From NCBI RefSeq assembly GCF_001904745.1, contig NZ_MRCD01000010.1, positions 62,001 through 126,000 of the forward strand: a DNA stretch of 64,000 nucleotides. The letters are read 5' to 3'. Under the pieces are notes generated by a model. That model saw only the letters and a program-made list of their open reading frames with translations, ran no database searches and was not told where the DNA came from. The DNA is from Calothrix sp. HK-06 (GTDB taxonomy: Bacteria; Cyanobacteriota; Cyanobacteriia; Cyanobacteriales; Nostocaceae). Within the stretch, counting starts at the first letter, position 1. Every line of letters begins with the position of its first letter. This document shows, one piece after another, positions 1 through 64,000 of this stretch. The translations under genes were made by a program, and so were the position numbers.

Positions 1-175
1 TTAATGTGTTCACACTTATTGGTAATGGCACATCCCATCTGTAAACTAAAGGTGGGAATATTTACTCTGTAACAAAAATTTAATAATTTAGATAAAGATT
101 GGTTTGCGCTCTATCTAGCAAACTAACCATTACATGTACATGCCCGTCTAGTAAACAACGACAAATTTTAACGTT

Positions 176-1585
176 ATGGTATCGACACATCCGGCTAAGG
201 TTCAAGATTCTGGTAGTAAATATTTACCGATTGTTACAAAAAATAACATTGATATTTCTCCAAATCAATCTCTGTTACCGATTACAGCTAAGGTGAATAG
301 TCACGACCATCTTGAAATTGGAGGTTGTGACGTTAAAAATTTAGTTCACCAATTTGGCTCACCCTTATACATAGTAGACGAAGAAACATTACGTAAAGCT
401 TGCCGCCAGTACCGCGATAGTTTCCAGCGTTATTATAAGGGCTGCTCGCAGGTATTATACGCTTCTAAAGCATGGAGTTTAACGGCAATCTGCGCTATCG
501 TTGATTCCGAAGGTTTAGGTATAGATGTCGTTTCTGGTGGTGAATTATACACAGCATTAAATGCGGGTGTCAACCCTAGTCAAATTTATCTTCACGGAAA
601 TAATAAATCGCGTCAAGAGCTTGTTTTCGCTATAGAGTCAAACATTACTATTGTTGTTGATAACTGGTATGAGCTAGAAACATTAGTTGAATTAGCTTCT
701 ACCACTTCGGAACCAGCACGAATAATGTTGCGGTTAACACCGGGTATCGAGTGTCATACCCATGAGTATATTCGTACTGGGCATCTAGACAGTAAATTTG
801 GGTTTGACCCCAACCAACTTGGGGAAGTATTCGCGTATGTCAGTAAGCAAAGCAAGCTCAACTGTGTAGGAGTTCATGCTCACATTGGTTCTCAAATTTT
901 TGAGCGTCAACCACACCGTGACCTAGCAGCAGTGATGGTGCAGTGGTTAGAGCAAGCAGCAAGTTATGGGTTAGCTATAACTGAGTTAAATGTGGGTGGT
1001 GGTTTAGGAATTAAATATATTGAGTCCGATGACCCACCAAGTATTGAAGAATGGGTAAAACCAATTTGCGAAGTTATTCAATCCGCATGTGAGAAACTTT
1101 CTTTACCTTTACCCAAACTGCTATCTGAACCAGGACGCTCTTTAATTGCCACATCTTGCGTCACAGCGTATACTATTGGTTCATCAAAACAAATTCCTGG
1201 AATCCGTAACTACATAGCAGTTGACGGTGGTATGTCAGATAATCCTCGTCCAATTACTTATCAATCAGTTTACCGCGCGGTCGTCGCGAACAAAATGTCT
1301 GATAAGTGTAGCGAAACCGTAACAGTTGCCGGAAAGCACTGTGAATCAGGAGATATTCTAATCAAGAATGCTCTCGTACCTTTAACTCAACCAGGAGATA
1401 TTTTGGTTGTAATGGCAACGGGTGCCTACAATTACAGTATGGCATCGAACTATAATCGCTTGCCTCGTCCAGCAGCGGTTTTAGTATCGAACGGTGAAGC
1501 AAATATTATTTTGCAACGCGAAACATACCAAGATTTAATTCGACAAGATTGTTTACCAGAAAGACTCAAAAAAAGTGCTGAGTAG
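176..1585 (+). CDS. lysA: Diaminopimelate decarboxylase
   Basis: PLP-dependent decarboxylase that converts meso-diaminopimelate to L-lysine, the last step of lysine synthesis, in the cytosol. The 469-residue protein has a fold III alanine-racemase-like barrel. The PLP lysine sits in YASKAWS (K98), followed by HAHIGSQIF, the phosphate-binding NVGGGLGIKY, SEPGRSL, and the C-terminal CESGD and GAYNYSMASNYN substrate motifs. About 45 residues precede the conserved core, so the true start could be a little downstream, although ATG 176 is the only ATG before the domain. cdaA and uppS follow on the same strand. A repeat-rich 140-bp gap separates it from cdaA, so co-transcription is uncertain. Confidence 0.96.
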   Translation: MVSTHPAKVQDSGSKYLPIVTKNNIDISPNQSLLPITAKVNSHDHLEIGGCDVKNLVHQFGSPLYIVDEETLRKACRQYRDSFQRYYKGCSQVLYASKAWSLTAICAIVDSEGLGIDVVSGGELYTALNAGVNPSQIYLHGNNKSRQELVFAIESNITIVVDNWYELETLVELASTTSEPARIMLRLTPGIECHTHEYIRTGHLDSKFGFDPNQLGEVFAYVSKQSKLNCVGVHAHIGSQIFERQPHRDLAAVMVQWLEQAASYGLAITELNVGGGLGIKYIESDDPPSIEEWVKPICEVIQSACEKLSLPLPKLLSEPGRSLIATSCVTAYTIGSSKQIPGIRNYIAVDGGMSDNPRPITYQSVYRAVVANKMSDKCSETVTVAGKHCESGDILIKNALVPLTQPGDILVVMATGAYNYSMASNYNRLPRPAAVLVSNGEANIILQRETYQDLIRQDCLPERLKKSAE

Positions 1586-1700
1586 AAAGTGCTGAGTGCT
1601 GAGTCAAGTTAGGAGTTAAAAGTTATGAGTTATGAATTAGGAGTTATGAGTTGGGATTTTGTCCTCGACACTCAGCACTCAGCACTCAGCACTTTTAACT
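1573..1700. repeat. Tandem heptamer repeats between lysA and cdaA
   Basis: The gap starts inside the lysA 3' end with units of GTGCTGA. It continues with seven-base units such as TTAGGAG, TTAAAAG and TTATGAG, and ends with inverted units (CTCAGCA). The two arms can pair, giving a long imperfect hairpin. The same vocabulary recurs at 16573, 17255, 53988 and 55865. Heptameric tandem repeats of this type are known between genes of filamentous cyanobacteria. Confidence 0.85.
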
Positions 1701-1725
1701 TAGTTAAAGTACATTTCCAGATGTC

Positions 1726-2646
1726 ATGAGAGATTGGTGGAAGCAATGGCTGATAGCGGGATGGTCGCAGTCCTTGCTACTAAAGACTCTGGATATTTTG
1801 TTAGTACTGGCGCTGACTTATATGATGCTGGTTCTAATTAACGAACGGCGAACGCTGCGGATGGTACTGGGATTTGTGATCTTAATGCTAGCTTCAGCTT
1901 TGTCGCATCAGTGGGGGCTGGAACTGCTAAATTTTGTATTGGAAAAGTTAGTGATTGGCTGTGCGGTGGCAATGGCGGTTGCACTTCAATCTGAGTTTCG
2001 GCGATTTTTAGAGTTATTGGGACGGGGAGAGTTTAAGAAGCTATTTCAGCCTTCAACTCTGGCGCTTCCCAAGTCAGATAGCACAATTGATGAAATTGTC
2101 GAAGCTGTTAGAGAATTGTCGAAAAGTCGGATTGGAGCGCTATTGATTATAGAAACAACTGGTCCAATAGACGAAAGAGATTTTTCTGTGCCCGGAGTAA
2201 AATTAAATGCTGAAGTTTCTAAAGAATTAATCCAAACAATTTTTCAGCCCAAGACACTTTTACACGACGGTGCTACATTAGTACGTGGCTCTCGGATTCT
2301 CGCATCGGGTATAATCTTACCGCTATCGGGACGCACAGCCTCGCGCCAGTTGGGTACACGCCACCGGGCGGCGATGGGTATTACTGAGCGGGTCGAAAAT
2401 TGTATTTGTGTAGTTGTATCAGAAGAGACGGGTTCAATTTCTTTGGCAGAAAGGGGAACCCTAAATAGACCATTAACTATCGCGAAGTTAAAAGAGTTGC
2501 TCGAAGATAAACTGTCACCTACTATTGACCGGGAAGCAGTGGCGCCTGGTTTACTAAGTTTGGGGCGAAAAATTCGGAGCAAAAGCCTCTTTGTAGTTTC
2601 ACGATTACTCGGATTACCATCGACCGCTCCTCGGGATAAAAAATGA
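1726..2646 (+). CDS. cdaA: Diadenylate cyclase, CdaA type (c-di-AMP synthase)
   Basis: Membrane-anchored enzyme that condenses two ATP to cyclic di-AMP, a second messenger controlling potassium and osmotic balance. Three hydrophobic helices occupy residues about 20-87. They are followed by a DAC domain with the diagnostic DGA motif (181-183) and RHR motif (212-214, in [10 protein letters not shown]). The length (306) is slightly above the usual 270-280 because of a C-terminal extension. Its last codons overlap the start of uppS by 4 bases (ATGA), which suggests translational coupling. No CdaR-like partner is adjacent, unlike in Firmicutes. Confidence 0.94.
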
Positions 2647-3392
2647 CAGCACAACAGACAGAACTGCGAGTTTTACCCTCTGACTTGAAACGCGAATTAT
2701 TACCAAAGCACGTTGCGGTGATTTGTGACGGCAATGGTCGGTGGGCTAGGCATAGAGGGCTACCCCGTATAATGGGTCATAAACGCGGGGTTGAGTCTCT
2801 CAAGCAATTACTACGTACCTGTAATGATTGGGGAATAGAAGCGTTAACTGCGTATGCTTTTTCAACTGAAAACTGGAAACGACCCCAGGAAGAAGTTGAT
2901 TTTTTAATGACTTTATTTCAGGTAGTTTTGCGTAGTGAGTTGCGCGAAATGATGAAAGAGAATGTACGCATAAAATTTGCTGGTAACTTAAATGCACTTC
3001 CAGCTGCTTTGCAGGAGCAAATCAGTGACGCAATGGAAGAAACGCGGAACAATCGCGGTATAAAGTTTACTATTGCCACTAATTATGGTGGTAGACAAGA
3101 GATATTATCAGCTTGTCGCGCGATTGCTGAAAAAGTCGAGCAAGGTTTGCTTAAACCTTCAGAAATTGACGAGGCGACTTTTGAGAGTCATCTTTACACC
3201 GCTGGCATTGGCGACCCAGATTTATTAATTCGCACAAGCGGGGAAATGCGGATTAGCAACTTCCTGCTATGGCAAATTGCTTACACTGAAATATATATTA
3301 CAGATGCACTTTGGCCCGATTTCGACCGCGACGAATTTCACCGTGCCTTATTAAGTTTTCAAAAGCGCGAACGACGGTTTGGAAAAGCATAA
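2643..3392 (+). CDS. uppS: Undecaprenyl/polyprenyl diphosphate synthase
   Basis: Cis-prenyltransferase that extends farnesyl diphosphate with isopentenyl diphosphate to make the C55 lipid carrier for peptidoglycan and glycan export. The 249 residues are normal for the family. The catalytic Asp is D29 in ICDGNGRWA, and the C-terminal signature [22 protein letters not shown] is followed by [14 protein letters not shown]. The start overlaps the cdaA stop, so the two genes are probably one transcription unit. The gene is followed by a GC-rich palindrome that may act as a terminator. Confidence 0.96.
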
Positions 3393-3395
3393 TTG

Positions 3396-3425
3396 TAGGG
3401 TGGGCACTGCCCACCTTACGAGGTA
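3396..3425. repeat. Dispersed palindrome, GTAGGGTGGGC family
   Basis: The arms are GTAGGGTGGGCA and TGCCCACCTTAC, a near-perfect hairpin directly after uppS and before the converging DUF3143 gene. Relatives lie at about 8995, 19344, 28873 and 53957, always just beyond a stop codon. It may serve as a bidirectional terminator. Confidence 0.75.
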
Positions 3426-3429
3426 CTCA

Positions 3430-3702
3430 TTAAGGCCCAGCAAACACCGCTTGTTCAACATCTTGACGAGAGAGCGAATATTTAAACGACCGTTGAATAT
3501 CTTGCCCATTTTCTCCAGCTTGGATGTATCGAACCGTGATTTGTTCGACATCAAGCCATAATTCCGCGTTCCAGTTGGTTTGTTCTAGGCGCCAGCAATG
3601 TAGTTCGCGGTTGTCTTGCTCACAACCTTGGTCGCGTAACCATTGTTCAATTTCTGGCAAGGGATGGCTGTATAAAGGTGTGTCAGGAGAAAGTTGAGAC
3701 AT
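3430..3702 (-). CDS. DUF3143 domain protein
   Basis: A 90-residue protein restricted to cyanobacteria and of unknown function. It matches the DUF3143 pattern: SPDTPLYSHPLPEIEQWL at the N terminus, then LHCWRLEQ and an alternating hydrophobic stretch around TVRYI. It has no signal peptide or membrane helix. It is the last gene of a minus-strand run dnaK-dnaJ-membrane J protein-DUF3143 and starts about 95 bases after the J-protein stop, so it may be co-transcribed with the chaperones. Family assignment is confident; function is open. Confidence 0.85.
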   Translation of the reverse strand: MSQLSPDTPLYSHPLPEIEQWLRDQGCEQDNRELHCWRLEQTNWNAELWLDVEQITVRYIQAGENGQDIQRSFKYSLSRQDVEQAVFAGP

Positions 3703-3798
3703 AAGTTATGTACTGAGGATAAAAACACCTGTAAGTGATAATTACAGGCATCAGAGAATAATGACTACATTAATATTAAAAATTTTATCTTTTTTAGC

Positions 3799-4320
3799 TT
3801 ATAAACGGCTATTTAATGTATGAGGTTTCGTTGATGCTGGCAATTTAGTAATTTGTTGTTCAACAGAAACAGGTTGTTGATGAATAGAAACAAATGCACT
3901 ATCTCCGCGCGTTAAACCGACCACAGCAACAAGTAACAAGCAACCTACAAACGTTAGCCCTAGGATAAAGAGTGCAAAAAGTTCACCACTTGAAAGCGGA
4001 CGGTCGGTAGCATCGAGATAAGCTGACTTACTCCAATCGTAAGAATTATATGGACGATTTAAATCGGGAGGCGCCTGAATAACCCCAAAACGTGAATAAC
4101 CAATTTTAAAGTCATAGTTCAATCGTCGCTCAGGACTGCTGAGGATAGCATAAGCTTCATTAATTTCCCGAAATTTCGCAGTAGCAACTTTCTCTGATAA
4201 CTCAGTAGTATCTGGGTGGTACAGTTTGCTGAGTTCACGATATGCGCGTCGAATATCAATTACTGACGCACTTGGATGCAGTCCTAGCAATGCGTAATAA
4301 GTTGGTTCCGGCTCTTGCAT
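3799..4320 (-). CDS. Small J-domain protein with a C-terminal membrane helix
   Basis: The N-terminal J domain (residues 6-72) carries the HPD tripeptide at 35-37, the signature that stimulates Hsp70 ATPase activity. It is followed by a Pro-rich linker and one hydrophobic segment at about 114-136, then a short polar tail. The topology predicts a cytoplasmic J domain tethered to a membrane, recruiting an Hsp70 there. The gene lies downstream of dnaJ and dnaK on the same strand, so the neighbouring DnaK is the obvious partner. The length of 173 is much shorter than classical DnaJ, with no zinc finger or substrate-binding domain. Confidence 0.85.
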   Translation of the reverse strand: MQEPEPTYYALLGLHPSASVIDIRRAYRELSKLYHPDTTELSEKVATAKFREINEAYAILSSPERRLNYDFKIGYSRFGVIQAPPDLNRPYNSYDWSKSAYLDATDRPLSSGELFALFILGLTFVGCLLLVAVVGLTRGDSAFVSIHQQPVSVEQQITKLPASTKPHTLNSRL

Positions 4321-4447
4321 TTCCCCGCCACTAAAATAAGAGTGAATGATTAATAGCTACTAGTAGTAAGCTTTCTATTATTCTAAAGCTATGGAACATG
4401 CGCTAATCAAACATGAAACATTGAGTAATAGTGGTTCGGGTATAGGT

Positions 4448-5443
4448 CTACAGTAAGTCAGCGCGTGGTTTAAAAGTCTCAATTTGGCGTAACTTTTCAT
4501 AAAGTTCGCGTTCTTGGTCGCTGATAGTTCTGGGAGTAACAATTTGAATTTCGACAAGTTGGTCTCCACGCTTACCAGCTTCGTTAGGATAACCCTTATT
4601 AGCTAAACGAAATCTTTGACCCGAACGTACCCCACTTGGGATTGACATTTTAACAGGGCCATCAAGCGTTGGCGCCTCTATTTGCCCACCTAATACAGCT
4701 TCACTTGGGGTAACGGGAACTTGGCACAATATATTTAAACCTTCAAGTTTAAACTGTGAATTTGGCTCAACTGTTATTTTTAAGTACAAATCACCGCCGT
4801 TTATACCTTGGTCACGTAGTCGAATCGTTTGACCAGTCACCATACCAGCAGGCATATTTACTTCCAACGAGCGTCCATCTTCAAGACGAATTCGTTCCAA
4901 ACCACCTTGATAAGCTTTAGTGAGCGGAATAGTTAAACGTGCTTCGATATCACGACGCTGTGGTCGCTCCTTCGCGTTGTAAGACACTTTGCTTCTTGTA
5001 TTGCGGAACGGGTCGCTGTTACCATTTGTGTAGCCATTAGAAGCCGTTCTTGTTTCTTTACTAGTGGCGCCAACACCGATAACCTGGTTAATAAATTCAT
5101 CAAAACTACTGTACTGACCAGGGTCTACAGTACCATTACTACGATTATTTTTACTACTACCTCCCCAACTGGCACTTTTTGGAGTTTTGCTTGTAAAACC
5201 TTTTTGCTTCCAATGACGACAATATTCGTCGTACTGTGCGCGTCGAACTTCGTCTAAAAGAACTTCTTTAGCTTCATTAATATCTTTAAATTTTTCTGCG
5301 GCTTGCTCATTTCCTTGGTTGCGGTCAGGATGAAATTGAAGCGCTAATTTTCGATAAGCTTTCCTAATATCCTCATACGAGGCATCTTTGGATACTCCTA
5401 AAATTTCGTAGTAATCTCGAAAATTCTGCAAATTGAGTGACAT
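4448..5443 (-). CDS. dnaJ: DnaJ co-chaperone, zinc-finger-less (class B)
   Basis: The N-terminal J domain has HPD at 38-40 ([10 protein letters not shown]). A Ser/Gly/Asn-rich linker follows, then a DnaJ C-terminal beta-sandwich region from about residue 165 ([19 protein letters not shown]). There are no CxxCxGxG repeats, so this is a CbpA/DnaJ class B type. It hands unfolded clients to DnaK and stimulates its ATPase. The gene lies 273 bp downstream of dnaK on the same strand, an arrangement seen for the cyanobacterial dnaK3 locus. Confidence 0.93.
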
Positions 5444-5716
5444 AATTAGGTGTTTAACTAATATATGAGCGATTTTTCTATTTAGACCAGTAATCAGACT
5501 AATAAATAGAGATTATAAAGTTTTACTCGTTGAACGTGCAGTAAGCGTAGCGCATCTATTGAGTCATTTACCATTACTAGTTACGCGCGTCAAATTCCGT
5601 ATTAAATTGTGTTCCGGATTGAGAATTTATTACGTAGCATTAAATTACTACATAATTAACGAGTAGCAGATAGTTAATATGGCGTAAAGGCGGGAAAACC
5701 CGCCATTACTCTAAAA
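5444..5716. other. dnaK-dnaJ spacer
   Basis: 273 bp without a credible reading frame. Just after the dnaK stop (minus strand) there is a short inverted repeat with arms GGCGGGTTTTCCCGCC around 5686-5706, a likely terminator or processing hairpin. The remainder is AT-rich and could hold a separate dnaJ promoter, but no clear -35/-10 was seen. Confidence 0.5.
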
Positions 5717-7936
5717 TTACAGCCAATCATCATCGTCATCATCCCAGTTATCTCGATAACTTGGACGGTCGCGACGTGAGTCAGGAGGTTTGCCAAAGTC
5801 CGAACGCCCTCCTCTACCGTAATCATTTCTTGAATCTCGATCAGAATTTCTTCCAGAAGAACCATAATCGCGGTCAGGGTCTCGACCATAATCACGCCCA
5901 TAATCACGATTTGAATCACGACCATAATCACGGTTGGAATCTCGACCATAGTCTCTGCCGTAATCACGGTTGGAGTCTCGACCATAGTCTCTACCATAAT
6001 CACGGTTGGAGTCGCGACCATAGTCTCTACCATAATCACGATTATCTCGGTCGTCTTTATCGCCACCTGTAAAGATGTCGCGAATGGTGCCGAACAAATC
6101 ATCATCTTCATCATCCGCATAGTACGCACGCACTTCGCGGTTCAATTCGGACAATGCATCTTGAAGGTCAGCATAAGATTGGTCGATACCTCTGTCGTCG
6201 TTTGCTTGTAATGCTTCACGCAGTTCACGACATATATTATCAATACGCTGGCGCCGACTGCGGGCAAACTGCATTCCAAAATCTAAAGCGACTTCTCGCA
6301 GTTGACGTTCTGCCTGTAAAATCAATGCTTCGGCACGAGTACGCTTTTCGACTTTTTCTTTACGTTGACGGTCGGTTTCGGCGAATTTCTCAGCATCGCG
6401 AATAGCTTGGGTAATTTCTGACTCGCTCAATGTCGAGGCACCTTGAATAGTAATACTTTGTTCGCGTCCAGTCGTGCGGTCGAGGGCTGTTACTTGTAAT
6501 ATCCCGTTAGCGTCTATATCAAAAGATACTTGTACCTGTGGTATACCGCGCGGTGCTGGGGGTATACCATAAAGCTTGAAACGACCAAGGGATTTATTAT
6601 CTACCGCCATTTCCCGCTCACCTTGAACTACGTGAATTTCCACAGTATTTTGGTTATTTTCTGATGTGGAGAAAATATCCGAACGACGAACGGGAATTGT
6701 AGTATTGCGGGGAATTAATTTTTTAGCTACACCACCTATTGTTTCTAACCCTATTGATAGTGGTGTCACATCGAGTAGTAAAACATCTTTGAGTTCACCG
6801 CCAATAATACCAGCTTGAATAGCGGCGCCTATTGCCACAACTTCATCAGGGTTAACATTTTCATTGGCTTCAATGCCAATTAAATCTTCAACTAACCTTT
6901 TTACCATTGGCATTCGTGTCGAACCACCCACTAATACCACTTCGTCGATATCATCAGGACGTAAACCAGCATCTTTAAGCGCGCGTTTAACAGGTGTTCG
7001 CACTCGCATTAATAAATCTTCACATAATCCTTCAAATTCAGAGCGAGTTAACCGTGTTTCAATGTGCTGAGGGCCATCTTCGGTAGCAGTAATAAAAGGT
7101 AAATTAATATCAGTAACACTAACGGCAGAAAGTTCTATTTTGGCTTTCTCGGCGCCTTCGAGTAAACGTTGTAAAGCTTGGCGGTCACTGCGTCGTAAAT
7201 CGACACCGTGTTCTTCTTGAAATTTCTCTGCCAACCAATCAACTATTTTTTTATCAAAATCATTACCACCTAGCTGAGTATCTCCACTGGTGGACTTTAC
7301 CTCAAAAACACCATCTCCAACTTCCAGCACCGAGACATCAAAAGTACCACCACCCAAGTCAAACACAAGGATAGTTTCGCTACGACCTTTATCCAAACCG
7401 TAAGCTAAAGATGCGGCGGTTGGCTCGTTGAGAATTCTTAAAACGTCCAAACCAGCGATTCTGCCAGCATCGCGCGTAGCTTGGCGCTGCGAATCGTTAA
7501 AATAAGCAGGAACTGTAATAACTGCACCAGTTACTTTTTCTCCCAAATAGCGACTAGCATCGTCTGCCAATTTCTTCAAAATCATTGATGAAATTTCTTC
7601 GGGAGAGAAATCTTTACTCAAACGGGGACATACAATCTTGATATTACTAAATTCGTCTTTACGAATTGTGTAAGGAACGCGCTTCGATTCGGGACTAAGC
7701 TCAGAATACTTACGTCCAATAAAGCGCTTAACTGCGAAATATGTATTTTGCGGGTTTAGAACTGTTTGGCGCCGTGCCATTTGTCCAACAACTCGTTCAC
7801 CGTCTTTGCTAAAGCCGACAACGGAGGGTGTTGTACGTGTTCCTTCAGCATTGGCAATCACCACCGGCTTGCCACCCTCCATGACAGCAACTACTGAGTT
7901 GGTTGTACCCAGGTCAATGCCGACTACCTTGCCCAT
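5717..7936 (-). CDS. dnaK: Hsp70 chaperone DnaK (DnaK3-like) with repetitive acidic/Arg-Tyr tail
   Basis: ATP-driven chaperone. The nucleotide-binding domain has DLGTTNSVV (8-16), [12 protein letters not shown] (193-204) and VGGSTRMP. The interdomain linker is DVLLLDVTP (384-392), followed by the beta substrate-binding domain and helical lid. After residue about 630 the usual EEVD-like end is replaced by about 110 residues of repeats of RDYGRD(SN) and a final Asp-rich patch ending in WL. Length (739), tail and the adjacent dnaJ point to the cyanobacterial DnaK3 class, reported to associate with thylakoid membranes, rather than the 630-residue DnaK2. That subtype is an inference. It is the first gene of the minus-strand chaperone run. 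Confidence 0.95.
5870..6050 (-). repeat. Coding tandem repeats in the dnaK tail
   Basis: Imperfect 12- and 24-base units encode RDYG and RDYGRDSN, at least ten RDYG copies in all. The array opens long spurious frames on both strands, which should not be annotated as genes. Copy number is likely to vary between strains. Confidence 0.85.
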
Positions 7937-8093
7937 GCGTTACTGTTCTCCTAATTTATCTTAATAAAACTATTTGTTTCGTTAGAAACCTTAGCTTGAC
8001 TTATTGTATCTTGCACTCGAAAAAATGAAGGCAGAAGGCTGCTACACATAGATTCAATATATATCCCTTTTCCTTTTTCTCTCCTAAGACTCT

Positions 8094-8942
8094 GTGAACC
8101 TGAAGACGCAACTTATTACTCACCTGAATCAAATTGTTCGCGACCGCGACCCATACATAGCATCGGGTGGACATTTCTTTGTCCAGCAATACATTCAAAC
8201 TTCATTTGCCCAATGGGGAAGTGTGGAAATCCACACCTTTAAAGTTGGCGGTAAAAACTGTATCAATCTCATATTGAATTTACCTTGTCAGGTGGAGTCT
8301 GAAAAGGCTAGCTTGCCACCAATTTTAATCGGCGCCCATTACGACACTGTACCAGGTTCTCCTGGCGCCGATGATAACGCTACGGGTGTAGCAGTATTAC
8401 TCGAACTCGCGCGCATGTTCGCTACTGAACCAGCTAAATATCCTTTGCGACTCATTGCATTTGATATGGAAGAGTATGGCTTAATGGGAAGTATTAGCTA
8501 CGCGGCAAAACTTAAAGAAGAACAGCAACCTTTAAGATTGATGATTTCGCTAGAAATGCTAGGGTACTGCGTAAAAACACCTAACTCACAAGCGTATCCG
8601 GCGCCGTTAGAAAAGATTTATCCTAATAAAGGTGACTTTATAGCGTTAATTGGTAACTGGCGAACACTACGTGACTTAATAAGTATTAGTCGCAGTATTC
8701 GTAAAGTTGGTGTACCAAGTCAGTGGTTGCCTGTACCTAATCGCGGTTTAATAGTGCGAGATACCAGGCGTAGTGACCATGCACCATTTTGGGATGCTGG
8801 TTATCCCGCGATAATGATTACTGATACCGCGAATATGCGAAATCCTCATTATCATCAGGCTAGTGATACTATTGATACTTTGGATTTGGATTTTTTGACG
8901 GGAGTATGTGAGGGGATAGAGAAAGGTATTCGGAAATTGTAA
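8094..8942 (+). CDS. M28-family zinc peptidase (aminopeptidase-like)
   Basis: A 282-residue metallopeptidase domain. The zinc ligands are visible in order: H82 in GAHYDTVPG, D93 in GADDNATG, the catalytic and metal glutamates E126/E127 in FDMEEYG, an Asp in RRSDHAPF, and a C-terminal His in RNPHYHQASDT. The start is GTG at 8094, directly before NLKTQLITHLNQIV, typical for this family's first helix. No signal peptide is present, so it is probably cytoplasmic. The gene is divergent from dnaK with 157 bp between, which must contain both promoters. Confidence 0.9.
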   Translation: MNLKTQLITHLNQIVRDRDPYIASGGHFFVQQYIQTSFAQWGSVEIHTFKVGGKNCINLILNLPCQVESEKASLPPILIGAHYDTVPGSPGADDNATGVAVLLELARMFATEPAKYPLRLIAFDMEEYGLMGSISYAAKLKEEQQPLRLMISLEMLGYCVKTPNSQAYPAPLEKIYPNKGDFIALIGNWRTLRDLISISRSIRKVGVPSQWLPVPNRGLIVRDTRRSDHAPFWDAGYPAIMITDTANMRNPHYHQASDTIDTLDLDFLTGVCEGIEKGIRKL

Positions 8943-8944
8943 CT

Positions 8945-9020
8945 GGCAACGGATATAACGGATGTAACGGATAGTTGATTTTATACAACAATTTGTAGGG
9001 TGGGCAGTGCCTACCATACT
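8945..9020. repeat. Short tandem repeats and palindrome after the M28 gene
   Basis: Units of AACGGATGTA-type sequence are followed by a GTAGGGTGGGCAGTGCC palindrome half. The AACGGAT units reappear after the Ycf51 gene at about 21631, where they form both arms of a hairpin. Confidence 0.65.
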
Positions 9021-9040
9021 ATTTTTGGGCTTAAATCTTT

Positions 9041-9616
9041 CTATTCAAACTGAATTTTGTCAGAAATATCAGCCAAAGCTATTTCAAAAGGCATTGAATT
9101 TAAAGAAAGCGTTTCATTCAAATCATCATACTCAGTAAAAGTCCAACGCTTATCATCAGTTTTAAAATCCTGCTCTACATGTACTTCGTATTGGTCGATT
9201 AAAATATATTCTTTAAAAGTCGAAATAGTCTGATATACAGCAAACTTATCATCTTTATTATAACTTCTAGTAGACTCTGATAAAACTTCAGCAATTACTA
9301 ACGGATTGGTTATTGTATCCCGGCGTCCTTCTTGAAATTCCAAGCCACCTTGAACTAGCATCACATGTGGGTAAGCATAAATACACTTTTTGGGAATCCA
9401 TAACCTTTGGTCTACGATAAAAACTTGGTAAAATTGGCGCTTGACAGCAAAATTAAGGTCAGTAGCAAAATTATCAGCTATCTGGTTATGATTAGGTATA
9501 TTACCGCTCCTAAGTATAATTTTGCCATTAATATACTCATGTCGTTCTGGTGAGTTAACCTCAAACTCTAAATATTCTTGAATTGCATAATCTTTATATT
9601 CGACTTGTGGAATCAT
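9041..9616 (-). CDS. Uma2 family protein (DUF820, PD-(D/E)XK nuclease fold)
   Basis: A 191-residue member of a family heavily expanded in cyanobacteria. Recognisable elements are the N-terminal EYLEFEVNSPERHEYINGKI, the central YPHVMLVQGG, the TNPLVIAEVLSESTRSYNKDDKFAVYQ block and the EYILIDQ strand. The D..(E)-x-hydrophobic arrangement is the putative nuclease site. Biological function is unknown; many copies are associated with mobile DNA. The gene is monocistronic, pointing away from the degraded restriction-modification locus that begins 100 bp further on. Confidence 0.85.
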   Translation of the reverse strand: MIPQVEYKDYAIQEYLEFEVNSPERHEYINGKIILRSGNIPNHNQIADNFATDLNFAVKRQFYQVFIVDQRLWIPKKCIYAYPHVMLVQGGLEFQEGRRDTITNPLVIAEVLSESTRSYNKDDKFAVYQTISTFKEYILIDQYEVHVEQDFKTDDKRWTFTEYDDLNETLSLNSMPFEIALADISDKIQFE

Positions 9617-9716
9617 TGGACATTATCTCTAATAATTTTAAACAACTGTTTAGTATTTTATAAGCTAAATAGATGCTAAATTTATTATGAAGCAGCACAG
9701 ATAAGGTTTTTAAATA

Positions 9717-10547
9717 ATGGATAAAAATAGTATCTTAGAGAAAAGCGACTCGCAATTAATAACTTCTAATACTAAAAGAGGCGCCCTTTACAATAAATAC
9801 AAGTCTAAAATTATTCACAATCCTTGTTTAGATAGAACTTTAGTAAGTTTTCAAGCCAACAAAGAAACCCAGTTTTCTTGGCTCAAGTATCGAGAAGGAT
9901 TTTCAGAAAAGCTCGTTACATACCTAATTGAAACTTTAAAACCAAAACCCGGCGCCTTACTTGACCCTTTTGCAGGAGTTGGGACATCGTTATTTACTGC
10001 AAGTGATTTAAACTGGCAAACTATTGGAATTGAACTTTTACCCGTTGGTGTTTTTGCCATAGAAGCAAAAATCAACGCACGAGCAATAGATGTAGAAGCT
10101 TTAAGTTTGGTTATTAATCAAATTAAAACAATAAATTTTTCTGATTATTATGACCAACAGTACGCATTTAATCATCTAGCAATTACAAGTGGCGCCTTTC
10201 CTGAACCTCAAGAGGTAGAACTAGTAGGTTATATCTCTTACTGTAAAAAGCATATTCAAGATATTTCTATACGTAATATTTTACTCTTTGCAGCATTTTG
10301 TATTCTTGAGGATATTAGCTATACCCGTAAAGACGGTCAATATTTACGCTGGGATTCTCGTTCGAGTCGTTCGAGAGGCAAAAAAGAATTTTGCAAAGGG
10401 GAAATATTACTCTTTAAAGACGCAATACACAAAAAGCTATCCCAAATTTTATCAGACTTATCAAACAGCTCTGTAGAAAGTATTACGGAAGAAGAGCTAC
10501 ATGCAATACTTTTAGCATCTACAGGGACGCAAATTGATGGCTCATAG
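9717..10547 (+). pseudogene. Truncated DNA methyltransferase of an XcyI-like restriction-modification system
   Basis: The N-terminal half of a DNA N4/N6-type methyltransferase. The S-adenosylmethionine-binding motif LDPFAGVGT (82-90) is followed by an acidic strand end IGIEL (105). The catalytic (S/D)PP(Y/W) motif, which in this arrangement should lie some 150 residues later, is missing. Around residue 250 the sequence changes to ITEEELHAIL...QIDGS, which in the same frame runs, past a stop, into endonuclease-like sequence. I infer a deletion fusing the methyltransferase front to the endonuclease middle. The product, if made, should be catalytically dead. Confidence 0.75.
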
Positions 10548-11005
10548 CGTAATGCTATAGGAGAAGAAGCAGAAAAATTAGTACAGAGACTTATCATAAA
10601 AGAGGCAAAATAAAAAATCTTCTTCATGCTTTTATTCTGCGTACTGGTGGAATAGAATTATACGATTCTAATAAACTTGAAGAACAATTAGGAAACCTTA
10701 AAAAGTACCGAGGTGTGATGTTAGCCAACCGTACCTCTATACTTTTTTCTAGCGAACCCGATATTTCACTGATAAATAATCAAGGTGTAACAGTCGGTGT
10801 AGTCGAGGTTAAAGGAGGAACAGACCCTGCTGGGGCATTAGAACAGAACGATACGGCGCCGCGATTAAATCCTTTGAAGAAGCTCGTCGTACTAATATAG
10901 AAGTTAAAACTATTCTTGTAGCTAGCTGCATAACTACTGAGGTAAATAATCGTATTCAAAATGACAATAAAATTTCTCGTTACTTTAATTTAACAGACCT
11001 TTTAA

Positions 11006-12515
11006 CTGGAGTTTAGACTAAGCAGCAAACAACTACCCAGCAGCACTGAGTTTATAAAAAACAATCATTAAGCGAAAAAATCTTTGAGACTAAGCCGATT
11101 TTTCTTGTTCTTTACGTGGCTTTGGCGTAGTTTTTCTGACTACAGGGTAGCGAATTCTACGTTGTCTCTGTTTTCCTTCTTCCCAGCCTGGTGACTTTCC
11201 GCGAGGTTTGGGTGAATGGGCAGGAGTGCCAATAGCCTCTAAAATTAAATTCATAGCTTGGGCAACTCAACGAGCGTGTTAGTTTGTCTAAGGACTTCTG
11301 CCAAGGTAAGGGATTGTCAGCAACGATATCACGAGCCAGCCATAATTCCCAAGTAATCAGTGGCATTAAATCACTCCAACGCTCACATTGCTTGGGAGTA
11401 CTGAGTTTTGGAAGAGTCCAATGAAGACGTTGCTTTAAAAAACGATACCAATGATCAACGGTAAAACGGCGTTTCAGGAAGGCGCCAAACCTCAGACAAT
11501 GAAGGCATCTCTTCTCCCACCCAAGCTAACCACAATGGTTTAGCTACTCTCAAATTACCTTTTTCATCCAGACGTTCGACCCTTATTAAAGACATTGGAC
11601 GTGTTGCGGTTTTACGAAAATGTAAATTTTCCCATAACCGAACTTTTACAAATCCAAGCTTTGGGTCATTTAGCTCCAACTCCATCGTTACTTGCTGCCA
11701 TGAATCTGGTTCATTAAGTTTAAATTTGTTACCATGCAATCGAAGGGCGCCCCTTGCCAGAGTATTCCGGAGGCGCTGTCCATAAACAAAGATTTGAACG
11801 CAAACGTACAAGAATATCTGCTGGAATATCAGCTGTTTTTGAGATAAAGGGGGCACAGCCATACTCACTATCCCAGACAGAAATTGGTCTAGATGGTAAA
11901 TATTTACACACTTGCTGTAACTGCCAAGTTGCTTTATCAATTGGATTTTCGTAGCTAGTTATCCGCTCGTGTCTTAAAGGTAACGCCCAGCTACCTGAAT
12001 CTTTTGGCACCCAAGCAATTGTACTATATCCTTGCCCAATTGTAATTGGTTTATTTCCTGACACCGTAGCAACACTGTGTTCAATTGTTCTCTCTTGAAG
12101 AGTTACTGCATCGGGACGAGACCATGCTGTATGGTCTCCCGCTAACAATGGGCGCCCTTCAGCCGGCATTTGCTTAATGTATAACTGCATCAATTTGTTT
12201 CGTTTCGGTCTGCTATCTTGTAGCGCCTCATAAATACTAGGCCACTTGCGCCGAAAAAACGGTGACAGAGATAAATCAGCCAGACTATAGGCATTGCGTG
12301 TTGTTAATATTGCATCTGTTAGTTCAAATGTTGCATCGTGTGCTTTGCCCAAAAGTTGATAAGCAGCTTGACGGAATTCTCGAAGTTTGTCAGATTTCAT
12401 ATTGGCAGGGTGAGATTTGGTGGTTCTTATCTCAGCATCTGTCAAAAAGGGGTCTGTGCTCAATCAGACCCCCTATTTTTTTCTTTTGAGTTCGGTCATT
12501 TAGTCTAAACTCCAG
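11006..12515 (-). mobile_element. 1510-bp insertion sequence with defective transposase
   Basis: The ends are inverted repeats beginning CTGGAGTTTAGACTA (11006-11020, and reversed at 12501-12515). They are flanked by the 6-bp direct repeat TTTTAA at 11000-11005 and 12516-12521. Excising the element and one TTTTAA restores an uninterrupted endonuclease frame through the junction (LTDLL|SENSEQ), which fixes both boundaries. The single cargo is a frameshifted transposase on the minus strand. Confidence 0.93.
11090..12463 (-). pseudogene. Transposase of the 1510-bp element (NF041680-like putative transposase), two frameshifts
   Basis: Three overlapping frames make one transposase. The first (12463 to about 11750) contains LSLSPFFRRKWPSIYEAL, then DHTAWSRPDA, and WDSEYGCAPF. 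The second (to 11455) runs GNKFKLNEPDSW, then KPLWLAWVGEEMPSL. It continues as VDHWYRFLKQRLHWTLPKLSTPKQCERW and LWLARDIVADN. The third frame supplies the end AIGTPAHSPKPRGKSPGWEEGKQ, then KEQEKSA. The breaks are near 11746-11755, inside a GGGGCGCCC run, and near 11265. Family naming rests on remembered motifs. No active product is expected unless supplied in trans. Confidence 0.8.
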
Positions 12516-12651
12516 TTTTAAGTGAAAATTCCGAACAATATAAGCAGTTTGTTCAGGAAGTATTTTCTGTACTTTAAACAAGTAGGCAAAAGCAAGTTGA
12601 AGTAAATCATTCACTAATACGCTTATAAAATGTAATTTGTTTTAGCCTAAA

Positions 12652-13035
12652 TTAAGTATACTCATATCCTCTAGATACACGTACACCAAGCCAATCACCA
12701 GTAACATGACCAAGTATGTAAGCATAATAAGTATCATATGATGCTAAGTGATAAATTAGAACCTTAGAAAAACTAGTTTTCAAGAATTTAGCAAGTACTT
12801 GCTGACGATAACCTGATAAAAAACCTTGGAAATTATTAAGGCTCAGTATCTTAGAATTTATAAGTGATTGAGTAAAAGCTGCTAACCTAGTAGTTGAAAA
12901 TGCGTAAGAGTGTTGGTAGTCATATGTATATCCATAACCATCAGGGTAACAAACAGCAAGTTTCAATGGTTTAAGTTCGTTCAATATTTCTCTAATATCA
13001 GACAGGAAATTCACCAAAACCCAGAGGAAATTCAA
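12652..13035 (-). CDS. Hypothetical protein
   Basis: 127 residues, starting with TTG if the full frame is used. There is no membrane helix or signal peptide, and the protein is unusually Tyr-rich (YGYTYDYQHSY, SYDTYYAYILG). The end, YILGHVTGDWLGVRVS after a long helix-like stretch, faintly recalls the C terminus of the nuclease A inhibitor NuiA, but the N-terminal half does not. It may be a degraded or divergent member, or unrelated. It sits between the IS-disrupted endonuclease and the bestrophin gene, in an accessory-looking stretch. Confidence 0.45.
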   Translation of the reverse strand: MNFLWVLVNFLSDIREILNELKPLKLAVCYPDGYGYTYDYQHSYAFSTTRLAAFTQSLINSKILSLNNFQGFLSGYRQQVLAKFLKTSFSKVLIYHLASYDTYYAYILGHVTGDWLGVRVSRGYEYT

Positions 13036-13311
13036 CAGGTAGGGTGAGGGGTCAGACCCAGACGAAAAGAGTTAAGCATCCTGTCATCAAAAAAAGTCAA
13101 AAATCAAACATTCCATACCCTCAAGCTGCGTAGTTTTTCTGTAAATATACTTGTTTTACTCAGTTAATCTCATAACTGGGATAAAAAGCTGCGTCCTTTT
13201 TTAGTTCACGAACATTGTTCGCAAATTTATTATTTTGTCCAAAGTCCAATAATTTAACAAGGGTAAAATTCTTGAAGATGCTTCTACCTGGGCATGACAG
13301 AGTACAGGGTG

Positions 13312-14205
13312 TTAATTGGCGTGGACTTTGGGTTTTAGTTTGATTAAATCGTCGATATTAGACTTCATGGTTTTGCAAATAGTATCTAGGGGTAAGTCGT
13401 TTGCGTCGTAGCCAAAGGGGTTTTCTATTTCTAAGCCAATTGCTTCGATACCAAATAGTGTAAAGCTGATTAGTGCTGAAACAAAGCCTGTCCACCATCC
13501 TAGGCTGGCGACCATTTGAAACGGTAATGATAGGCAGTAGAGTAATAATAGTTGTTTGAGGTGTATTGCGTAAGCTAGTGGCATTGGTGTTCGCAATATT
13601 CTTTCACAGGCGCCTAGGTTGTCAACTAATTGGTTAACTAGTTCTTGCATCGCTGAAAGTTGATAGCTATTTATACAGTTACGGTCGTATTGATGCTGTA
13701 AATAATCTCCTATCCAAAAGGCAACTTCGAGAGGAGGATTATTTATCATTGTTAATTTTGCGTACCGCGTTTCAGGCATGAGTTCTTCTAACTCGGCATT
13801 TACTTGTTCTCCTCGCAAATGAATTTTTGTCGCTACTGCAAATGCTACTAATAAATATAATGTCGCAATTTTGCTTTTTCTATCTTCGTATTCAACTTCA
13901 TTTACTGAAACCCATATTTGCCGAGCTAGGTTTCGGACATTATTAACCATAGAACCCCAACACTTTCGACCTTCCCAAAAGCGTTCGTATGCAGTATTGG
14001 TACGAAATACAAGCAATAAACCTAAAACTATACTTGGTATCAAATTACTTAAAATAGGTTGCGATACAGGAAGCTTGTAATAATGAAGTACCGAAATGAA
14101 AACAGCAAAAATCCCACAACCTATAACTCGTCTATGTATTGCTCTGATAACAGAACCTTTTATTTGCAGTGCGCTTGAGAGCCAGTATCCTTTTTTAGCA
14201 GGCAT
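13312..14205 (-). CDS. Bestrophin family membrane protein
   Basis: 297 residues with the UPF0187/bestrophin pattern. It has an early amphipathic helix, hydrophobic segments at about 28-45 and 57-68, then RTNTAYERFWEGRKCWGSMVNNVRNLARQIW, and a second hydrophobic pair around 210-250, with GFVSALISFTLFGIEAIGLEIENPFG conserved at the C-terminal side. Bestrophins are pentameric anion channels; in phototrophs some help import bicarbonate or balance chloride across membranes. No neighbours suggest a specific role. Confidence 0.9.
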   Translation of the reverse strand: MPAKKGYWLSSALQIKGSVIRAIHRRVIGCGIFAVFISVLHYYKLPVSQPILSNLIPSIVLGLLLVFRTNTAYERFWEGRKCWGSMVNNVRNLARQIWVSVNEVEYEDRKSKIATLYLLVAFAVATKIHLRGEQVNAELEELMPETRYAKLTMINNPPLEVAFWIGDYLQHQYDRNCINSYQLSAMQELVNQLVDNLGACERILRTPMPLAYAIHLKQLLLLYCLSLPFQMVASLGWWTGFVSALISFTLFGIEAIGLEIENPFGYDANDLPLDTICKTMKSNIDDLIKLKPKVHAN

Positions 14206-14372
14206 ATTAATTAAATAATATTTAGTGGTACGCGCGACATTGGTGCTTGTAACACCAGTATGTTAACGTACCTGATTTTACTGTTAAATTTTACGCTTTA
14301 CTTTAATTAGTTGCCAAGGATATGTTCTGTATAATTATAATTAGCGCTCAAATATTGCTGTGTAATTAAACT

Positions 14373-14702
14373 ATGACAGAAGTAAAGCTTATTCGACACC
14401 CTTGGCGATGAGGGCGCCAAGGTAGACTATTTCCCGAACACACAATTCCACCCGAAGAGTTAGCTAGACGAAAAGCTGAACGTGATGCACGATGTCATAA
14501 GGCTAGAATCTTTTTTGACCAACTTTGCCCGCAAGTAATTGATAATCATTATGATTGGTTCATTATTATTGAGCCAAATACTGGAGACTATTTTATTGAC
14601 CCCTTGGAACAAGCTGCTGAAGCAAAAGCGCGCCAGAAGTATCCTAGCGGTTGGCTTGTGACTTTTCGTTTAAATGAGACAGGGACTTGCGGCAGAATAT
14701 GA
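14373..14702 (+). pseudogene. Small partner gene upstream of the retropepsin-like protein, nonsense codon at position 13
   Basis: ATG 14373 opens MTEVKLIRHPWR, then TGA at 14409-14411. The same frame continues open for about 96 codons (GRQGRLFPEHTIPPEELARRK, then YDWFIIIEPNTGDYFIDPLEQAAEAKARQKYPSG) to a TGA at 14700 that overlaps the next start (ATGA). No ATG, GTG or TTG lies shortly after the internal stop. TGG to TGA is the simplest explanation. I do not recognise the family; it looks like a short soluble protein co-translated with the following gene. Confidence 0.6.
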
Positions 14703-15067
14703 TTTTTGGTCGGTTTGGTGATATAGGTGAACTACTTTTTGATATCGATTTAATAACTGTTAATGAAGAACTCTTCCCTATAGAAGTTTTACTTAATACA
14801 GGATTTACAACTGGCTGGTTGGCTCTTGACACTCAAGATGTAGATGCTTTGGGATGGAATATAATCGAACGGAACAACATGATGCGAATGGCAAGGGGAG
14901 AAAGTGCATTTGATATTTACGAGGGAAAGGTATTGCTTGATGAACAAGAGTATATAATTCCTGTTCTTGCTGGAGATGAAATTACAGAATCGATATTGGG
15001 GTTACAGTGGTTAACAATATTACCGTTAAGTGTTAACTATGGCATGAAAACTTTAACTTTAGGATAA
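14699..15067 (+). CDS. Retropepsin-like aspartic protease homologue with Asn for the catalytic Asp
   Basis: 122 residues from ATG 14699, preferred over TTG 14687 because the ATG overlaps the upstream stop by 4 bases. The fold signature is the strand-loop LLNTGFTTGWLALD, corresponding to the D-T-G-F motif of cyanobacterial clan AA peptidases, and a C-terminal ILGLQWL block. The residue at position 33 is Asn (AAT) where Asp (GAT) is expected, so proteolysis is probably lost. With the upstream nonsense mutation this suggests a decaying two-gene unit, but a non-catalytic role cannot be excluded. Confidence 0.7.
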   Translation: MIFGRFGDIGELLFDIDLITVNEELFPIEVLLNTGFTTGWLALDTQDVDALGWNIIERNNMMRMARGESAFDIYEGKVLLDEQEYIIPVLAGDEITESILGLQWLTILPLSVNYGMKTLTLG

Positions 15068-15107
15068 ATAACTATTTGCTGTCAGTTTACTAATTTATTA
15101 AAAATAC

Positions 15108-15178
15108 AAAACTTATACCCCTCTCCGCTTGACGAAGCGGCACACTACGTGAACGGAGAGGGGCAGGGGAGAGGTTCT
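15108..15178. repeat. Dispersed hairpin repeat
   Basis: The arms CCCTCTCCG and CGGAGAGGGG enclose CTTGACGAAGCGG and CACTACGTGAA, followed by GGGGAGAGG. It lies between two convergent genes, where it can act as a terminator. The form resembles repeats scattered through many cyanobacterial genomes. Confidence 0.55.
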
Positions 15179-15185
15179 AACTTAT

Positions 15186-15557
15186 TTAATAACGACAACT
15201 TAGATATTGCTTGTCGTTTGCATCTTTAGATATATGAACCATCATTTCTTTCTCACATGTTCCGGCTGAGTTACCATACAAAATTTGAATTTTTTCTGAA
15301 AGCCTACAGTTTTGAAACATGCCTTTTCCTGTAAATGTTACATAATCGTTTGCTTTGCAAGGAACTGTTGCTGTAACATTGTTTACCACCACTTGCACGG
15401 TTAGATTTTTTGCTAGAATACAGTTGTCTAGTTGACCGTTTGCGTGATTAACAATTGTGCCGCTTTTACATACGACTGAGGCTTCTGCTGGTGTGGATAG
15501 GAGATTCCAGGCGAGTGTACCTAGTAGGTATATTACTAGTTTTGAATATGTTTTCAT
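15186..15557 (-). CDS. Secreted hypothetical protein
   Basis: 123 residues with a clear signal peptide: basic start MKTYSK, hydrophobic LVIYLLGTLAWNLL, and a probable cleavage after AEA (about residue 26). The mature part is about 97 residues with six cysteines spaced as if for disulphides, rich in beta-type alternation (NLTVQVVVNNVTATVPC). Repeated GxFQNCRLSEKI and GQLDNCILAKNL segments look like two copies of one strand motif. Family not recognised. It is probably periplasmic or extracellular. Confidence 0.65.
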   Translation of the reverse strand: MKTYSKLVIYLLGTLAWNLLSTPAEASVVCKSGTIVNHANGQLDNCILAKNLTVQVVVNNVTATVPCKANDYVTFTGKGMFQNCRLSEKIQILYGNSAGTCEKEMMVHISKDANDKQYLSCRY

Positions 15558-15872
15558 AAGTGATTTTTTTATTGATGGATTTAAGAAACCTGGTTTCTTT
15601 TGGTTAAAATTGAAGATTGTGATGCTTAGTGTTTAAGAAACCAGGTTTCTGTGTCTTATTAAAATAAAGGGCACCTTATTAAGATGCCCTGTTATGCAGG
15701 TAAATCCATGATACGGTCTTACCTACACCTTCCCAACAATCAGCAACAGTGACTAATTCCACGTTAGTCACATCACAGTCATAGATGTGAATACTAGTAA
15801 TTTTATTAACGTGTAAACTTAGATGACAGTGGTATATACACTGATTTTTACTGAGGAAAGCGAAAGTTCGTA
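15558..15872. other. Intergenic region with paired palindrome, terminator and small hairpin
   Basis: 315 bp. 15583-15650 holds a pair of AGAAACC(T/A)GGTTTCT palindromes (see the 68-bp element). 15668-15690 is a terminator hairpin. 15750-15772 is a perfect 8-bp stem GTGACTAA/TTAGTCAC. A minus-strand frame without a start codon, ending near 15675, reads plausibly (VTNVELVTVADCWEGVGKTV) but is too short to call. Confidence 0.55.
15668..15690 (-). terminator. Rho-independent terminator
   Basis: The stem AGGGCATCTT/AAGGTGCCCT (one G-U pair) with loop AAT is followed on the minus strand by TTATTTTAA. It would stop transcription coming from the O-antigen-ligase-like gene about 180 bp upstream. Confidence 0.7.
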
Positions 15873-17183
15873 TTACGTGTCTAGTTGTTGTTTAGCGTGA
15901 TTGTAGCGGTAAGATACTCCGGAAACGGCGCCTAGTAACAGCCATGAGAGCGCATTGAGTCGCAGATCAAATAAACTTACGTCTACTGTGTTAAAAATTA
16001 CCCATGATATGACAATTAGGAAATAGCTGAAGAATATTAGTTTGTCTTGTTCAGAACATATTGATTTTTTTAGTACTCGTATACTGGAGATTAAAATCCA
16101 GATAATTAAGCTTATAAATAATAGTGTGTTGGGTATTCCTATTTCTGCGGATAGCATCAAAAATAAGTTGTGGGGGTGTCCTAGCCAAATGTGCATTTTT
16201 TCTTGGTATACGGGGGTAAAGTTTCTTAGTCCCCAACCTGTTAAAGGACGCTGTTGTGCCATTGACCAGGCAAACTGCCATTGTGTTGTTCGCATTAGTT
16301 GAACTGGTCGGTCTGGAAACATTTGGTCGTTTAAACGTGCCCAAAAGAATGCTGGAACGAAAGTACGAAATATCCCAGCGATAGGCGTCGGTGCGAATGC
16401 TGCTAAAAGTACACTAGCTGTAACGGCGCCAAAAACACCAACTATAAGGCGCCATCCTTTGAAAACTGCATAAGCAACACAAGCTAAAATTGCTATTAAC
16501 CAAGCATTACGGGAATTAGTTAATATCAATGCTGCAAAATTGAGAAGCACAGCAATTGTCAGGAAGAGTAATGAGTGCTGAGTTCTGAGTGCTGAGTATG
16601 AAATACCTTTATTTTCGCTTATCTTGTCTAACCACAATCCAGATGCGAGAATAAAAACTATTACCAAATACCCAGCCAGGATATTCGCGTACATAAATAC
16701 TGAAGACATGCGACCCAGAGGGTTTCCACCAGGTGTAATTGTCCAACCAAATATATTAAAGATTAATTCGGGGGTTTTTAAACCTAGGAACATTTGTCCT
16801 AAACCAAGTAATGCAACTGGTATAGAAGTGATTACCATTATCCAGGCAAGGCACCGTAGCTGGGCTGTTGTTTGAATTAAAGTATCAAAAGCACAAAATA
16901 ATAAAATGAAAGGTACAAAATTTGGTAATCCCAGTAGTGCGGGTATTTTTTCCTGTGCAAAAAACGTTGTGATAATAAGCACTAAGCTAAAAATGCCAAA
17001 TCCCTGATTCATAGGGCGCCGGATAATATTTTTGTACTTAAACCACCAAGTAATAAGTAGTGCCAAGCTTAAGTTAATCACCCCCAATACTGGCATTAGA
17101 GGAAAAATCAACACTCCAACTTGGGCGAAATTCCAAGGTAGTTGTAATTTTGAATCTGGATGCTGTGAACCGTGTTTAGTCAT
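15873..17183 (-). CDS. O-antigen ligase / polymerase-like membrane protein (Wzy_C)
   Basis: 436 residues, about ten hydrophobic helices. The diagnostic region is TGWGLRNF, then WLGHPHNLFLMLSAEIGIPNTLLF, the periplasmic H-x-H-N loop of the Wzy_C family, preceded by LTNSRNAWL. Such proteins join glycan chains to a lipid or polymerise repeat units at the outer face of the inner membrane. Some cyanobacterial members (IctB-like) were once linked to inorganic carbon. A heptamer repeat is embedded in frame in the loop before helix 6 (SYSALRTQHSLL). Only family-level function can be given. Confidence 0.85.
   Translation of the reverse strand: MTKHGSQHPDSKLQLPWNFAQVGVLIFPLMPVLGVINLSLALLITWWFKYKNIIRRPMNQGFGIFSLVLIITTFFAQEKIPALLGLPNFVPFILLFCAFDTLIQTTAQLRCLAWIMVITSIPVALLGLGQMFLGLKTPELIFNIFGWTITPGGNPLGRMSSVFMYANILAGYLVIVFILASGLWLDKISENKGISYSALRTQHSLLFLTIAVLLNFAALILTNSRNAWLIAILACVAYAVFKGWRLIVGVFGAVTASVLLAAFAPTPIAGIFRTFVPAFFWARLNDQMFPDRPVQLMRTTQWQFAWSMAQQRPLTGWGLRNFTPVYQEKMHIWLGHPHNLFLMLSAEIGIPNTLLFISLIIWILISSIRVLKKSICSEQDKLIFFSYFLIVISWVIFNTVDVSLFDLRLNALSWLLLGAVSGVSYRYNHAKQQLDT
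16573..16597. repeat. Heptamer repeat inside a coding region
   Basis: Units GAGTGCT, GAGTTCT, GAGTGCT lie within the ligase-like gene, the same units as at 1573-1700 and 55865-55920. Three units equal 21 bases, so the reading frame is kept. Confidence 0.8.
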
Positions 17184-17254
17184 TTGTCAAAAGTAGTATT
17201 GCTAATTGTTTTTAGTCTTTTGCCTGCTCGTCCTGGGTCTGATGACGAAAGACT

Positions 17255-17310
17255 AACAACAAATGACTAATAACTTTTAAACTTTAAACTTATGACTAAT
17301 GACTAATGAC
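17255..17310. repeat. Heptamer repeats upstream of the ligase-like gene
   Basis: A run of seven-base units AACTTTT, AAACTTT, AAACTTA, TGACTAA, TGACTAA separates the ligase-like gene from the YaaW-like gene. Confidence 0.7.
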
Positions 17311-17317
17311 ATTAAAG

Positions 17318-18181
17318 TCAAGCCGGTTCCCAACATTCTTCGCCACGAGTTAGACGAATTTGTGCGATTGTAAAAATCGTGGGGATTATCCGACCGTAAT
17401 TTGTTGCTATCGCGCGCCACCCTAAATCAGCAAGAAACCATGTCCACATCATTGGACCAATAAAGGCAAACACTGTACGCGCGGCGCCATATCGTGCTGC
17501 ATTTACTGCCATTCCTTGACGTGCCATCTGTAAACCCACGTAATTTTGGAATTGGTCGGCTGCTATTTTTCCTCCTTGAATTGCAGCTTGACGTGCCATT
17601 TGATACGCTGCGAAATGCGTAGCAAATTGACGCGCGATTTGTCTAAGCAACAGCGGTTGAACTACCGAAGTTAAAGCCAGCGCACTACCACCTTTAAATA
17701 TCAGTCCCAGTGGGTCGGGTTGCAATAATAAAGGTAGTGGTTCGTTTGTGGATATCGATTTTGCCAGCTGCGCTTGTACTCGCTCGGTTAACTTTTGTTT
17801 TTCCGCAGCGGGTAATTTTCGCCAAACGCGCCCTAATAAATGTAGAAAAAGTTCAGCTTCTAAATCAACTGTTGCTAAATCATCTGAATAAGTTACTTTT
17901 AAATACTTACAAACCTGAATTAGGGCTTGTCGATAGGTAACTTGATTGGTGCGTCCCCGTAAAACCGTAATACCATCGGCGGCTAAATACCGAAAGCGTT
18001 CTTCTAGCGCCGATAGCCAAGCTTCACGGCTTTGGCTTTGCACTTCGATTGGTTCGGGTGTCTGTACGTAATCGAGGGGGTTGAATTTACGACTAAACAA
18101 GATTGCTGTTAAATCCTTTAATTCATCCTCTGTTGCCAGTTCCAAGGCTTCCCTCAGTTCATCCAATTTCCCTTCCTCCAA
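17318..18181 (-). CDS. YaaW-like (UPF0174) protein
   Basis: 287 residues. An acidic helical N terminus (MEEGKLDELREALELATEDELKDLTAIL) is followed by a central segment with QALIQVCKYLKVTYSD and LFLHLLGRVWRKLP. The C-terminal half contains small-residue-rich helices (ARYGAARTVFAFIGPMMWTWFLADLGWRAIATNYGRIIPTIF) that may insert in or lie on a membrane. The pattern fits the YaaW family of E. coli, whose function is unknown. The gene is followed by a repeat-rich gap and is divergent from the FAD oxidoreductase gene. Confidence 0.65.
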   Translation of the reverse strand: MEEGKLDELREALELATEDELKDLTAILFSRKFNPLDYVQTPEPIEVQSQSREAWLSALEERFRYLAADGITVLRGRTNQVTYRQALIQVCKYLKVTYSDDLATVDLEAELFLHLLGRVWRKLPAAEKQKLTERVQAQLAKSISTNEPLPLLLQPDPLGLIFKGGSALALTSVVQPLLLRQIARQFATHFAAYQMARQAAIQGGKIAADQFQNYVGLQMARQGMAVNAARYGAARTVFAFIGPMMWTWFLADLGWRAIATNYGRIIPTIFTIAQIRLTRGEECWEPA

Positions 18182-18303
18182 ATCGCACAGCTTGTTCTCT
18201 GTTCTTTATTCTACTATCAGCTTTTTGTGGTCAATGGTAATAGTAGTAGCTAACAGCTAATTCATTATTGACCACTTATACGTTAACCATTTACCACTAA
18301 CCA

Positions 18304-19341
18304 ATGACAGATGTTGTAATAATAGGCGCCGGAATGGCTGGTTTAGTTTGCGCGCAGCAGTTAACCCAAGCTGGTTATTCGGTGTTAGTAGTTGAAAAAT
18401 CACGTGGTTTTGGTGGCAGAGTCGCAACTCGTCGCTTACATGATACTTGTGCTGACCACGGTGCATGTTACCTCAAGCCAAAAGGTAAATTAATGACTCA
18501 GTTCGTTGAGTTATTAGTACAACGTAACGTTCTTCAAGTTTGGAACGGTACTTTTATGGAAAAGACACAGAATATTGTGTCTTCGATGCAACCGAGGTAT
18601 GTAAGTCTGAATGGTATGAGTTCTATAGCTAAGTTTCTGGCACAAGGTTTAGATGTAATTCTTGAACAGCGCGTTATTGAAGTTAATTTTGATGATAATC
18701 AATGGCGCCTGACTCTTGAATCAACAACGGCGCCAATAACCGCGAAAGCCTTAATTATTGCAATTCCTGCCCCCCAAGCTTTAACCTTACTTGAACCACT
18801 CGAAGGTAGTATTCTTAATTCCACATTTATTAACAAACTGCGTTCGGTTGAATTCTTCCCAAGTATTACCGTCATGGCTGGTTATCCAGGTACGTCAACA
18901 CCACTTCCTCAATGGAAAGCCATAACATTTGAGAACGATAATATCCTAGGATGGATTGGTTTCGATAGCACTAAACGTCTTAACCCCTCACAACCTGTTT
19001 TCGTAGTTCAAAGTAGCGCTGATTTTGCCGCACAAAATTTAGAGACTCAAGATTTACAGCCTGTAGGACAACAGATGTTACGTACTGTTGCCAACTCGGT
19101 CGGGTTTGACTGGCTTGCATCGCCTGATTGGTTACAAGTTCATCGTTGGCGTTATGCTTTTCCTAGCACTCCCTTACAAGAAACTTTTTTAACTGCGGAA
19201 ACTTTACAACCCTTAGTGTGCTGCGGTGATTGGTGTGGAGGTAACTTAATTTCAGGCGCCGTTGATTCTGGACTCAGCGCAGCACGTGCTGTAAACTCTC
19301 AACTTCGACCCAATACCATTCTCAAAGATTGGAAATTGTAG
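18304..19341 (+). CDS. FAD-dependent oxidoreductase (renalase / amine-oxidase-like)
   Basis: 345 residues. The N-terminal Rossmann dinucleotide motif is VVIIGAGMAGLVCAQQL (G8-x-G10-x-x-G13), ending with the acidic residue of VVEKS, then GGRVATRR, the second FAD contact. The C terminus HRWRYAFP, then LVCCGDWCGG, SGAVDSGLSAARA closes the FAD site. Proteins of this size and motif set belong to the renalase-like NAD(P)/FAD group; the substrate is unknown in cyanobacteria. The ATG at 18304 leaves only three residues before the FAD strand. It is divergent from the YaaW-like gene. Confidence 0.85.
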   Translation: MTDVVIIGAGMAGLVCAQQLTQAGYSVLVVEKSRGFGGRVATRRLHDTCADHGACYLKPKGKLMTQFVELLVQRNVLQVWNGTFMEKTQNIVSSMQPRYVSLNGMSSIAKFLAQGLDVILEQRVIEVNFDDNQWRLTLESTTAPITAKALIIAIPAPQALTLLEPLEGSILNSTFINKLRSVEFFPSITVMAGYPGTSTPLPQWKAITFENDNILGWIGFDSTKRLNPSQPVFVVQSSADFAAQNLETQDLQPVGQQMLRTVANSVGFDWLASPDWLQVHRWRYAFPSTPLQETFLTAETLQPLVCCGDWCGGNLISGAVDSGLSAARAVNSQLRPNTILKDWKL

Positions 19342-19961
19342 GTTGTAGGGTGGTCTTCGGCCCACCTTACTATTAATGTTATTAATGTTGGGTTACACCT
19401 ACGTACTTATTAAGTATATATACGTACTGTTTTCGACAAATCTTAAGAAATAATTAAAAAAAATAATTATACTACCTATCCTAATAATTGTTTCATAGAA
19501 TAGATGAGTCGTAAGTTTTGATACCAACTACTTAATTACACTTGTTTGTATATTTACAATACAACAACCTTTTTGCTAAATAATTTGTATGGATTAATAC
19601 ATAGTAGGAAATATACAGCAATTAGAGCTAATAATTGTAATTGATAGATGGTGAAGCTAATTCTTAATAATAAATTTATTATTAAGGGATGGCGCCCAAA
19701 ATGTTCACAATGAGTTTTGTGTATTTTTTGCGCGAAAAATCAAAAAATCTAAATAATTAAGATAAGGCTGCTTACTAAATTTGGATGTCGGCAGACTTAT
19801 GTTGATTAGTAAAAATTTGTTGACTCAAGATGAACTTTTGTTTAAGAAGCGAAATATAACTCAAGTAGCTTTATAAATTGAAAAACTCACTTGAGAAAAA
19901 TTTGTTTACTTACAACAACTGTAAACTTAGTCATATTTGAAATAATCAAGGGAGTATAAAT
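19342..19961. other. 620-bp AT-rich intergenic region
   Basis: It opens with a GTAGGGTGGTC/GGCCCACCTTAC palindrome (19344-19371), a likely terminator for the oxidoreductase. The rest is AT-rich with one GGCGCC at 19691, and no open frame of note. The length suggests a regulated promoter for the gene at 19962, which has a good ribosome site (AAGGGAG about 9 bases before ATG). Confidence 0.5.
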
Positions 19962-20309
19962 ATGGAAACTGCTGTTAAATTAACATTGCAATCTGTTGTT
20001 GGAGAAATACAAAAGGTTTTAGATACATATCCTTACACTCCTTATCAACAAGTATTTGCAATTCCTGACATAAATCAAGACTTAATAGATTATGTAGCAG
20101 CGCAGATTCCTTGCTTAGATAGCGATTTTGATACAGCTTGTGGAATCAATTATAAGTTACCACGTAACCCGTTGCAAGCAAAGTTGCACGTGCAAAGTAT
20201 AATTCACCAAGGAATTTGTTCAATAATGGAACAAAAATCTGAATGGATTAGCAGATTGTTTAATGATACAGTTCAACCAAATTGCGAACCTTCACACTGG
20301 TTTGGATAA
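19962..20309 (+). CDS. Conserved hypothetical protein
   Basis: 115 residues, soluble, start supported by a strong AAGGGAG ribosome site. Helical N terminus (TLQSVVGEIQKVLDTYPYTPYQQVFAIPDINQDLIDYVAAQIP), then four scattered cysteines and a Trp-containing tail. It has the look of a small cyanobacterial regulator or scaffold, but I do not recognise the family. It is preceded by a long AT-rich upstream region and followed by a perfect 30-bp palindrome that likely terminates it. Confidence 0.65.
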   Translation: METAVKLTLQSVVGEIQKVLDTYPYTPYQQVFAIPDINQDLIDYVAAQIPCLDSDFDTACGINYKLPRNPLQAKLHVQSIIHQGICSIMEQKSEWISRLFNDTVQPNCEPSHWFG

Positions 20310-20310
20310 T

Positions 20311-20340
20311 TGTAGAGACGTTACATGTAACGTCTCTACA
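20311..20340. repeat. Perfect 30-bp palindrome, TGTAGAGACGT family
   Basis: The half-site TGTAGAGACGTTACA is followed by its exact complement. Relatives are at 24250-24300 (with an interrupted centre), 27633-27662 and, inside a gene, 32743-32768. Here it lies between convergent genes and probably ends both transcripts. Confidence 0.85.
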
Positions 20341-20354
20341 TAATATTTATTAAT

Positions 20355-20687
20355 CTATTTACTTGCGTCATATCCCCAGTTTTTGAGGGAATAATACCAG
20401 CGGGTGTTTTCAATATCACCCTCTGGTTTTTGTGCTGAGTGACGATGAATATAGCTCACTACTTTTTTCATGTGAGCAAAATCATCTTCTGTATATTCAT
20501 CCTCATCTTTTTGTAGCAACTCGATAATATACTTTCCAGATTTATGTCCTACTGATTCGTCTTCCCCATCTTTCGTCATCCCTACGGATTTTGATTCTTC
20601 CGTATCTAACCATGACTCCAATTCTTTTGGCTTCATGTTTACTGACGTGCGAAATTCTTCAATTACAGATTTTACTTCTTTACTCAT
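20355..20687 (-). CDS. DUF3140 domain protein
   Basis: 110 residues, highly charged, matching DUF3140: FRTSVNMKPKELESWLDTEESKSVG, then SVGHKSGKYIIELLQK, and MKKVVSYIHRHSAQKP, then the Trp-containing end. Members occur in bacteria and fungi next to DUF2945 proteins, as here, and are often stress-induced. The molecular role is unknown. It is downstream of the DUF2945 gene by 16 bp, so the two form an operon. Confidence 0.87.
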   Translation of the reverse strand: MSKEVKSVIEEFRTSVNMKPKELESWLDTEESKSVGMTKDGEDESVGHKSGKYIIELLQKDEDEYTEDDFAHMKKVVSYIHRHSAQKPEGDIENTRWYYSLKNWGYDASK

Positions 20688-20703
20688 AGTTTGTTACTGG
20701 TGA

Positions 20704-20916
20704 TTAATCTACTTTTTCGAGTGAATCTGGTTTGTGTGCTGCCTCTTTACCTGTTTTATCGCTTTTAACTAAATACTGAGGATTATCTTTAGAAACTGCT
20801 ACGTGATGCCCTTTTATATCTGTGGGTGAGGTGAGTTTTTCTTCGACTTCTCCTACCGTTTCTCCACGCGAAGTCTTCCATTTAACTTTGTCACCTGCTT
20901 TTAATTCTTTAGACAC
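20704..20916 (-). CDS. DUF2945 (hypervirulence-associated, TUDOR-like) protein
   Basis: A 70-residue small beta-barrel type protein: ELKAGDKVKWKTSRGETVGEVEEKL, then NPQYLVKSDKTGKEAAHKPDSLEKVD. I choose GTG 20916 as start because AAAGGA lies 8 bases upstream and the family begins close to this point. A TTG at 20973 would add 19 residues. It is paired with DUF3140 downstream. The fold suggests binding to nucleic acid or peptide, unproven. Confidence 0.85.
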   Translation of the reverse strand: MSKELKAGDKVKWKTSRGETVGEVEEKLTSPTDIKGHHVAVSKDNPQYLVKSDKTGKEAAHKPDSLEKVD

Positions 20917-21106
20917 GAGTTTCGTCCTTTTACTTTCTACTCCATATACCTGCTTATTATGTTTGCCGCCCAAACCTGATTAATCAGTCTTTGGTATAAA
21001 TTATTCTATCTATCTGCTTGGGGATATTTATGAAAATAAATTTGCACCTACGCAGTAAAATATAGATTTGTTAATAAAACTTAAAAGGCAACGCGCGACT
21101 TCTTAT

Positions 21107-21628
21107 ATGAATATCCAACCGGAATTTTTCCAATATACTCAGTGGTCGGGAATTGCGACTTTAGCTTTAGCCGCTATAGCAATTTTAGCTTTTGTTTTTA
21201 AATGGGGTATTCGCTTTCGACTTGTGGGTACAACCGGGTTTATGTTAGTTGTTACAGGAGGTTTGTTTGCCTTATCACTGGCGCCACTAACACGGACAGT
21301 AATTCCCGGTGCCGTTCGCTACAACTTAGTCTACGACAATGGAGCGACGCAAACCGTAATTTCACTTAAGAACGATATCACCCAAACCCAAGTTGATGCC
21401 ACTCTTCGCCAAGCTGCAAACGATTTATATTCCTCTGGGCGCCTCGGTGTTGGTACTAATAATCTCATGCTAATCCGCGCACGTACCGTAATTCACCCAG
21501 AACCAGGTGTTTCAATACCTTTGTACGTTGGACAAGCCAAACGCTCTTTGGCTAGTCGCGATGACTCAAGCATAGCAGTTGAAATTTTTGAAGATAAATT
21601 TGCTTTATTAGCAAAACCAACTGCATAG
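21107..21628 (+). CDS. Ycf51 family membrane protein
   Basis: 173 residues from ATG 21107. The longer frame from TTG 21068 adds an unconserved basic leader. Two hydrophobic helices at about 13-32 and 38-58 are followed by a soluble domain with PGAVRYNLVYDNGATQTVISLKNDITQ. The family is found in cyanobacteria and red algal plastids (DUF2518). Function is unknown; a thylakoid or envelope location is likely. Single gene. Confidence 0.85.
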   Translation: MNIQPEFFQYTQWSGIATLALAAIAILAFVFKWGIRFRLVGTTGFMLVVTGGLFALSLAPLTRTVIPGAVRYNLVYDNGATQTVISLKNDITQTQVDATLRQAANDLYSSGRLGVGTNNLMLIRARTVIHPEPGVSIPLYVGQAKRSLASRDDSSIAVEIFEDKFALLAKPTA

Positions 21629-21690
21629 CGGGCAACGGATTATAAACGGATGTAACGGATAAGTTTTACATCCGTTAAGCATCCGTTGCC
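21629..21690. terminator. Repeat hairpin after ycf51
   Basis: GGCAACGGAT...AACGGATGTAA is mirrored by TTACATCCGTTAAGCATCCGTTGCC, giving a stem of about 20 bp around AACGGATA. Position right after the stop makes a terminator plausible, although no long T run follows. Confidence 0.55.
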
Positions 21691-21858
21691 AATTTTGTGT
21701 TTTATGATACAATTTTTATTATTTTGAAATAAAATATTACTTGAAGGTAGTTAATGTATAACTTAATGCATATGTATTAACAAAATGAAAGCTGATAGTT
21801 ATAGTTAAGAACTTTATCAAAAAGTATGCAGAAATGTTACTGTTAGTTAATTAGTTAT

Positions 21859-23040
21859 ATGCCTAATAAATTTTTAACCGAAAAGTTGTCTACTCAAACT
21901 TCTAGTTCGTTATCTTTCCTTGCAGTTGCCCCTGCGAAGGTAATTCGCGGTACCCAAGTGTTGGCAGCTGCTGTTGATGATATTGCCCGTTTGGGTAAGC
22001 GTCCTTTGATTATTGGTGGTAAAACGCTGACTGCAATTGAAGGTTTTCTGAAGCCTGTTTTAAATGCTTCTTCGTTGCAATGCTCATGTGCTTGTTACAC
22101 TCCTGATTGTAGTGAAGCTAGTTTGCAGAACTTACGTGCAGAAGCCAAAAAGCATTCTTGTGATGTGATTATTGGTGTAGGCGGTGGTAAAGCACTAGAT
22201 ACAGCCAAGCTTATTGCTTATCAGTTAGATGTGCCTGTAGTAACAGTTCCAACTTCGGCGGCAACTTGTGCTGGATGGACTGCTTTATCAAACGTTTATT
22301 CGGATGAGGGAGCATTTCTTTACGATGTTGGGTTAGCGCGCTGTCCTGATTTGCTTATTTTAGATTACGATTTGGTGCAAACGGCGCCAACTCGGACTTT
22401 AGTGGCAGGTATTGGCGATGCTTTAGCGAAGTGGTATGAAGCTTCGGTTAGTAGTGGGCATTCTGAGCAAACTATGATTATTGCTGCTGTTCAGCAAGCA
22501 CGTGTATTACGCGATATTCTCTTCCAAAAATCCTTACAAGCACTCAAAGAACCAGGTGGTGAAGCTTGGCGCGAAGTTGTTGATGCTTCTGTTCTCATGG
22601 CAGGGGTAATTGGTGGTTTGGGTGGCGCCCAATGTCGAACGGTTGCAGCACATGCAGTTCACAATGGATTAACTCATATTTGCGGGCGCCATAGTATCCA
22701 CGGAGAAAAAGTCGCTTTTGGAATTTTGGTGCAGTTGCGTTTAGAAGAGATGATTCAACGTAACCAACTCGCTTCCTCTGCAAGGCAACAGTTGTTAAAG
22801 TTCTATGCAGAAATTGGTCTGCCCCGTAATTTAAATGATTTAGGTTTGGGAGATGTGACTCTGCGACAACTACTTTGTGCCGTAGAAATTGCCCTCGACC
22901 CTAAATCAGATATTCATAGATTACCGTTTAAAGTTTCTTCTGAACAGTTGATGGCAGCAATGGTATCTACAACGGCGCCAATTGATAATACGACAAGTCG
23001 CGTTTCGGTTTTGGGAGTGAGTGATGAGGTTGAGCAATGA
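21859..23040 (+). CDS. Iron-containing alcohol dehydrogenase family (glycerol-dehydrogenase-like)
   Basis: 393 residues. The NAD-binding GVGGGKALDTAK (106-117) and TVPTSAATCAGWTALSNVYSDEG are typical of the GldA-like branch. Metal-binding histidines are in AAHAVHNGLTH and RHSIHGEKVAFG, and an Asp in GIGDALAKWYEA. It probably oxidises or reduces a small polyol or aldehyde with NAD(H); substrate not known. It overlaps the following aminotransferase by 4 bases (ATGA), so the two enzymes are translationally coupled and may work on one substrate. Confidence 0.85.
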   Translation: MPNKFLTEKLSTQTSSSLSFLAVAPAKVIRGTQVLAAAVDDIARLGKRPLIIGGKTLTAIEGFLKPVLNASSLQCSCACYTPDCSEASLQNLRAEAKKHSCDVIIGVGGGKALDTAKLIAYQLDVPVVTVPTSAATCAGWTALSNVYSDEGAFLYDVGLARCPDLLILDYDLVQTAPTRTLVAGIGDALAKWYEASVSSGHSEQTMIIAAVQQARVLRDILFQKSLQALKEPGGEAWREVVDASVLMAGVIGGLGGAQCRTVAAHAVHNGLTHICGRHSIHGEKVAFGILVQLRLEEMIQRNQLASSARQQLLKFYAEIGLPRNLNDLGLGDVTLRQLLCAVEIALDPKSDIHRLPFKVSSEQLMAAMVSTTAPIDNTTSRVSVLGVSDEVEQ

Positions 23041-24236
23041 GTTTAAGTTGGATTAAGTCCGCAGAACGCATACAAAATTTACCGGCTTATCCGTTTGCCC
23101 GGTTAGATGAACTCAAGGCAAACGCGCGGCAACAAGGTTTAGATTTGATTGATTTGGGAATGGGTAATCCCGATGGTAGTACACCTCAACCAGTAATTGA
23201 TGCTGCGGTGAGAGCGTTGCAGAACCCTGCAAATCATGGTTATCCACCATTTGAAGGAACTGCTAGTTTTCGACGTTGTATAACAAATTGGTACTATCGT
23301 CGCTATGGTGTAAAGTTAGACTCTGACAGTGAAGCTTTACCTTTACTTGGTTCTAAAGAAGGTTTGGCACATTTAGCGCTAGCTTATATTAATCCAGGTG
23401 ATGTTGTCTTAGTGCCTTCGCCATCGTACCCAGTACATTTTCGCGGACCCTTAATTGCTGGGGGAGATGTTTATAGCTTGGTTTTGAAGCCAGAAAATAA
23501 TTGGTTAATTGATTTAGCGGCAATTCCTGATGAGGTCGCACGTAAAGCTAAAATTCTTTATTTCAATTATCCTAGTAATCCAACTGCGGCAACTGCTCCA
23601 CGTGAATTTTTTGAAGAAATAGTTGCTTTTGCTCGTAAGTACGAAATTTTGCTAGTGCATGATTTATGTTACGCCGAGTTGGCTTTCGATGGCTATCAAC
23701 CTACGAGTTTACTAGAAATTTCTGGCGCCAAAGAAATTGGTGTAGAGTTTCACACGATGTCCAAAACTTATAATATGGCAGGTTGGCGCGTTGGCTTTGT
23801 AGTTGGCAACCGTCATGTTATCCAAGGACTGCGAACACTCAAAACAAATTTGGATTACGGTATTTTTGCGGCATTGCAAGCTGCGGCAGAAACTGCCTTA
23901 CAACTTCCAGATACTTACTTGTACGAGGTTCAAAAACGCTACCAAACCCGTCGTGATTTCCTCATTGAAGGATTATCACAATTAGGATGGGATGTTCCGA
24001 AAACCAAAGCCACTATGTATTTGTGGATTCCTTGCCCACCTGGAATGAGTTCAACTGATTTTGCGCTTGATGTATTACAAAAGACAGGTGTAGTGGTAAC
24101 ACCAGGTAATGCTTTTGGTAGTGGTGGTGAAGGATACGTGCGCGTCAGCTTGATTTCGGAATGTGACCGTTTGGGTGAAGTTTTGCGACGGCTTAAGCAA
24201 GCTGGTATTCGCTATAAAGCTGAAGCCTTCGCGTAA
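23037..24236 (+). CDS. Class I/II PLP aminotransferase (LL-DAP/alanine aminotransferase-like)
   Basis: 399 residues. DLGMGNPDGSTP, YPPFEGTASFR, the GSKEGLAHLALAYINPGDVVLVPSPSYP block, NYPSNPTAA, HDLCYAELAFDG, and the PLP lysine K243 in TMSKTYNMAGWRVGF, then YVRVSLI. This is the fold I aminotransferase group containing AlaC, LL-diaminopimelate aminotransferase relatives and cyanobacterial aspartate-type enzymes. The exact amino donor is uncertain. It is coupled to the Fe-dependent dehydrogenase upstream. Confidence 0.85.
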   Translation: MSLSWIKSAERIQNLPAYPFARLDELKANARQQGLDLIDLGMGNPDGSTPQPVIDAAVRALQNPANHGYPPFEGTASFRRCITNWYYRRYGVKLDSDSEALPLLGSKEGLAHLALAYINPGDVVLVPSPSYPVHFRGPLIAGGDVYSLVLKPENNWLIDLAAIPDEVARKAKILYFNYPSNPTAATAPREFFEEIVAFARKYEILLVHDLCYAELAFDGYQPTSLLEISGAKEIGVEFHTMSKTYNMAGWRVGFVVGNRHVIQGLRTLKTNLDYGIFAALQAAAETALQLPDTYLYEVQKRYQTRRDFLIEGLSQLGWDVPKTKATMYLWIPCPPGMSSTDFALDVLQKTGVVVTPGNAFGSGGEGYVRVSLISECDRLGEVLRRLKQAGIRYKAEAFA

Positions 24237-24249
24237 TTTATTGTGGTGT

Positions 24250-24300
24250 TGTAGAGACGCGTTCACGTAGTGTCCCGCAGGAAATAATCGCGTCTCTACA
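24250..24300. repeat. TGTAGAGACG inverted repeat after the aminotransferase
   Basis: The ends TGTAGAGACGCG and CGCGTCTCTACA flank a 27-bp centre containing TTCACGTAGTGTCCCGCAGG. The same family as 20311. Confidence 0.75.
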
Positions 24301-24454
24301 TATACGCGAAAATACTGATGTAATTTTTCCATAATTTACCGGATACCCGATACATAAATCCTCGCTTATATATAGAGAAGAACTAAGCAAGTGTACGTTA
24401 ACACTTACCCAGGCTAGTTTTTTATTCTAAATTGGTTTCATACGAGGATGTTAA

Positions 24455-25852
24455 ATGGATAGCGCAAAAGCGTATCAAAAATGCTTAAAGCGGCTGACCT
24501 GGGCAACCGAAAGCCTCAAATTGGAGATTCCGCAGTCTAAACTTGAGCATATTACTGACTTGATTGTGCAGCCCATGATGGGCCCTTGGCGCTTCTTTCA
24601 TACTCCGCAACATATTTTTGAAGTCGGTGGCAGCAAAGACCCAATTGAAGTTTTGGCGGCATTATTCCATGACCTTGTTTATGTACAAGTTGATTGGAGC
24701 ATTCATTTTAATGTTGGTTATTATATTTCTCCGTTTACCAAAGAAATTAATGGGCGCCTAACAATTCGCAATCAGTCAGATTTACCAGCTGATACAATCT
24801 TTGAAATTGTTACTTCAGTTTTTGGATTTGTTCCTGGGCAAGTTCTCAACCCTTATGCAGGACAAAACGAGTTTTTAAGCGCTTTGGTTGCTGCGAAAGT
24901 CTTAGAACCCTTTGCAGGAGCGCCGTTGTTAATGCAAATAGTAGCGTGTATCGAAGCGACTATTCCATTTCGCCCAGCATGTGAAAAAGGTTTAACAGCA
25001 AGCGAACGACTTTTAGAACGCTTAAAATTCACAAACGAGAAGTTCTACTTACTCGTTACAGATGCTGAACTATGTGAAACCATAAAAAGAGGTGTGCGTG
25101 TCGCTAACCGCGATGTATCTAGTTTCGCGCATCCAAGTGCAGCAAGATTTTTAGCAAATACCTGGAACTTACTTCCCGAAACGAATCATAATCTTAGCGC
25201 TACTGGTGCTTATACAGTTGCCGACTATAGACTGGCTATTCAAAAAATGGAAGGGTTTATGGCTTCACTCAAACCTGAAGTTATTTTTCGCTGTTTTCAA
25301 GATGAACCTCGGCGCCATACTTATAATATTTTTGAATATTATGCCAAACGAAATATTGAGATTGCTCAACTATACCTAAAAGCTAAACTTGTCACCATTG
25401 CCTTGATTGAAGCGATTTCATTTACCATAGGGTTAGACATTCCCTTAGTCATTATGATGGGGGAAGTGCCTTTGCGTGGTTTTACTTTTATGCGACTTGA
25501 ACATTTCTTGCCAGAAGTTGTAAATCCCCGTGAGATAAAAAACAATATTGAACAAGAGGTGTGGAATGTACTGAAATTTGGACGCGCTAAAAGTAACTAC
25601 AGCGATTTACAACACTCTCCCATCGCTACATTTATTGTGAAACTAATTGGATTTGATGGTATTCAAAATCAGTGTGACTTGGCAAAACAGTTCTTTCTAG
25701 GTAACATTTCCAGTGAAGAATTTATTGCCAGCTTTGAAAATGCTTTAGCAGAGAAAATTATTTACGCACTGCAAGAGTTATTTGAAAGTCGTAAAATTGC
25801 TGTTAGCCATTGTTATAAATTTACTTCAAACCAAAAAACTCAACATTATTGA
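24455..25852 (+). CDS. HD-superfamily hydrolase-like conserved protein
   Basis: 465 residues. The N-terminal domain has the HD metal site pattern: RFFHTPQHIFEV (H49, H53) and LAALFHDLVYVQVD (H72-D73), then a later Asp in VTDAEL. Related short HD proteins carry the FHxxxHI...HD motif and act on nucleotides or phosphoesters. The rest, including a C-terminal helical part (IIYALQELFE), is conserved only in cyanobacteria as far as I know. No membrane helices. Single gene, ending at a hairpin shared with the convergent DUF2079 gene. Confidence 0.7.
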   Translation: MDSAKAYQKCLKRLTWATESLKLEIPQSKLEHITDLIVQPMMGPWRFFHTPQHIFEVGGSKDPIEVLAALFHDLVYVQVDWSIHFNVGYYISPFTKEINGRLTIRNQSDLPADTIFEIVTSVFGFVPGQVLNPYAGQNEFLSALVAAKVLEPFAGAPLLMQIVACIEATIPFRPACEKGLTASERLLERLKFTNEKFYLLVTDAELCETIKRGVRVANRDVSSFAHPSAARFLANTWNLLPETNHNLSATGAYTVADYRLAIQKMEGFMASLKPEVIFRCFQDEPRRHTYNIFEYYAKRNIEIAQLYLKAKLVTIALIEAISFTIGLDIPLVIMMGEVPLRGFTFMRLEHFLPEVVNPREIKNNIEQEVWNVLKFGRAKSNYSDLQHSPIATFIVKLIGFDGIQNQCDLAKQFFLGNISSEEFIASFENALAEKIIYALQELFESRKIAVSHCYKFTSNQKTQHY

Positions 25853-25858
25853 TTTTAA

Positions 25859-25881
25859 TCCCCCCACACGTCAGGGGGCTA
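25859..25881. terminator. Bidirectional terminator
   Basis: CCCCCC, loop ACACGTCA, GGGGG between convergent genes, with A/T-rich flanks on both sides. The design is like the one at 47740. Confidence 0.65.
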
Positions 25882-25899
25882 ATAAGAAAAATATCAACT

Positions 25900-27525
25900 T
25901 TATTTTTGTAATTCTGCACGTAATTTCGCCCATTTATTTAGAATATTTGGTTGCGATATCAATTGTTTCTGCAGCAGTATGGCATCATCTTGAATATCTA
26001 CAATCCCATATTTATATTCATTAATCAATCTGTCTACTAACGAAGCAAAATTAACTAAATCAGTTCGTTCATCTTGAAAGACTTTTTGGTAGCGTAAATC
26101 ACGCCATACATCTGCTAATATAAATTCTACATATTCAATTTGCTTCAAATCGTTTTGTATTTGGATATGAGGTAAACGCACAATTTTACGACGAGTGGCA
26201 AGATGCGGAAGTAGATAAGTTGTTGTTGAAACGCTTGAAGAAGGATTTATATTATTCATCAACGTGCGGACGTGTCCTACATGTTCCCACTGACGAGTTA
26301 ATGCAGTGTATACCCAAGGATTAAATGATTCAGGTATTAAAAAGTAAAATGCACGATTTGGACTCGATATCATAGTAATAATTAATGATAAAACTATACA
26401 CCTAATCCACCATCGCTGTACAGAAGCATTAAACTTATTTTGATTTTGTGACCACCATATAATGGCGCCATAATAAATACCTGGCATTACAGTTAAAGCA
26501 TATCGAATATTCACACCAAGGGCAAGTTTTCGCTCTTGAATTAAAAGGACTAATAAAGGAGGACTTATTGTTATCCAAGCAGTAGGCGATATTACTGGTA
26601 TAAATAACAAAGGCAACCAGTGGTTGAGCATGTATCGTACCCTTCTATCAAAAGGAATGAATACACTTTTGAAAACCTCTACAGGGTGAGTTATCATCCC
26701 CCACAAAATTTGTAGCGTACTGGGACTATCATTACCAGGAGCAAATTTCCCAAAAATTCCTTTTAAATATAATCGTGAATTATCATTAGAAAATAATTCC
26801 ATGACTTGATTAGTTATCAGCGACACATAAGCAAAGCTAACCAAACACAAACCAATTCCGACCCTAGCATGACGACGAGTATATATTAAGTAAAGCCCAA
26901 AACCAAATAGAGTGATTCCGATATCTTCGCGAATTCCTAACGTTAATGCTACAAATAACCAAAACAATGACCATTTACGTTTTGCAAATGCCCAGAGCAT
27001 ACTAAATACAAACAAAGGAATTTGACAATATTCATAAAAATTTGCCAATGTCGGCCCAATGACTGTATTGGCGCCAAAGTAAGCAGCTACTATTAAGACA
27101 GCAATGTTAGTAGGCAAATAATGACGCGAAGTAGCATAAAGAACCAAACCACCCGCTGTCATTAAAGCAACCTGTAAAATAACTAAGGTGGCGCCTGTTG
27201 GGAACAAAGCGTATATTGGCAACCATAATATAAAATCGATGACGAAGTGCTGTCCTAAATGATTATAGAAAACCTTATGTATCTGAGCATCAGCAATAAC
27301 AGCACTGGATTGACCCGACGATAACGAACCCTGGAAAAAACGTCCGTGGATAGTGTTCCAGAACAACTGGTCAAAAAGTGCTTGGTCATAAGAAGCATAG
27401 AAGCTGTAAAACCGATGTAGTGCAAAAAATGATACTAGTACAAAAAAAATGCCAGCTAGTACACATACAAGGCGCCAGCCAGAAGTTTCATCTAGTGACA
27501 ACTTCTTGATTTTGCTTATCAGCAT
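25900..27525 (-). CDS. DUF2079 membrane protein (GT-C-like)
   Basis: 541 residues with about 11 hydrophobic helices. The N-terminal loop FYASYDQALFDQLFWNTIHGRFFQGSL and then HLGQHFVIDFILWLPIYALFP is the DUF2079 signature. The Asp-rich first loop and topology recall GT-C glycosyltransferases that use polyprenyl-phosphate sugars, suggesting a role in glycan modification of the envelope; that is inference. Single gene; upstream is a 280-bp gap with a palindrome. Confidence 0.87.
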   Translation of the reverse strand: MLISKIKKLSLDETSGWRLVCVLAGIFFVLVSFFALHRFYSFYASYDQALFDQLFWNTIHGRFFQGSLSSGQSSAVIADAQIHKVFYNHLGQHFVIDFILWLPIYALFPTGATLVILQVALMTAGGLVLYATSRHYLPTNIAVLIVAAYFGANTVIGPTLANFYEYCQIPLFVFSMLWAFAKRKWSLFWLFVALTLGIREDIGITLFGFGLYLIYTRRHARVGIGLCLVSFAYVSLITNQVMELFSNDNSRLYLKGIFGKFAPGNDSPSTLQILWGMITHPVEVFKSVFIPFDRRVRYMLNHWLPLLFIPVISPTAWITISPPLLVLLIQERKLALGVNIRYALTVMPGIYYGAIIWWSQNQNKFNASVQRWWIRCIVLSLIITMISSPNRAFYFLIPESFNPWVYTALTRQWEHVGHVRTLMNNINPSSSVSTTTYLLPHLATRRKIVRLPHIQIQNDLKQIEYVEFILADVWRDLRYQKVFQDERTDLVNFASLVDRLINEYKYGIVDIQDDAILLQKQLISQPNILNKWAKLRAELQK

Positions 27526-27632
27526 GTTACAGTTTACAACTTGTATATTTAAATGCCTACATAAATAACATATTGAGAAGCGAAAAACAAGATTTCAACA
27601 ACCAATCATAAATATGCGAAGAATCAATATTA

Positions 27633-27662
27633 TGTAGAGACGTTACATGTAGCGTCTCTACA
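27633..27662. repeat. TGTAGAGACGT palindrome
   Basis: One mismatch from the perfect palindrome at 20311. It is located in the 279-bp gap between the divergent DUF2079 and acyltransferase genes, so here it cannot simply be a shared terminator. Confidence 0.8.
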
Positions 27663-27804
27663 TTTTTTACATTAATTAAAGAGTGGCGAAGTATATTTAT
27701 TTACTTTAAAATAGAAAATATATAAATTAGCTCTATAGAAAGAGGCTTAAATCGAGTCTAAAAAGTTAAAATCAACGGCATTTAGTAAAATCTGTTATAA
27801 AATC

Positions 27805-28875
27805 GTGATAAATCAGAAATCGCAAAGTTATATTAGTGTCATAAACCCTCAGTTACAAGCATTTTCAGATGAGGGTGATAAAAATAGCTATAAATATAGC
27901 TGGTTTGACTGGTTTTGCTTATGGTATCCCCCAGGATGGTTAGTTTTATTAAATCGTCACTGGCAACATTACCATTCTGACCCTGATGGTTGGAAATGGT
28001 ATGAGTATGGATTATTTCTTATTCCTGGTGGATTTTACTTAGCTTTATTAATACGTTGGTTACGTTTAGGTTGTCGCTCACCCCGTAACGAACAAACTGA
28101 GTTTAATCATAATTATCAACAGGCATTTCGTCAGGAAATATTGACACCGATTATTAAAAAATATTTCCGGGCAGAGTTACAGCAAATTGACAATTTACCA
28201 GCAACAGAGCCTCTAATAGTAGTTATGAATCATGCTGGAATGTGCTTTCCTTGGGATTTTATAACTCTTGGATATTTACTGAGCGAAAAACGTAATTGGA
28301 CTATAAAACCACTTGCTGGAGTAGCTTTATTTGAACACCCTTGGATAGTCTGGTGGTTGCCTGTGGGATGGTCAAACGTTCTGGGTGGTATACGTGCCGA
28401 ATTTAAAGCGTTTGAAAATGCTGTTAAAGAACGTCAGGTAATTCTTTATGCTCCTGAAGGATTGCGTGGACCGCAAAAAGGTTGGCAAAAACGCTATCAG
28501 TTACAAAACTTTGATATTAGCTTTGAGCAATTAAGTCAGCGTTATCAGGTTCCAGTTCTGCCAGTAATTTGTGTTGGCAGCGAGAATTTACATCCTTTCG
28601 CTATTAATATCAAAAAAATTCAAAAACTATTCAATCTACCATTTTTGCCAATTTCCCCATTAATACTATTACTAGCTATTTTTCCTTCAATGGGTGTTTG
28701 GGCTATGCGCGCGCGGTTGCGTTATTACATTCAAAGTCTTGAAGAGATTGGGATGGAAAAAGTTGATGATAACCGTACAGAGGCTTATCAAAGAGCGCAA
28801 GCATTAAAGGAAAAAATGCAGAAATCCATAGATGTGAAACGGGCAGGGATGCCCGTTCCACAAGAGTATTTGTAA
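27805..28875 (+). CDS. Lysophospholipid / DGAT-type acyltransferase
   Basis: 356 residues starting with GTG. Hydrophobic N-terminal part (about 32-86), then an LPLAT-type active site: VVMNHAGMCFPWDF (N142-H143, D151) and LYAPEGLRGPQKGW, the glycerophosphate-binding E-G-x-R equivalent. The His-Asp spacing is longer than the usual HX4D and resembles the DGAT/MGAT-type branch. It probably acylates a lysolipid or a glycerol acceptor at the membrane. The last codons (VKRAGMPVPQEYL) are derived from a dispersed GGGCAGGGATGCCC repeat, suggesting the original stop was lost. Confidence 0.8.
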   Translation: MINQKSQSYISVINPQLQAFSDEGDKNSYKYSWFDWFCLWYPPGWLVLLNRHWQHYHSDPDGWKWYEYGLFLIPGGFYLALLIRWLRLGCRSPRNEQTEFNHNYQQAFRQEILTPIIKKYFRAELQQIDNLPATEPLIVVMNHAGMCFPWDFITLGYLLSEKRNWTIKPLAGVALFEHPWIVWWLPVGWSNVLGGIRAEFKAFENAVKERQVILYAPEGLRGPQKGWQKRYQLQNFDISFEQLSQRYQVPVLPVICVGSENLHPFAINIKKIQKLFNLPFLPISPLILLLAIFPSMGVWAMRARLRYYIQSLEEIGMEKVDDNRTEAYQRAQALKEKMQKSIDVKRAGMPVPQEYL

Positions 28876-28900
28876 GGTGGGCATTGCCAGCCCTACTAAT
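28838..28900. repeat. Two adjacent dispersed palindromes at the acyltransferase 3' end
   Basis: GGGCAGGGATGCCCGTTCCACAAG lies within the last codons, in five family copies in the window (28841, 30340, 31074, 51067, 60285 reversed). It is followed by AAGGTGGGCATTGCC of the GTAGGGTGGGC family. They lie between convergent genes. Confidence 0.75.
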
Positions 28901-29579
28901 TGCCAAAACGATAACCTTTACCATAAACGGTATGGATTAATTGTGTTTCTCCTGTAGATTCGATTTTGCGACGTAGTAGGCGAATTAATGCTGCAATTAC
29001 ATTACTACTTGGTTGCTCCATATCGTTCCATAAATTTTCCATAATTTGGGCATGTGTAAGTAACTGCCCTGCATTTTCCATAAAATATTGTAATAACTGA
29101 CTTTCTTTTTCTGATAGTTCGATTACTCTACCAGTACGGTAAGCAACTTGATTTTCGATATCTAATTCTAAATCAGCTTTAATTAAACGCGCAGTAGGTA
29201 CCTCTTGCACTTGTGTAGTTGATGAACGTCGCAGCAGTGCCCGTACTCGTGCTAGTAACTCCCGCAGTTCAAAGGGTTTAACTAAGTAATCATCGGCTCC
29301 TGCATCTAAACCAAGAACTCGGTCATCAAGCGTATCTTTTGCTGTGAGAAATAGTACAGGTGTTGTTTTACCTTGGCGCCGGAGTTCTTGACAAATTTCT
29401 AGCCCGCTTTTTCCAGGTAACATCCAATCTAAAATCAACAAGTTATAATCGCCACTCAGTGCTAGCTCACTGCCATGTACTCCATCATAGGCAGCATCAA
29501 CGTTATACCCTTCGCGCGTCAGTAATCGACTTAAAGGGTCTGTAAGCTCTACTTCGTCATCAACCAAAAGGATTTTCAT
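28896..29579 (-). CDS. OmpR/PhoB-family response regulator
   Basis: 227 residues. Receiver domain 1-120 with acidic pair DD (7-8), phospho-acceptor D51 in LILDWMLPGKSG, T/K residues in LFLTAKDT and VKPFELREL. The winged-helix DNA-binding domain is at about 130-226 (ELSEKESQLLQYFMEN, then HTVYGKGYRFGN). The LDWMLP wording is typical of RppA/ManR-like cyanobacterial regulators. No sensor kinase is adjacent, so the partner is unknown. Divergent from hisG with only 35 bp between start codons. Confidence 0.93.
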   Translation of the reverse strand: MKILLVDDEVELTDPLSRLLTREGYNVDAAYDGVHGSELALSGDYNLLILDWMLPGKSGLEICQELRRQGKTTPVLFLTAKDTLDDRVLGLDAGADDYLVKPFELRELLARVRALLRRSSTTQVQEVPTARLIKADLELDIENQVAYRTGRVIELSEKESQLLQYFMENAGQLLTHAQIMENLWNDMEQPSSNVIAALIRLLRRKIESTGETQLIHTVYGKGYRFGN

Positions 29580-29614
29580 AATATTATATTTCTGTGAACC
29601 TGCCCCTACTTCGT

Positions 29615-30262
29615 ATGATTACTGTTGCATTGCCCAAAGGTGGACTTTTAAAAGATAGCATTCGCTTATTACAAGATATTGGACTAGATTTTAGTGCTTT
29701 TTTAGACTCAGGAACTCGTCAATTACAACTGCCCGATGCAAGTGGAAAAGCTAAAGGGCTATTAGTTAGGGCACAAGACGTTCCAGTATATGTAGAATAT
29801 GGGCAAGCACATTTAGGTATAGTTGGATACGACGTATTACGAGAGAAAAAACCTAACGTAGCTCACCTTGTTGATTTAAAATTTGGTTACTGTCGATTAT
29901 CAGTAGCAGTAAAAGAATCAAGTTCTTATCGTTCAGCATTAGATTTGCCAGCGAACGGTAGAGTTGCATCAAAATACGTCAACTGCGCGCGTGAATACTT
30001 CCAAAGTCTTGATTTACCAGTAGAAATCATCCCATTATCAGGTTCAGTGGAACTAGGACCCATCACAGGAATCTCCGAAGCTATCGTAGATATAGTATCC
30101 ACAGGACGAACCCTACACGAAAACGGTTTAATAGAAATCGAGAGACTGTACGAAAGTACCGCCCGTTTAATAGCCCACCCATTAAGTTACCGTTTAAACG
30201 TAGGTAGCATGGACGAATTAATCAGCAAAGCCCGCCACGCCATTACCGTAGGAGCGGGTTAA
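29615..30262 (+). CDS. hisG: ATP phosphoribosyltransferase, short form
   Basis: First enzyme of histidine synthesis, joining ATP and PRPP. 215 residues from ATG 29615; the GTG 29594 alternative adds an unconserved leader. [15 protein letters not shown] starts the fold, followed by [22 protein letters not shown], and the PRPP-binding [14 protein letters not shown]. It lacks the C-terminal regulatory domain, so activity should require a HisZ partner encoded elsewhere. Divergent from the response regulator at very short distance. Confidence 0.95.
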
Positions 30263-30370
30263 CCCATACCCTCCTTTCACAAACGCAAAATCCTCTAAAC
30301 CCGCCCCCAAAACCCGCCCCCAGCACACAAAATACACAGGGCGGGCAAGGATGCCACCCCACAAGAACCC
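30263..30370. repeat. Spacer with GGGCAAGGATGCC repeat
   Basis: C-rich stretch followed by GGGCGGGCAAGGATGCC and CCACAAG, a member of the family that also precedes and follows neighbouring genes (31074, 28841). The methyltransferase start lies 15 bases after it. Confidence 0.6.
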
Positions 30371-31072
30371 ATGCAAAAACCAACAATTCATTTCGACAGC
30401 AACCCAACAGTACCAACCAGCGAATACGACGAAATGGCGCGTCAAGTCCTACCTGGTTACGAAGCAATGCATACAATGGCACTATCAATATTAAAATCCC
30501 AACTTCCAACAACCGCGAACCTACTAATAGTAGGCGCCGGCACAGGAATGGAGTTGATACGATACAGTCAAAGTAACCCAAAATGGTCATTTCTAGGCAT
30601 TGACCCTAGTGCCAACATGCTTGAAATAGCACGCACCAAAATCGAGCAACATAATTTATCGGAACGTATAACATTACAACAAACCTACACGCACGAATTA
30701 ACATCAACACCGTTATACGACGCAGCAACATCGATTTTGGTAATGCATTTCATTCCCGATGATAGTAAGCTAGGCTTTTTACAAAGTATTGCTCAACGCT
30801 TGAAAGAGGGGGCGCCTTTTATTTTAGTTGATATATTTGGTAAAAAAGGTACACCCGAATTTGAACGAATAATTACTTATATACAATCCTACTGGCAAGA
30901 AATGGGAAGAACTGAAATAAACATAAAAGAGATGCTTGCCACATTTGAAAAAGGTATTTATCCAGTAGAAGAAGCGCGTGTTTATGAATTATTACAGCAA
31001 ACTGGTTTTACAAATATAACAAGATTTTATACAGGACTTTGGGTAGGTGGTTGGGTCGCATCAAGAGGTTGA
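30371..31072 (+). CDS. Class I SAM-dependent methyltransferase
   Basis: 233 residues. SAM-binding motif I LLIVGAGTGMELIRY, the acidic strand 2 end FLGIDPSANML, motif for adenine contact RITLQQTYTHEL, and ATSILVMHFIP. The fold is a standalone methyltransferase of the Methyltransf_25/UbiE-like group, with no target-recognition domain. Substrate unknown. It follows hisG in the same direction 108 bp later. Confidence 0.85.
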   Translation: MQKPTIHFDSNPTVPTSEYDEMARQVLPGYEAMHTMALSILKSQLPTTANLLIVGAGTGMELIRYSQSNPKWSFLGIDPSANMLEIARTKIEQHNLSERITLQQTYTHELTSTPLYDAATSILVMHFIPDDSKLGFLQSIAQRLKEGAPFILVDIFGKKGTPEFERIITYIQSYWQEMGRTEINIKEMLATFEKGIYPVEEARVYELLQQTGFTNITRFYTGLWVGGWVASRG

Positions 31073-31100
31073 ACGGGCAAGGATGCCCATTCCACAAGAT
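31073..31100. repeat. GGGCAAGGATGCCC palindrome after the methyltransferase
   Basis: GGGCAAGGATGCCCATTCCA then CAAG, directly after the stop, between convergent genes. Confidence 0.75.
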
Positions 31101-31122
31101 GATAATGTCCTACAGAAAATAA

Positions 31123-34100
31123 TTAAATTGAAAAACTGACTTTATAACTATTGATTTTCCAGGGTTTGATTGATGACTCAGTACTCTGTAAAGGACGCTC
31201 TAACAAATCGACAGGTGCCTCCAAGACTATACCAAAATCACTTTGCGCTTTAATTTGTGTTTCTTTTCCGTTACATTCGTAACATCGAAGTATCCACTTA
31301 TGAGAATCTTCAGCTTGTTTAAAAGCCATTAAAACAAGATTTTCGCTGCCTAAATTCAAAAAGCTAACGCTATCTTTAACTGACTCCAAGCCAGATATAA
31401 CATCTTTACGCATAACAACTTGTAACGGAGTATTTAATTCATACCCTTTTTGTACTGTTTGCGCTTCTTCCCAACTACCTGCATGAGGATACACAGCATA
31501 CGTAAATTCATGCATTCCTTTATCAGCTTCTGAGTCTGGCCATTCGGAACCTCGCAGTAAAGTTAATCGAAGTTGATTTGGTGTTGCGTCGTAGCCATAT
31601 TTACAGTCGTTTAATAAACTAATACCGTAGGAATTCGAGGTTGTTATATCTGCCCATTTTAATGCTGGTACTTCCCATTTAGCTTTTTCTTCAGGTGTTT
31701 GGGGTTTTGTTGTACGCTTAATGGCGCCACAAGGTATTTCATAGGTAGCGAAATCTGATTCAATGTTAAGAGGAAAAGCAGCTTTAACTAAAACGTGACG
31801 TTCTTGCCAATTAACGTGCGTTGCTATTTTGAGATACCGAGAACCTTTATCTAAAATATAATCTTGGCAAAATTCAGAATTTCCAAGGGTGCGAACTACA
31901 CGTAAACGAGATTGTATGATACCTCTATCCAACCATTCTATAGATTTTAACTGGGTAGCTGGTAAAGGATGCTGTGCGTAATTTGGGTCTATATTCCAAC
32001 CATCCCAATATTGACCGCTATCTTTCCAGCTTTGGAGTTGATTTCCGGCGCCATTAAGAATTTCTATTTGATTAACTAGGTCGTATATACTATCTAAATC
32101 CCCAGTATTTTCATTGACAACTACCCGTAGATATTCATTTTCTAGAGAAAATCCCTGAAATTCAGGTGTAGTAATGTTATCAGATGCACCTGGGCAAAGC
32201 CAAAAAATACTGTAACCAACAGAGGGTATATTTTCAGCAAGAAATAATAGTTTAGACAAGTTGCTTAACTGTGAAGGTATTATACCGTCTGAAGAATAAA
32301 CACAAGCAAAAGAAAAAGATTCGGGTAAGTCTACACTAACGACTTCAGTACGTGACCAGTTTAGGGAATTAAAAACAAAAATTGGTTTAGCGTCTTTGTG
32401 TAGTGGTGTAGGTAAAGGCGCCTGAATTGCAATTTCGTGTAAAGATTTATGTAAAATCTCAGTTCCGACTCTTTCAACTTCTTGCCATTCGGGTAGTGCG
32501 TCAGTATAAACTTCGGTAATTGATGAACCAGGTAATATATCGTGGAACTGGTTGAATAATAACTTTTTCCAAGCAGTTTCCAATTCAGCTTTTGGATATT
32601 TCACTCCACAGCGAATCGAAGCCCATGCAGCAAAAATTTCTGCCTCATATAATAAAATCTCACACTTTCGGTTGAAGCGTTTTTGGTCGGCATGTGTGGT
32701 ATAACAACCCCGATGAAATTCCAAATATAATTCATCACAATATGTAGAGACGTGACATGTCACGTCTTCCATCAACATTGATTGAATACGACGTAAATAA
32801 TTTTCGGCAGTAGTAAATTCTAATTTAGGGAAAACCTCAGATTTTTGCCAGCGTTGAGCGATTTCCAACATATCACGAGTAGGTCCACCACCGTGGTCGC
32901 CAACACCAGGAAGCCAAAGTGCATCTTTTATACCAGTTTGAGTTTCCCACTCACAGCTATACGCAGCCATTTTTTCTGGGTCAATACCTTCCCCAATAAG
33001 TCCCGACATATAACTAAATATCTCACTACCATCAGGAGAACGCCATAAAAAGGCGCCTTTCTGAAATTTGGTAGTGTCATTCCAGCGTAATTTCTGAGTC
33101 ACAAAATATTCAATACCAGCAGAAAGCATAAACTGTGGAAGTGTCCAGCAAAAACCAAAAGTATCAGGAACCCAGACAATAGGAGAAATTTTGCCAAACT
33201 TTTCTTGGGTGTAACGCTGCCCATAAAGAAGTTGTCGAACTATTGACTCTCCCGAAATCAAATTTAAATCAGGTTCGACCCAAAAGCCCCCTAAAACTTC
33301 CCATTTACCAGTTTGAACTGTAGCTTGAATCTGAGCAAATAAATCAGGACGATTTTCTTCTAACCAAGCATACAAAGCGGGAGTTGAGTGACAAAAAACC
33401 AAATCAGGAAAATCCTGCTGTAACTTTAATACTGACTCAAAAGTATTTTGTGCAGCGCGCCAAGTTTCTTCAACTTGCCATAACCATGCCAAGTCCAAAT
33501 GCGCGTGACCGAGGAGGTATATTGTTTTAGATTTTAAATCCTCCCAGACTTTAAGATATCCTCTCTCTGTGCCAAGAGTGTCTCCGTGGTAAAACTCATT
33601 AACAGCTTCAGCCAAAACAGATAACTTATCAGGAGCAAAACTCTCCAAATACTGTTTAACAACAGCAATCTCCGAAGCGACGAAACCGGGGTCATCAGGA
33701 CTCCACGACTCAAAAACGAGGTGCGAGCGCATCAAGGCGCCAGAGTCATGCACCGGACTAACTAAGCGCAGCGCTACAATAAAATCATCGCCAGGTGTAA
33801 CTGCTTCCGATAACAGTACACGTGGTGAAAAGTCAAACAAATCTCCAGCGGCAACAAGTTTACCATTAACATAAACTTGCACATCTTCTGCCCACCATAC
33901 CAAAGCCAAGCGTAACGACTTTCGTTGTAGTGAATAGCTTGGCAGCAAACATTCGGGAACAGTAATCTTCTGCGCTAACCATAAAATCCTACGTCCAGGT
34001 TCCCAAGCAATATGTCCTTTATGGTTAGTAATGGCGCCATCCCATTTTGATATATCTTCTTGAAATACCTGATTTGCCGTCAAATCTAAAAGTGAATATC

Positions 34101-34197
34101 GCCAAGCAGCTTGAACCTCGGTTTGAGATAGGGCGCGGAGGTTCTCAATTGCGGTGATAATTAATTTGGTATCAATTGCAGGGTTTTGAGGAGTCAT
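31123..34197 (-). CDS. Alpha-mannosidase, glycoside hydrolase family 38
   Basis: Hydrolyses terminal alpha-mannosides; 1024 residues, normal for the bacterial cytosolic GH38 group. An N-terminal beta domain precedes the (beta/alpha)7 catalytic domain. The zinc site is LLGHAHLDLAWLW (H231, D235), the nucleophile D345 is in VWVPDTFGFCW, and GVGDHGGGPTRDML and FNQFHDILPGSSI follow. The C-terminal beta domains end at residue 1024. No signal peptide. A dispersed palindrome is inserted in frame at residues about 477-486 (DVTCHVST), between YLRRIQSMLME and YCDELYLEFHRG. Possible roles are glycan turnover or storage. Confidence 0.93.
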   Translation of the reverse strand: MTPQNPAIDTKLIITAIENLRALSQTEVQAAWRYSLLDLTANQVFQEDISKWDGAITNHKGHIAWEPGRRILWLAQKITVPECLLPSYSLQRKSLRLALVWWAEDVQVYVNGKLVAAGDLFDFSPRVLLSEAVTPGDDFIVALRLVSPVHDSGALMRSHLVFESWSPDDPGFVASEIAVVKQYLESFAPDKLSVLAEAVNEFYHGDTLGTERGYLKVWEDLKSKTIYLLGHAHLDLAWLWQVEETWRAAQNTFESVLKLQQDFPDLVFCHSTPALYAWLEENRPDLFAQIQATVQTGKWEVLGGFWVEPDLNLISGESIVRQLLYGQRYTQEKFGKISPIVWVPDTFGFCWTLPQFMLSAGIEYFVTQKLRWNDTTKFQKGAFLWRSPDGSEIFSYMSGLIGEGIDPEKMAAYSCEWETQTGIKDALWLPGVGDHGGGPTRDMLEIAQRWQKSEVFPKLEFTTAENYLRRIQSMLMEDVTCHVSTYCDELYLEFHRGCYTTHADQKRFNRKCEILLYEAEIFAAWASIRCGVKYPKAELETAWKKLLFNQFHDILPGSSITEVYTDALPEWQEVERVGTEILHKSLHEIAIQAPLPTPLHKDAKPIFVFNSLNWSRTEVVSVDLPESFSFACVYSSDGIIPSQLSNLSKLLFLAENIPSVGYSIFWLCPGASDNITTPEFQGFSLENEYLRVVVNENTGDLDSIYDLVNQIEILNGAGNQLQSWKDSGQYWDGWNIDPNYAQHPLPATQLKSIEWLDRGIIQSRLRVVRTLGNSEFCQDYILDKGSRYLKIATHVNWQERHVLVKAAFPLNIESDFATYEIPCGAIKRTTKPQTPEEKAKWEVPALKWADITTSNSYGISLLNDCKYGYDATPNQLRLTLLRGSEWPDSEADKGMHEFTYAVYPHAGSWEEAQTVQKGYELNTPLQVVMRKDVISGLESVKDSVSFLNLGSENLVLMAFKQAEDSHKWILRCYECNGKETQIKAQSDFGIVLEAPVDLLERPLQSTESSIKPWKINSYKVSFSI
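32743..32768. repeat. TGTAGAGACGT palindrome inside the GH38 gene
   Basis: TGTAGAGACGTGACA then TGTCACGTCTT, one arm slightly eroded. It lies in a loop just before the conserved YCDELYLEFHRG block and keeps the frame open. Confidence 0.8.
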
Positions 34198-34468
34198 ATT
34201 TGAGCTAATATATTTCAGTCTTTAACTTGAATAAAGTAGGACTTACGCTGCATAAACCTGGTTTCTACGCAAAATCGTCATTTTTATTACATGCTATCAA
34301 CGTATATTCCAGGTTTCTAGGTTTGAATCTAATATGCTTTTTTAACACCTATTAAGTATTTACGTATTTTAAATTTTGGTTATAAAAGCTATTTAATACA
34401 GGTAGTATAGTTTCAGTTTGACCAATCACCCTTATTTTTGTCAGTCGTTTACAGTATCCATTTTTATC
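34198..34468. repeat. Gap with degenerate 68-bp paired-palindrome element
   Basis: 34252-34320 has AAACCTGGTTTCT and CCAGGTTTCT ends with an inverted copy of the internal GTAATAAAAA sequence. This is the reverse orientation of the copy at 44282. The remainder is AT-rich promoter region for the gene at 34469. Confidence 0.6.
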
Positions 34469-35887
34469 ATGACTTCCAGTCGCTATCAAAGCAGGCTTTT
34501 TAACTTTTTCTCCCGCCAGTCGCAGCGGTTCGGTGACTCGATGGGACGCACTTGGCGCACAATACGAGTTGGTGCTAATTGGTCGTTAGAAGCATTACTT
34601 TATCCTGTATTTGCGCTAATTCAGAAAGCTGTAAATTCTGCTGATAAACAACTTCGACACGCAGAGGCGCCGCAACAGAAGCAGCTAAATTCAGATACTA
34701 ATACTATTGAGGACAAGAGTACTCCTGATTGCGATACAGCAATTGTCCATATGCTGCAAATGGTAAAAAAAATACCATCACGCCCTGAAAACAGCTTAAA
34801 CTCTGTAGCAGGAAAATTAGATTACGTAAAATATCATCAGCAATTAGAAATAAATGATACAGTAAAATTGTATTTGTCAACAGTGCAAGGAATTGCAACT
34901 CAATTAGGAAATAAGCATATAGTATTGGTAACAGAAGAGAATAAAGTGCTTGATATACTCACTTTAAAACAGCAGCAAATGATACAAGATAAAATAGTGG
35001 CAGAGGTAGCGGAGTATTGGCGATTATGGTATTTATCTAGCAAGCAAGTACAGTCTAACAAAAATTTATTACCGGAAATAGACCAATTACTACATAAATT
35101 AACAGGCGGCAGTATAATTCCAACTCAACACAACTTAGAACAGAATCAAGAAATTGTTACAAACTTATCTACACAATCATATATATCTGGTCTAGATACT
35201 TTTGTTGCTCACCTCGAATCGAGTATGTTGACCGTGAGGCGCCATAATCCAAATCAGAGCTTAGTAGCATCCATTGGCACGCTCGTCATAAACGCCATTA
35301 ATTACTTTTTTGTCAAGTCTACAGTTAATAGTCAAGTAAATAGTCAATACGGCGAAGTTACAAATAATCAATTACATCCGTCATATAGCGCAACATTACC
35401 AAATTTAAAGCAAGTAGCAGACGAAACTGAAGATTTATGGTTGACATTTGACGATTTGTTTGGAGAAGAGCTACGGAGTGAAAATCAAGAAGTCTCAACT
35501 AATAAGCGTCTAGCAAGTAGGCAGAGCCAAAGATTATTAAATCAATCTTGTCATGATGAACAACTAGCGACGCGAAAAGTTAGTCAAATGGTTAAGAGCA
35601 GTTACATAAAGGGTAATATGACCTATAACCCCAAGAAACCTGCTGCAACTCAACAAGTAGAATCAGATATTCTAATTTTGAATCTTATAGACAGCGTTAA
35701 GATAAAACAAGCTGATCAAATACTTACTTCGGATGATAAACCTGAATTTGTGGAAATTAGAGCAACGAGCGTCAGGTACGAGAAGCATATCTTGGAAAGC
35801 ATTTTGGAGTGGCTGGATAATTTGATGCTGTGGTTAGAGGATAAATTCGTAAGAATACTTAAGTTAATTCAGCAAATCTTCACGTAA
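34469..35887 (+). CDS. Conserved cyanobacterial protein of unknown function
   Basis: 472 residues from ATG 34469 (MTSSRYQSRLFNFFSRQ); the TTG at 34418 would add a leader with no support. Basic N terminus with RTIRVGANWSLEALLYPVFALIQKAV, possibly a membrane-surface helix. A central soluble part has DTVKLYLSTVQGIATQLG, then EYWRLWYLSSKQVQ. There is a low-complexity polar stretch and a C-terminal amphipathic WLDNLMLWLEDKFVRILKLIQQIF. No catalytic motif seen. The amphipathic ends suggest membrane attachment. Single gene. Confidence 0.6.
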   Translation: MTSSRYQSRLFNFFSRQSQRFGDSMGRTWRTIRVGANWSLEALLYPVFALIQKAVNSADKQLRHAEAPQQKQLNSDTNTIEDKSTPDCDTAIVHMLQMVKKIPSRPENSLNSVAGKLDYVKYHQQLEINDTVKLYLSTVQGIATQLGNKHIVLVTEENKVLDILTLKQQQMIQDKIVAEVAEYWRLWYLSSKQVQSNKNLLPEIDQLLHKLTGGSIIPTQHNLEQNQEIVTNLSTQSYISGLDTFVAHLESSMLTVRRHNPNQSLVASIGTLVINAINYFFVKSTVNSQVNSQYGEVTNNQLHPSYSATLPNLKQVADETEDLWLTFDDLFGEELRSENQEVSTNKRLASRQSQRLLNQSCHDEQLATRKVSQMVKSSYIKGNMTYNPKKPAATQQVESDILILNLIDSVKIKQADQILTSDDKPEFVEIRATSVRYEKHILESILEWLDNLMLWLEDKFVRILKLIQQIFT

Positions 35888-36174
35888 AATTATAAGTTAA
35901 ATAAATATGTAGCCAATAAATGACCTAATATTGTTTTTATATTTTTATAAACATGCCAACACAAGTGAGATATAGAGCGATGAGTTAACAAGTAACGTTT
36001 ATCTATGCAAGGGGTAGAATGTATTTCAAATGCTTTTCTACTATAATTCTCAATCTACTTGCGTAATATATTGTGAATGCAGTATTATAAATAACTTTGA
36101 CAATTTGAAGAGAAAAGCATTGTTCAATGTAACAATAACAATGCTTATTTCGTGTACTCTGATGAGATTGTAAC

Positions 36175-36957
36175 ATGAGTGATACTACTACCGAGACCTC
36201 GCCACCAGCTTCCAACCCACCATTGTCTCAACCGATTCCAAAACCAACCCAGCCACAGCAGTATCGAGCTATTGGCTTATTGTGGGGAAAATACACTCCT
36301 AGCGCTGAAGAAATCAATAAGGGAATATTGCTTGCACCGGACGGTACAATCATCGACGCGGTTGTTAAGGGTAAAGTCCTTGGTTTGGTGAAATCGTCAA
36401 TCGTTGATTTGGAGAAAGAGCATTTGTGGGTAGTTTACCCAAAAACCCCTAAAGAAGAATCTCCCATACCTCTACACGTGCAGATAGCAGGTATTTGGGA
36501 ACCAGAAACTCTTCATCCAGAATTGGAAAAAACAGACTTGCTATACAAAGCAGATGAATTTTCGATACAAGGGGAAGTCGTTTTTCAAGAAAACCAAAAA
36601 GGCTTAATAGTAGTTAAGATACAACGGGCTGCGCTTCAACCTGATGATGTGCCAAAATACTTCAAGCTTAAACTACTGGGATATTTGCCACCCAAAGCTG
36701 CAAAAAACTTTTGGGAGTTCAAGGTCAAACGTGTGGGTACCGATTTAGTGATTCAGTCAGCCGAAAATATTGCATCACTGGCGCCTCCAGGAAGACCAGG
36801 AGGTTTTGGACGCAAACCCTTTGATAAAAATAGAGGAGGAGGTTATCGTCGTCCACCAGATGGCGCCTCCAAGAAACCTTTTCCCAAAAAAGGCCCAGGT
36901 TCTAATGGTCCAAGTGGTCCAACACAACCACCTGTCCTTAAAAAACCACAGCCTTAG
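36175..36957 (+). CDS. Conserved hypothetical protein with Pro-rich N terminus and Gly/Arg/Pro tail
   Basis: 260 residues. Pro/Gln-rich residues 1-30, a compact domain about 31-200 (YRAIGLLWGKYTPSAEEINKGILLAPDGTIIDAVVKGKVLGL, then HPELEKTDLLYKADEFSIQGEVVFQE) and a basic disordered tail with GGFGRKPF, RGGGYRRPPDG and PFPKKGPGSNG. The tail resembles RGG-type RNA-binding tails. Followed 53 bp later by another Pro/Lys-rich protein, and both tails/linkers share KKPQP-type words, so they probably form an operon. Function unknown. Confidence 0.6.
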   Translation: MSDTTTETSPPASNPPLSQPIPKPTQPQQYRAIGLLWGKYTPSAEEINKGILLAPDGTIIDAVVKGKVLGLVKSSIVDLEKEHLWVVYPKTPKEESPIPLHVQIAGIWEPETLHPELEKTDLLYKADEFSIQGEVVFQENQKGLIVVKIQRAALQPDDVPKYFKLKLLGYLPPKAAKNFWEFKVKRVGTDLVIQSAENIASLAPPGRPGGFGRKPFDKNRGGGYRRPPDGASKKPFPKKGPGSNGPSGPTQPPVLKKPQP

Positions 36958-37010
36958 AATAAAAAAAGAACGGTTAGCAGCAGTAATTGTAAGTAGCATT
37001 ATCTTTCGGT

Positions 37011-37658
37011 ATGCCTAAATCAAAATCAAAATCCAATAAAGACTCCTCTCAACCAGAAACTCCTTCCGCACCGGAGCAGCAACTGTTGAGTATTAAACCT
37101 AAACGACCTCAGCAGGATGTCTTGGCTGACGCAGAAAAAACAAGTCCGCCACCAGTTGAGCAAAAATTACTAGGCATCAAACCTAAAAAGACTGAAGAAG
37201 TTGCACCACCATCTGAAACTCAGTCGCAGTCTAGTTCTGCTCCAGAAGTTACACAAACGAACCTAAAGCGCCCTGAGTCGGCTCTAGAAAAAGAGCTTAC
37301 ATCCTTATACCAGGCGCCTTCTGAGTCGGCTTCGGTGCAGAAAGAAGTTACAGAAAATCAAGAAGACAGACCGCAAAAACCAGCATTTCAAAAACCGCAG
37401 CTTAAAAAGCCACAACCACCTCCATACAAAAATTTAGAGGAAGTGACCATAAGCAGTGGAGAAACATTTATTGTTGGAGAGCAAGTAAAAGTTACAACTG
37501 CCAATTATGGCGAATACGTTGTAGCAATTAAGTTTATATATGAAGCTGCCGATGGTAGCGTTTGGGCTAGTTATTCCCATACCAACAAAGAACAAAGACA
37601 CCCTTGGCGATGGGGATGTTGTCGAGCAGATTTACTTAAAAAAGAGTTAAACGAATGA
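37011..37658 (+). CDS. Conserved hypothetical protein with disordered N terminus
   Basis: 215 residues. The first 140 are low-complexity Pro/Lys/Gln/Glu with a twice-used motif, QQLLSIKPKRP and QKLLGIKPKKT. A compact C-terminal domain follows (about 145-213): ISSGETFIVGEQVKVTTANYGEYVVAIKFIYEAADGSVWASYSH, then HPWRWGCCRADLLKKE, an SH3-like beta pattern. Same strand and close to the preceding gene. The repeated IKPK motif could bind a partner. Family not recognised. Confidence 0.6.
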   Translation: MPKSKSKSNKDSSQPETPSAPEQQLLSIKPKRPQQDVLADAEKTSPPPVEQKLLGIKPKKTEEVAPPSETQSQSSSAPEVTQTNLKRPESALEKELTSLYQAPSESASVQKEVTENQEDRPQKPAFQKPQLKKPQPPPYKNLEEVTISSGETFIVGEQVKVTTANYGEYVVAIKFIYEAADGSVWASYSHTNKEQRHPWRWGCCRADLLKKELNE

Positions 37659-37671
37659 TATAAAAAATACT

Positions 37672-40146
37672 TTATCGCTGCTCCACACCACCAACTACTG
37701 GTTTAACCTCAGTCGGATCAGAAAATGGGTCAGTACCACCAGTCCAGTTAAAGTCACTAATGCGGAAACTAATGCCTCCTAATTCTTGAACAGGATTGTA
37801 GCGTAGCGTAATACCGTAAGTACGACGACTGTACTCTAACGAATATTCGGTGCTAAGACTTTGCCCATTATCAAGGTTGATTGAGGTTTGAAGCCCAAGT
37901 CGGAATGGTCCGTAAATTTGTTGAACCACACCTAGATTTAGTACTTTGTTATCAACTGCACGGTCAAATAGAAACGGTGACAAACCGTTATTTAAACCTT
38001 GAGTATAGCTAACATTAAAGGCTGTGTAATCTAAAAAGGGTTTGGAAAAATTGCCAAATTGTCCCTGTATACCAGCGGTAGCAAGTAAAGTGCTTTGATT
38101 ATTACCGCTGGTATAAAAGCTAGTCGTACCATTGAGTTCACCGTAAGCAGTTATGTAAGGTACAAGTGGGTTAGGTGTATAGCGCAAACCTTCAGTTGGT
38201 GTAGGAGGTAATGCTTTTCCTCTCCATAAAGGCAACCCACCAAAGAGTCTAGCATTGGTTTGAAATCTTCCTAAAGAAATGCGGTCATTATCGCGTCTGG
38301 CTGCCAAAAGGTCTAATCTATCTGTATTTGCATCAATTAATTGAGCGCTAGCTTGATAGGTTAAATTAATACCACTTTTGCCTAAAGGTATAACAGGTGA
38401 TAGAAGTACACCTCCTAAACTGCTTTGCACTCGTTGAAAACCAAGCGTTCCGTTGTAGAATCTATCGCGGTAGCTGTATTCTAAGTTAAGAATATGCGGG
38501 TTTTGGGTGCCGAGTGCTTGCTGATATCGCAAATTAGCCCGAAAAGTGTCCTCAATTTTACTGAAGTCTAGAGTCTCAAATCTGGCATTTCCTTCAAAGC
38601 GACTTGTAGGACTCAAAACAGCATTAAGCTCAGATTTTAGACCAAACAGCGAAGCAAAATTATCGCTCCCAGTTATTGCCTTTTGAGCATAAAACTGTGG
38701 TGTAATTGTGAAACTAGCCGTATCAGAACTAAATGGTTCAAAGCTTCGCTCGACAAATATACCACCACGCTGTTCACCGTCATATCCAATTGATGCAATT
38801 AGTGGTGTAACATCGCGTTCTCTACGGTCAATTACCTGCTCATTTCTAGGAATTGATAACGTTGTGCGTTGGTCAAAGACTAACCGTTGTCCTTGTGTTT
38901 TTATTCTGTCTCGCTGTGGCGCCTCTCGCGTTAAAGTCAGTTTATCGGCACGCAGTTCTAGTTCAGGTGGTGAAAACGGGTCATTTGTCAATTTGACATC
39001 ACGTGCTTGCAAACCACGTGGATAAAAACTAATTTGCGCGGCTTCAAAACGTACTCGTCGTACTTGTCCACCTGTACCTGGTGCCTGAATATTAGTCGCA
39101 TTAGCGGAAGTACCAACACCAATATTAATACCCCCAGGACTTCCTACACCTGTTAAGGGTTGATTTTGACGAATGCGGTCACTTAAAGGTCTGCTTTGCA
39201 CTCCTAGTGATGCACTCGTTGCTGTAGCTGGTTGTGCGAATGCAAAGTCAGTTCCAGCAGTTGGAATGAAAATTTCACCACTACCACGTTCTAATTCGCC
39301 ATCATCTTGAACAAAATTATATGTAAATCGCTGTCCTCGCAGTACTTGGTCTCCGCGCGTTAGTGCCACATTACCATCACCAACCGCGATTAAATTATCT
39401 AAATTTACCTGCAAGCGGTCAGCATCAACTACTGCCCCATCAAACCTTACAACTACATTACCCTCTGCCGTTACAACTCGACGTTGTTCGTCGTACTCTT
39501 GACGGTCGGCAACTACTTCTATAACTCTTCGCGTAGTTTGGGGTGTTTGATTTGGTGTTGGAGATGGTTGTGGCGCCTGTGGAGAACCTGTTGGTGTAGA
39601 TTGGTTATTTTGACGGGACTTAAATTCGATTGTTGAAGGCGAATTTTGCTGATTTTGGGCGTAAAATTCAAAGTTTACAGGTGGTTGACTTGATGGAAAT
39701 GTGCTATTTGAAACATTAGTACTTAAAGTACTGTTTGATAGTGAGGGTTTTGTTAATTGTTTTACTAATGTGGATGCTTGAGGCTGTGATAAATTACGAC
39801 TTTTAGCAACAGTTTGATTAACATCTTGATTAATATCTGGCTGCATAGAATACCCAACCGTTAACCCAGACCCCAGCACTTTTGCACCTTGTGATGTAGA
39901 TGGTGGTGTCAGTTCAGGTGGTAATTTTTCTGGTTGAGTTGGTTTAGCAGGGGTTTGGGCAACTAGACTTTTAGAAGCGTTCTCAGAGAGCGGGGATGAG
40001 TTTGCTTGTTTTCTTGTACTATGATTATTATTATCATTAAGGGCAATTTTAATTGGCGCCTTACGAGTACTGATATTTTGAGAATTAGTATTATCTGATA
40101 AATTTTGGATAGCAGGTTGCTCAGGCGGCAGAACAGGATGAAGCAT
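37672..40146 (-). CDS. LptD/OstA-like outer-membrane protein (DUF3769)
   Basis: 824 residues. A Ser/Gln/Pro-rich N-terminal region (1-205) is followed by an OstA/LptA-like beta-jellyroll (VVTAEGNVVVRFDGAVVDADRLQVNLDNLIAVGDGNVALTRGDQ, about 220-270) and a DUF3769 C-terminal barrel with alternating strands up to ISDFNWTGGTDPF. In cyanobacteria this family is the candidate LptD that inserts lipopolysaccharide in the outer membrane. No classical signal peptide is visible at the chosen Met, so the true start may lie further downstream. Convergent with the gene at 37011 with a 13-bp gap. Confidence 0.85.
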   Translation of the reverse strand: MLHPVLPPEQPAIQNLSDNTNSQNISTRKAPIKIALNDNNNHSTRKQANSSPLSENASKSLVAQTPAKPTQPEKLPPELTPPSTSQGAKVLGSGLTVGYSMQPDINQDVNQTVAKSRNLSQPQASTLVKQLTKPSLSNSTLSTNVSNSTFPSSQPPVNFEFYAQNQQNSPSTIEFKSRQNNQSTPTGSPQAPQPSPTPNQTPQTTRRVIEVVADRQEYDEQRRVVTAEGNVVVRFDGAVVDADRLQVNLDNLIAVGDGNVALTRGDQVLRGQRFTYNFVQDDGELERGSGEIFIPTAGTDFAFAQPATATSASLGVQSRPLSDRIRQNQPLTGVGSPGGINIGVGTSANATNIQAPGTGGQVRRVRFEAAQISFYPRGLQARDVKLTNDPFSPPELELRADKLTLTREAPQRDRIKTQGQRLVFDQRTTLSIPRNEQVIDRRERDVTPLIASIGYDGEQRGGIFVERSFEPFSSDTASFTITPQFYAQKAITGSDNFASLFGLKSELNAVLSPTSRFEGNARFETLDFSKIEDTFRANLRYQQALGTQNPHILNLEYSYRDRFYNGTLGFQRVQSSLGGVLLSPVIPLGKSGINLTYQASAQLIDANTDRLDLLAARRDNDRISLGRFQTNARLFGGLPLWRGKALPPTPTEGLRYTPNPLVPYITAYGELNGTTSFYTSGNNQSTLLATAGIQGQFGNFSKPFLDYTAFNVSYTQGLNNGLSPFLFDRAVDNKVLNLGVVQQIYGPFRLGLQTSINLDNGQSLSTEYSLEYSRRTYGITLRYNPVQELGGISFRISDFNWTGGTDPFSDPTEVKPVVGGVEQR

Positions 40147-40450
40147 ATAGCATACGTAAGCTTATAGGGAGTTAACTATAAGCCGGAAGTACGACTCAAA
40201 GTGAGCGCGTAAAATCTTCCGACATCAAAGATTTTTACATTTGCTACCGCTCATTGGCAGGCCACCTAGTTTACAAGAAGGCAGTGCCGTAGGCGGTTTA
40301 CTCAACTTCAAATAACATTCGCGCTACTGGGTGCGTTATTAAGTTGATTAAATTCGTGCCACCTTACGGCAACAATCACTCGCATTTTATGGTTAAACGA
40401 GACATAGCGCGTTCCATAAAATGCGGGTGCTTTGATTAATTATCAAGCCA
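40147..40450. other. Spacer with hairpin downstream of psbI
   Basis: No open frame. The arms CGCATTTTATGG (40381-40392) and CCATAAAATGCG (40413-40424) form a 12-bp perfect stem with a 20-base loop about 27 bp after the psbI stop, a candidate 3' stabiliser or terminator. The rest contains GC-rich short inverted pieces and no recognised gene. Confidence 0.55.
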
Positions 40451-40567
40451 TTAATCGAAATCCCGACGTCCGGGGTTGCGAGAAGGGTCATTCGATAAAA
40501 ATCCAAACACGAAAAGCAGTACAAAGAAAGTAACAACAATATAAACGACGATTTTTAAAGTTACCAT
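40451..40567 (-). CDS. psbI: Photosystem II reaction centre protein I
   Basis: A 38-residue single-helix protein: [16 protein letters not shown], then [20 protein letters not shown]. PsbI is a low-molecular-mass subunit of the D1/CP43 side of photosystem II in the thylakoid membrane, and the LFVFGFLS(N/S)DP(S/T)RNP motif is diagnostic. AAGGAA lies 9 bases before the ATG. It stands alone, flanked by a downstream 12-bp hairpin and an upstream region with the paired palindrome element. Second residue Val and Asp-Phe-Asp end are minor variants. Confidence 0.95.
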
Positions 40568-40865
40568 GAGAGATTCCTTGGGATATGCGGCAGTTGCTGG
40601 TTTTACCTGCGATGCAGAAAAATATAGCTTCTTTATCTTACCGAAATCTCAGCTACTTTTGTCGTCTGTTACTCAGAAACCCGGTTTCTCGGTTGATATT
40701 TTGTAATAAAAAGAACATTTTTACTTAGAAACCGGGTTTCTCTGATGCGCTCCCATAGTTAGAGTTTATTTCTTGGTGATACGAAGAAAAGTTTTGCTCT
40801 AACAGGATTGATGATTGATTAAACTCATAACTATATTGACGCTTCAAGATTACAGATGTTTCCGT
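40568..40865. other. psbI upstream region with 67-bp paired palindromes
   Basis: About 300 bp that should contain the psbI promoter (minus strand) and the pyrB terminator. 40675-40689 and 40727-40741 are the palindromes AGAAACCCGGTTTCT and AGAAACCGGGTTTCT around a spacer with TTGTAATAAAAAGAAC. No other feature recognised. Confidence 0.6.
40675..40741. repeat. 67-bp paired-palindrome element, copy upstream of psbI
   Basis: Two 15-bp perfect palindromes 37 bp apart that can each form a hairpin or pair with one another. The internal sequence is shared with the copy at 44282-44349. Confidence 0.8.
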
Positions 40866-41879
40866 TCAAATAGCTTTACCACTACCAATTAAATAAAGTA
40901 GTGCCATGCGAACAGCAACACCGCTAGTTACTTGGGTTTGAATTAAGCTGAATTCTGGGTCGTCCATTAAGTCAGAGCTAATTTCGACACCTCGGTTGAC
41001 TGGACCTGGATGTAATACTTTTACATTTGGCTTACACCACTTGAGTTTTGAGCGTGTGATTCCAAACATTTGGTGATATTCACGCAAACTCGGTAATAAA
41101 TGAGCGGTCATACGTTCTTTTTGTAGACGCAACGTCATTACAAAGTCCGCATCGCGCAGTGCTGGTTCTAGATGCCAATGTATAAATAATTTGCGGCGCC
41201 CATCCAGTCCACTTACTTCACTGTCGTTAATATATTCAGCAAATAACTTCGGTAAAAGTGTTGAGGGTGCTGCAAGATGAACCTCGGCGCCGCTAGCAGT
41301 GAGGCTCCAAATATTCGAGCGTGCAACACGTGAGTGTAAAAGATCACCAACGATGGCAATTTTTTTATCTTTTAAAAGTTCGAGTCGAGGTTGAAGCGGG
41401 TCAATAAGGGTACAAATAGTAAATAAATCGAGTAATCCTTGAGATGGATGTTCGTGTTGACCATCACCAGCATTTAAAACACTGACACGTTCACCAAGAC
41501 GATCCATTTCTAGAGCTACAGCATTTGGGACACCTGCACTAGTATGGCGAATAACCATAATGTCGCATCCCATTGCCAAATAAGTTTTTGCAGTGTCGAG
41601 AATAGTTTCTCCCTTCGTCATCGAAGAAGTAGCACTGGTAAAATTAAGCGTATCAGCAGATAAACGCTTTGCTGCTAACTCAAAACTGCTGCGAGTGCGA
41701 GTTGATGGCTCAAAAAACAAATTTGCCACAACTTGTCCCTGCAATGTTGGTACTTTCTTAGTTCTGCGTGATAAAACTTCTCGAAAGCTGGCGGCAGTTT
41801 GTAAAACTGCATCATATTCTACAGGAGTAAAATCTGCTAAAGAGAGAATGTGATGACGATTCCAGGTGCTAGTAGGCAT
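40866..41879 (-). CDS. pyrB: Aspartate carbamoyltransferase catalytic subunit
   Basis: Condenses carbamoyl phosphate and aspartate in pyrimidine synthesis. 337 residues. The carbamoyl-phosphate site [19 protein letters not shown] (S59-T-R-T-R63), [35 protein letters not shown], and [13 protein letters not shown] with the aspartate loop [10 protein letters not shown]. No pyrI regulatory partner nearby. mgtE lies 77 bp upstream on the same strand, so a joint transcript is possible. Confidence 0.96.
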
Positions 41880-41956
41880 AAATAGCTTTGAAGCAATATT
41901 TTTAGATTTTAGATTATTGGGTATTTATTCCAAAATCTAAAATCTAGAATCAACAC

Positions 41957-43318
41957 TTAGTGCTGTAAATGAAGAACATTCAAAGCAAACGAAATTAGCG
42001 ACAAGAAAATCATAAATCCAATTGCGTCGAGCATTGTAGTTACGAGAGGTCCACTAATTAATGCTGGGTCAAGTTTTAGTCGCTTTAAACCCATTGGTAA
42101 AAATGTGCCTAATGTTACAGCTACTAAAGTATTAATAGCCATAACCATTCCTGCAACGACTCCAACCCATCTTTCACTAGGAGATGCCCAAATCATTGAT
42201 AGCAATACCATTGTTGTGCCTAATGCGAGTGCGGTTCCTAGACCTGCCGTTAGTTCTTTTTTAAGAATCTTCAGAGTGTCTTTAGGAGTAACTTCTCCAA
42301 TACCGAGTCCTCGAATTGTGACCGTTAACGCTTGAACGCCAACCGTTCCACCTGTATTAGAGAATAAAGGCATAATTACCGCTAACAGAGGTACTGATGC
42401 AATCACTGGTTGAAACGGTGCAATTGCGCTTGAGGCGCCGATATACAAACCCATAATTGCTAAAAGCCAGGGTAAGCGCTTACGAATTGTCATTAAGGGA
42501 GGCGCCAATGCTCCATCATCACCACCACTAACACCCGCTAACTTTTGGATATCCTCAGTTGCTTCTTCTTCCAAAATATCAATCACGTCGTCAATCGTGA
42601 TGATACCGACGAGTCGTTCTTCGCGGTCAACTACTGGTATAGCGATTAAGTCATAGCGCTTCATAATTCGCGCGACTTCTTCTTGAGGAGTTTCGGTTTG
42701 AACTTTAATAACTCTGTCGCTAGCAATTTCTCGAATCAGAACATCGGGAAAAGTGAACAATAATTGCCGCAATGACACAACTCGCACGAGTTTACGGTTG
42801 TCGTCGGTAACGTAAGCATAGTAAATCGTTTCCTTATCTTCGTCTTGGCGCCGAATCTTGCTTAATGCTTCACCAATTGTTAACCCTTCACGCAACCAAA
42901 CATACTCGGTTGTCATCACTCGTCCAGCAGTACCTTCAGCATATCCAAGTAAAGTCGCTGTTGCTTGTCTTTGCTCGGTACTAAGTTGCTGCAATAACCG
43001 CTTTACAACCTTTGCTGGGAGTTCATCAAATAATTCCGCACGGTCGTCCGGACTCATTTCTTCAACAAGTTGTACCACCTGAGCATCATGCAAAGAATCA
43101 ATAAGTTCTTCTTGCACCTCTGGAGGTAAATATTCAAAGACGTCAATTGCTTGACTTTTATTGAGCAAACGGAAAGCTATAGCACGCTGTTTTTCGGGAA
43201 GTTGCGTGATATAGTCACCCACGTCCACAGGTTGTAAACGATTTAATTCATGCTTGAGCTGGTTCAAGTCAGCAACGTCAACTACTGAATTGCGAGCATC
43301 TTCTAAAAGCATATTCAC
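41957..43318 (-). CDS. mgtE: Magnesium transporter MgtE
   Basis: 453 residues with all three parts of the family: an N-terminal acidic helical domain (LEEDARNSV-type start, LNRLQPVDVGDYITQLPEKQRAIAFRLL), a CBS pair (about 135-255, VIDILEEEATEDIQKLAG) and five C-terminal membrane helices (from about 280; NTGGTVGVQALTVTIRGLGIGEV is the pore-lining signature). Mg2+ binding between N and CBS domains gates the channel. The start has AGGAGG immediately upstream. The 5' region is long and partly structured. Confidence 0.94.
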   Translation of the reverse strand: MNMLLEDARNSVVDVADLNQLKHELNRLQPVDVGDYITQLPEKQRAIAFRLLNKSQAIDVFEYLPPEVQEELIDSLHDAQVVQLVEEMSPDDRAELFDELPAKVVKRLLQQLSTEQRQATATLLGYAEGTAGRVMTTEYVWLREGLTIGEALSKIRRQDEDKETIYYAYVTDDNRKLVRVVSLRQLLFTFPDVLIREIASDRVIKVQTETPQEEVARIMKRYDLIAIPVVDREERLVGIITIDDVIDILEEEATEDIQKLAGVSGGDDGALAPPLMTIRKRLPWLLAIMGLYIGASSAIAPFQPVIASVPLLAVIMPLFSNTGGTVGVQALTVTIRGLGIGEVTPKDTLKILKKELTAGLGTALALGTTMVLLSMIWASPSERWVGVVAGMVMAINTLVAVTLGTFLPMGLKRLKLDPALISGPLVTTMLDAIGFMIFLSLISFALNVLHLQH

Positions 43319-44517
43319 CTCCTAATATCTCCCCCGCGCTGGGAGATAGTTCTCGCCAGCTTAGAGGAGGGTTGTACTGCCATCTTGCGGACTTTTGTCC
43401 ATAAATCCTTAAGAAATCAACATCGATATCCAAAATTGGGCATCGCTAAGTCATAATACTAGCCCGGAATACTAAAATCCGGTAGATGCCTTTTTTATGA
43501 AGAGTAACATTCGCGCACAACAGCGTCCTGTGCGAACGATACTACCCTGACATGTATTGGAGTTGAGTAAATTTTACTACTATCATTATCTATGTCAAGC
43601 AAACTGATAAATTGATGTTCAAAATGTGTAAATCAGAAGCTATAAGACTTTAGCAAGTAGTTTCACTACGAAAACCCAAAACGAATGCAAGTGAGAACAC
43701 TGAATTTTATTGAATCCTCAGCACCATCTGACAAATCGGCTTAATTAAGTATGAACTAGTACCAAATCTGAACCAAACTTTTTATTCAGCCCTTAAAATA
43801 ATTTAATCGGGTTGTGGCGCGTTTAGTCTTCTCAAATTCGGTAGATTTACTACTATTCCCTTGAGGTATTGACACCGAAAACTGTAAACTCCTTTATATC
43901 AGCTAATGTATTGTGGCGCCCGAAATTAACGCGATTTTATGCATTGACCTCTTAAATCACACGATAGCAGCTTTAGTCCAGAAGTTAAACTATTTTTACA
44001 AACTCGTCATAAAGTGACATTTTATACAAGGAAACCCACTTATTAAAAAATAAGAGGGCTATTAAATAACCATGCAAACTTGATGATTACCAACGCGCAT
44101 ATTATGTAGCGTATTGGTTGGCAATGACTAAATTAATTAAGATTGGTAGATGTAGAAGCATTGTAAGTTTAGCCTTTGAAATAGTATTAATCTGGCGAAT
44201 GAAAGTTCTAGCTATATTCTGATTAATATCAGATTACACATAAAAATACAGATAAATTTTATACTGAATTGTAAAGATTTCAAGAAACCGGGTTTCTTCA
44301 TTTATATATTGTAATAAAAACAACGATTGTACATAGAAACCCGGTTTCTAAGATATCGACTCAAGAGGTAGTAACATTAGATAATAAATTTAACACTTAA
44401 TTCCTGTAGTACAGACACGGCGCCTTCTTGGTGCGGAACTTGTAACATTTTGTTACATTATAAAGAACGTAATAGCTACAGGATTAAACACCTTTCTGGT
44501 TATCCCGCATTAACTTT
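43319..44517. other. 1.2-kb intergenic region between divergent mgtE and the GH15-like gene
   Basis: No convincing reading frame on either strand. Contents seen: a possible structured mgtE leader (43319-43560) with a hairpin around 43510-43536; two GGCGCC sites (43915, 44419); and the 68-bp paired-palindrome element at 44282-44349. A small hairpin, TTATTAAAAAATAAGAGGGCT, lies near 44040. No tRNA or known small RNA recognised. The size leaves room for an unannotated RNA. Confidence 0.5.
44282..44349. repeat. 68-bp paired-palindrome element
   Basis: AGAAACCGGGTTTCT and AGAAACCCGGTTTCT at the ends, with internal TTGTAATAAAAACAACGATT. Same orientation as 40675, inverted relative to 34252. Confidence 0.8.
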
Positions 44518-47500
44518 ATGAAGACTGCTTCGCAACTGCAAACTCGTCTTGAATATTATTACCAGCAAATAAAGACGATTATTCTCAGTCGTCAAAATCC
44601 AATTACAGGTTTGCTGCCAGCAAGCACGGCAATTACTGCTCATGGCGATTATACTGATGCATGGGTGCGCGATAATGTTTACAGTATTTTAGCGGTTTGG
44701 GGTTTAGGGTTAGCGTATCGCAAACTCGATGACGATAACGGACGCACTTACGAACTCGAATTTAGTACGGTTAAGTTGATGCGTGGCTTGTTGTTTGCAA
44801 TGATGCGACAAGCGAATAAGGTGGAACAGTTTAAACATACGCAGTCTCCATTAGATGCACTGCACGCAAAATACAATACCAGCACTGGAGATGTAGTAGT
44901 TGGTGATGACGAGTGGGGACACCTACAACTCGATGCAACATCAATATTTTTGTTGATGCTAGCGCAAATGACTGCATCGGGGTTACAGATAGTTTATACG
45001 CTTGATGAAGTTAATTTTGTCCAGAATTTGGTTTATTATATCGGACGCGCCTATCGTACACCCGACTATGGAATTTGGGAACGAGGTAATAAAATCAATC
45101 ACGGCAACGCTGAATTGAATGCTAGCTCTGTGGGAATGGCAAAAGCTGCCCTAGAAGCAATAAACGGACTTGATTTATTTGGTGTAAAAGGTTCTCAAGC
45201 ATCGGTAATTCACGCTCTACCTGATGAAATTGCACGTACTCGTATTACGTTAGAATCTTTGTTACCACGCGAGTCAGCTTCTAAAGAAATTGATGCAGCA
45301 TTACTAAGCGTGATTAGTTTTCCGGCTTTTGCAGTAGAAAATTTAGATTTACGCGACCGGACTCGTAACGATATTATCAATAAGCTAGGGGGCAAATATG
45401 GCTGTAAGCGTTTCTTGCGTGATGGACATCAAACGGTTTTAGAAGACACCCACCGTTTACACTACGAACCTTGGGAGTTGAAGCAGTTTGAAAATATTGA
45501 GTGCGAATGGCCTTTATTTTTTACTTATCTTGTATTAGATGGGTTATTTAGAGGTGACAACGAACAAGTTGAATTTTATCTAAATAGTTTGGATACTTTG
45601 CTGGTTGAGCGAGATGATATAAAGTTACTGCCTGAACTTTACTATGTACCCCAAGAACATATTGAAGCTGAAAAAGCGCAACCACAGTCACAGCAACGTT
45701 TACCGAATGAAAATGTGCCCTTGGTTTGGGCGCAAAGTTTGTACTATTTGGGTAAACTTCTTAGCGAAGGGTTTATAGCGGTTGGTGACATTGACCCATT
45801 GGGCAGACACTTAACAATGGGTAAAACTAGGGAAGCGCTTGTGCAAATTGCTTTATTAGCTTCTGATGAAGATTTGCAAGATAAACTCAAAGTTTACGGT
45901 ATCGAGACGCAAACGCCAAAGCAAGTGGCGCCAACACAAGTTCGCGAATCCGAAGATTTGATAGCAATTTATACACAACTAGGGCGTAACGATAAGCTGG
46001 CATTAACTGGGCGCCCACCGCGTCGTCCTCGTAGTTTGACGACTTCACGCTTTTTCCGTTTAAATGGTGAGATGGTAGTATTTTTACCATCTTTCTTAGA
46101 CTCACAGCAATTTTACTTAACTTTGGACTATCATTTTTTGGTAGACCAATTTCGTAGTGAACTAGCTTATATCCAAAAATACTGGAACGATTTAGGGCGC
46201 CCAACTTTAACTTTAATGCTGACACACACAATGTTAGAAGTGGGTAGTGAAGCATTACTTGAATTAATGCAGGAACTTAAAGAAGGTGTTTGTAATGGAG
46301 TCAAAGTCAAGCTAGGAAAACTCAATCAATTGACATTAACAGGCGCCATCGAGCGTATAGATTATTTACAATACTTTGACTTTTTGCATTCCTCTGTCCA
46401 AAATGCTGTACCACGTTGCACTTACCTAACATTTAGTGTTGATAAAAATTGGCAGTTGAGAAACACGCAAGAATTCCAAATGGAGTACGAAGCAAACCTA
46501 GAACAACTGCTGTCGTCTTTACAGTCCTCACAAAATATTTACGAGCAAGTCGAGTTATTACAAACACTTGTCAGTTTAAAAGGACTTGAATTTGATACTG
46601 GCTTTGGAGGTGAAAACACGCGCGTTACGGTTAGCGATTTACTCGACGAAGTTTATACGAAAGCTGCTGAATTGGGATTATGGGCAGTAGTTCGAGGTGC
46701 TGCGGGGTTGCGCCAAATGGCGGATATTAGCTTATCAGATGTGGTAACAAGTCTAATTGTGCGTGGTAAGCAAATAGCAGTAGGAAAAGCATACACCGAA
46801 GACTCACTAATCACAGTTCCTTTATCTCACAGCGAAATTGTAGAAAAAATTAATAACTTCTGTCGTGAGGATATTCGTGATAGAATGCTTACCCAGGAAA
46901 TATTAATTTACCTAAGTAATTTAATTAAATCTGAGCCTGAATTATTCAAAGGTTTGTTAACAGTACGTGTAGGATATTTGATTTTACTACTAACAAGTGA
47001 AATTGCGGGTGAATTAGTAATTACTCAAGACGAAGCATACGAGCAATTAATGCGGTTATCGCCATTTGAAGTTAAAAGTAGACTTAGAAAGGTGATGCTC
47101 GAATATTCAGGCATGAGTAATATTTTGCGTAAGCAAGAATCATTACACCTTAAACAAAAAGCAAGCGAAATTAATTGGTTAGCAGTATCACCAATAACAG
47201 AAGAAATTGAACCTCCTGAAGGTGGTTGGCGCCGTTTTCGTAAAGCAGAAGGTTCAACCGGACGTGTACCTTCATACTTTTATAAACAAGTTTGGTTGTT
47301 AATGCAACACTGTAAAGGCGTAGTAATTGGCGATAAGCTCGAACGTCGTAACCGTTTAGATAGTGAAGTAATGTTAGCAGAAATGACCGCAGGAGAGAAA
47401 AACTTTGCACTACGAGTAGAGCATTTACTTAATAAAATCGAATCTCCTGAATATCGACAGGTGTGTATTGAAGCACTCATTGAATTAGGTGCCATTGCAT

Positions 47501-47730
47501 CAGAAAACCCTGATTTGCAAATCGAAGATTACATAGTTTTAGATGTATTAATTGGTCATGCTGTTAGATTAGCTTGGTTAGAAATGCGGCCTGAACGTGG
47601 AGATAGATATGACGAAGATAAAGCTTCTGCTTGGCGTTCATTTTACAGTACTTCGCCCAGAGAATGTGGTGGTCATATAGTTAAAGCGTTTAAGTTCTTA
47701 ACTGAATTTGCCGAAGCTATTCCTGTTTGA
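44518..47730 (+). CDS. Glycoside hydrolase family 15 / phosphorylase kinase alpha-subunit-like protein
   Basis: 1070 residues. N-terminal (alpha/alpha)6 barrel with [77 protein letters not shown], and [26 protein letters not shown], the pattern shared by GH15 glucoamylases and the alpha/beta subunits of animal phosphorylase kinase. The C-terminal half (about 700-1070) matches the kinase-type extension, including SPREC...HIVKAF. Possible roles are glycogen degradation or its regulation; activity cannot be decided from sequence alone. Single gene with a strong terminator. Confidence 0.85.
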   Translation: [1070 protein letters not shown]

Positions 47731-47739
47731 TTTCCCCAA

Positions 47740-47768
47740 CCCCCCGCAAATTCGGGGGGCTTTAAATT
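47740..47768. terminator. Strong rho-independent terminator
   Basis: CCCCCCG, loop CAAATT, CGGGGGG, then CTTTAAATT. It sits 10 bases after the GH15-like stop and would also work for the convergent WD40 gene. Confidence 0.85.
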
Positions 47769-47789
47769 CAATGTTATGCTGAATGCAGT

Positions 47790-47822
47790 GTAAAGCGGAG
47801 CTTTTCCCGCAGGGTAGCATCT
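47790..47822. repeat. Dispersed GTAAAGCGGAGCTTTTCCC repeat
   Basis: The inverted counterpart GGGAAAAGCTCTGCTTTAC is at about 52612, upstream of bciB. Both contain an internal AAGC..GCTT hairpin. Confidence 0.55.
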
Positions 47823-47903
47823 CAAAATTTACTTTTTGAATTTAAACAATATCTTTATATAACAAACCACGCTCGTCACAAAGAACACAAAGCAAAAGGC
47901 TTA

Positions 47904-49676
47904 TTAATAACAAACATGACATTTATTTTGAAACTGCTCATAAGCTTTATTAATTGCCTGCATTACACTTCTAGCTTTCGCAGTCGCATTAACATCCGGA
48001 TGATATAATCGAGCCAATTTATAATATGCCCGTTTCACTTCAGTAGCGCAAGCATCTTTTTCCACATCTAAAATTTCCCACCATTCACCGCACAGCAAAG
48101 GCTCAGTTACTAACTTATTCTTATCTATATTATTCCAAATTATAACAGTACCGTTTTTACCACCACTTACTAACGTATTCCCATTAGAACTAAAAGCAAC
48201 CGCATTACACCCGCTCAACTTTTCTAATATTTTGCCTGTTGCTAAATTCCAAACTTTGACACCATCATTACTAGCACTAGCAAAGATTTTACTATTAGGA
48301 CTAATCGCAAGCGACATGATACTAGCTTGATGTCCAGTTAAGGTTCGCAATAATTGACCCGTTGCTAAATTCCATATCTTAATTGTAGAGTCGGCGCCAC
48401 CACTAATTAAAGTTTTACCATCAGGACTAATTACAACTGCCTGCACTGCTGCTAAATGTCCAGTTAATACTTGTGGTTGTCCGAAAGCTTCTAAATTCCA
48501 TATTCGGATAGTTTTATCGGCGCCACCACTAGCAATAATTTTACCATCAGGGCTGAAAGTAACAGATAAAACAGCTTCTGAATGTCCATTTAAAGTACGT
48601 TTTAACTCTTTTGTGTAACGTCCCCAAAGCCGAATAGTTTTATCACTACTAGCACTAGTAATGATTCTATTATCTGGACTAAAGGCAATTGAGGTAACAA
48701 AACTATTATGGCTGACAGGAGAATCTGAGTAATACGCAGAACTAGAATAATTAAATATACCAAGATATTTTTTTGTCTGTAAGTGCCAACTACTAATTTT
48801 GCGGTCTACACAACCACTGGCAAACATCTCATTATCGGGACTAATAGCAACAGATAAGACGGCGCCAGCCTGCCCAATAAAAGAATAAAGCTTTTTGCCT
48901 GTTTTTATATCCCATTCACAAACACTTCCATCATTACTAGCACTGACAATCGTTTTACTATCAGGACTTATTGCTATTGCATTTACTGCTGCGGTATGTC
49001 CTTTTAAAGTATGTAGGCATTTCCAAATATCTGGTGGCGCCACAGGAAGCGATGCGATTTGCTTACAACTTGCTTTTGGTGCTTCTACTTTTTTATGATA
49101 TTTAGCTTTTAGGGCTTGTAACTCATCCTCAAGTTCCAAAGCTGTAAATTTCTGGTTTAAATCTTCTCCAGATAAAAAAGCCTCTAATTCAGTTACAGCG
49201 GCTGAATAAGCTTCTATCTCCATAACTTTTTCTTCCATGCGGTCAAAAAGTTGTGTGGGAGTTTCAAAGTATTCAACGTCTAACATTTTTGCGACACCAT
49301 AGGCAGCAAGTCCAACAACTGCACCAACGTAAGCCATTGGCGCCGCACCAATACCAAAAGCCAAACCAATTTTAGGCGCAACTAATCCCATTCCACCAAC
49401 AAAACTTGAAACTCGCACCCCACCAACGGCGCCAACTCCCATTAAACCCCAAGCTGTAGCATCTCCATCCGCTATTGCTTTAAAAGCACCATAAGTTGCG
49501 GCGCCAGCAACTGCACCAGCACCAACTAGAGAAGTGGCGCCTATACCGACTGCACCAAAACCTCCTGCTATACCCATTCCACCAACTGTTGCTGAAACTC
49601 CTGCACCTGCAACGGCGCCTGAAGTGATGAATCCTATGCCTGTTTTATTAAAAGGCACCGATTTTAAGTTATTCAT
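47904..49676 (-). CDS. Gly-rich membrane segment / WD40 propeller / J-domain fusion protein
   Basis: 590 residues in three parts. 1-130: almost pure Gly/Ala/Val helices (GAVAGAGVSATVGGMGIAGG, GAVVGLAAYG), a glycine-zipper pattern that can enter membranes. 140-200: a charged coiled coil. 210-520: seven WD40-type repeats (LKGHTAAVNAIAISPDSKTIVSASNDGSV and kin). 528-585: a J domain with WWEILDVEKDACATEVKRAYYKLARLYHPDVN including HPD. It would recruit an Hsp70 to a membrane site organised by the propeller. The start lies 30 bp after the coiled-coil gene, so the three frames form one operon. Cellular role unknown. Confidence 0.85.
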   Translation of the reverse strand: MNNLKSVPFNKTGIGFITSGAVAGAGVSATVGGMGIAGGFGAVGIGATSLVGAGAVAGAATYGAFKAIADGDATAWGLMGVGAVGGVRVSSFVGGMGLVAPKIGLAFGIGAAPMAYVGAVVGLAAYGVAKMLDVEYFETPTQLFDRMEEKVMEIEAYSAAVTELEAFLSGEDLNQKFTALELEDELQALKAKYHKKVEAPKASCKQIASLPVAPPDIWKCLHTLKGHTAAVNAIAISPDSKTIVSASNDGSVCEWDIKTGKKLYSFIGQAGAVLSVAISPDNEMFASGCVDRKISSWHLQTKKYLGIFNYSSSAYYSDSPVSHNSFVTSIAFSPDNRIITSASSDKTIRLWGRYTKELKRTLNGHSEAVLSVTFSPDGKIIASGGADKTIRIWNLEAFGQPQVLTGHLAAVQAVVISPDGKTLISGGADSTIKIWNLATGQLLRTLTGHQASIMSLAISPNSKIFASASNDGVKVWNLATGKILEKLSGCNAVAFSSNGNTLVSGGKNGTVIIWNNIDKNKLVTEPLLCGEWWEILDVEKDACATEVKRAYYKLARLYHPDVNATAKARSVMQAINKAYEQFQNKCHVCY

Positions 49677-49706
49677 AATCGCTTAGTATTATTTATAGTT
49701 AGGACA

Positions 49707-50072
49707 TTACATTTCATCTAATTGTTTTCGTAGTAACTCTAATTCATCATCGACATCACTATTATTTATAGTAGTTATATTGCTATCAAAATACAATTTG
49801 AAACTTTCAAGAGTCGCTAAGTTATTTTTGAGAAGTTTTACTGTCTCCGTCTGTTGCTTCATCTGAGCTTCGATTAAATCTATGTACTGGTATTTAGCTG
49901 TTTTTGATATCAGCTTTTCTAGAATCAATGCATTGTCATGATTGTTAGTACTCGTTTGCAAAGCTAGTACCATTTCTTGTTGTAATTTTGTTGCTTCTTC
50001 CTGAGCTTTTTGGTAATCTTCATTCATTGATGCTAGTCTGTTCGTTGCTTCTTGTATAGCTTGCTCAGTTTC
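49707..50072 (-). pseudogene. Coiled-coil (PspA-like) frame following an in-frame TAG
   Basis: The frame is open from the codon directly after the upstream TAG (ETEQAIQEATNRLAS) and contains an ATG at 50027 that would give 106 residues (MNEDYQKAQEEATKLQQEM, then LILEKLISKTAKYQYIDLIEAQMKQQTETVKLLKNNLATLESFKLYF), ending in DDELELLRKQLDEM. No good ribosome site precedes the ATG. It is most simply the C-terminal part of the upstream gene cut off by a CAG-to-TAG type mutation. Readthrough or internal initiation are alternatives. All helical, no catalytic motif. Confidence 0.6.
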
Positions 50073-50624
50073 CTATATAGAAATTTTCAATAAATCTTTT
50101 GGTTTTGATTCTTCTTGCTTCTGTAGTTGAGGCAGATTCAAACCGAAAATTTGTTCCTTCAACACTTCCAATTCTTTATCTATATCCTCTACTTTATGTT
50201 GAGGTTCATTTAATTTTAATTGCTTGATATCTTCATTATTTTGTGTAATATTGTGTGATACTAATTGTTCTTGATTCCTTTGTATCTTAGGGATAGAACT
50301 GCTACTTAACTTATGAATTTGACCTTTGTAAAAACTTAATTTTTGATTGATAGAAGCTAGCTGCGGCATTTGTTTTCCTGCAAGCTTTGCAAGCCTCTCA
50401 ACAATCGCTTCGTGACGTTCCATCTGAAATTTGGCTTTGCTTACCAAATCATGATTATTTTCCTGAACTGCTGATTCATATATATTTGTCCACTTATACA
50501 AATCAGATAAGGCTTGCTGATAATCCCTTTGAGCAATAGTTTCAGCAAAACGAATTCTAGCTTTCGCTTCATTTAAACTGGCTAAAGCTTGCTGCACTTG
50601 ATAGTCTTGACTGTCGGTTCCCAT
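50073..50624 (-). CDS. PspA/IM30-like coiled-coil protein, possibly truncated by an amber codon
   Basis: 183 residues, mostly helix: QQALASLNEAKARIRFAETIAQRDYQQALSDLYKWTNIYESAVQENNHDLVSKAKFQMERHEAIVERLAKL, like the central hairpin of PspA/IM30 membrane-stress proteins. A polar linker follows, then VEDIDKELEVLKEQI. The end motif is echoed at the end of the downstream frame (VDDELELLRKQL), suggesting an internal duplication of one module. It ends with TAG at 50073 with the frame open beyond it. First gene of the unit with the WD40/J protein. Confidence 0.6.
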   Translation of the reverse strand: MGTDSQDYQVQQALASLNEAKARIRFAETIAQRDYQQALSDLYKWTNIYESAVQENNHDLVSKAKFQMERHEAIVERLAKLAGKQMPQLASINQKLSFYKGQIHKLSSSSIPKIQRNQEQLVSHNITQNNEDIKQLKLNEPQHKVEDIDKELEVLKEQIFGLNLPQLQKQEESKPKDLLKISI

Positions 50625-50735
50625 ATTTAAACAATAGTAATTTTTTATACTATTATAAGCTTCAGACGATTTGAGTACTTCACTGTAAACAAGGAAATAT
50701 TTTTAAACTTTGTGTAAACTACCCGGTTAAATACG

Positions 50736-50933
50736 ATGCTCGCCTGTAATAACTGGCGTGGCACACCTAACAACGTTTTTTGTGCAGTACACGCCGCAGC
50801 CGAGGCTAAAGAAGAAGTCAAATTAGATACAACAGCTAGGCTTTTACAACGGGGTATTAGTCCGCAGGAAGTCGCAGCAGCACTAGAGTTAGATTTAGAA
50901 ACTGTAAATAATATAGCAAGCACGCAGTTGTAA
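50736..50933 (+). CDS. Small helical protein or fragment
   Basis: 65 residues: DTTARLLQRGISPQEVAAALELDLETVNNIA resembles the helical C terminus of cyanobacterial Rpn/PD-(D/E)XK transposase-associated nucleases (LLxxGxSxExVAxxTxL). No nuclease domain precedes it. It could be a remnant or a small independent gene. Low confidence. Confidence 0.3.
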   Translation: MLACNNWRGTPNNVFCAVHAAAEAKEEVKLDTTARLLQRGISPQEVAAALELDLETVNNIASTQL

Positions 50934-51066
50934 GCTGTAAGCTTTACCAATTTCAGACAGGGTGCCCATTTGTAAAAACTTATGCGCCGCCTGTCATTTA
51001 TTTTTTACATAATTTGATAAAATATCAATATTATGAGAACTGAACACGGCTGTCTCATACTTGTAG

Positions 51067-51091
51067 CGGGCAAGGATGCCCACTCCACAAG
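51067..51091. repeat. GGGCAAGGATGCCC palindrome
   Basis: GGGCAAGGATGCCCACTCCA then CAAG, in the spacer upstream of the ISL3 element. Confidence 0.7.
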
Positions 51092-51148
51092 TCAAAAATA
51101 ATTTAATTTTTAAAATCTTAGGTATCATTCAAAATATTTAATAATTAA

Positions 51149-52581
51149 GGTTCTTCAGTAGTTGTTATGCTAAACTAACAATTAAAATGCCAAGCTAGTA
51201 AACATCTAACTCGGAAATTTTCAAAATTTTTAAACCCATAAGCCGAGCGCTTAATTAATTTGATTTTATTATTGATGCCTTCGACGGTGCCACTAGTCGT
51301 ACCATTATCAAAGTAAGCAATAATTTCATCAAACCAGCGAATAAAAGTATTGTTACTCTTTGGAAAATATGTTTTAGCCTTTGAAAGCCACATACCTAGT
51401 TTAAAAACTGCTGGATACCAATGCTTAGTTTTATTAAAAATTGTTCTAAGTTTTTCTTTTAATTCATGCATTACTTTTAAAGTGGGACATACTGCTTTTA
51501 GTTGAATTAATTTATTTTTTTGTTCATCATTTAAGTTTAATTCGTTTTTTAATAAAGCGTATTTACTATTTTTTAATGCTTCTAATATTTTTTCATTTTT
51601 AGATTTTTCATCCGATGTTGTTACTAATTTAATTATTTCTTCTATTTGACGTTTTTCTTGCTTTCTCTGCGTATCTAATTCTTTATTTACTTGTACCATT
51701 ACGTGAAATCTATCTGCTACTACTTGAGCATTGGGTATTAATTCTATCACTACATTTTTGTAACCTTGCCACAAATCTATGCTCACTTCCTTTATTTGCT
51801 CTAAAACCTCAACTCCCCAACTTGTAAGAGTTTCCTCTATTACTCCTTGTGTGCGCGCGCTCAAAATAGCAATTGGCTTAGACGTATCTAAATCTATCAA
51901 AACTGCACAGTAATTACCCTTTCCTTTAATTAAGGCTATTTCATCTATTCCAAGTCTTTTTAAATTCGTAGGTTTCGTTAAATTTATTTGTTCAGACGCA
52001 TCTTTTAGCATTCTTTCTATCTCTTCTGTTGTTACAATCCCTTTTGATGCTACGCTCTGTATATCGTTTTCTAAAACTTCTTGTATTATTTTATTTGCTA
52101 GACGTTGTGTATAGGTTCTTTTCTTTTGGGCAAAATTAAATTCTTCACTAAAAGGTTTTTTACAAATTTTGCATTTAAATTGGCGCCGATTTATCTCTAA
52201 AAAAATTTGTTTCTCGCCAAAAGGTAAATCTTTAATAATATGACGATGATTTTGATGTAGTTTATGACTTTCCGTACCACAAGACGGACATACACCATAC
52301 AGCTTTATTGGCTCTGTTCGTAAAATTATTCCGATTTCGTTATAAATACTGTGCGATATAACTTTTACTTCATCTATATCCAGAATTTGTGATAATATTT
52401 TTATATCTTTTTTATTGACCATGACTGTAAATGTACCCTAAAATACAATGAGCATATATACAGTCAATAATAAATGAAGCCTACAAGTCAATCCTATCAA
52501 GCATTTTTGTAATAGTTTTTAAAATAAATTAATAATTCACATTTATATTTAACAATTTAGCATAACAACTACTGAAGAACC
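51149..52581 (-). mobile_element. Intact ISL3-family insertion sequence, 1433 bp
   Basis: Perfect 26-bp terminal inverted repeats beginning GGTTCTTCAGTAGTTGTTAT (51149-51174 and 52556-52581). Flanking 8-mers ATAATTAA (51141-51148) and ATAATTTA (52582-52589) match at 7 of 8 positions, as expected for an ISL3 8-bp target duplication with one later change. It carries a single complete transposase. Confidence 0.93.
51175..52422 (-). CDS. ISL3 family transposase
   Basis: 415 residues, full length. N-terminal zinc ribbon CPSCGTESHKLHQNH, then FKCKICKKPF, a helix-turn-helix region, the DDE domain with LGIDEIALIKGKGNYCAVLIDLDTSKPI and DLWQGYKNVVIELIPNAQVVADRFHV, and the C-terminal GTVEGINNKIKLIKRSAYGFKNFENFRVR. 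All three acidic residues appear present, so the element may still be active. Almost no GGCGCC sites (one) compared with host genes. Confidence 0.95.
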   Translation of the reverse strand: MVNKKDIKILSQILDIDEVKVISHSIYNEIGIILRTEPIKLYGVCPSCGTESHKLHQNHRHIIKDLPFGEKQIFLEINRRQFKCKICKKPFSEEFNFAQKKRTYTQRLANKIIQEVLENDIQSVASKGIVTTEEIERMLKDASEQINLTKPTNLKRLGIDEIALIKGKGNYCAVLIDLDTSKPIAILSARTQGVIEETLTSWGVEVLEQIKEVSIDLWQGYKNVVIELIPNAQVVADRFHVMVQVNKELDTQRKQEKRQIEEIIKLVTTSDEKSKNEKILEALKNSKYALLKNELNLNDEQKNKLIQLKAVCPTLKVMHELKEKLRTIFNKTKHWYPAVFKLGMWLSKAKTYFPKSNNTFIRWFDEIIAYFDNGTTSGTVEGINNKIKLIKRSAYGFKNFENFRVRCLLAWHFNC

Positions 52582-52737
52582 ATAATTTAATTGTAATTAA
52601 TAACTATTCAAGGGAAAAGCTCTGCTTTACGTGCCTCAGCATGACATGAGGTAACATTTTATCAATTTGCAGTATAACTATGTTGTTTTAAGGTATGTTT
52701 AAAAATATCGTTTAAAGTTTAATATAAGAATTTTTCG

Positions 52738-53937
52738 ATGACATCAGTAGATTTTCCTAAGCATAAGAAGGCTAAAGCTTTAAAGCCTGGAAGTCGGCGC
52801 CCTGCTAAAGAGCTATGCAGTGAGTGTGGACTTTGTGATACATATTATGTTCATTATGTCAAGGAAGCTTGCGCTTTTATTAATCAGCAGTTTGAAACTT
52901 TAGAACTACAAAGTCACGGCGCCACTCGTAATCTTGATAATCCCGATGAGGTTTATTTTGGCGTGCATCAAGAAATGATGGCGGCACGTAAACAGCAACC
53001 TATAGAAGGCGCCCAGTGGACGGGTATAGTAAGTTCGATTGCTATCGAAATGCTGAATCGCGGTATGGTCGAAGGTGTTGTTTGTGTACAAAACACAAAG
53101 GAAGATAGATTTGGCCCAATGCCTGTTATTGCTCGCACTCCTGAAGAAGTATTGGCTGCACGTGTTAATAAACCGACTTTATCACCGAATCTTTCGGTGT
53201 TGGAACAAATTGAACAGTCAGGAATGAAGCGGTTGTTGGTAATTGGTGTGGGTTGCCAAATACAAGCACTACGAGCGGTTGAGAAACAATTGGGGTTAGA
53301 GAAGCTTTATGTTTTAGGTACTCCTTGTGTTGATAATGTGACACGCGCTGGGTTACAGAAATTTCTAGATACTACAAGTAAATCACCTGATACGGTCGTT
53401 TATTACGAGTTCATGCAAGATTTTCGAGTTCACTTTAAGCACGAAGATGGTTCAACAGAGTTAGTACCATTTTTTGGTTTAAATACAAAAGAACTCAAAG
53501 ATGTATTTGCACCATCGTGTATGAGTTGCTTTGACTATGTAAATTCTTTGGCTGATTTAGTTGTTGGGTATATGGGGGCGCCGTTTGGTTGGCAGTGGAT
53601 TTTGGTGCGAAATGATATAGGTAAAGAAATGCTCGATTTGGTTGAAGACCAAATTGATAGGCAACCTGTAATGTCACAGGGAGATAGAAAAGCCGCAGTT
53701 CAACAAAGTATACCCGCTTACGATAAGGGCGTGACTTTGCCAATGTGGGCAGCTAAATTAATGGGAGTAGTGATTGAAAAAATTGGACCCAAAGGTTTAG
53801 AATATGCGCGTTTTTCGATTGATTCGCACTTTACGCGCAATTATTTGTACGTAAAAAGACAACATCCAGAGAAGTTAGAAGCACATGTACCAGAGTTCGC
53901 AAAGCGAATCGTCGGACAATATAAATTACCTGAATAG
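52738..53937 (+). CDS. bciB: Ferredoxin-dependent 3,8-divinyl chlorophyllide a 8-vinyl reductase
   Basis: Reduces the C8 vinyl group of divinyl (proto)chlorophyllide in chlorophyll synthesis, with ferredoxin as donor. 399 residues of the F420-hydrogenase beta-subunit family. The Fe-S ligands are in CSECGLCDTYYVHYVKEAC (C27, C30, C33, C45), GVGCQIQALRAVEKQLGL, LGTPCVDNVTR, FAPSCMSCFDYVNSLADLVVGYMGAPFG. Closest remembered homologue is Synechocystis Slr1923. The plant 7-hydroxymethyl chlorophyll reductase is a paralogue, so the reaction is inferred. A GGGCGGTGCCC-type palindrome follows. Confidence 0.85.
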   Translation: MTSVDFPKHKKAKALKPGSRRPAKELCSECGLCDTYYVHYVKEACAFINQQFETLELQSHGATRNLDNPDEVYFGVHQEMMAARKQQPIEGAQWTGIVSSIAIEMLNRGMVEGVVCVQNTKEDRFGPMPVIARTPEEVLAARVNKPTLSPNLSVLEQIEQSGMKRLLVIGVGCQIQALRAVEKQLGLEKLYVLGTPCVDNVTRAGLQKFLDTTSKSPDTVVYYEFMQDFRVHFKHEDGSTELVPFFGLNTKELKDVFAPSCMSCFDYVNSLADLVVGYMGAPFGWQWILVRNDIGKEMLDLVEDQIDRQPVMSQGDRKAAVQQSIPAYDKGVTLPMWAAKLMGVVIEKIGPKGLEYARFSIDSHFTRNYLYVKRQHPEKLEAHVPEFAKRIVGQYKLPE

Positions 53938-53954
53938 GTGAAAGGGTAGTAGTG

Positions 53955-54009
53955 AGTAGGGTGGGCAGTGCCCACCTTACGAGGAGCCAACTGCTAACTG
54001 CTAACTTTT
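53955..54009. repeat. Palindrome plus heptamers between bciB and ftsI
   Basis: GTAGGGTGGGCAGTGCCCAC then CTTACGAGG, followed by the heptamers CAACTGC, TAACTGC, TAACTTT. Convergent genes; likely terminator. Confidence 0.75.
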
Positions 54010-55851
54010 TTATCTTGGCTGACTGGGTGGAAGTTGTTCTGTTGTAATTAGTGCTTCCATTACTTCTTTAGCTATAGGCGCCGCGACTGTACCACCGTAT
54101 GCTTGTTCGCCTTTTGGTTCATCGACTATTGCTAGTACAACATAACGAGGTGATTCTACTGGTAGTATTCCTATAAAACTTGTAATTCTGGCGTTTGCCA
54201 TATAACCACCACCAGAAGCATTAGCTTTTTGAGCAGTACCTGTTTTACCTGCTATGCGATAACCATTTATTTGTGCTTCTTTACCTGTACCTTTTGTAGA
54301 AACAACCGTTTCCATCATTTCTACTACTTTTTGTGCTGTGATTGGTGAAAAAATTTGTCGGGCTTCCGGTCGTGTTGGTGTATAGTGCATTTGACCTTTG
54401 CTGTCAAATAATCCTTTGACGACGTGAGGTGTTACTAATTTACCACCATTCGCTAAAGCCCCTGTCATTTGTACTAGTTGTAATGGCGTGAGCGAAAATC
54501 CTTGACCGAAGGATGTTGTTGCTGGCTCAATTGGTGTAGTGATAAATTCTTCCTGACTTTTAAGTTGACTGGCAACGGAGAATGGTAAGTCTGTCTCCAT
54601 ACCTTGCCCTAAGCCTAGTTTCTCTAACCAACCATAATAAACGTTAGGACGCATACGTTGCATTATCTGCACCATCCCAATGTTGCTAGAAAATTTGAGA
54701 ATTTGGGCAATGTTAATGCGTCCGTAACGTTTATCTTCTGAATTTTTGATTGTACGGTCGCCAACTTGAATTGTTCCTGAGTCGTTAAATACATCATCGG
54801 GCTTGATGATTCCTGCCTCAAGACCAATAGCTACATTCAATGGTTTGAAGGTAGAACCTGGTTCGTATAAGTCGGCAACTGCCCAATTTCTAAATAGTGA
54901 AATATCCGCTTTGGAATATTCGTTTGGGTTGTAAGTTGGTTGCGTTACCATCGCGAGCAGCGAACCGTCATAAGCATCCATTACTATTACGGCGCCACGC
55001 TTTGCACTGTAACGTTTCATCTGATTTTTTAATGCAGAACGAGCTGCGCGCTGTAAACGGGTATCAATTGTCAGTTGCATTCCCATGTCATCAAAATTTG
55101 GGAACCCCGATGGTGCATAATCTGGCATTAAGGCACCATTACCAGAACGACTCAAACGAACTGCTTGTGCGGCACGTTCTAAAAGTTTTTCTTGACTATA
55201 TTCAACTCCAGCCTGTCCTCGACGGTCAAGGTTTACATACCCTACGACTTCAGACGCTAATTCTTGGGTGGGGTAGTAGCGCGCGTATCTTTGCCGCAGT
55301 TCAAGACCATCAAAACGTAATGCGGTTATTCGGTCTGCAACTGCCTCTGATAAAGCAGAATTTAACAAAATATTACTATTTTGAGTGGCAAACCGACTTT
55401 CTAGCTTACTGGCATCTTGGTCTAAAATTTTTGCCAGTTCTTCTGCCACCTCATGACGCGGTTTATTAAATTGCTTTGGGTGAGCGTGTAAAGTATAAAC
55501 TTGACGGTCAACCGCCAATAAATTTTTATTACGGTCTATTACTTGTCGGCGAGGCATATACGGTCTTAAGTTGACCATTTGCTGATTTCGAGCCTTTTGC
55601 GTCAACTTTGGACCGCGAACAATTTGTAAATTATATAGATTTATACCTAAACCAATACCTGCTGCGATTAGCACTCCCCAAACCGAAAATAAACGCAGTT
55701 TAAAATTTGCTGTTACGGGTGGCGCCACAACAGTAGTATTATCATCTTTTATATCTTTAGATGGATTTTTAGAATTTTGTCGCTGCTGACCTTTGAATTC
55801 TGCCTTGGGGAGGTTTCGGAATTTAATTTTGCCTGGTGGTAACTTTTGCAT
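54010..55851 (-). CDS. ftsI: Penicillin-binding protein FtsI (class B, PBP3-like)
   Basis: Septal peptidoglycan transpeptidase. 613 residues: cytoplasmic Lys/Asn-rich N terminus, single membrane helix about 53-72, PBP dimerisation region (MPRRQVIDRNKNLLAVD), and transpeptidase domain with active serine S333 in EPGSTFKPLN, SSN at 388-390 and KTGTAQ at 536-541. The genomic partner upstream is an FtsL-like protein, matching the usual ftsL-ftsI order. The gap between them is a heptamer-repeat hairpin. Confidence 0.94.
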   Translation of the reverse strand: MQKLPPGKIKFRNLPKAEFKGQQRQNSKNPSKDIKDDNTTVVAPPVTANFKLRLFSVWGVLIAAGIGLGINLYNLQIVRGPKLTQKARNQQMVNLRPYMPRRQVIDRNKNLLAVDRQVYTLHAHPKQFNKPRHEVAEELAKILDQDASKLESRFATQNSNILLNSALSEAVADRITALRFDGLELRQRYARYYPTQELASEVVGYVNLDRRGQAGVEYSQEKLLERAAQAVRLSRSGNGALMPDYAPSGFPNFDDMGMQLTIDTRLQRAARSALKNQMKRYSAKRGAVIVMDAYDGSLLAMVTQPTYNPNEYSKADISLFRNWAVADLYEPGSTFKPLNVAIGLEAGIIKPDDVFNDSGTIQVGDRTIKNSEDKRYGRINIAQILKFSSNIGMVQIMQRMRPNVYYGWLEKLGLGQGMETDLPFSVASQLKSQEEFITTPIEPATTSFGQGFSLTPLQLVQMTGALANGGKLVTPHVVKGLFDSKGQMHYTPTRPEARQIFSPITAQKVVEMMETVVSTKGTGKEAQINGYRIAGKTGTAQKANASGGGYMANARITSFIGILPVESPRYVVLAIVDEPKGEQAYGGTVAAPIAKEVMEALITTEQLPPSQPR

Positions 55852-55864
55852 AATTATTAAGTTA

Positions 55865-55922
55865 AAAGTGCTGAGTGCTGAGTAGAGTTAGGAGTTACTA
55901 CTCAGCACTTTCTACTCAGCAC
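55865..55922. repeat. Heptamer-repeat hairpin between ftsI and the FtsL-like gene
   Basis: AAAGTGCTGAGTGCTGAGTA, GAGTTAGGAGTTACT, then ACTCAGCACTTTCTACTCAG form inverted arms; nearly the same unit set as 1573-1700. Confidence 0.8.
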
Positions 55923-55925
55923 TAA

Positions 55926-56624
55926 TTAGTAACCAATAGGGATAGAATTTGGCGTTTGGGGTGTATTTACAACGGTAGATGGAGTATCTGGTTTTGAGTC
56001 AGGCGCCGCAGGTAGGAAAATTTGACTTGCGGGACTTGGAGAAGTTAAACCAGCGCTATTGTTTTCTGCTTCGGCAGCTATTTTAGTTTTGAGAGCATTA
56101 TTTGTTATCGTCAACTGTCGCTCGGTACGCTGCAAATCTTGCAACTTGCGGTACGACTTACTCCATAGTTGCTGCGAGTAAACAGTATAACCATACGCAA
56201 TCAACGTTGAGACAACGAGTAAAAACGATAGCACTGAAGTATAACGCTGCAACGAACATAAACGCAACAACCAAGAGGGCATGGTCGCCGCTGCCGAAGA
56301 CATTACAGGAATTTCTTGTTCTGCCAAAGGACGTGATTGAGTTAAGTTACCTTTGGGTTTACTAGATGTTGAACGTGAATGCTGTTTTTTATTCAACTCC
56401 TGAGTCGAAGTCCGAGAAATACTCCCATTTTTATACGTCTGCTGCTTATTCCCCTTTAGAGATACACCTGTCATTGACGATGCAAGTGAATTGTTTGGTT
56501 TACCTTCTTGAACATTAGTACTATCATGTAATACAGATGAATTTGAATTACGGCGTTGAGAACGTCTGCGTCGGAACCAACCGCCCGTTGCAGAACTATC
56601 AACGTTTTTTTTGCGAACAGCCAT
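55926..56624 (-). CDS. FtsL-like division protein candidate
   Basis: 232 residues. Long basic, disordered cytoplasmic part (WFRRRRSQRRNSNSS, about 1-125), one membrane helix (TSVLSFLLVVSTLIAYGYTVY, about 129-149), then a periplasmic coiled coil (SKSYRKLQDLQRTERQLTITNNALKTKIAAEAE) and a Pro/Ser-rich end. Topology and position immediately upstream of ftsI fit FtsL, which joins the FtsQBL complex that activates FtsWI. There is little sequence identity among FtsL proteins, so this is by topology and context. Confidence 0.7.
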   Translation of the reverse strand: MAVRKKNVDSSATGGWFRRRRSQRRNSNSSVLHDSTNVQEGKPNNSLASSMTGVSLKGNKQQTYKNGSISRTSTQELNKKQHSRSTSSKPKGNLTQSRPLAEQEIPVMSSAAATMPSWLLRLCSLQRYTSVLSFLLVVSTLIAYGYTVYSQQLWSKSYRKLQDLQRTERQLTITNNALKTKIAAEAENNSAGLTSPSPASQIFLPAAPDSKPDTPSTVVNTPQTPNSIPIGY

Positions 56625-56962
56625 AACTTTGATTTTGGATTGCGAGTAAGTTATTGTAGACGCTTGTGAGAAACCGGGTTTCTACACTTAATTGCTTGAC
56701 ATTAGCAAGAAATTGCAATTTTTGGTATAATAACAAAGTTGATAATTTCCACAGCGAGCGAAAAAAGCCGCAATCTGTGTCATACCTAACAATATTGTGA
56801 CTTGCAAGCTAGAGTAAAAGCTGTTTAGTACCTTAGATACTGATTTAATGCTCGAAAACACATTTAAATGTGTCATATAAAAAAGGTTAAAAAAAAGCAA
56901 CAAATACGGTATGGTATTCAACAGGCTAAAATTTTATTGCCGCATTTGGTGAAAGAGGAGTT
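56625..56962. other. Intergenic region upstream of the small lipoprotein
   Basis: 338 bp, AT-rich, with a single AGAAACCGGGTTTCT palindrome at 56669-56683 (half of the 68-bp element). A good ribosome site (AAAGAGGAG) ends it. Divergent promoters for the FtsL-like gene and the lipoprotein are expected. Confidence 0.5.
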
Positions 56963-57205
56963 ATGAAAATTAGAATCCTTGGTATTGCTCTCGTTTTAGG
57001 TTTAGCTACAGCTCTCGGCGCCTGCGAAGGTGGCGGTGGTGATGCTGGTGGTGGTGCAGGTACTGCTTCACCTGGTGCAGTAGAACCAACTGATGCAGCT
57101 ACAACCCCTGCTACAACTGCTACAACCCCTGCTACAACTACTACTGGTGCTGCAACTCCTAAAGCTACTGGTACCGCTACTCCTAAAGCTACAAAGTCTC
57201 CCTAA
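56963..57205 (+). CDS. Small Thr/Ala-rich lipoprotein
   Basis: 80 residues. Lipoprotein signal peptide MKIRILGIALVLGLATALGA with a lipobox ending at C21. The mature part is Gly-rich (EGGGGDAGGGAG) then Thr/Ala/Pro/Lys repeats (ATTPATT three times, TPKATGTA, TPKATKSP). Likely attached to a membrane and extended like a stalk. No domain. Repeat structure suggests length variation. Strong ribosome site. Confidence 0.75.
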   Translation: MKIRILGIALVLGLATALGACEGGGGDAGGGAGTASPGAVEPTDAATTPATTATTPATTTTGAATPKATGTATPKATKSP

Positions 57206-57484
57206 GCCTTAGTTGAGATTAGTCACGCTTGTTTTAGTAGTAGCTCACTGCTCCTCACTATTCTGTTTAGTCAGAGTTTCGAGTCTAGTGTGGAGTAAAT
57301 AATATTTCCTTGAAAATGTTCGGATGTAAACTAAATCCGACTAATATTTTCCTGAACTATTTTCTTTAGTCCGTTTTGATTAAAATATTGACCTGACGAA
57401 GCTTTTTGTCTTTGGCAGGTCTTTATTTCTATTTGGGTTTTTTGTCAATTGGTAACTGCTGTTGCCTGGAGCGAGATTTTAAAA

Positions 57485-57814
57485 ATGGATATAAAAATCA
57501 AAAAACTATTTTCATTTATTATTCTTGTTGCTATTACCAGTGTTTTGACTATCGTAGCCAGTAGTTTACGTTTGCCAGCATTATCGTTACCACCACCAGA
57601 TGATATTCCCGAAGAAATCTTACGAACAGAGATTATTACAGCAGCACGTTCGTCGGTTGACGGCAAACCACTTACTGCTGCTGAATACTTAGAACAACAG
57701 TCACAACTAAGTGCAGTTCCACCCCCAAAACTAGACCCAAAGATTCGCGAAAACATTTTTCTGCTGCGTATACGTAGTGCCTTAAAGTCAGTTTTTCCAT
57801 TTTTGAATTTTTAG
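57485..57814 (+). CDS. Conserved hypothetical with N-terminal membrane helix
   Basis: 109 residues from ATG 57485 (MDIKIKKLFSFIILVAITSVLTIVASSLRLPAL); the TTG at 57449 gives an extra 12 unsupported residues. One hydrophobic helix at 8-28, probably an uncleaved anchor or signal peptide, then LPPPDDIPEEILRTEIITAARSSVDGKPLTAAEYLEQQSQL and a basic C-terminal helix. The PLTAAEYLE motif seems conserved in cyanobacteria, but I cannot name a function. It lies 155 bp upstream of glgB. Confidence 0.6.
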   Translation: MDIKIKKLFSFIILVAITSVLTIVASSLRLPALSLPPPDDIPEEILRTEIITAARSSVDGKPLTAAEYLEQQSQLSAVPPPKLDPKIRENIFLLRIRSALKSVFPFLNF

Positions 57815-57969
57815 CTAAACTATTAGCAGTTAAGAGTTGATGCGCCGTCAAAATATGCTTATTTCTGCCTAAGTAGCGACAAAATTGAAAATAAATGTAA
57901 AGAATATATATAGAAATAAATAAAAAAGCAAATTTACTTAACTAATAAATCGCTTACGTAGGTAGCTCC

Positions 57970-60270
57970 ATGTCTATGACCACCATCGCTCCTGAACAGG
58001 TTAACCGCATCATCTGGAACCAGCATCATGACCCTTTTGAAATTCTTGGTTCCCATCTTATCGACCAAAATGGTACAAACGTCTGGGCTGTGCGAGCCTA
58101 CTTACCAAATGCCAGTGCAGTGTGGGTAGTTCTTCCTGAAGAAAGAAAAGAAATTGAAATGGAGAGTGTGCATGACCCGCACTTTTTTGAATGTCGCATT
58201 GAAGCTAAAGAACTAAATAATTACCAGTTACGTATTAAAGAAGGTGAACACGAGCGTGTTACCTATGACCCTTATGCTTTTCGCTCTCCTCGTTTGACCG
58301 AGTTTGATTTACACATTTTCTCAGAAGGAAATCATCATCGCATTTACGAGAAATTAGGAGCGCACTTTATTTCTGTTGATGGTGTAACAGGTGTTTATTT
58401 TGCGGTATGGGCGCCTAATGCTCGTAACGTTTCGGTACTCGGTGATTTCAATAGCTGGGATGGACGTAAACACCAGATGCGTAGGGGTGCTACTGGGGTT
58501 TGGGAATTATTTATACCCGAACTCGAAGTAGGCACACATTATAAGTATGAAATAAAGAACAATGATGGGCACATTTACGAAAAAAGTGACCCTTACGGGT
58601 TTCAACAAGAACCTCGTCCTAAAACAGCTTCGATTGTCACTGACCTAAATTCGTATCAATGGCAAGATGAAGACTGGATGGAAAAACGGCGCCATGCAGA
58701 ACCACTGAACCAACCGATATCGGTTTATGAACTTCATTTAGGTTCGTGGATGCACGGTGCTAGTGCAAACATACCCAAAAATCCTGATGGAACCAATGCA
58801 CTTGTTGTTCCTGTTTCTGAACTAAACCCAGGTGCCCGCTTTTTAACATACCGTGAACTTGCTGAACGTCTTATCCCTTACGTGAAAGAATTGGGATACA
58901 CCCATATTGAAATGTTGCCAATTGCCGAACATCCATTTGATGGGTCTTGGGGATATCAAGTAACTGGATATTACGCACCTACTTCAAGATATGGTACTCC
59001 AGAAGACTTTATGTACTTTATTGACCAATGTCATAAAAATGAGATTGGTGTGATTGTAGACTGGGTGCCGGGACATTTTCCAAAAGATGGACATGGTTTA
59101 GCATTCTTTGACGGTACACATCTTTATGAACATGCTGATCCCCGTAAAGGTGAACATAAAGAATGGGGTACGCTTGTATTTAATTATTCGCGGAATGAAG
59201 TTCGTAACTTTTTAGTCGCGAATGCTTTGTTCTGGTTTGATAAATATCATATTGATGGAATTCGTGTCGATGCTGTGGCATCAATGCTTTATCTTGACTA
59301 CTGCCGTAAAGAAGGAGAATGGGTAACAAATCAATATGGTGGTAGAGAAAATATTGAAGCTGCCGATTTTTTACGCCAAGTCAATCATTTATTGTTTAGC
59401 TATTTTCCAGGTGTACTTTCGATAGCTGAAGAGTCCACATCTTGGCCAATGGTGTCTTGGCCTACATATGTTGGTGGACTTGGCTTTAACTTGAAATGGA
59501 ATATGGGCTGGATGCACGACATGCTAGATTATTTCAGCATGGATCCTTGGTTCCGTCAGTTCCACCAGAACAATATTACTTTTAGTATTTGGTATAATCA
59601 CAGCGAGAACTTCATGCTGGCGCTATCGCATGATGAAGTAGTGCATGGTAAGAGTAATATTATTGGGAAAATGCCCGGTGATAGATGGCAGAAGTTCGCT
59701 AACGTGCGCTGTTTATTTTCATATATGTTTGCTCATCCTGGTAAGAAAACCATGTTTATGAGCATGGAATTTGGGCAATGGAGCGAGTGGAATGTTTGGG
59801 GTGATTTGGAATGGGGTTTGTTACAGCACGAACCACATCATTTGTTAAAGCTGTTTTTCCAAGACTTAAATCATCTTTACCGCAGTGAACCTGCATTATA
59901 TTCCCAAGATTTTGCCCAAGAGGGGTTTGAGTGGATTGATTGTAGCGATAACCGTCATAGTGTTGCTGCGTTTATTCGTCGTGACAAAGACACAAACGAT
60001 TTTATTGTCGTAGTTTGTAACTTCACACCACAACCTCATTCACACTACCGCATTGGTGTTCCTGAACCAGGTTTTTACACTGAGTTATTTAATAGCGATG
60101 CGCGTAAGTACGGCGGTAGTAATATGGGTAACTTAGGAGGTAAGTGGACTGATAACTGGTCGATGCACAATCGCGAGTTCTCATTAGATTTATGCTTACC
60201 CCCACTAGGAGTACTGCTTCTAAAGTTAGATAAAAATAGAACAGCTGCTGTAATGAATCAAGAAGTTTAA
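57970..60270 (+). CDS. glgB: 1,4-alpha-glucan branching enzyme
   Basis: Makes alpha-1,6 branches in glycogen. 766 residues, GH13 subfamily 9. N-terminal carbohydrate-binding modules, then [24 protein letters not shown] (CBM48, about 142-165). The catalytic barrel has [15 protein letters not shown] (nucleophile D434), IAEESTSWP (acid/base E487) and [11 protein letters not shown] (transition-state Asp), with a C-terminal all-beta domain ending [16 protein letters not shown]. Other glycogen genes are not adjacent. The stop codon overlaps the end of a minus-strand kinase fragment. Confidence 0.96.
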
Positions 60271-60465
60271 TTTTCCATATCTTGTGGAATGGGCACCCTT
60301 GCCCGTTCCAAATAAACAGGCGCCTCACCTATCGGAATCTCAATTTGAAAGTCTGTACCTTTTCCTGGGCTGGAAATACAGCGAAGTTTACCTTTATGCT
60401 TTTCGATAATGATTTGGTAAGCAATAGATAAACCTAACCCAGTTCCTCGACCAAGCTCCCAGCAG
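60267..60465 (-). pseudogene. C-terminal fragment of a sensor histidine kinase
   Basis: The minus frame reads ELGRGTGLGLSIAYQIIIEK, HKGKLRCISSPGKGTDFQIEIP, the G2 box and last strands of an HATPase_c domain. It then runs into the dispersed GGGCAAGGATGCCC repeat (ARVPIPQ). No kinase sequence is found further upstream, where the sequence changes abruptly at about 60465. A relic of a deletion; not functional. Confidence 0.8.
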
Positions 60466-60586
60466 AGCTAAATTTGTTATTACTGATAAGTATTATTCTC
60501 ATCTTTATAAATTATATTACATACTACACCATAAATAGTATTGTTTTATACGTGAATTTTCTAAAATTTAGTGCTGAAGCGCGAGT

Positions 60587-61468
60587 CTATAAATGTCTTC
60601 GTAAAATTCCAATTAGAACGGCTGGCGCCTCAAGATGAAGTAAAATTCCGGTGTTGGGTATTGTGTAAAAGTTTTGAATAGCAGTTGTATTTAACAAAAA
60701 CAATCTTTGTCCAAGACGGAGACTTGTAAATTGTGCTTGTTCTCCCCAAAATATCGTTGTTGGTATTATTAGTTGTTGAATATATAGACTTAAATCGAAA
60801 TATAAGTCACCGCGTAGAAATGCTAAAGCTGAAAATTTTGCATTTGGTTGTTGTGCGCTATATAAATATGCTTGTACCATTTCTTGTGTGACAAGTTGAG
60901 GAGATACGAAGAGGAAACTTTGTAAAAAATTACGAACCGCTAGTTCATTCTCGGCGCCTAAAGTATATATCAAGTCTTCTAACAGGGGTAAGCTAATAAG
61001 TCCAAGTGGTAAGCGTCTACCGGCACCTTCGCCAAAGTCATTAAATCCGGAAGGACAAATAAGAAATAATTGTTTAAATAAACTTGGTTGAGTAATAGCG
61101 AGTCGAATTGCTAAAGCAGCAGTCAATGAAGATGCAATAACTGTAACGGGAGAATCACAAGTTTGATTAATAAATTCTCTAATCGTGGTTAGATAATCAT
61201 TAATAGTATAGTTACGAACTGGATGTGCGGAATCTCCCCAGCCAATTAAATCAGGCACCAAAATTCGATGTGTTGCGGCAAAAGCTGGATAGACTTTAGA
61301 CCATTCGTAAGCAGAGGCGCCACCACCAAAGTTATGTAGAAATAGAAGCGTGGGTCTTTGATGTTCGTCTATTAACCAGGGAGCGCTTGTTTGAGTGTAG
61401 TAAACTATTGAACCAAGCGACGTTGGAATAACTTTTTGCCCAAAACCAGGTGGTTGAAATTGAATCAC
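60587..61468 (-). CDS. Alpha/beta hydrolase fold protein
   Basis: 293 residues. Oxyanion-side motif LLFLHNFGGGASAYEW, VPDLIGWGDSAHP, and a nucleophile elbow VIASSLTAALAIRLA, where the usual G-x-S-x-G reads A-S-S-L-T. The C-terminal His region is GILLHLEAP. An unusual elbow suggests either altered chemistry or a non-classical branch, seen in some cyanobacterial hydrolases. Substrate unknown. The following DUF99 gene starts on the same strand upstream with a 39-bp gap, so they may be co-transcribed. Confidence 0.75.
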   Translation of the reverse strand: MIQFQPPGFGQKVIPTSLGSIVYYTQTSAPWLIDEHQRPTLLFLHNFGGGASAYEWSKVYPAFAATHRILVPDLIGWGDSAHPVRNYTINDYLTTIREFINQTCDSPVTVIASSLTAALAIRLAITQPSLFKQLFLICPSGFNDFGEGAGRRLPLGLISLPLLEDLIYTLGAENELAVRNFLQSFLFVSPQLVTQEMVQAYLYSAQQPNAKFSALAFLRGDLYFDLSLYIQQLIIPTTIFWGEQAQFTSLRLGQRLFLLNTTAIQNFYTIPNTGILLHLEAPAVLIGILRRHL

Positions 61469-61507
61469 GTTTTTACCCTGTTAAATAAAACCACAAGTAA
61501 TTATATT

Positions 61508-62092
61508 TTAAGCAGAACTGCTGCTTTCACCTTTGATTACTGCTGCTCCAATCAGATGGGCTAATCTCAAAGCTTCGGGAACTTTACCGCAGTCAGTTAA
61601 CCGCTGTAGTACAGATGCTATTACTGAAGCATGTTCCCCACAAACTTGAAAAACAAAAGGTGGGTATTCATAAATTGTTCCTGCGCTTCTAAGTAGCTCT
61701 AATCGTTTTTCAGGATAAGGTAAACGATTTATTGGCTCTAGCATTGCCGTTAAATCAGGTTGTCTTCGCATTACAGCAACACAAGGTATTTGTAAACGCG
61801 CGCACAATTCAGGTAAATTAACAAAATTTAATCCACCAAATCCAATTCCATCAAGTAACACAATATGTAATTGTGGCAGAAACTTACCACCAATGAGTAA
61901 ATTACATATTGTATCGGTAGAATCAAAACCATCTTGTTGAATTTGTCCCCACACCATTCCTTCAAACCGGGTTTGCGCGCAAATAATCCCCGCTAGGTTG
62001 ACATTCTCTTTTGAACCGCGAATAAATGGAGCATCATCGAAACCGATGACGCGGATTGTTCGATTCAATTTGAGCAATGATTCTAGTTTCAT
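61508..62092 (-). CDS. DUF99 family protein
   Basis: 194 residues. RVIGFDDAPFIRGSKENVNLAGIICAQTRFEGMVWGQIQQDGFDSTD and IVLLDGIGFGGLNFVNLPELCARLQIPCVAVMRRQPD match DUF99, structurally an RNase H/endonuclease V-like fold. A related archaeal protein has been described as a dU-specific endonuclease. Conserved D19-D20 and D-G (DGIGFGG) are candidate metal ligands. Upstream on the same strand as the hydrolase. Confidence 0.85.
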   Translation of the reverse strand: MKLESLLKLNRTIRVIGFDDAPFIRGSKENVNLAGIICAQTRFEGMVWGQIQQDGFDSTDTICNLLIGGKFLPQLHIVLLDGIGFGGLNFVNLPELCARLQIPCVAVMRRQPDLTAMLEPINRLPYPEKRLELLRSAGTIYEYPPFVFQVCGEHASVIASVLQRLTDCGKVPEALRLAHLIGAAVIKGESSSSA

Positions 62093-62583
62093 AGCGAGTT
62101 AAATTTTTATATACGTAGGAAAAACAGTATTATCTGTAACACTATTGCTGTAGCACGGATTTACATTTTTGTGGTCAATCGATACAATACAACTAATGAA
62201 TTTTGACAACGACAAAAAAATAAAAGCTGACTTCAACCTTTACCAGTAGATGAAGCCAGCGCTTGTAAAATCAACTTTATTCACAGCAATCGAGTTGAAT
62301 ATTAGTACTTATCATTGTCCAGATGATGAAGTACTCAGGGTGTTGATAAGTTAACAGTTGAGCATAAAAAGCGGCAAAATGCTTTTATTCTCTGCTAACA
62401 CCATCTTATTAGTTCAGATTTACCAGTTAAAGTTTTAGACATGTTGCGCTCTCGCCTTTAAGCTGCTCTAACCTTAAGAGCGTGAGCTTGCGACATGTAT
62501 GAAGCTTGTATTGCAACCGAAAGTTCGGACATTAAAGCATCACAACAGTGAACTGATGGAACTGAAATTTATGGTGCCAACTT
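62093..62583. other. Intergenic region with long imperfect hairpin
   Basis: 491 bp with no credible gene. 62439-62498 can fold into an imperfect hairpin with ends ACATGTTGCG and CGACATGT, about 85 bases downstream of the Ycf29-like stop (minus strand), possibly its terminator or a repeat element. Convergent genes do not occur here: the DUF99 gene starts at 62092 and its promoter must lie in this stretch. Confidence 0.45.
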
Positions 62584-63231
62584 TTAAGCCATTTGGTTTT
62601 CAATCGCCCACCGTGCCAACTCGGTACGGTTATGGAGATTGGTTTTGCCTAACATATTGGAAACATGGCTTTCTACAGTTCGCTGACTAACGTTGAGTTC
62701 TTCAGCAATTTCGCGGTTAGCTAAACCTCGTGCAACAAACTGAACAACCTTGAGTTCGGTTGGAGTTAACTGTACATCGAAGGGAACTTGGATCCGAGAA
62801 CCATTTTCTCCTCCTTTGGCTTGGTGTTCTTTCCAACGAATCGTTTGTTTGAGGGAAGATTCAACTTGCGCGACGAGTTCCTCTGGTTCAAAAGGCTTGA
62901 CCATATAAACATCGGCGCCTTTGTTGAGTCCTTTAACACGGTCGGCACTTTGTCCTTTCGCGGACAAAAATAGTACGGGAATCCAACTAGTGCGCTCAGT
63001 TTGCCGGACTTGTTCAACAAAGGTGTATCCATCCATTTCTGGCATCATCACGTCGCAAATAATCATGTCTGGAATATCCTGCTCTAAAATTTCCAGAGCT
63101 TCGCGACCATTTTCGGCAGTGATGACTTCGTATCCTCGGAATTCCAAGTAATCCTTGACCAGCAAAATGAGGTTGGGGTCATCATCGATAAGTAAAAGTC
63201 GTTTATGTTCTTTCATGCTGGGTTCTTTCAT
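62584..63231 (-). CDS. Response regulator with LuxR-type DNA-binding domain (Ycf29-like)
   Basis: 215 residues when started at ATG 63231 (MKEPSMKEHKRLLLIDDD); ATG 63216 is an equal alternative, while the TTG at 63318 extends into unconserved sequence. Receiver: DDD, phospho-acceptor D60 in MIICDVMMPEMDGY, LFLSAKGQSADR, and VKPFEPEEL. C-terminal LuxR/NarL helix-turn-helix: LTPTELKVVQFVARGLANREIAEELNVSQRTVESHVSNMLGKTNLHNRTELARWA. The combination of OmpR-like receiver with LuxR output resembles Ycf29 of algal plastids. No kinase neighbour. Confidence 0.87.
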   Translation of the reverse strand: MKEPSMKEHKRLLLIDDDPNLILLVKDYLEFRGYEVITAENGREALEILEQDIPDMIICDVMMPEMDGYTFVEQVRQTERTSWIPVLFLSAKGQSADRVKGLNKGADVYMVKPFEPEELVAQVESSLKQTIRWKEHQAKGGENGSRIQVPFDVQLTPTELKVVQFVARGLANREIAEELNVSQRTVESHVSNMLGKTNLHNRTELARWAIENQMA

Positions 63232-63318
63232 AGCAGTGGCACTTGTCGCACTTCGGTCCATGAGGTCTTGATTCGTTATCCTCTGTATTGAGTGGTTCAG
63301 ATGTTGGTTTTCCCACAA

Positions 63319-64000
63319 AACTTGCCAGTACTCTTTTTAGTTTCCAAAGTGACCAACACTTCTTTTAACCGCAAGACTTGGGGCAAAAGTCCAGTAAGGA
63401 TACGTAGAGCAGTAGTATTTATAATGCGCTATTATATATCGCTTTGAAGAGTGCGGGTGAAAAAACACTGATTAAATAATAATTATTCAAGTTTACCGGA
63501 TCGGTATTGGTACTAGATGCCCCCAGGTAAACAACCCGCGTCGCGCATAGCTTACTGCTTGTTCATATCCCTCACGCGTTGGTGAAGAAACCTTGTTAGA
63601 GTAATAAAGCAGGTGTCCTGGTTAAATTAGTTCTTGAATAAGACGTTCAATCATTTTACTCTTCGCGGGCGAAAAAGACCGCACCATCCACGTAAACTAC
63701 CATTATCGTTCGAGAGCAACAAACTCGCAAGCAGTTCGTTAATTGTTCTGAAAATTAACTGAGTAAACCGGAAGCAAATAATCGAGTTTAGTTTTTTGAG
63801 AAGTTTTTCAAGTAATTCCATAATTCCAAATAATCTTGGTTTGGGCAACCGACTATTAAATGGAAGAAAGAGCAACCTCTAAAAACAGCCTGAACAACAG
63901 CGTGCCCTTACTCTCGTTAAATCTACAGAATTACTTAGGATTTTTTGACCGGATAGCTTGGTAGATTTTGGTATTTTACTGCCCTTGATTAGCATCATCT
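63319..64000. other. Window end, no gene recognised
   Basis: 682 bp containing the promoter region of the Ycf29-like gene. A minus-strand frame at 63651-63875 (74 residues, LLEKLLKKLNSIICFRFTQL) is not supported by a start signal or known family and is left out. Sequence is AT-rich toward the end. Confidence 0.4.

Follow-up and report, generated by a model that had tools for sequence, protein, structure and literature searches.

We found that a 590-aa protein encoded by Calothrix sp. HK-06 joins four parts in one polypeptide: a Gly/Ala-rich tandem repeat, a segment of Vipp1/PspA, a WD40 beta-propeller, and a J domain. The reading that this fusion protein serves Vipp1/PspA (ESCRT-III-like) polymers as a dedicated J-domain co-chaperone, working in a CDJ2-like or auxilin-like manner, is one to which we give an even chance. 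The observations that carry it are homology to Vipp1, WD40, and J-domain proteins, the invariance of the HPD motif and of several alpha5 residues, and the order of the genes at the locus.

The window analyzed here is a stretch of 64,000 nt (assembly GCF_001904745.1, contig NZ_MRCD01000010.1, positions 62,001-126,000 of the forward strand). Related loci were compared in two sets that have species in common. For set 1, 140 of the 192 family genomes gave a match at E ≤ 0.001, and the 80 loci with the lowest E-values (≤ 1.5e-53) were taken, each from a different genome; set 2 comprised the best 80 of 85 loci. L236 and L267 are an identical record. The fusion homologues in alignments A2 (n = 26) and A3 (n = 39) were selected for full length, and gene starts were scripted as the first ATG, GTG, or TTG in frame. 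Three minus-strand ORFs were confirmed in the region singled out by a preliminary description of this DNA (Table 1).

Table 1. Features of the locus, in positions of the window
Feature	Positions	Strand	Basis
Vipp1-derived double-hairpin coil gene, whole frame	49707..50624	-	ORFs, intact relative L064, PF04012 in relatives
183-aa ORF: first hairpin unit, inter-unit stretch, first few residues of second unit	50073..50624 (50624-50073)	-	
106-aa ORF: second hairpin minus ~25 first residues, Vipp1-like C-terminal tail	49707..50027 (50027-49707)	-	
590-aa fusion: Gly/Ala-rich tandem repeat, Vipp1 alpha4-alpha5 segment, WD40 propeller, J domain	47904..49676 (49676-47904)	-	ORF, Pfam, alignments, AlphaFold
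Hydrophobic Gly/Ala-rich domain (residues 9-134) of two repeats sharing 47% identity	49275..49652	-	Internal repeat E = 3e-13, conservation
Vipp1/PspA C-terminal segment, helices alpha4-alpha5, residues 138-194	49095..49265	-	PF04012 positions 161-215, E = 4.9e-5
WD40 beta-propeller, residues 218-520	48117..49025	-	PF00400 E = 2e-73, seven stretches
J domain, residues 530-588	47913..48089	-	PF00226 54.8 bits, cut-off 27.8
HPD motif, fusion residues 559-561	48002-47994	-	Sequence
ISL3-family transposase, between FrhB-like and coil genes	51175..52422	-	PF01610 E = 2.5e-63
FrhB/FdhB-family gene, flanking	52738..53937	+	Pfam; NCBIfam below cut-offs

Architecture of the fusion protein

The repeat, Vipp1 segment, propeller, and J domain lie together in a single ORF in 66 of the 80 set-1 loci and 61 of the 80 set-2 loci, a co-occurrence that is more than chance. 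Four set-2 loci (L232, L235, L243, and L244) have no ORF in which the repeat is linked to either the Vipp1 segment or the propeller. L263 and L268 (the same as L287) keep the repeat, Vipp1 segment, and propeller and have no J match, and L269 (the same as L290) has only the repeat and the Vipp1 segment. Whole-gene dN/dS was 0.21-0.34 in six pairs, and 0.29 between the window and its closest relative, G030. By its homologies, the fusion is a J protein made from Vipp1 pieces and found in filamentous cyanobacteria. The N-terminal profile was matched (E ≤ 1e-8) in at least 44 of 386 sampled genomes of the phylum, with up to eight candidates scored per genome; the fusion thus cannot be a general Vipp1 factor.

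The preliminary description had read the propeller and the HPD-bearing J domain correctly. The AlphaFold model shows beta strands over residues 217-517, confident throughout, with block-mean pLDDT for the propeller mostly 87-98 and one block at 58. HPD was invariant in all 39 aligned homologues, a set picked for full length and so composed of intact copies. A defense reading from PADLOC was rejected: within the fusion, a single match covered the WD40 region alone, and the 106-aa coil ORF gave a weak ThsB match (E = 0.0074). PHROGs returned weak matches only, none of them to the N terminus of the fusion.

The Gly/Ala-rich domain matched no Pfam family at E ≤ 0.1. Its earlier designation as a Gly-zipper did not hold, with a GxxxGxxxG count of 0 versus a mean of 1.8 in 5,000 shuffles. 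The Gly/Ala-rich repeat itself stands and we infer membrane-type helices in it, but AlphaFold gave no confident structure for the region (block-mean pLDDT 19-42) and its hydropathy was borderline. Bridging proteins combine the Gly/Ala repeat with a near-complete PspA domain (PF04012, 1.2e-41 and 1.4e-47).

A Vipp1 segment within the fusion

Missed in the preliminary description, the linker between repeat and propeller is, on profile evidence, a borrowed Vipp1/PspA alpha4-alpha5 segment. A profile search of the PDB with this linker matched Vipp1 at 5.8e-6, and all nine PDB sequences below E = 1e-4 were Vipp1/PspA. The segment scored 24.0-46.0 bits in all 39 homologues, versus 8.5 bits for the best shuffle (786 of 975 shuffles were scored). 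Given these shuffle scores and the specific Vipp1/PspA matches, a generic coiled coil is unlikely.

Four residues of the segment (R146, E148, F177, and E185) are invariant over the 39 homologues. F177 and L180, the latter kept in 33 of 39, align with F197 and L200 of Vipp1. Mutation of F197/L200 severely inhibits Vipp1 self-assembly, a minor fraction still forming rings and filaments, and deletion of alpha5-alpha6 abolishes both structures (PMC8281802). The dN/dS values of the segment in six pairs (0.12, 0.18, 0.40, 0.59, 1.07, and 1.25, over 54-66 codons) spread so far up that strong constraint is not evident from close pairs. In the ~560-aa relatives L275, L276, and L277, the segment fell below the profile threshold.

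The degeneration of the segment in these relatives, and a dN/dS close to 1 for two of the close pairs, would fit an alternative that we consider somewhat unlikely: a membrane-held J protein whose role is general or lies elsewhere. In that case the Vipp1 segment would be a relic linker retained for structural reasons, client choice would fall to the propeller, and the coil gene would be close by only as a result of PspA paralogues gathering at this chromosomal site. The four invariant residues, however, go beyond the needs of a passive linker.

The upstream coil gene

The gene upstream of the fusion had been described as encoding a PspA-like coiled coil. The label is sound, since 17 of 18 aligned coil relatives matched PF04012 (PspA_IM30) at E ≤ 0.01 (best, 6.9e-23), but in the window the coil gene is interrupted, one in-frame TAG (50073-50075) breaking the frame. 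The closest relative (L064, from G030) encodes the coil as a single 305-aa ORF. In the model of the relative, the second hairpin opens with helix 175-224, and the TAG falls close to where this helix begins; a start at the next ATG would leave that hairpin short of ~25 residues. Both coil ORFs of the window lie below the Pfam cut-off of 33.9 bits (E = 0.06 and 0.074), as does the G030 coil (19.2 bits); L120, L084, and L160 score 81.9, 52.3, and 65.8 bits, respectively.

The coil profile matched Nostoc Vipp1 (6zvr) at E = 2.7e-20, and the second hairpin matched sll0617 at E = 1.2e-13. AlphaFold modeled two hairpins for the intact coil relative (mean pLDDT 61), and VIA-align superposed the model on 4whe with a Z of 11.8 (2.4 Å over 114 residues), a value common among helical hairpins. 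Because a VIA-align Z near 11 is non-discriminating and Foldseek with the coil model found nothing below E 0.001, Vipp1 membership of the coil rests on sequence, by which it is a real Vipp1 derivative with two tandem hairpins. The match starts at Vipp1 residue 36, and no helix alpha0 was seen by eye before the hairpin in 18 coils. A Vipp1-like C-terminal (alpha6-type) tail was recognized by eye in five of the 18 aligned coils and in the 106-aa ORF of the window, and was absent elsewhere. Among the upstream coils are several fragments, of 57, 182, and 189 aa. Selection on the coil is weak (dN/dS 0.29-0.49).

Elsewhere in the genus, L066 has a truncated coil, and none was found in L070 or L116; L066 and L116 also have a broken fusion ORF. 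These losses, together with the TAG in the coil gene and its place early in the second hairpin, would be expected of a module that is decaying in the strain of the window and does nothing as a pair. We judge this distinctly improbable: the fusion ORF of the window is intact with all four parts present, and dN/dS between the window and G030 is 0.32 for the coil frame and 0.29 for the fusion. The coil arm is probably impaired in Calothrix sp. HK-06, so that ordinary Vipp1 would be the client there.

Gene neighborhood

The adjacency of coil and fusion recurs in relatives. A same-strand coil lies upstream of the fusion in 22 of the 80 set-1 loci and 21 of the 80 set-2 loci. Separate coil counts by single-sequence search, with at most 17 candidates scored per genome, may be too low. 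A repeat-plus-coil gene replaces the plain coil in three of the 22 and two of the 21. A repeat-PspA gene is present in L200, one of the 21 set-2 loci. The coil and fusion genes share 17 nt in six set-1 and seven set-2 loci, from nine genomes, an overlap that suggests coupled translation. No upstream coil was found in 58 of the 80 set-1 loci, and the fusion is thus independent of the coil.

The flanking FrhB/FdhB-family gene, which may be bciB, was found in 46 of the 80 set-1 and 45 of the 80 set-2 loci and is commoner than the coil (46/80 versus 22/80). In L159, L160, and L164, the coil adjoins the FrhB-like gene without an adjacent fusion. The loci with no coil found upstream, the more frequent FrhB-like neighbor, and these three loci are again consistent with a J protein of general or different use; the 17-nt overlap argues against it.

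Clustering of neighboring genes gave the ISL3-family transposase no relative in the 79 other loci compared. A 101-aa ORF (50645-50950, minus strand) was rejected as a gene, having no Pfam match and just E = 0.049 in NCBIfam. Judged by eye, its opposite strand looks like the 3′-terminal part of a gene for DUF2887, which is whole in L011. Promoter-like sites (17 versus 12.3 expected) and the one terminator-like site (plus strand, 47740-47759, versus 2.4 expected) were uninformative.

Proposed function

The preliminary description predicted a scaffold bringing Hsp70 to a membrane site decorated by the coil. Vipp1-derived parts in both proteins, the upstream placement of the coil, and the precedent of CDJ2-HSP70B-VIPP1 (PMC10602608) favor such a scaffold; the 58 set-1 loci with no coil found upstream and the interrupted coil of the window weigh against it.

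As a dedicated co-chaperone, the fusion would dock its borrowed alpha4-alpha5 segment on the tips of Vipp1-family hairpins, in the way that alpha5 links neighboring subunits of a Vipp1 ring. The Gly/Ala-rich repeat would anchor the protein at the membrane by insertion, the propeller may bind a further partner, and the C-terminal J domain would bring DnaK, by which the polymer could be built up or dismantled. In some strains, the upstream double-hairpin coil would serve as an optional acceptor subunit without the membrane helix alpha0. A bolder form, which we regard as unlikely, is that a Vipp1 subunit has been split in two, into a double-hairpin acceptor and an alpha5 plug carried on the repeat, propeller, and J domain, with Hsp70 recruitment built into the polymer.

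It is very unlikely that the fusion is mainly a cap whose alpha5 blocks the tips of hairpins and restrains the growth of Vipp1 polymers, with the J domain in a tuning role, since the HPD invariant in the full-length set points to Hsp70 use, although alpha5 contacts are essential for Vipp1 polymers (PMC8281802) and L263 and L287 keep the other three parts without a J match.

Comparison with known systems

Both proteins draw on Vipp1/IM30 and PspA, of the ESCRT-III superfamily, with two Vipp1-type hairpins in the coil and alpha4-alpha5 in the fusion. Compared with whole Vipp1, the coil is without helix alpha0 and the fusion without the hairpin. Auxilin and Hsc70 uncoat clathrin, the J domain on a lattice-binding body calling Hsp70 to the coat. 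The fusion would likewise place a J domain on a lattice binder, a likeness by analogy only. An auxilin analogy has been proposed for IM30 (PMC6882379). If true, the split subunit would be a plug-in-socket, auxilin-like uncoating factor for an ESCRT-III-like lattice.

Among the PSP contexts of Ravi et al. (2024), PspA occurs with chaperone-like partners, as at the locus here, and one operon type has an AAA+ ATPase with propeller repeats; the terms "DnaJ," "WD40," "J domain," and "glycine" have zero occurrences in the main text (PMC11237479). Synechocystis Vipp1 binds DnaK2 and DnaK3, and DnaJ is absent from the main text of that pull-down study (PMC4297356). DnaK3-DnaJ3 is a cyanobacterial Hsp70-J pair tied to thylakoids, for which, unlike the fusion, the account consulted mentions no Vipp1 segment (PMC7281324).

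The preliminary description knew of no described system of this kind. A PspA coil with a repeat/WD40/J fusion was indeed not found in the searchable literature, but the working principle is known from CDJ2-HSP70B-VIPP1. In Chlamydomonas, HSP70B/CDJ2/CGE1 drives both assembly and disassembly of VIPP1 in vitro (PMC10602608, PMC6882379), and a 2013 survey reported that a CDJ2 homologue was not found in cyanobacteria (PMC3720927). The fusion is a candidate for the missing helper in Hsp70 action on Vipp1-type polymers, in the cyanobacteria that have it. For the control of Vipp1/PspA polymers, a J protein that itself contains the Vipp1 contact helix is a concrete candidate. As in CDJ2-HSP70B-CGE1, the task of the J-domain protein would be to bring Hsp70 to Vipp1 polymers; CDJ2 belongs to the DJC73 clade and is a separate protein, whereas the fusion carries a helix of Vipp1, a propeller, and a Gly/Ala repeat.

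Results

Residues 138–194 of the fusion protein match PF04012 positions 161–215 (E=4.9e-5 with the sequence alone, E=0.0016 in a search of its own genome). A PDB search with profile A1 returned nine sequences with E<1e-4, every one a Vipp1 or PspA protein, over a span equivalent to Nostoc Vipp1 residues 163–217. When scored with a model derived from two of the source genome's Vipp1/PspA proteins plus seven repeat-PspA proteins (a Gly/Ala repeat and a PspA domain in one chain), the segment fragments of 39/39 homologues reached 24.0–46.0 bits, and the best shuffled control 8.5 bits (786 scored, 975 made). Fusion F177, kept in 39/39, corresponds to Vipp1 F197, and L180 (33/39; W in 5) to Vipp1 L200; the substitutions F197K/L200K are reported to severely inhibit Vipp1 self-assembly, with a minor fraction still assembling (PMC8281802; see also PMC11919738). 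Because these residues align with ones important for self-assembly, the fusion, judged from its sequence, retains an element through which Vipp1 subunits grip each other. Taken by itself, the segment gave dN/dS values spanning 0.12–1.25 over six close pairs, with two above 1 (54–66 codons), which speaks against strong constraint on it. Whole-gene values were 0.21–0.34 for the fusion and 0.29–0.49 for the coil gene (six pairs each).

The WD40 repeats (Pfam E=2e-73) and J domain (54.8 bits) of the preliminary description are certainly present. AlphaFold modeled the propeller confidently and the J domain fairly, and gave no resolved structure for residues 1–138. The N-terminal region consists of two Gly/Ala-rich repeats of ~60 residues (47% identity, E=3e-13), with a hydropathy of 0.3–1.8 over 19-residue windows and no Pfam match at E≤0.1. 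We infer that it is inserted in the membrane. The Gly-zipper proposed for this region was not recovered, as it contains no GxxxGxxxG.

Coordinates of the genes discussed, by source sequence
Source	Feature	Coordinates	Strand	Length
Window	Fusion ORF	49676-47904	minus	590 aa
Window	Coil ORF, second part	50027-49707	minus	106 aa
Window	Coil ORF, first part	50624-50073	minus	183 aa
Window	ORF with no Pfam family found	50645-50950	minus	101 aa
Window	ISL3-family transposase	51175-52422
Window	FrhB-like gene	52738-53937	plus
Own-genome contig C208 (L157)	PspA-like ORF (two PF04012 stretches, E=3.1e-22) near CHAT-domain ORF (E=9.3e-8)	2995-3696 and 4097-4882		233 aa (PspA-like ORF)
L234	Gene with J and WD40 matches, J first	4035-5537		500 aa
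L289	WD40-J gene	807-1934		375 aa

The coil upstream had been described as PspA-like, and 17 of the 18 coils in the alignment hit PF04012 with E≤0.01, down to 6.9e-23. Its profile matches Nostoc Vipp1 over residues 10–170 (E=2.7e-20) and, separately, sll0617 over residues 173–270 (E=1.2e-13), indicating two tandem hairpins. Neither the profile match nor, by eye, the aligned coils include helix alpha0; a tail resembling the last helix of Vipp1, again by eye, ends 5 of the 18. An AlphaFold model of the coil type found in G030, the closest relative (mean pLDDT 61), has two hairpins and a tail helix, with two short low-confidence helices between the hairpins.

The window copy departs from that description in being interrupted: its two ORFs share one frame and are divided by a single TAG, where G030 has one 305-aa ORF (95% identity to the first part). 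The stop is codon 184, close to the start of the second hairpin's first helix (175–224 in the AlphaFold model of the relative's protein), and 15 codons follow before the next ATG, so that a second product started separately would be without ~25 residues of that hairpin. The window coil gene is thus most likely impaired, although the TAG may be a sequencing error. Coil dN/dS was 0.25 upstream of the stop and 0.43 past it against G030, and 0.26 and 0.50 against a second relative, G101; these few changes hint at relaxed selection past the stop. The gap between the interrupted coil gene and the fusion gene is 30 nt.

On its other side, the plus strand of the 101-aa ORF looks by eye like the 3' end of a DUF2887 gene, present whole at about the same place in L011. 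The transposase separates the FrhB-like gene from the coil gene and has no clustered relative among the other 79 loci of the family set. Elsewhere in the 9.99-Mb source genome, whose contig C2 contains the window, the second PspA-like ORF at L157 may be a coil tied to a CHAT system.

Fusion residues 1–192 were matched at E≤0.001 in 140/192 family genomes. All four parts lie in one ORF at 66/80 loci of the family set (the best 80 loci of the 140 matching genomes) and 61/80 of the second set (best 80 of 85; species shared between sets), and 80/80 loci of the latter are cyanobacterial to judge by title. Outside the window's family, four-part ORFs occur at L264, L265, L267, L270, L271, and L272, and apparently also at L234, L236 (the L267 record), L237, L241, and L242. 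The FrhB-like gene flanks the fusion at 46/80 and 45/80 loci.

Conserved adjacency, the check suggested earlier, held in part: a coil or repeat-plus-coil gene, not always intact, precedes the fusion in the same orientation, within 2.5 kb, at 22/80 family-set and 21/80 second-set loci. A 17-nt overlap of coil and fusion genes occurs in 6 of the 22 and 7 of the 21 (nine genomes, four being common to both sets). No coil was found upstream at 58/80 family-set loci, so the coil is not obligatory for the fusion. A single-sequence search placed the coil in at least 24/192 genomes, upstream of the fusion in 18 by a hand count of coordinates. At L159, L160, and L164, a coil gene adjoins the FrhB-like gene but has no fusion as its neighbor. 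Recurrent small genes precede the fusion at L073, L076, L078, L094, L120, and L156, namely, a 133–145-aa repeat-only protein and an HNH-like gene of ~125 aa (by eye), partly clusters C10 and C23.

Discussion

Proteins in which a single chain carries both the Gly/Ala repeat and a PspA domain bear on the origin of the fusion. Such chains are encoded at L120 (371 aa; PF04012 1.2e-41), at L150 (381 aa; 1.4e-47), and, in families other than the window's, at L278–L281, the repeat lying by eye after the first helix and before the hairpin. In a simple history, the fusion's ancestor would have been such a protein, which would then have lost the hairpin and gained the propeller and J domain. At L120 (the L200 record, Scytonema hyalinum), a repeat-PspA gene, coil, repeat-only gene, and fusion stand in one row. 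Repeat-PspA proteins of 343–384 aa (L120, L150–L155, L278–L281) are spread over several families of cyanobacteria and may represent PspA variants held at the membrane. The J/WD40 genes directly adjoining the fusion gene at L234 and L289 suggest duplication and domain shuffling.

The composition was earlier thought undescribed, and the combination, on a working principle already known, appears new, since a full-text literature search, mainly of open-access papers, gave no title or abstract describing it and the main text of Ravi et al. 2024 (PMC11237479) mentions neither DnaJ nor WD40. That survey reports little architectural variation in >98% of PspA homologues; the architectures it lists include tandemly repeated PspA and PspA fused with NlpC/P60 and with PspAA.

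We propose that the fusion, anchored at the membrane, would dock on Vipp1-type subunits, through which a Vipp1-type polymer may be remodeled. Two tandem Vipp1/PspA genes lie on contig C204 of the same genome, and ordinary Vipp1 is likelier than the coil to be the general client. DnaK2 and DnaK3 are reported to co-purify with Synechocystis Vipp1 (PMC4297356), and a 2013 survey is reported to have found no cyanobacterial homologue of CDJ2, the Chlamydomonas J protein acting on VIPP1 (PMC3720927). Its Vipp1 contact helix and invariant HPD would suit the fusion to this vacant J-partner role. The Chlamydomonas CDJ2–HSP70B–CGE1 system is an Hsp70/J system reported to act on VIPP1, assembling and disassembling it in vitro (PMC10602608).
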